A DNA stretch of 5,354 nt from Candidatus Thorarchaeota archaeon MP8T_1 (GTDB taxonomy: Archaea > Asgardarchaeota > Thorarchaeia > Thorarchaeales > Thorarchaeaceae), in assembly GCA_002825465.1 (NCBI GenBank), contig PJER01000140.1, positions 1-5,354 of the forward strand, given 5' to 3'. Position 1 is the stretch's first letter, and each line of letters opens with the position of its first letter. The position numbers and the translations under genes are program-made. The notes below the pieces were generated by a model. It searched no databases and had not been told where the DNA came from. It saw only the letters and a list, made by a program, of their open reading frames with translations. Shown here piece by piece: positions 1 through 5,354 of the stretch.

Positions 1-1
1 A

Positions 2-469
2 GAAGGTATTGGTCCCGGAGGGATTAGTGCTCTATCATTGATATATAATGACAACAAGTTCGTGCTAATCTCGGTTGATGGGAACAATATGGAGTCAGGT
101 TTTCGTGAGAGGATAATTAGCGCACTGAAGGCACAAGGTTACGATGAAGCAGAAGTGGTCACAACAGATACGCATGTCGTCAACGCAATTTCACTTTCAA
201 GTAAGGGATACCCTCCTGTTGGCAGAATTAAACCAGATGAAACGCTAGACCATATTCTTGTGGCATCGATGAAGGCTAGAGAAAAAGCTAAAAGCGCAGA
301 AGTCGGTTTAGGCTTCGGATTAGTTAGGGGAATAAGAACTCTAGGAGAGAAAGGTTTCGATATTCTCACGCAGGATATTACTGAGGCTGCAGGAATTGCG
401 AAACGTGTGGGCATTCGCATTGGCGTTGGGTCAGTGCTTGTCGCAATCTTACTTGCGTTTCTTCTTTAG
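2..469 (+). CDS. DUF2070 family archaeal membrane protein, C-terminal part (5' truncated by window edge)
   Basis: The reading frame is open to the left edge, so the 155 residues seen are only the C-terminus; the TTG at 38 lies inside the conserved region and is not a real start. Seen, counting from the first whole codon: a GIGPGGI motif at residues 2-8, DGNNM at 26-30, TTDTHVVN at 54-61 and GYPPVG at 69-74, then a charged Ala/Lys-rich helix and a hydrophobic segment at about 136-155 that looks like one membrane helix ending at the C-terminus. This motif order is what I recall for the C-terminal soluble region of DUF2070 (PF09843), archaeal proteins of several hundred residues with an N-terminal multi-helix membrane part. 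The conserved Asp, Asn and His suggest metal or phosphate chemistry, but no activity is known to me. The end of the gene is T-rich (457-467), which could aid termination. Confident on family, ignorant of function. Confidence 0.8.
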   Translation, partial: EGIGPGGISALSLIYNDNKFVLISVDGNNMESGFRERIISALKAQGYDEAEVVTTDTHVVNAISLSSKGYPPVGRIKPDETLDHILVASMKAREKAKSAEVGLGFGLVRGIRTLGEKGFDILTQDITEAAGIAKRVGIRIGVGSVLVAILLAFLL

Positions 470-498
470 CAATGATAAAAACACTCTTTCGATACAAG

Positions 499-506
499 TA
501 TATGTA
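499..506 (+). promoter_or_regulatory. candidate archaeal TATA box for ubiX
   Basis: The 73-bp gap between the DUF2070 stop and ubiX is AT-rich and holds TATATGTA. A start of transcription about 25 bases downstream would fall near 526-530. That gives a leader of roughly 15 bases to the TTG at 543, just enough for the GGGTGAT ribosome site. The placement is consistent with archaeal promoters, but it rests on pattern alone. Confidence 0.4.
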
Positions 507-531
507 ATAAAAGAAACAGCTGAATAACAAA

Positions 532-538
532 GGGTGAT
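532..538 (+). promoter_or_regulatory. ribosome binding site that decides the ubiX start
   Basis: GGGTGAT contains GGTGAT, which pairs with the 3' end of archaeal 16S rRNA. It ends 4 bases before the TTG at 543. The in-frame GTG (534) and ATG (537) lie inside this site and have no ribosome site of their own, which favours TTG as the start. Confidence 0.5.
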
Positions 539-542
539 GTCT

Positions 543-1109
543 TTGAACAAGAAACGTGTCTTCGTTGGGATTACAGGAGCCAGTGGAGCAATATACGGCG
601 TCAGATTTGTCAGAGCCTTAAAATCAGAAGGTCATGAAGTACACCTCGTGGTAAGCAAATGGGGAGCTGAAACGTTAAAGTACGAACTTGGGATTGATGT
701 CGATTTATTGTCGTCTGAAGTAGATAAGATCTACAACGAAGATGAGTTAGCAGCGGGACCTGCCAGCGGAAGCTATCCTCTTGACGCAGTTGTAATAATC
801 CCGTGTTCTATGAAAACACTTGCAGGCATCGCTCACGGATATGCCGACAATCTCATTGCCCGTGCAGCTGATTGTGCGCTGAAAGAACGTCGAAAACTGA
901 TTCTTGTTCCTAGAGAAACCCCACTAAATCTAGTTCACATCAGAAATATGGCGTCAGTAACGGAAGCTGGAGCTATCTTGATTCCCGCTAGCCCCGCTTT
1001 TTGGCACAGACCAAAGAGTATTGAAGAACTCGTTGATTCAGTGGTTGATAGAGTACTAGCTCACCTGACCTCGCGCAGAGATACTGCTGCGACATGGACA
1101 GGAGAATAG
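543..1109 (+). CDS. ubiX: UbiX-type flavin prenyltransferase
   Basis: UbiX joins a dimethylallyl group to FMN, giving prenylated FMN, the cofactor of UbiD-family decarboxylases. In many archaea such a decarboxylase (anhydromevalonate phosphate decarboxylase) serves the modified mevalonate route to membrane lipids. From the TTG start the protein has 188 residues, usual for the family. Seen: the flavin-binding GASGA near the N-terminus (12-16), the PCSMKTLAG loop (87-95), Arg107, the KERR motif (114-117), RET (124-126), and a PAFWHRP segment (152-158) followed by Arg170. These match in spacing the Pseudomonas UbiX phosphate-site residues Lys129, Glu140, Tyr169 and Arg185, except that Trp154 stands where Tyr169 is expected. 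Starts at GTG 534 or ATG 537 would add two or three residues. TTG is preferred for its ribosome site and because MNKKRVFVGITGASG is a typical UbiX beginning. No signal peptide, so cytoplasmic. No ubiD lies in the window. The last dozen residues are a poorly conserved tail. Confidence 0.93.
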   Translation: MNKKRVFVGITGASGAIYGVRFVRALKSEGHEVHLVVSKWGAETLKYELGIDVDLLSSEVDKIYNEDELAAGPASGSYPLDAVVIIPCSMKTLAGIAHGYADNLIARAADCALKERRKLILVPRETPLNLVHIRNMASVTEAGAILIPASPAFWHRPKSIEELVDSVVDRVLAHLTSRRDTAATWTGE

Positions 1110-1118
1110 GCTATCCAA

Positions 1119-2966
1119 TCAACCCCAGTGCAGTGGAACTCCACAGTGTTCACAGATTATTGTTTCACCAGGTAGTGCTCGCTTGAGAAGCCCAGCTCCA
1201 CATTGTGGACAGGCTATCTTCTTTGGTGCTGTATCTTCTGTCTGTGTTTGAATTCTCAAGAGGACTTCACGTAGATTCTCTCGCATTTCTGCTAACATAA
1301 GTTCCAATTTAGTTTCATTACTGCTTGCTACTGTGATTCTGATGATGAGATTCTCCTTTGAAACAGAACCAACTACAACGAACTCATCACCTGCTAGAGC
1401 CTTCCCGTAATACCATGCTTCAAGACCAGCTTTAGGATCCGTTCGCTCATCAACAAAGAGAACACTATGTTGTTCGATGACATTCTTTACAATTTCCAGC
1501 ATTTCCGCAGGATCAGCGTTTGAATCCATTTGGTATTCGCAGGCATGTTTTGTTTGAAGAGTTGAATCCATTAAGACCTGTAGGTCTGAGAGAGTCTTTG
1601 TTTGCAGAAATGCATCGCGTGCAGAAGGAGCATGCGATAGTGGAATAGATACAACAGACTCACCGTGTTTACTGCAGGAAAAGTGTACGTCTGCACTTCC
1701 TGCGAGTTCTTTTATCTCTATCAAATCTATTGGATTATGGCATTTATGACATTCATAGAGCTGCATGTAGGTGCGAGAGAGTGTATCGAGATGCGCCGCT
1801 TTAGATAGATATCGTTCACTCCCATGTCCATTGCGACATTCAACTTTTAATTCAACAATGTCATCTTTGTCTTTAGAATCCCGAATGATAACCGGCGCAG
1901 AGCATTTTGTGCACCTAAGACTCTCTTCAATTGTGGACTCACGGTCGATATCGGGCTCCCTCATTTCAAGATGTTTATAGATATCTGGTTTAATCTCCTT
2001 ACGCATTTTTCCATGTAGTGGACAGACAAGCTCGAGTTCGACGTTTGTTCCATCAATTTTCTTTCCGACTAATTCAGTAATAAGGTCACAATCGTTGCAC
2101 TTCATGATTCCATCCACAAGTACCTCAATTGCCTCTTCGTCAAGATCGGTAGGTTGGCTCATCTCAATGGAGTGACCGTTTGGACACGTACATTTCAGTT
2201 TATACTTGTCTTTATCCAAGTCAATATTTCGTATCGATAACTTGTTAGCACATTGAGTACAATTAAGCATTGACCGCACAATAGAACCTTCAGATAGTGC
2301 ATCAGCAATCTTCTCGATCATCCATGCGTGCTTTGCTGGCATTTCTTTCTTCGTTTTTCCATGTGCAGGACAAGAAAGCTCTATGCGAGCTTTGTCACCC
2401 TTGGTTGTAACATCAAGAACTTGGCAGGGTAAACCACATTGCTCACAGTGAATGAGCCGTTTGAAGACGGTCTTGAGTATAGAAGGATCAGCCTCCGTGG
2501 GAGCATACCGAATTTCCTTGTGCCCATTTGGACAACGATATTTGAATTCCATTATTCCCTTCTTCTCATCAACCGATTGTGCTGAGAAGATTTGCCCACA
2601 ACGCGAACATGTGAGTGAATCGAGAATTGATTTTGCACTATTAATTGTTCCTTGAATTCCTGCTACGGCACTGTGATAGAATGCAGGATTCTTTTTCTTC
2701 AGTGGCCCATGAATGGGACATAGGAATACATACTCTACATCATGTCTTCCAAGATCTGTGTTAAGTAGAGACATTATGGAGCCACATTCGAGGCATGTGA
2801 ATAAACCCTTGTAAATTTCAGGAGCCATGCTATCTGCTTGGTGTCGCCCAACGTCTCGTTTACCTTTATGACCGTTCAAACATTGACAATAGAGCCGCAC
2901 CGTGCTGCCTCGCATCTCGCTTCCGAGAATATAGAAGGGTTCCTTACATTTCTTGCAAACGAACAC
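1119..2966 (-). CDS. eight-module zinc-ribbon repeat protein, shorter paralog (615 aa)
   Basis: I do not recognise a named family. Seen: eight zinc-ribbon modules starting at Cys4, 58, 120, 174, 236, 290, 352 and 406, alternating type A (C-x2-C-x21-C-x3-H) and type B (C-x2-C-x21-C-x2-H), all with ligands intact. The spacing is 54 and 62 residues in turn, a 116-residue repeat. After about residue 453 comes an alpha/beta region (helix 486-500, strands near 501-548, long helix 552-576) and a final ribbon with Cys586, 589, 605 and 608. There is no signal peptide or membrane segment, so it is probably cytoplasmic, which suits reduced zinc-binding cysteines. GTG at 2966 is preferred over TTG at 2975: it aligns with the start of the upstream paralog (xFxCKKCxEPxYI), whereas TTG would sit two bases from the AGGT site. 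It is transcribed in the same direction as that paralog, 84 bases after its stop, so the two may share a transcript. Binding of protein, nucleic acid or metal is possible; function unknown. Confidence 0.88.
   Translation of the reverse strand: MFVCKKCKEPFYILGSEMRGSTVRLYCQCLNGHKGKRDVGRHQADSMAPEIYKGLFTCLECGSIMSLLNTDLGRHDVEYVFLCPIHGPLKKKNPAFYHSAVAGIQGTINSAKSILDSLTCSRCGQIFSAQSVDEKKGIMEFKYRCPNGHKEIRYAPTEADPSILKTVFKRLIHCEQCGLPCQVLDVTTKGDKARIELSCPAHGKTKKEMPAKHAWMIEKIADALSEGSIVRSMLNCTQCANKLSIRNIDLDKDKYKLKCTCPNGHSIEMSQPTDLDEEAIEVLVDGIMKCNDCDLITELVGKKIDGTNVELELVCPLHGKMRKEIKPDIYKHLEMREPDIDRESTIEESLRCTKCSAPVIIRDSKDKDDIVELKVECRNGHGSERYLSKAAHLDTLSRTYMQLYECHKCHNPIDLIEIKELAGSADVHFSCSKHGESVVSIPLSHAPSARDAFLQTKTLSDLQVLMDSTLQTKHACEYQMDSNADPAEMLEIVKNVIEQHSVLFVDERTDPKAGLEAWYYGKALAGDEFVVVGSVSKENLIIRITVASSNETKLELMLAEMRENLREVLLRIQTQTEDTAPKKIACPQCGAGLLKRALPGETIICEHCGVPLHWG
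1608..2957 (-). repeat. four-unit zinc-ribbon repeat array within the 615-aa protein
   Basis: Protein-level tandem repeat with a 116-residue (348-bp) period and no insertion or deletion in ligand spacing. Units read, in order of translation, 2610-2957, 2262-2609, 1914-2261 and 1608-1913 (the last shortened). Each unit is a type A ribbon ending CLNGH, CPNGH or CRNGH, a helix of about 20 residues, a type B ribbon ending C-x-x-H-G, and a longer helical connector often ending in Ser-Leu or Met-Leu before the next Cys. The units are diverged in sequence, so this is an old repeat and not a recent DNA expansion. Confidence 0.9.
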
Positions 2967-2977
2967 ATCTATCAACT

Positions 2978-2982
2978 ACCTT
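2978..2982 (-). promoter_or_regulatory. ribosome binding site for the 615-aa zinc-ribbon gene
   Basis: AAGGT on the minus strand lies 11 bases before the GTG at 2966 and only 2 bases before the alternative TTG at 2975. The spacing supports GTG. The match to the archaeal anti-Shine-Dalgarno sequence is short, so this is moderate evidence. Confidence 0.4.
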
Positions 2983-3023
2983 GGCGCAGCAAGCATCCAA
3001 GCCCATAGATTCCTAGAGCTTCC

Positions 3024-3032
3024 TAATATGTA
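3024..3032 (-). promoter_or_regulatory. candidate TATA box in the gap between the two zinc-ribbon genes
   Basis: The minus strand reads TACATATTA about 60 bases upstream of the GTG at 2966. Transcription would start near 3003, leaving a leader of about 35 bases. If real, the shorter gene can be transcribed independently of the upstream paralog. The rest of the 84-bp gap shows no hairpin or other signal I can support. Confidence 0.25.
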
Positions 3033-3050
3033 CTCCGCATACTAAGAAAT

Positions 3051-5327
3051 TCATTGAAGGTATAGTGCAATGGTAAGTGAATGAGTGCAATACTTGCACC
3101 GAATTGGTTGGCGTTTTCCCAATTCTTCGACTTGCTCTGTTTCAAGTGGTGCTCCGCATCGAAGACATACCCAAGAGTCCATTGTGTCTGCTAGCTCATC
3201 AATAGTCGTAGGCAACATTGATACATCCTCACCGAGAGCTTCTACTTTGATGACAGAATGGCGACCATTTTCTGGTCCAGTAATCATGAGGACCACAGCA
3301 ATTTTCCGCTTTGTGTATTTGCCTTCAGCATAGCCGCGAATGGTTCCAATAAACTCACCGGCAATCACATGTTCATCCGTATCAACAACATGGAAGTTCT
3401 TTGTGGGCAATATCTTCTCAGCTTTGGTGAATAGAACCTTTGCATTCCAATCAAGACTCTGCTCTTGCTGAGTCCTTTCAAGACTTGAAAGGACAAGGTT
3501 GAATTCTGCAGATGTCTTCTTGGAAGGCATCAGCAAATCACAGACCGAACGGATTAGATAAGGCTCTACGCTCATTGTGTGTAACTGGTCAAGAAAATCA
3601 ATGTAGGAAACAGTAGCAACCACTTTTCCCTGAACACAATCCTTTGTTGGATAGAATGTGAACTGGGGACTTCTGAATCCACCTACTTCGATTCTGGAAA
3701 TTGTCTTCACATTCTCTCCGGCTAGTTCCATACAATCGGCAGGGTATGCAACAATACTTACTGTCACATTTGTGATGACATAGCCACTATTGTTTACCAC
3801 CTTGACCTTGTAATCGAATTTACCACCTACAATCTCACATCCACGCATTGCCCTAACTCCACCATCCGTAGAATCAATCGACTCACTTTCTGCTTCGAGA
3901 GATCCAGATGGTTCAGGCTCACTCACTTCAATCGGAGGTTTGGCCTTATCTGCCTGTATTTCTGCATATGCACTCTGCATTGCCTTTGCATGGTCAGGGG
4001 GAATATCGAACACATACTTACCATGAATTGGACACAATTGCACTACTCTATCTTCACGGCCGCCTTGCTCAACATATACTAAATCTAGCGGCTCATAACA
4101 CTCTGGACACTGGAAGAATCGCTTGTAGAGATCAACAAGTGTTTCTGATTCTAATTCGGGTTTGAATAGTCTCTTACTTCTATGACCATTCCTACACTCT
4201 ACATCAAACTCTACAAGACCTCGGCGTTCCTCAACATCTCTGAGTGTAAGTGGCATACTGCATTTCTCACAACTAAGACTTCTTACTATAGATGGAAGTC
4301 GATCGATAGTGTACTCATGATCCGATATAATATCGAAGATAGCAGGCGTTGTTTCTCGTTGCATCACACCATGAATTGGACAAACAATCTGGAATGACAC
4401 CTTCTTTGCACTTTTCCTTTTGCCAAGAATATGAGTCAAGTGCCCACATTCATCACATGTGAGTATGGCTGTCGTTATCCGATTGGTAACAGCATCATTC
4501 CACGTAAGTGGCAAAACCCTGTCTGTGGCGATTTTACTGCCAGGGCAGACACACTTCAGCTTGTAGCCAGATCTATCATCCTCTATGCTTCTAATTGCTA
4601 AAGGCTGTCTACACTCATGAGCAGTGAGAGTAGCACGAAGAACAGCATCCTCAGGTATTTCTGATATTGCTTCTTTTAGAGTATCTAAAAACGAGTCAGG
4701 AATATCCTTCTTTGCAACACCATGAACTGGGCATGCAGCGTATACACGTGCCAAGCTACCCCGTTGTTCAACATTGGCAATATGCCCCGGAAGTCCGCAT
4801 TTATCACAATGGATTACTCGCTGGAGAATTCTTTTGAGAAGAGATAGCTCCATGTCACTAGGGAGATATCTGCTAACCCTGTGACCATTTGCACATCTCG
4901 CATCAATCTCAATGATTCCTTTGCGTTGTTCGACCTCACTTACAGCAAATACAAGACCACACTGTGAGCATCTGAAAGAATCAATGATGGCTCTTGGACC
5001 GTCAATTTCTGCAGCGGCAAGTTGGATAGTCGAAAGAAACTCTCGAGGAAATTCACGTTTCTCAATACCGTGACGTGGACAAAGAAACATACCCTCAGTC
5101 TTTGATCCTTGAATAAGAGTATCAACAAGTGTCATGTCCGAACCGCATTCTATGCAAACGAACATTTTTTTGAAAACCTCTACGCCAACATCCGTTATCT
5201 GATGCTCAGCCAAACGCCTTGCACTTTTGTGACCGTGCAAACATTGGGTTTCAAGTGTCAGAATGTGGTCTTTTATCTCAGCGTTCCGGATATAGAGAGG
5301 TTCTTGGCATTTTTTGCATGAGAACAC
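3051..5327 (-). CDS. eight-module zinc-ribbon repeat protein with beta-sandwich C-terminus, longer paralog (758 aa)
   Basis: No named family recognised for the whole protein. Residues 4-437 hold eight zinc-ribbon modules (first-ligand positions 4, 58, 120, 174, 236, 291, 353, 407) of the same alternating types as the downstream paralog. The fifth module is degenerate: Ala236 replaces the first Cys, Lys265 the His, and one residue is added after it. Residues 458-490 are an acidic Ser/Pro/Glu linker, probably disordered. Residues about 497-600 look like a beta-sandwich (NNSGYVITNVTV, SRIEVGGF, DCVQGKV, IRSVCDLL), a domain type I have seen in other archaeal proteins. Residues about 605-718 form an alpha/beta domain with AEGKYTKRK and LPTTIDELAD. 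The end is a ribbon with Cys721, 724, 744 and 747. No signal peptide or membrane helix, so cytoplasmic. GTG at 5327 follows AGGTG by 7 bases and sets the first ribbon at residue 4. The promoter lies beyond the window. Its role is unknown; the layout suggests a scaffold or adaptor. Confidence 0.9.
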   Translation of the reverse strand: MFSCKKCQEPLYIRNAEIKDHILTLETQCLHGHKSARRLAEHQITDVGVEVFKKMFVCIECGSDMTLVDTLIQGSKTEGMFLCPRHGIEKREFPREFLSTIQLAAAEIDGPRAIIDSFRCSQCGLVFAVSEVEQRKGIIEIDARCANGHRVSRYLPSDMELSLLKRILQRVIHCDKCGLPGHIANVEQRGSLARVYAACPVHGVAKKDIPDSFLDTLKEAISEIPEDAVLRATLTAHECRQPLAIRSIEDDRSGYKLKCVCPGSKIATDRVLPLTWNDAVTNRITTAILTCDECGHLTHILGKRKSAKKVSFQIVCPIHGVMQRETTPAIFDIISDHEYTIDRLPSIVRSLSCEKCSMPLTLRDVEERRGLVEFDVECRNGHRSKRLFKPELESETLVDLYKRFFQCPECYEPLDLVYVEQGGREDRVVQLCPIHGKYVFDIPPDHAKAMQSAYAEIQADKAKPPIEVSEPEPSGSLEAESESIDSTDGGVRAMRGCEIVGGKFDYKVKVVNNSGYVITNVTVSIVAYPADCMELAGENVKTISRIEVGGFRSPQFTFYPTKDCVQGKVVATVSYIDFLDQLHTMSVEPYLIRSVCDLLMPSKKTSAEFNLVLSSLERTQQEQSLDWNAKVLFTKAEKILPTKNFHVVDTDEHVIAGEFIGTIRGYAEGKYTKRKIAVVLMITGPENGRHSVIKVEALGEDVSMLPTTIDELADTMDSWVCLRCGAPLETEQVEELGKRQPIRCKYCTHSLTIALYLQ
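3528..3839 (-). other. predicted beta-sandwich domain in the 758-aa protein
   Basis: Residues 497-600 alternate short hydrophobic strands with Asn/Gly turns: FDYKVKVVNNSG, ITNVTVSIVAYP, a GGF turn, FTFYP, GKVVATVSYID and IRSVCDLL. Pattern and length of about 100 residues fit an immunoglobulin-like or CARDB-like sandwich, as used for protein-protein contact. The paralog downstream lacks this domain and the acidic linker before it. The fold is inferred from strand pattern alone. Confidence 0.55.
3957..5318 (-). repeat. four-unit zinc-ribbon repeat array within the 758-aa protein
   Basis: Protein-level tandem repeat, units in order of translation at 4971-5318, 4623-4970, 4272-4622 and 3957-4271. 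The first two are exactly 116 residues; the third is 117 because its type A ribbon has decayed and gained a residue; the fourth is shortened. In every module, including the decayed one, 21 residues separate the second and third ligand positions. Units match their counterparts in the 615-residue paralog by position: GLP in unit 2 type B, YKLKC-x-CP in unit 3 type A, CRNGH in unit 4 type A. Confidence 0.9.
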
Positions 5328-5334
5328 GGTATAA

Positions 5335-5339
5335 CACCT
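5335..5339 (-). promoter_or_regulatory. ribosome binding site for the 758-aa zinc-ribbon gene
   Basis: AGGTG on the minus strand lies 7 bases before the GTG at 5327, good spacing for a Shine-Dalgarno site and complementary to the archaeal 16S 3' end. It supports GTG as the start. Only 15 more bases of upstream sequence are in the window, so no promoter can be judged. Confidence 0.55.
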
Positions 5340-5354
5340 AAGGTAGTGGTTGCT

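Follow-up and report, generated by a model that had tools for sequence, protein, structure and literature searches.

What holds zinc ribbons at a fixed spacing along two adjacent archaeal proteins, and what such proteins might do, are the questions raised by the window analyzed here, by which we mean the whole 5,354-nt stretch of DNA. It carries four genes: the end of a DUF2070 gene, a UbiX-type gene, and the genes for two large proteins, A and B (Table 1). The best explanation that we can offer, to which we give about an even chance, is that A and B are paralogous adaptor or scaffold proteins in which a zinc-ribbon trunk carries an appendage-like ear. When the whole proteins were searched against Pfam and NCBIfam, every match fell under the curated cut-off; the best weak Pfam match of A was Zn_ribbon_recom (E 9.9e-5, 23.1 bits versus a cut-off of 25.3), and B scored 19.7 bits against TIGR04165 methano_modCys, below its cut-off of 60. 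A PADLOC search at E 0.01 returned no match, and PDB sequence searches had no significant match, the best E being 0.082 for A and B having none up to E 1. The labeled homologues of A are mostly from Candidatus Thorarchaeota, with a few from Promethearchaeota, Sifarchaeia, or Odinarchaeota, and all 20 genome loci of array genes belong to Thorarchaeota.

Table 1. Genes and predicted features of the window; residues of protein A are numbered on the 618-codon ORF
Feature	Position	Strand	Details
DUF2070 membrane protein, terminal part	2-469	+	PF09843 E 2.7e-32
UbiX-type flavin prenyltransferase	534-1109	+	TIGR00421 E 1.4e-67
Protein A: eight-ribbon array, platform-like domain, C-terminal zinc ribbon	1119-2975	-	618 codons
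A ribbon 1	2868..2957	-	C7, C10, C32, H36
A ribbon 2	2709..2795	-	C61, C64, C86, H89
A ribbon 3	2520..2609	-	C123, C126, C148, H152; invariant in 75 rows
A ribbon 4	2361..2447	-	C177, C180, C202, H205
A ribbon 5	2172..2261	-	C239, C242, C264, H268; invariant in 75 rows
A ribbon 6	2013..2099	-	C293, C296, C318, H321
A ribbon 7	1824..1913	-	C355, C358, C380, H384; invariant in 75 rows
A ribbon 8	1665..1751	-	C409, C412, C434, H437
A platform-like domain (appendage C-lobe)	1233..1607	-	residues 457-581
A C-terminal zinc ribbon	1143..1211	-	C589, C592, C608, C611
Protein B: eight-module array, hinge, Ig + platform appendage-like region, C-terminal zinc ribbon	3051-5327	-	758 aa
B ribbon 1	5229..5318	-	C4, C7, C29, H33
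B ribbon 2	5070..5156	-	C58, C61, C83, H86
B ribbon 3	4881..4970	-	C120, C123, C145, H149
B ribbon 4	4722..4808	-	C174, C177, C199, H202
B module 5	4533..4622	-	ligands 1 and 4 lost, +1 residue; C239, C261 retained
B ribbon 6	4371..4457	-	C291, C294, C316, H319
B ribbon 7	4182..4271	-	C353, C356, C378, H382
B ribbon 8	4023..4109	-	C407, C410, C432, H435
B hinge	3864..3938	-	residues 464-488; pLDDT <50; indel-rich among orthologues
B Ig-like beta-sandwich (appendage N-lobe)	3528..3863	-	residues 489-600
B platform-like domain (appendage C-lobe)	3174..3527	-	residues 601-718
B C-terminal zinc ribbon	3087..3167	-	C721, C724, C744, C747

Register of the two arrays

The ORF of protein A has 618 codons when read from a TTG; in the 615-aa form, which starts at a GTG (codon 4), the first ligand cysteines fall at residues 4, 58, 120, 174, 236, 290, 352, and 406, so that the steps alternate between 54 and 62, as had been claimed. 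The further claim that B has the same first-ligand positions in its first five modules stands for 4, 58, 120, and 174 and fails at the fifth, where residue 236 is an alanine (TLTAHEC), the fourth ligand is also gone (CPGSK replaces CPNGH), and the first ligands of modules 6-8 (291, 353, and 407) lie one residue later than in A. The second-to-third ligand distance is 22 in all 16 modules (in B module 5, taken from the two remaining cysteines), odd modules end in C-x3-H (CPNGH type) and even ones in C-x2-H-G (CPIHG type), and the zinc-ribbon ligand pairs C-x2-C and C-x(2,3)-H are present in 15 of the 16 modules, with few exceptions among the aligned rows; the ribbons of both proteins probably bind zinc. 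When each array is compared with itself, identity is highest in A at lags of 232 and 116 (0.23 for both, the next lag giving 0.105); in B the peaks lie at 233 (0.25) and 116 (0.14), with 0.108 next. The 116-residue spacing is beyond chance. The repeat is a two-ribbon unit of 116 residues: ribbon, linker, ribbon, linker, with both linkers predicted to be helical. The loss of ligands in module 5 is common to the whole B family, ligand 1 being Ser, Ala, Thr, or Asp in 72 of 73 rows and ligand 4 being Lys, Gly, Ser, or Asn in 71 of 73 (the four commonest letters in each case). Cys 2 and Cys 3 of this module are each kept in 69 of the 73 rows, and the module may serve as another kind of site or as a docking point. 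The original prediction of a strict super-repeat of alternating ribbons is therefore borne out for the spacing and needs amending at B module 5; it also omitted the appendage-like C-termini and the hinge of B.

Linker length, unit history, and the predicted trunk

The family spacing is kept in 110 of a first set of 115 homologues, in which 654 of 656 single first-ligand steps are 54 or 62 and the five departures (P0043, P0099, P0105, P0112, and P0113) are shifts by one or two residues; four of 86 further listed proteins also depart (P0181, P0186, P0190, and P0194), giving nine among the 201 homologues listed. Some homologues are fragments or begin inside the array, and the 117 residues that are the norm in B between modules 4 and 6, as well as 116 across a lost CxxC, were counted as kept. 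Homologues with freely varying linker lengths, the observation that the original prediction had named as speaking against it, were not seen. For the alignments, 74 A and 72 B homologues were chosen from the 201 and combined with the window proteins, the omissions, made by eye, being mainly fragments and close copies. Indels in the arrays amounted to eight events over 32,637 aligned residues in A (0.25 per 1000) and seven over 32,243 in B (0.22 per 1000), compared with 14 over 2,004 residues (7.0 per 1000) in the B hinge, none in the B Ig and platform domains, and 12 over 9,222 residues (1.30 per 1000) in the A platform. Other folded parts are likewise poor in indels; in comparisons of orthologues, then, the array behaves as a compact domain would.

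A sharper comparison comes from the diverged units. Compared with one another in 28 pairs, the eight units of the window have a mean identity of 24.5% and seven indel events, or 0.22 per 100 aligned residues, all of which trace to one extra residue in B unit 3. An appendage family used as a control gave 2.54 events per 100 below 30% identity (21 pairs), a contrast of about 12-fold, and 0.77 at 30-40% identity (53 pairs); one protein, L088, is in 16 of the 21 pairs below 30%, and without it the control is 1.23 per 100 (five pairs at 28-30%) and the contrast about 6-fold. The alignment program may favor register in such counts, but the cysteine landmarks fix the register independently.

Each unit of A is nearest to the unit of the same rank in B (mean identity 38, 35, 31, and 30% for units 1 to 4), whereas units within one array are 16-27% identical on average, which implies that the four-unit array predates the split between A and B; a tree of 34 rows separates A from B, with full support for each clade. 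The within-array identities in the window, 16-33%, rule out recent duplication or gene conversion as the source of the strict register. Across the phylum, the unit profile was matched in at least 75 of 227 genomes (up to 20 candidates per genome being scored), and on reading of the matches the full array is absent from 40 of these 75; when 34 of the 40 were searched again, 63 of the 82 listed matches lay in open frames of 140-250 aa. Outside the arrays of Thorarchaeota, the Asgard unit mostly occurs alone, as small proteins. An alignment of 12 such stand-alone proteins, searched against a database, returned 88 proteins, of which 65 could be parsed by pattern. Their first-ligand step is 54 in 43 cases, 55 in 17, 62 in four, and 56 in one, so a step of 54 also occurs outside the array, whereas only the Thorarchaeota proteins show the exact 116-residue period. 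The linker, from third ligand to next first ligand, is 29 in 60 of the 65 and 30 in the other five, with a single case of 31, L087, among the genome loci, while the third ligand follows the second by 22, 23, or 29 residues in ribbon 1 and by 20 or 22 in ribbon 2; hairpin lengths thus change where the linker stays at 29-30, making the linker the most constrained length. Among the 23 unparsed proteins, three (P0245, P0247, and P0248) show a 54 step at a later position; a further 17 (P0273-P0289), with 12-41% query coverage, resemble double zinc ribbons. One hit, P0263, carries a bacterial label, the other labeled stand-alone hits being Asgard. L088 (457-1788, minus strand) is a 444-aa protein with a single two-ribbon unit, an Ig domain, a platform, and a zinc ribbon at its end; it represents A and B in minimal form, and its genome lacks the full array.

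The AlphaFold2 model of A (618 residues) has a mean pLDDT of 90.7 and a pTM of 0.75, with each 10-residue block of the array past the first at 84 or above; that of B has a pLDDT of 82.3 and a pTM of 0.52, with array blocks at 80-95. Both models show three strands per module and helical linkers. In A, the third strand of even modules passes straight, or nearly so, into the first of two helices, and one helix follows each odd module, except that two short helices follow module 1. Past its array, B is modeled as the low-confidence hinge, a sandwich, and a beta-alpha-beta4-alpha domain. Structures with independent ribbons and flexible linkers, the other outcome named beforehand as adverse, were not obtained, the linkers being helical and confidently predicted. 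By the arithmetic of pTM, the value for A requires, even with perfect placement of residues, at least about 464 of them in one frame and that for B at least about 394, a figure close to the 460-residue array. Conserved large hydrophobic residues are as frequent in the linkers (5/24 and 5/33 positions) as in the ribbons (4/30 and 4/29). Mutual information within unit types placed ribbon 2-linker 2 in 15 of the 60 top pairs (9.3 expected) and linker-linker in 13 (7.2 expected), couplings that count as weak given an effective depth of 13-52 per type and the greater variability of the linkers. The top matches of a Foldseek search with A that are not themselves ears (7xsx_k and 6v8i_AH; TM-score 0.09-0.14, rmsd 19-27) were treated as meaningless.

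These data bear on whether the ribbons might be independent beads on flexible strings, their constant spacing reflecting slow evolution within one archaeal class. AlphaFold2 can over-order repeats, and the stiff trunk is a prediction; the exact period is restricted to Thorarchaeota, relatives show first steps of 54, 55, 56, or 62, and array units differ from their stand-alone relatives by 2.03 indel events per 100 aligned residues, all of which would suit beads. However, the units of the window keep their lengths at an identity at which the appendage control, with or without L088, does not, distant stand-alone relatives hold the linker while their hairpins vary, and independent 55-residue beads should not yield the pTM values of the two models, making this explanation improbable. 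On the basis of the models and the indel counts, we propose instead that linker length is tightly constrained because the helices pack on the ribbons of a stiff trunk. The view of the whole array as one rigid rod or superhelix with packed helices is thus supported as to rigidity, which is likely though predicted; the helices would pack on the ribbons, and the shape may be that of a rod or of a superhelix.

Ears, gene neighborhood, and proposed function

In structural comparisons, the C-terminus of B (hinge and Ig-platform pair) and that of A (platform alone) resemble the appendages of AP2 and COPI, an Ig-like sandwich followed by a platform being found in the predicted fold of B; the matches of VIA-align likewise cover mainly the ears. 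A disordered hinge between trunk and ear is present in B and absent in A. The ear has no significant sequence similarity to eukaryotic appendages: these were absent among 18 PDB profile matches at E up to 10, and adaptin families were absent among the best 25 of the 46 families matched by 17 proteins with appendage modules, one of which matched GAE_BBS1 (E 0.04), while PF02883 was matched by L088 only (E 0.084). FxxxW is a motif of the appendage platform named in PMC2262067; in B, Phe 609 is an invariant column at the putative place and register of this motif and is followed at +4 by Leu. The platform of A (1233-1607, minus strand) also gave a weak match to NF045535 Sel_Asgard, a putative selenocysteine system protein (E 0.003, 17.5 bits versus a cut-off of 132).

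Among the 20 loci, some being truncated where the contig ends, the usual gene order is an HD_assoc_2 protein, a small membrane protein, B, A, and then convergent UbiX and DUF2070. The HD_assoc_2 protein, so named from a Pfam run on one member of its cluster, is found at 15/20 loci, the small membrane protein at 14/20, just before B or A, and UbiX and DUF2070 at 18/20 each. Full-length B lies upstream of A at 13/20, three of these with one intervening reverse gene by our reading. At L011, L013, and L015, on the other hand, A follows directly behind the membrane protein with no B at the locus, and a search of the L013 genome, a single chromosome, also found no full-length B; genome G001 has A without full-length B, and in G191 the two genes are far apart. 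The small membrane protein at L008:2396-2884 contains two or more hydrophobic segments plus a charged tail and had no Pfam match at E 0.05.

Ear modules also occur in other architectures. Six large Asgard proteins have an appendage and zinc-ribbon module behind a hydrophobic helix (L047:3651-6443, minus strand; L112:955-3705; L113:576-3341, minus strand; L114:392-4342; L115:462-3875; and L051:1-2292), and of two run against Pfam, one carries SBP_bac_5 and the other NosD; they are possibly receptors with a built-in ear. A group of four adjacent genes in one Thorarchaeota genome (L048, 744 to 6288; G003:C156), each encoding an N-terminal hydrophobic segment and an ear, is a local expansion, and two proteins (L049:1387-3684 and L116:385-2661) have two appendage and ribbon modules in tandem with no hydrophobic segment found.

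The ear fold and the membrane-linked relatives lead us to the adaptor reading. A and B would be cytosolic, probably co-transcribed scaffold or adaptor proteins of Thorarchaeota whose trunk is built of four copies of the Asgard two-ribbon unit, its ribbons joined by helical linkers, the first of 24 residues; with the helices packed on the ribbons, the trunk would be one stiff, elongated body. It would bear an adaptin-appendage-like ear, Ig and platform on a flexible hinge in B and the platform alone in A, which by analogy with adaptin and COPI ears would most likely recruit short peptide motifs of partners. The trunk may set the spacing of the binding faces near a membrane, and a partner could perhaps be the small membrane protein whose gene directly precedes theirs in most relatives. 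In a bolder form, which we consider improbable, an archaeal complex resembling an adaptor or coat would have A and B as its two large subunits, with a zinc-ribbon superhelix replacing the HEAT trunk, trunks of equal period pairing in parallel, and one hinged and one rigid ear gathering membrane receptors with ear tails of the same kind. A and B may pair; charge complementarity between the third units (A3 -5.8, B3 +4.6) was rejected as a sign of such pairing, A3 being acidic in seven of nine members of a deep A clade that includes a genome without B.

In their sources, some homologues are named for Elf1, RpoP, or topoisomerase ribbons, topoisomerases have tandem zinc ribbons that can bind nucleic acid, and the sub-threshold Zn_ribbon_recom match of A points the same way, so the array might be a nucleic acid-binding rod to which the ear is incidental. 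The net charge of the array near zero (0 and -2 in the window proteins, with unit means over orthologues from -5.8 to +4.7) makes this less likely; the source names look automatic and motif-level, and the ear modules of relatives often lie behind a hydrophobic helix. We regard a nucleic acid rod as unlikely. Slightly less so, though still doubtful, is a sub-case of the adaptor reading in which the array is a multivalent reader of ubiquitin or another small modifier in the Asgard ESCRT/ubiquitin network, its ribbons binding chains and its ear recruiting sorting factors. Asgard ESCRT-type proteins with zinc ribbons, others with appendage regions, and one yeast Vps36 zinc finger that binds ubiquitinated cargo are described in PMC10936438, and sub-threshold matches to Vps36-NZF-N (best E 0.038) and zf_UBZ (best E 0.14; in the window, on the C-terminal ribbon) occurred in two of the 17 appendage-module proteins each. 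Yet no ubiquitin-binding finger is among the matches of A and B up to E 1, and no ESCRT gene lies within the window. Returning to adaptors in general, Asgard appendage-like domains are known but hard to interpret, and here they sit on a repeat trunk of fixed spacing encoded by a conserved gene pair. With the simpler relative L088 and the stand-alone units, a role of adaptor-like proteins predating eukaryotic coats becomes testable with soluble proteins, and the trunk is in itself an unusual metal-ribbon repeat protein with linker lengths more conserved than hairpin lengths.

Comparison with known systems

The Asgard stand-alone proteins, called zinc-ribbon domain-containing protein (Promethearchaeota) where named, have the same two-ribbon unit as A and B but only one copy of it, usually followed by a low-complexity stretch and a double zinc ribbon, and, L088 excepted, they lack the ear. 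Appendage-like domains in archaea have been published, so the ear itself is not new. In the sections available, Makarova et al. 2024 (PMC10936438) report that ESCRT loci of archaea encode regions like the adaptin appendage, of which one comes with a zinc ribbon and another has a transmembrane linker; in Asgard proteins, Vps28-C, longin, and appendage are joined. These share with B the Ig and platform (TBP-fold) region, but those sections describe at most three zinc ribbons per protein and no 116-residue two-ribbon repeat, and A and B have no visible ESCRT locus. Eme et al. 2023 (PMC10307638) report Alpha adaptin C-terminal and Beta2-adaptin appendage domains in Asgards, unfused to other adaptor domains, and the passages available mention neither zinc-ribbon arrays nor the A and B genes; those of PMC9834061 add nothing on ears. 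No paper describing the eight-ribbon trunk with ear, the two-ribbon unit, or the gene pair was found in the open-access literature and the few subscription papers and preprints covered.

Also close in design are the large AP and COPI subunits (alpha/beta2 adaptin and gamma/beta COP). As in these, B combines an elongated repeat trunk, a disordered hinge, and an ear of Ig and platform domains, and there are two paralogous proteins, like A and B. The trunk of AP and COPI subunits, however, is made of HEAT repeats, whereas that of A and B was predicted as three-stranded ribbons and helices with conserved ligands and is no N-terminal HEAT solenoid; A and B also have an extra C-terminal zinc ribbon, and A is without the Ig lobe and the disordered hinge. 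Together, these features offer a testable case of adaptor-like design in archaea related to eukaryotes, with zinc ribbons in the place that HEAT repeats hold in AP and COPI.
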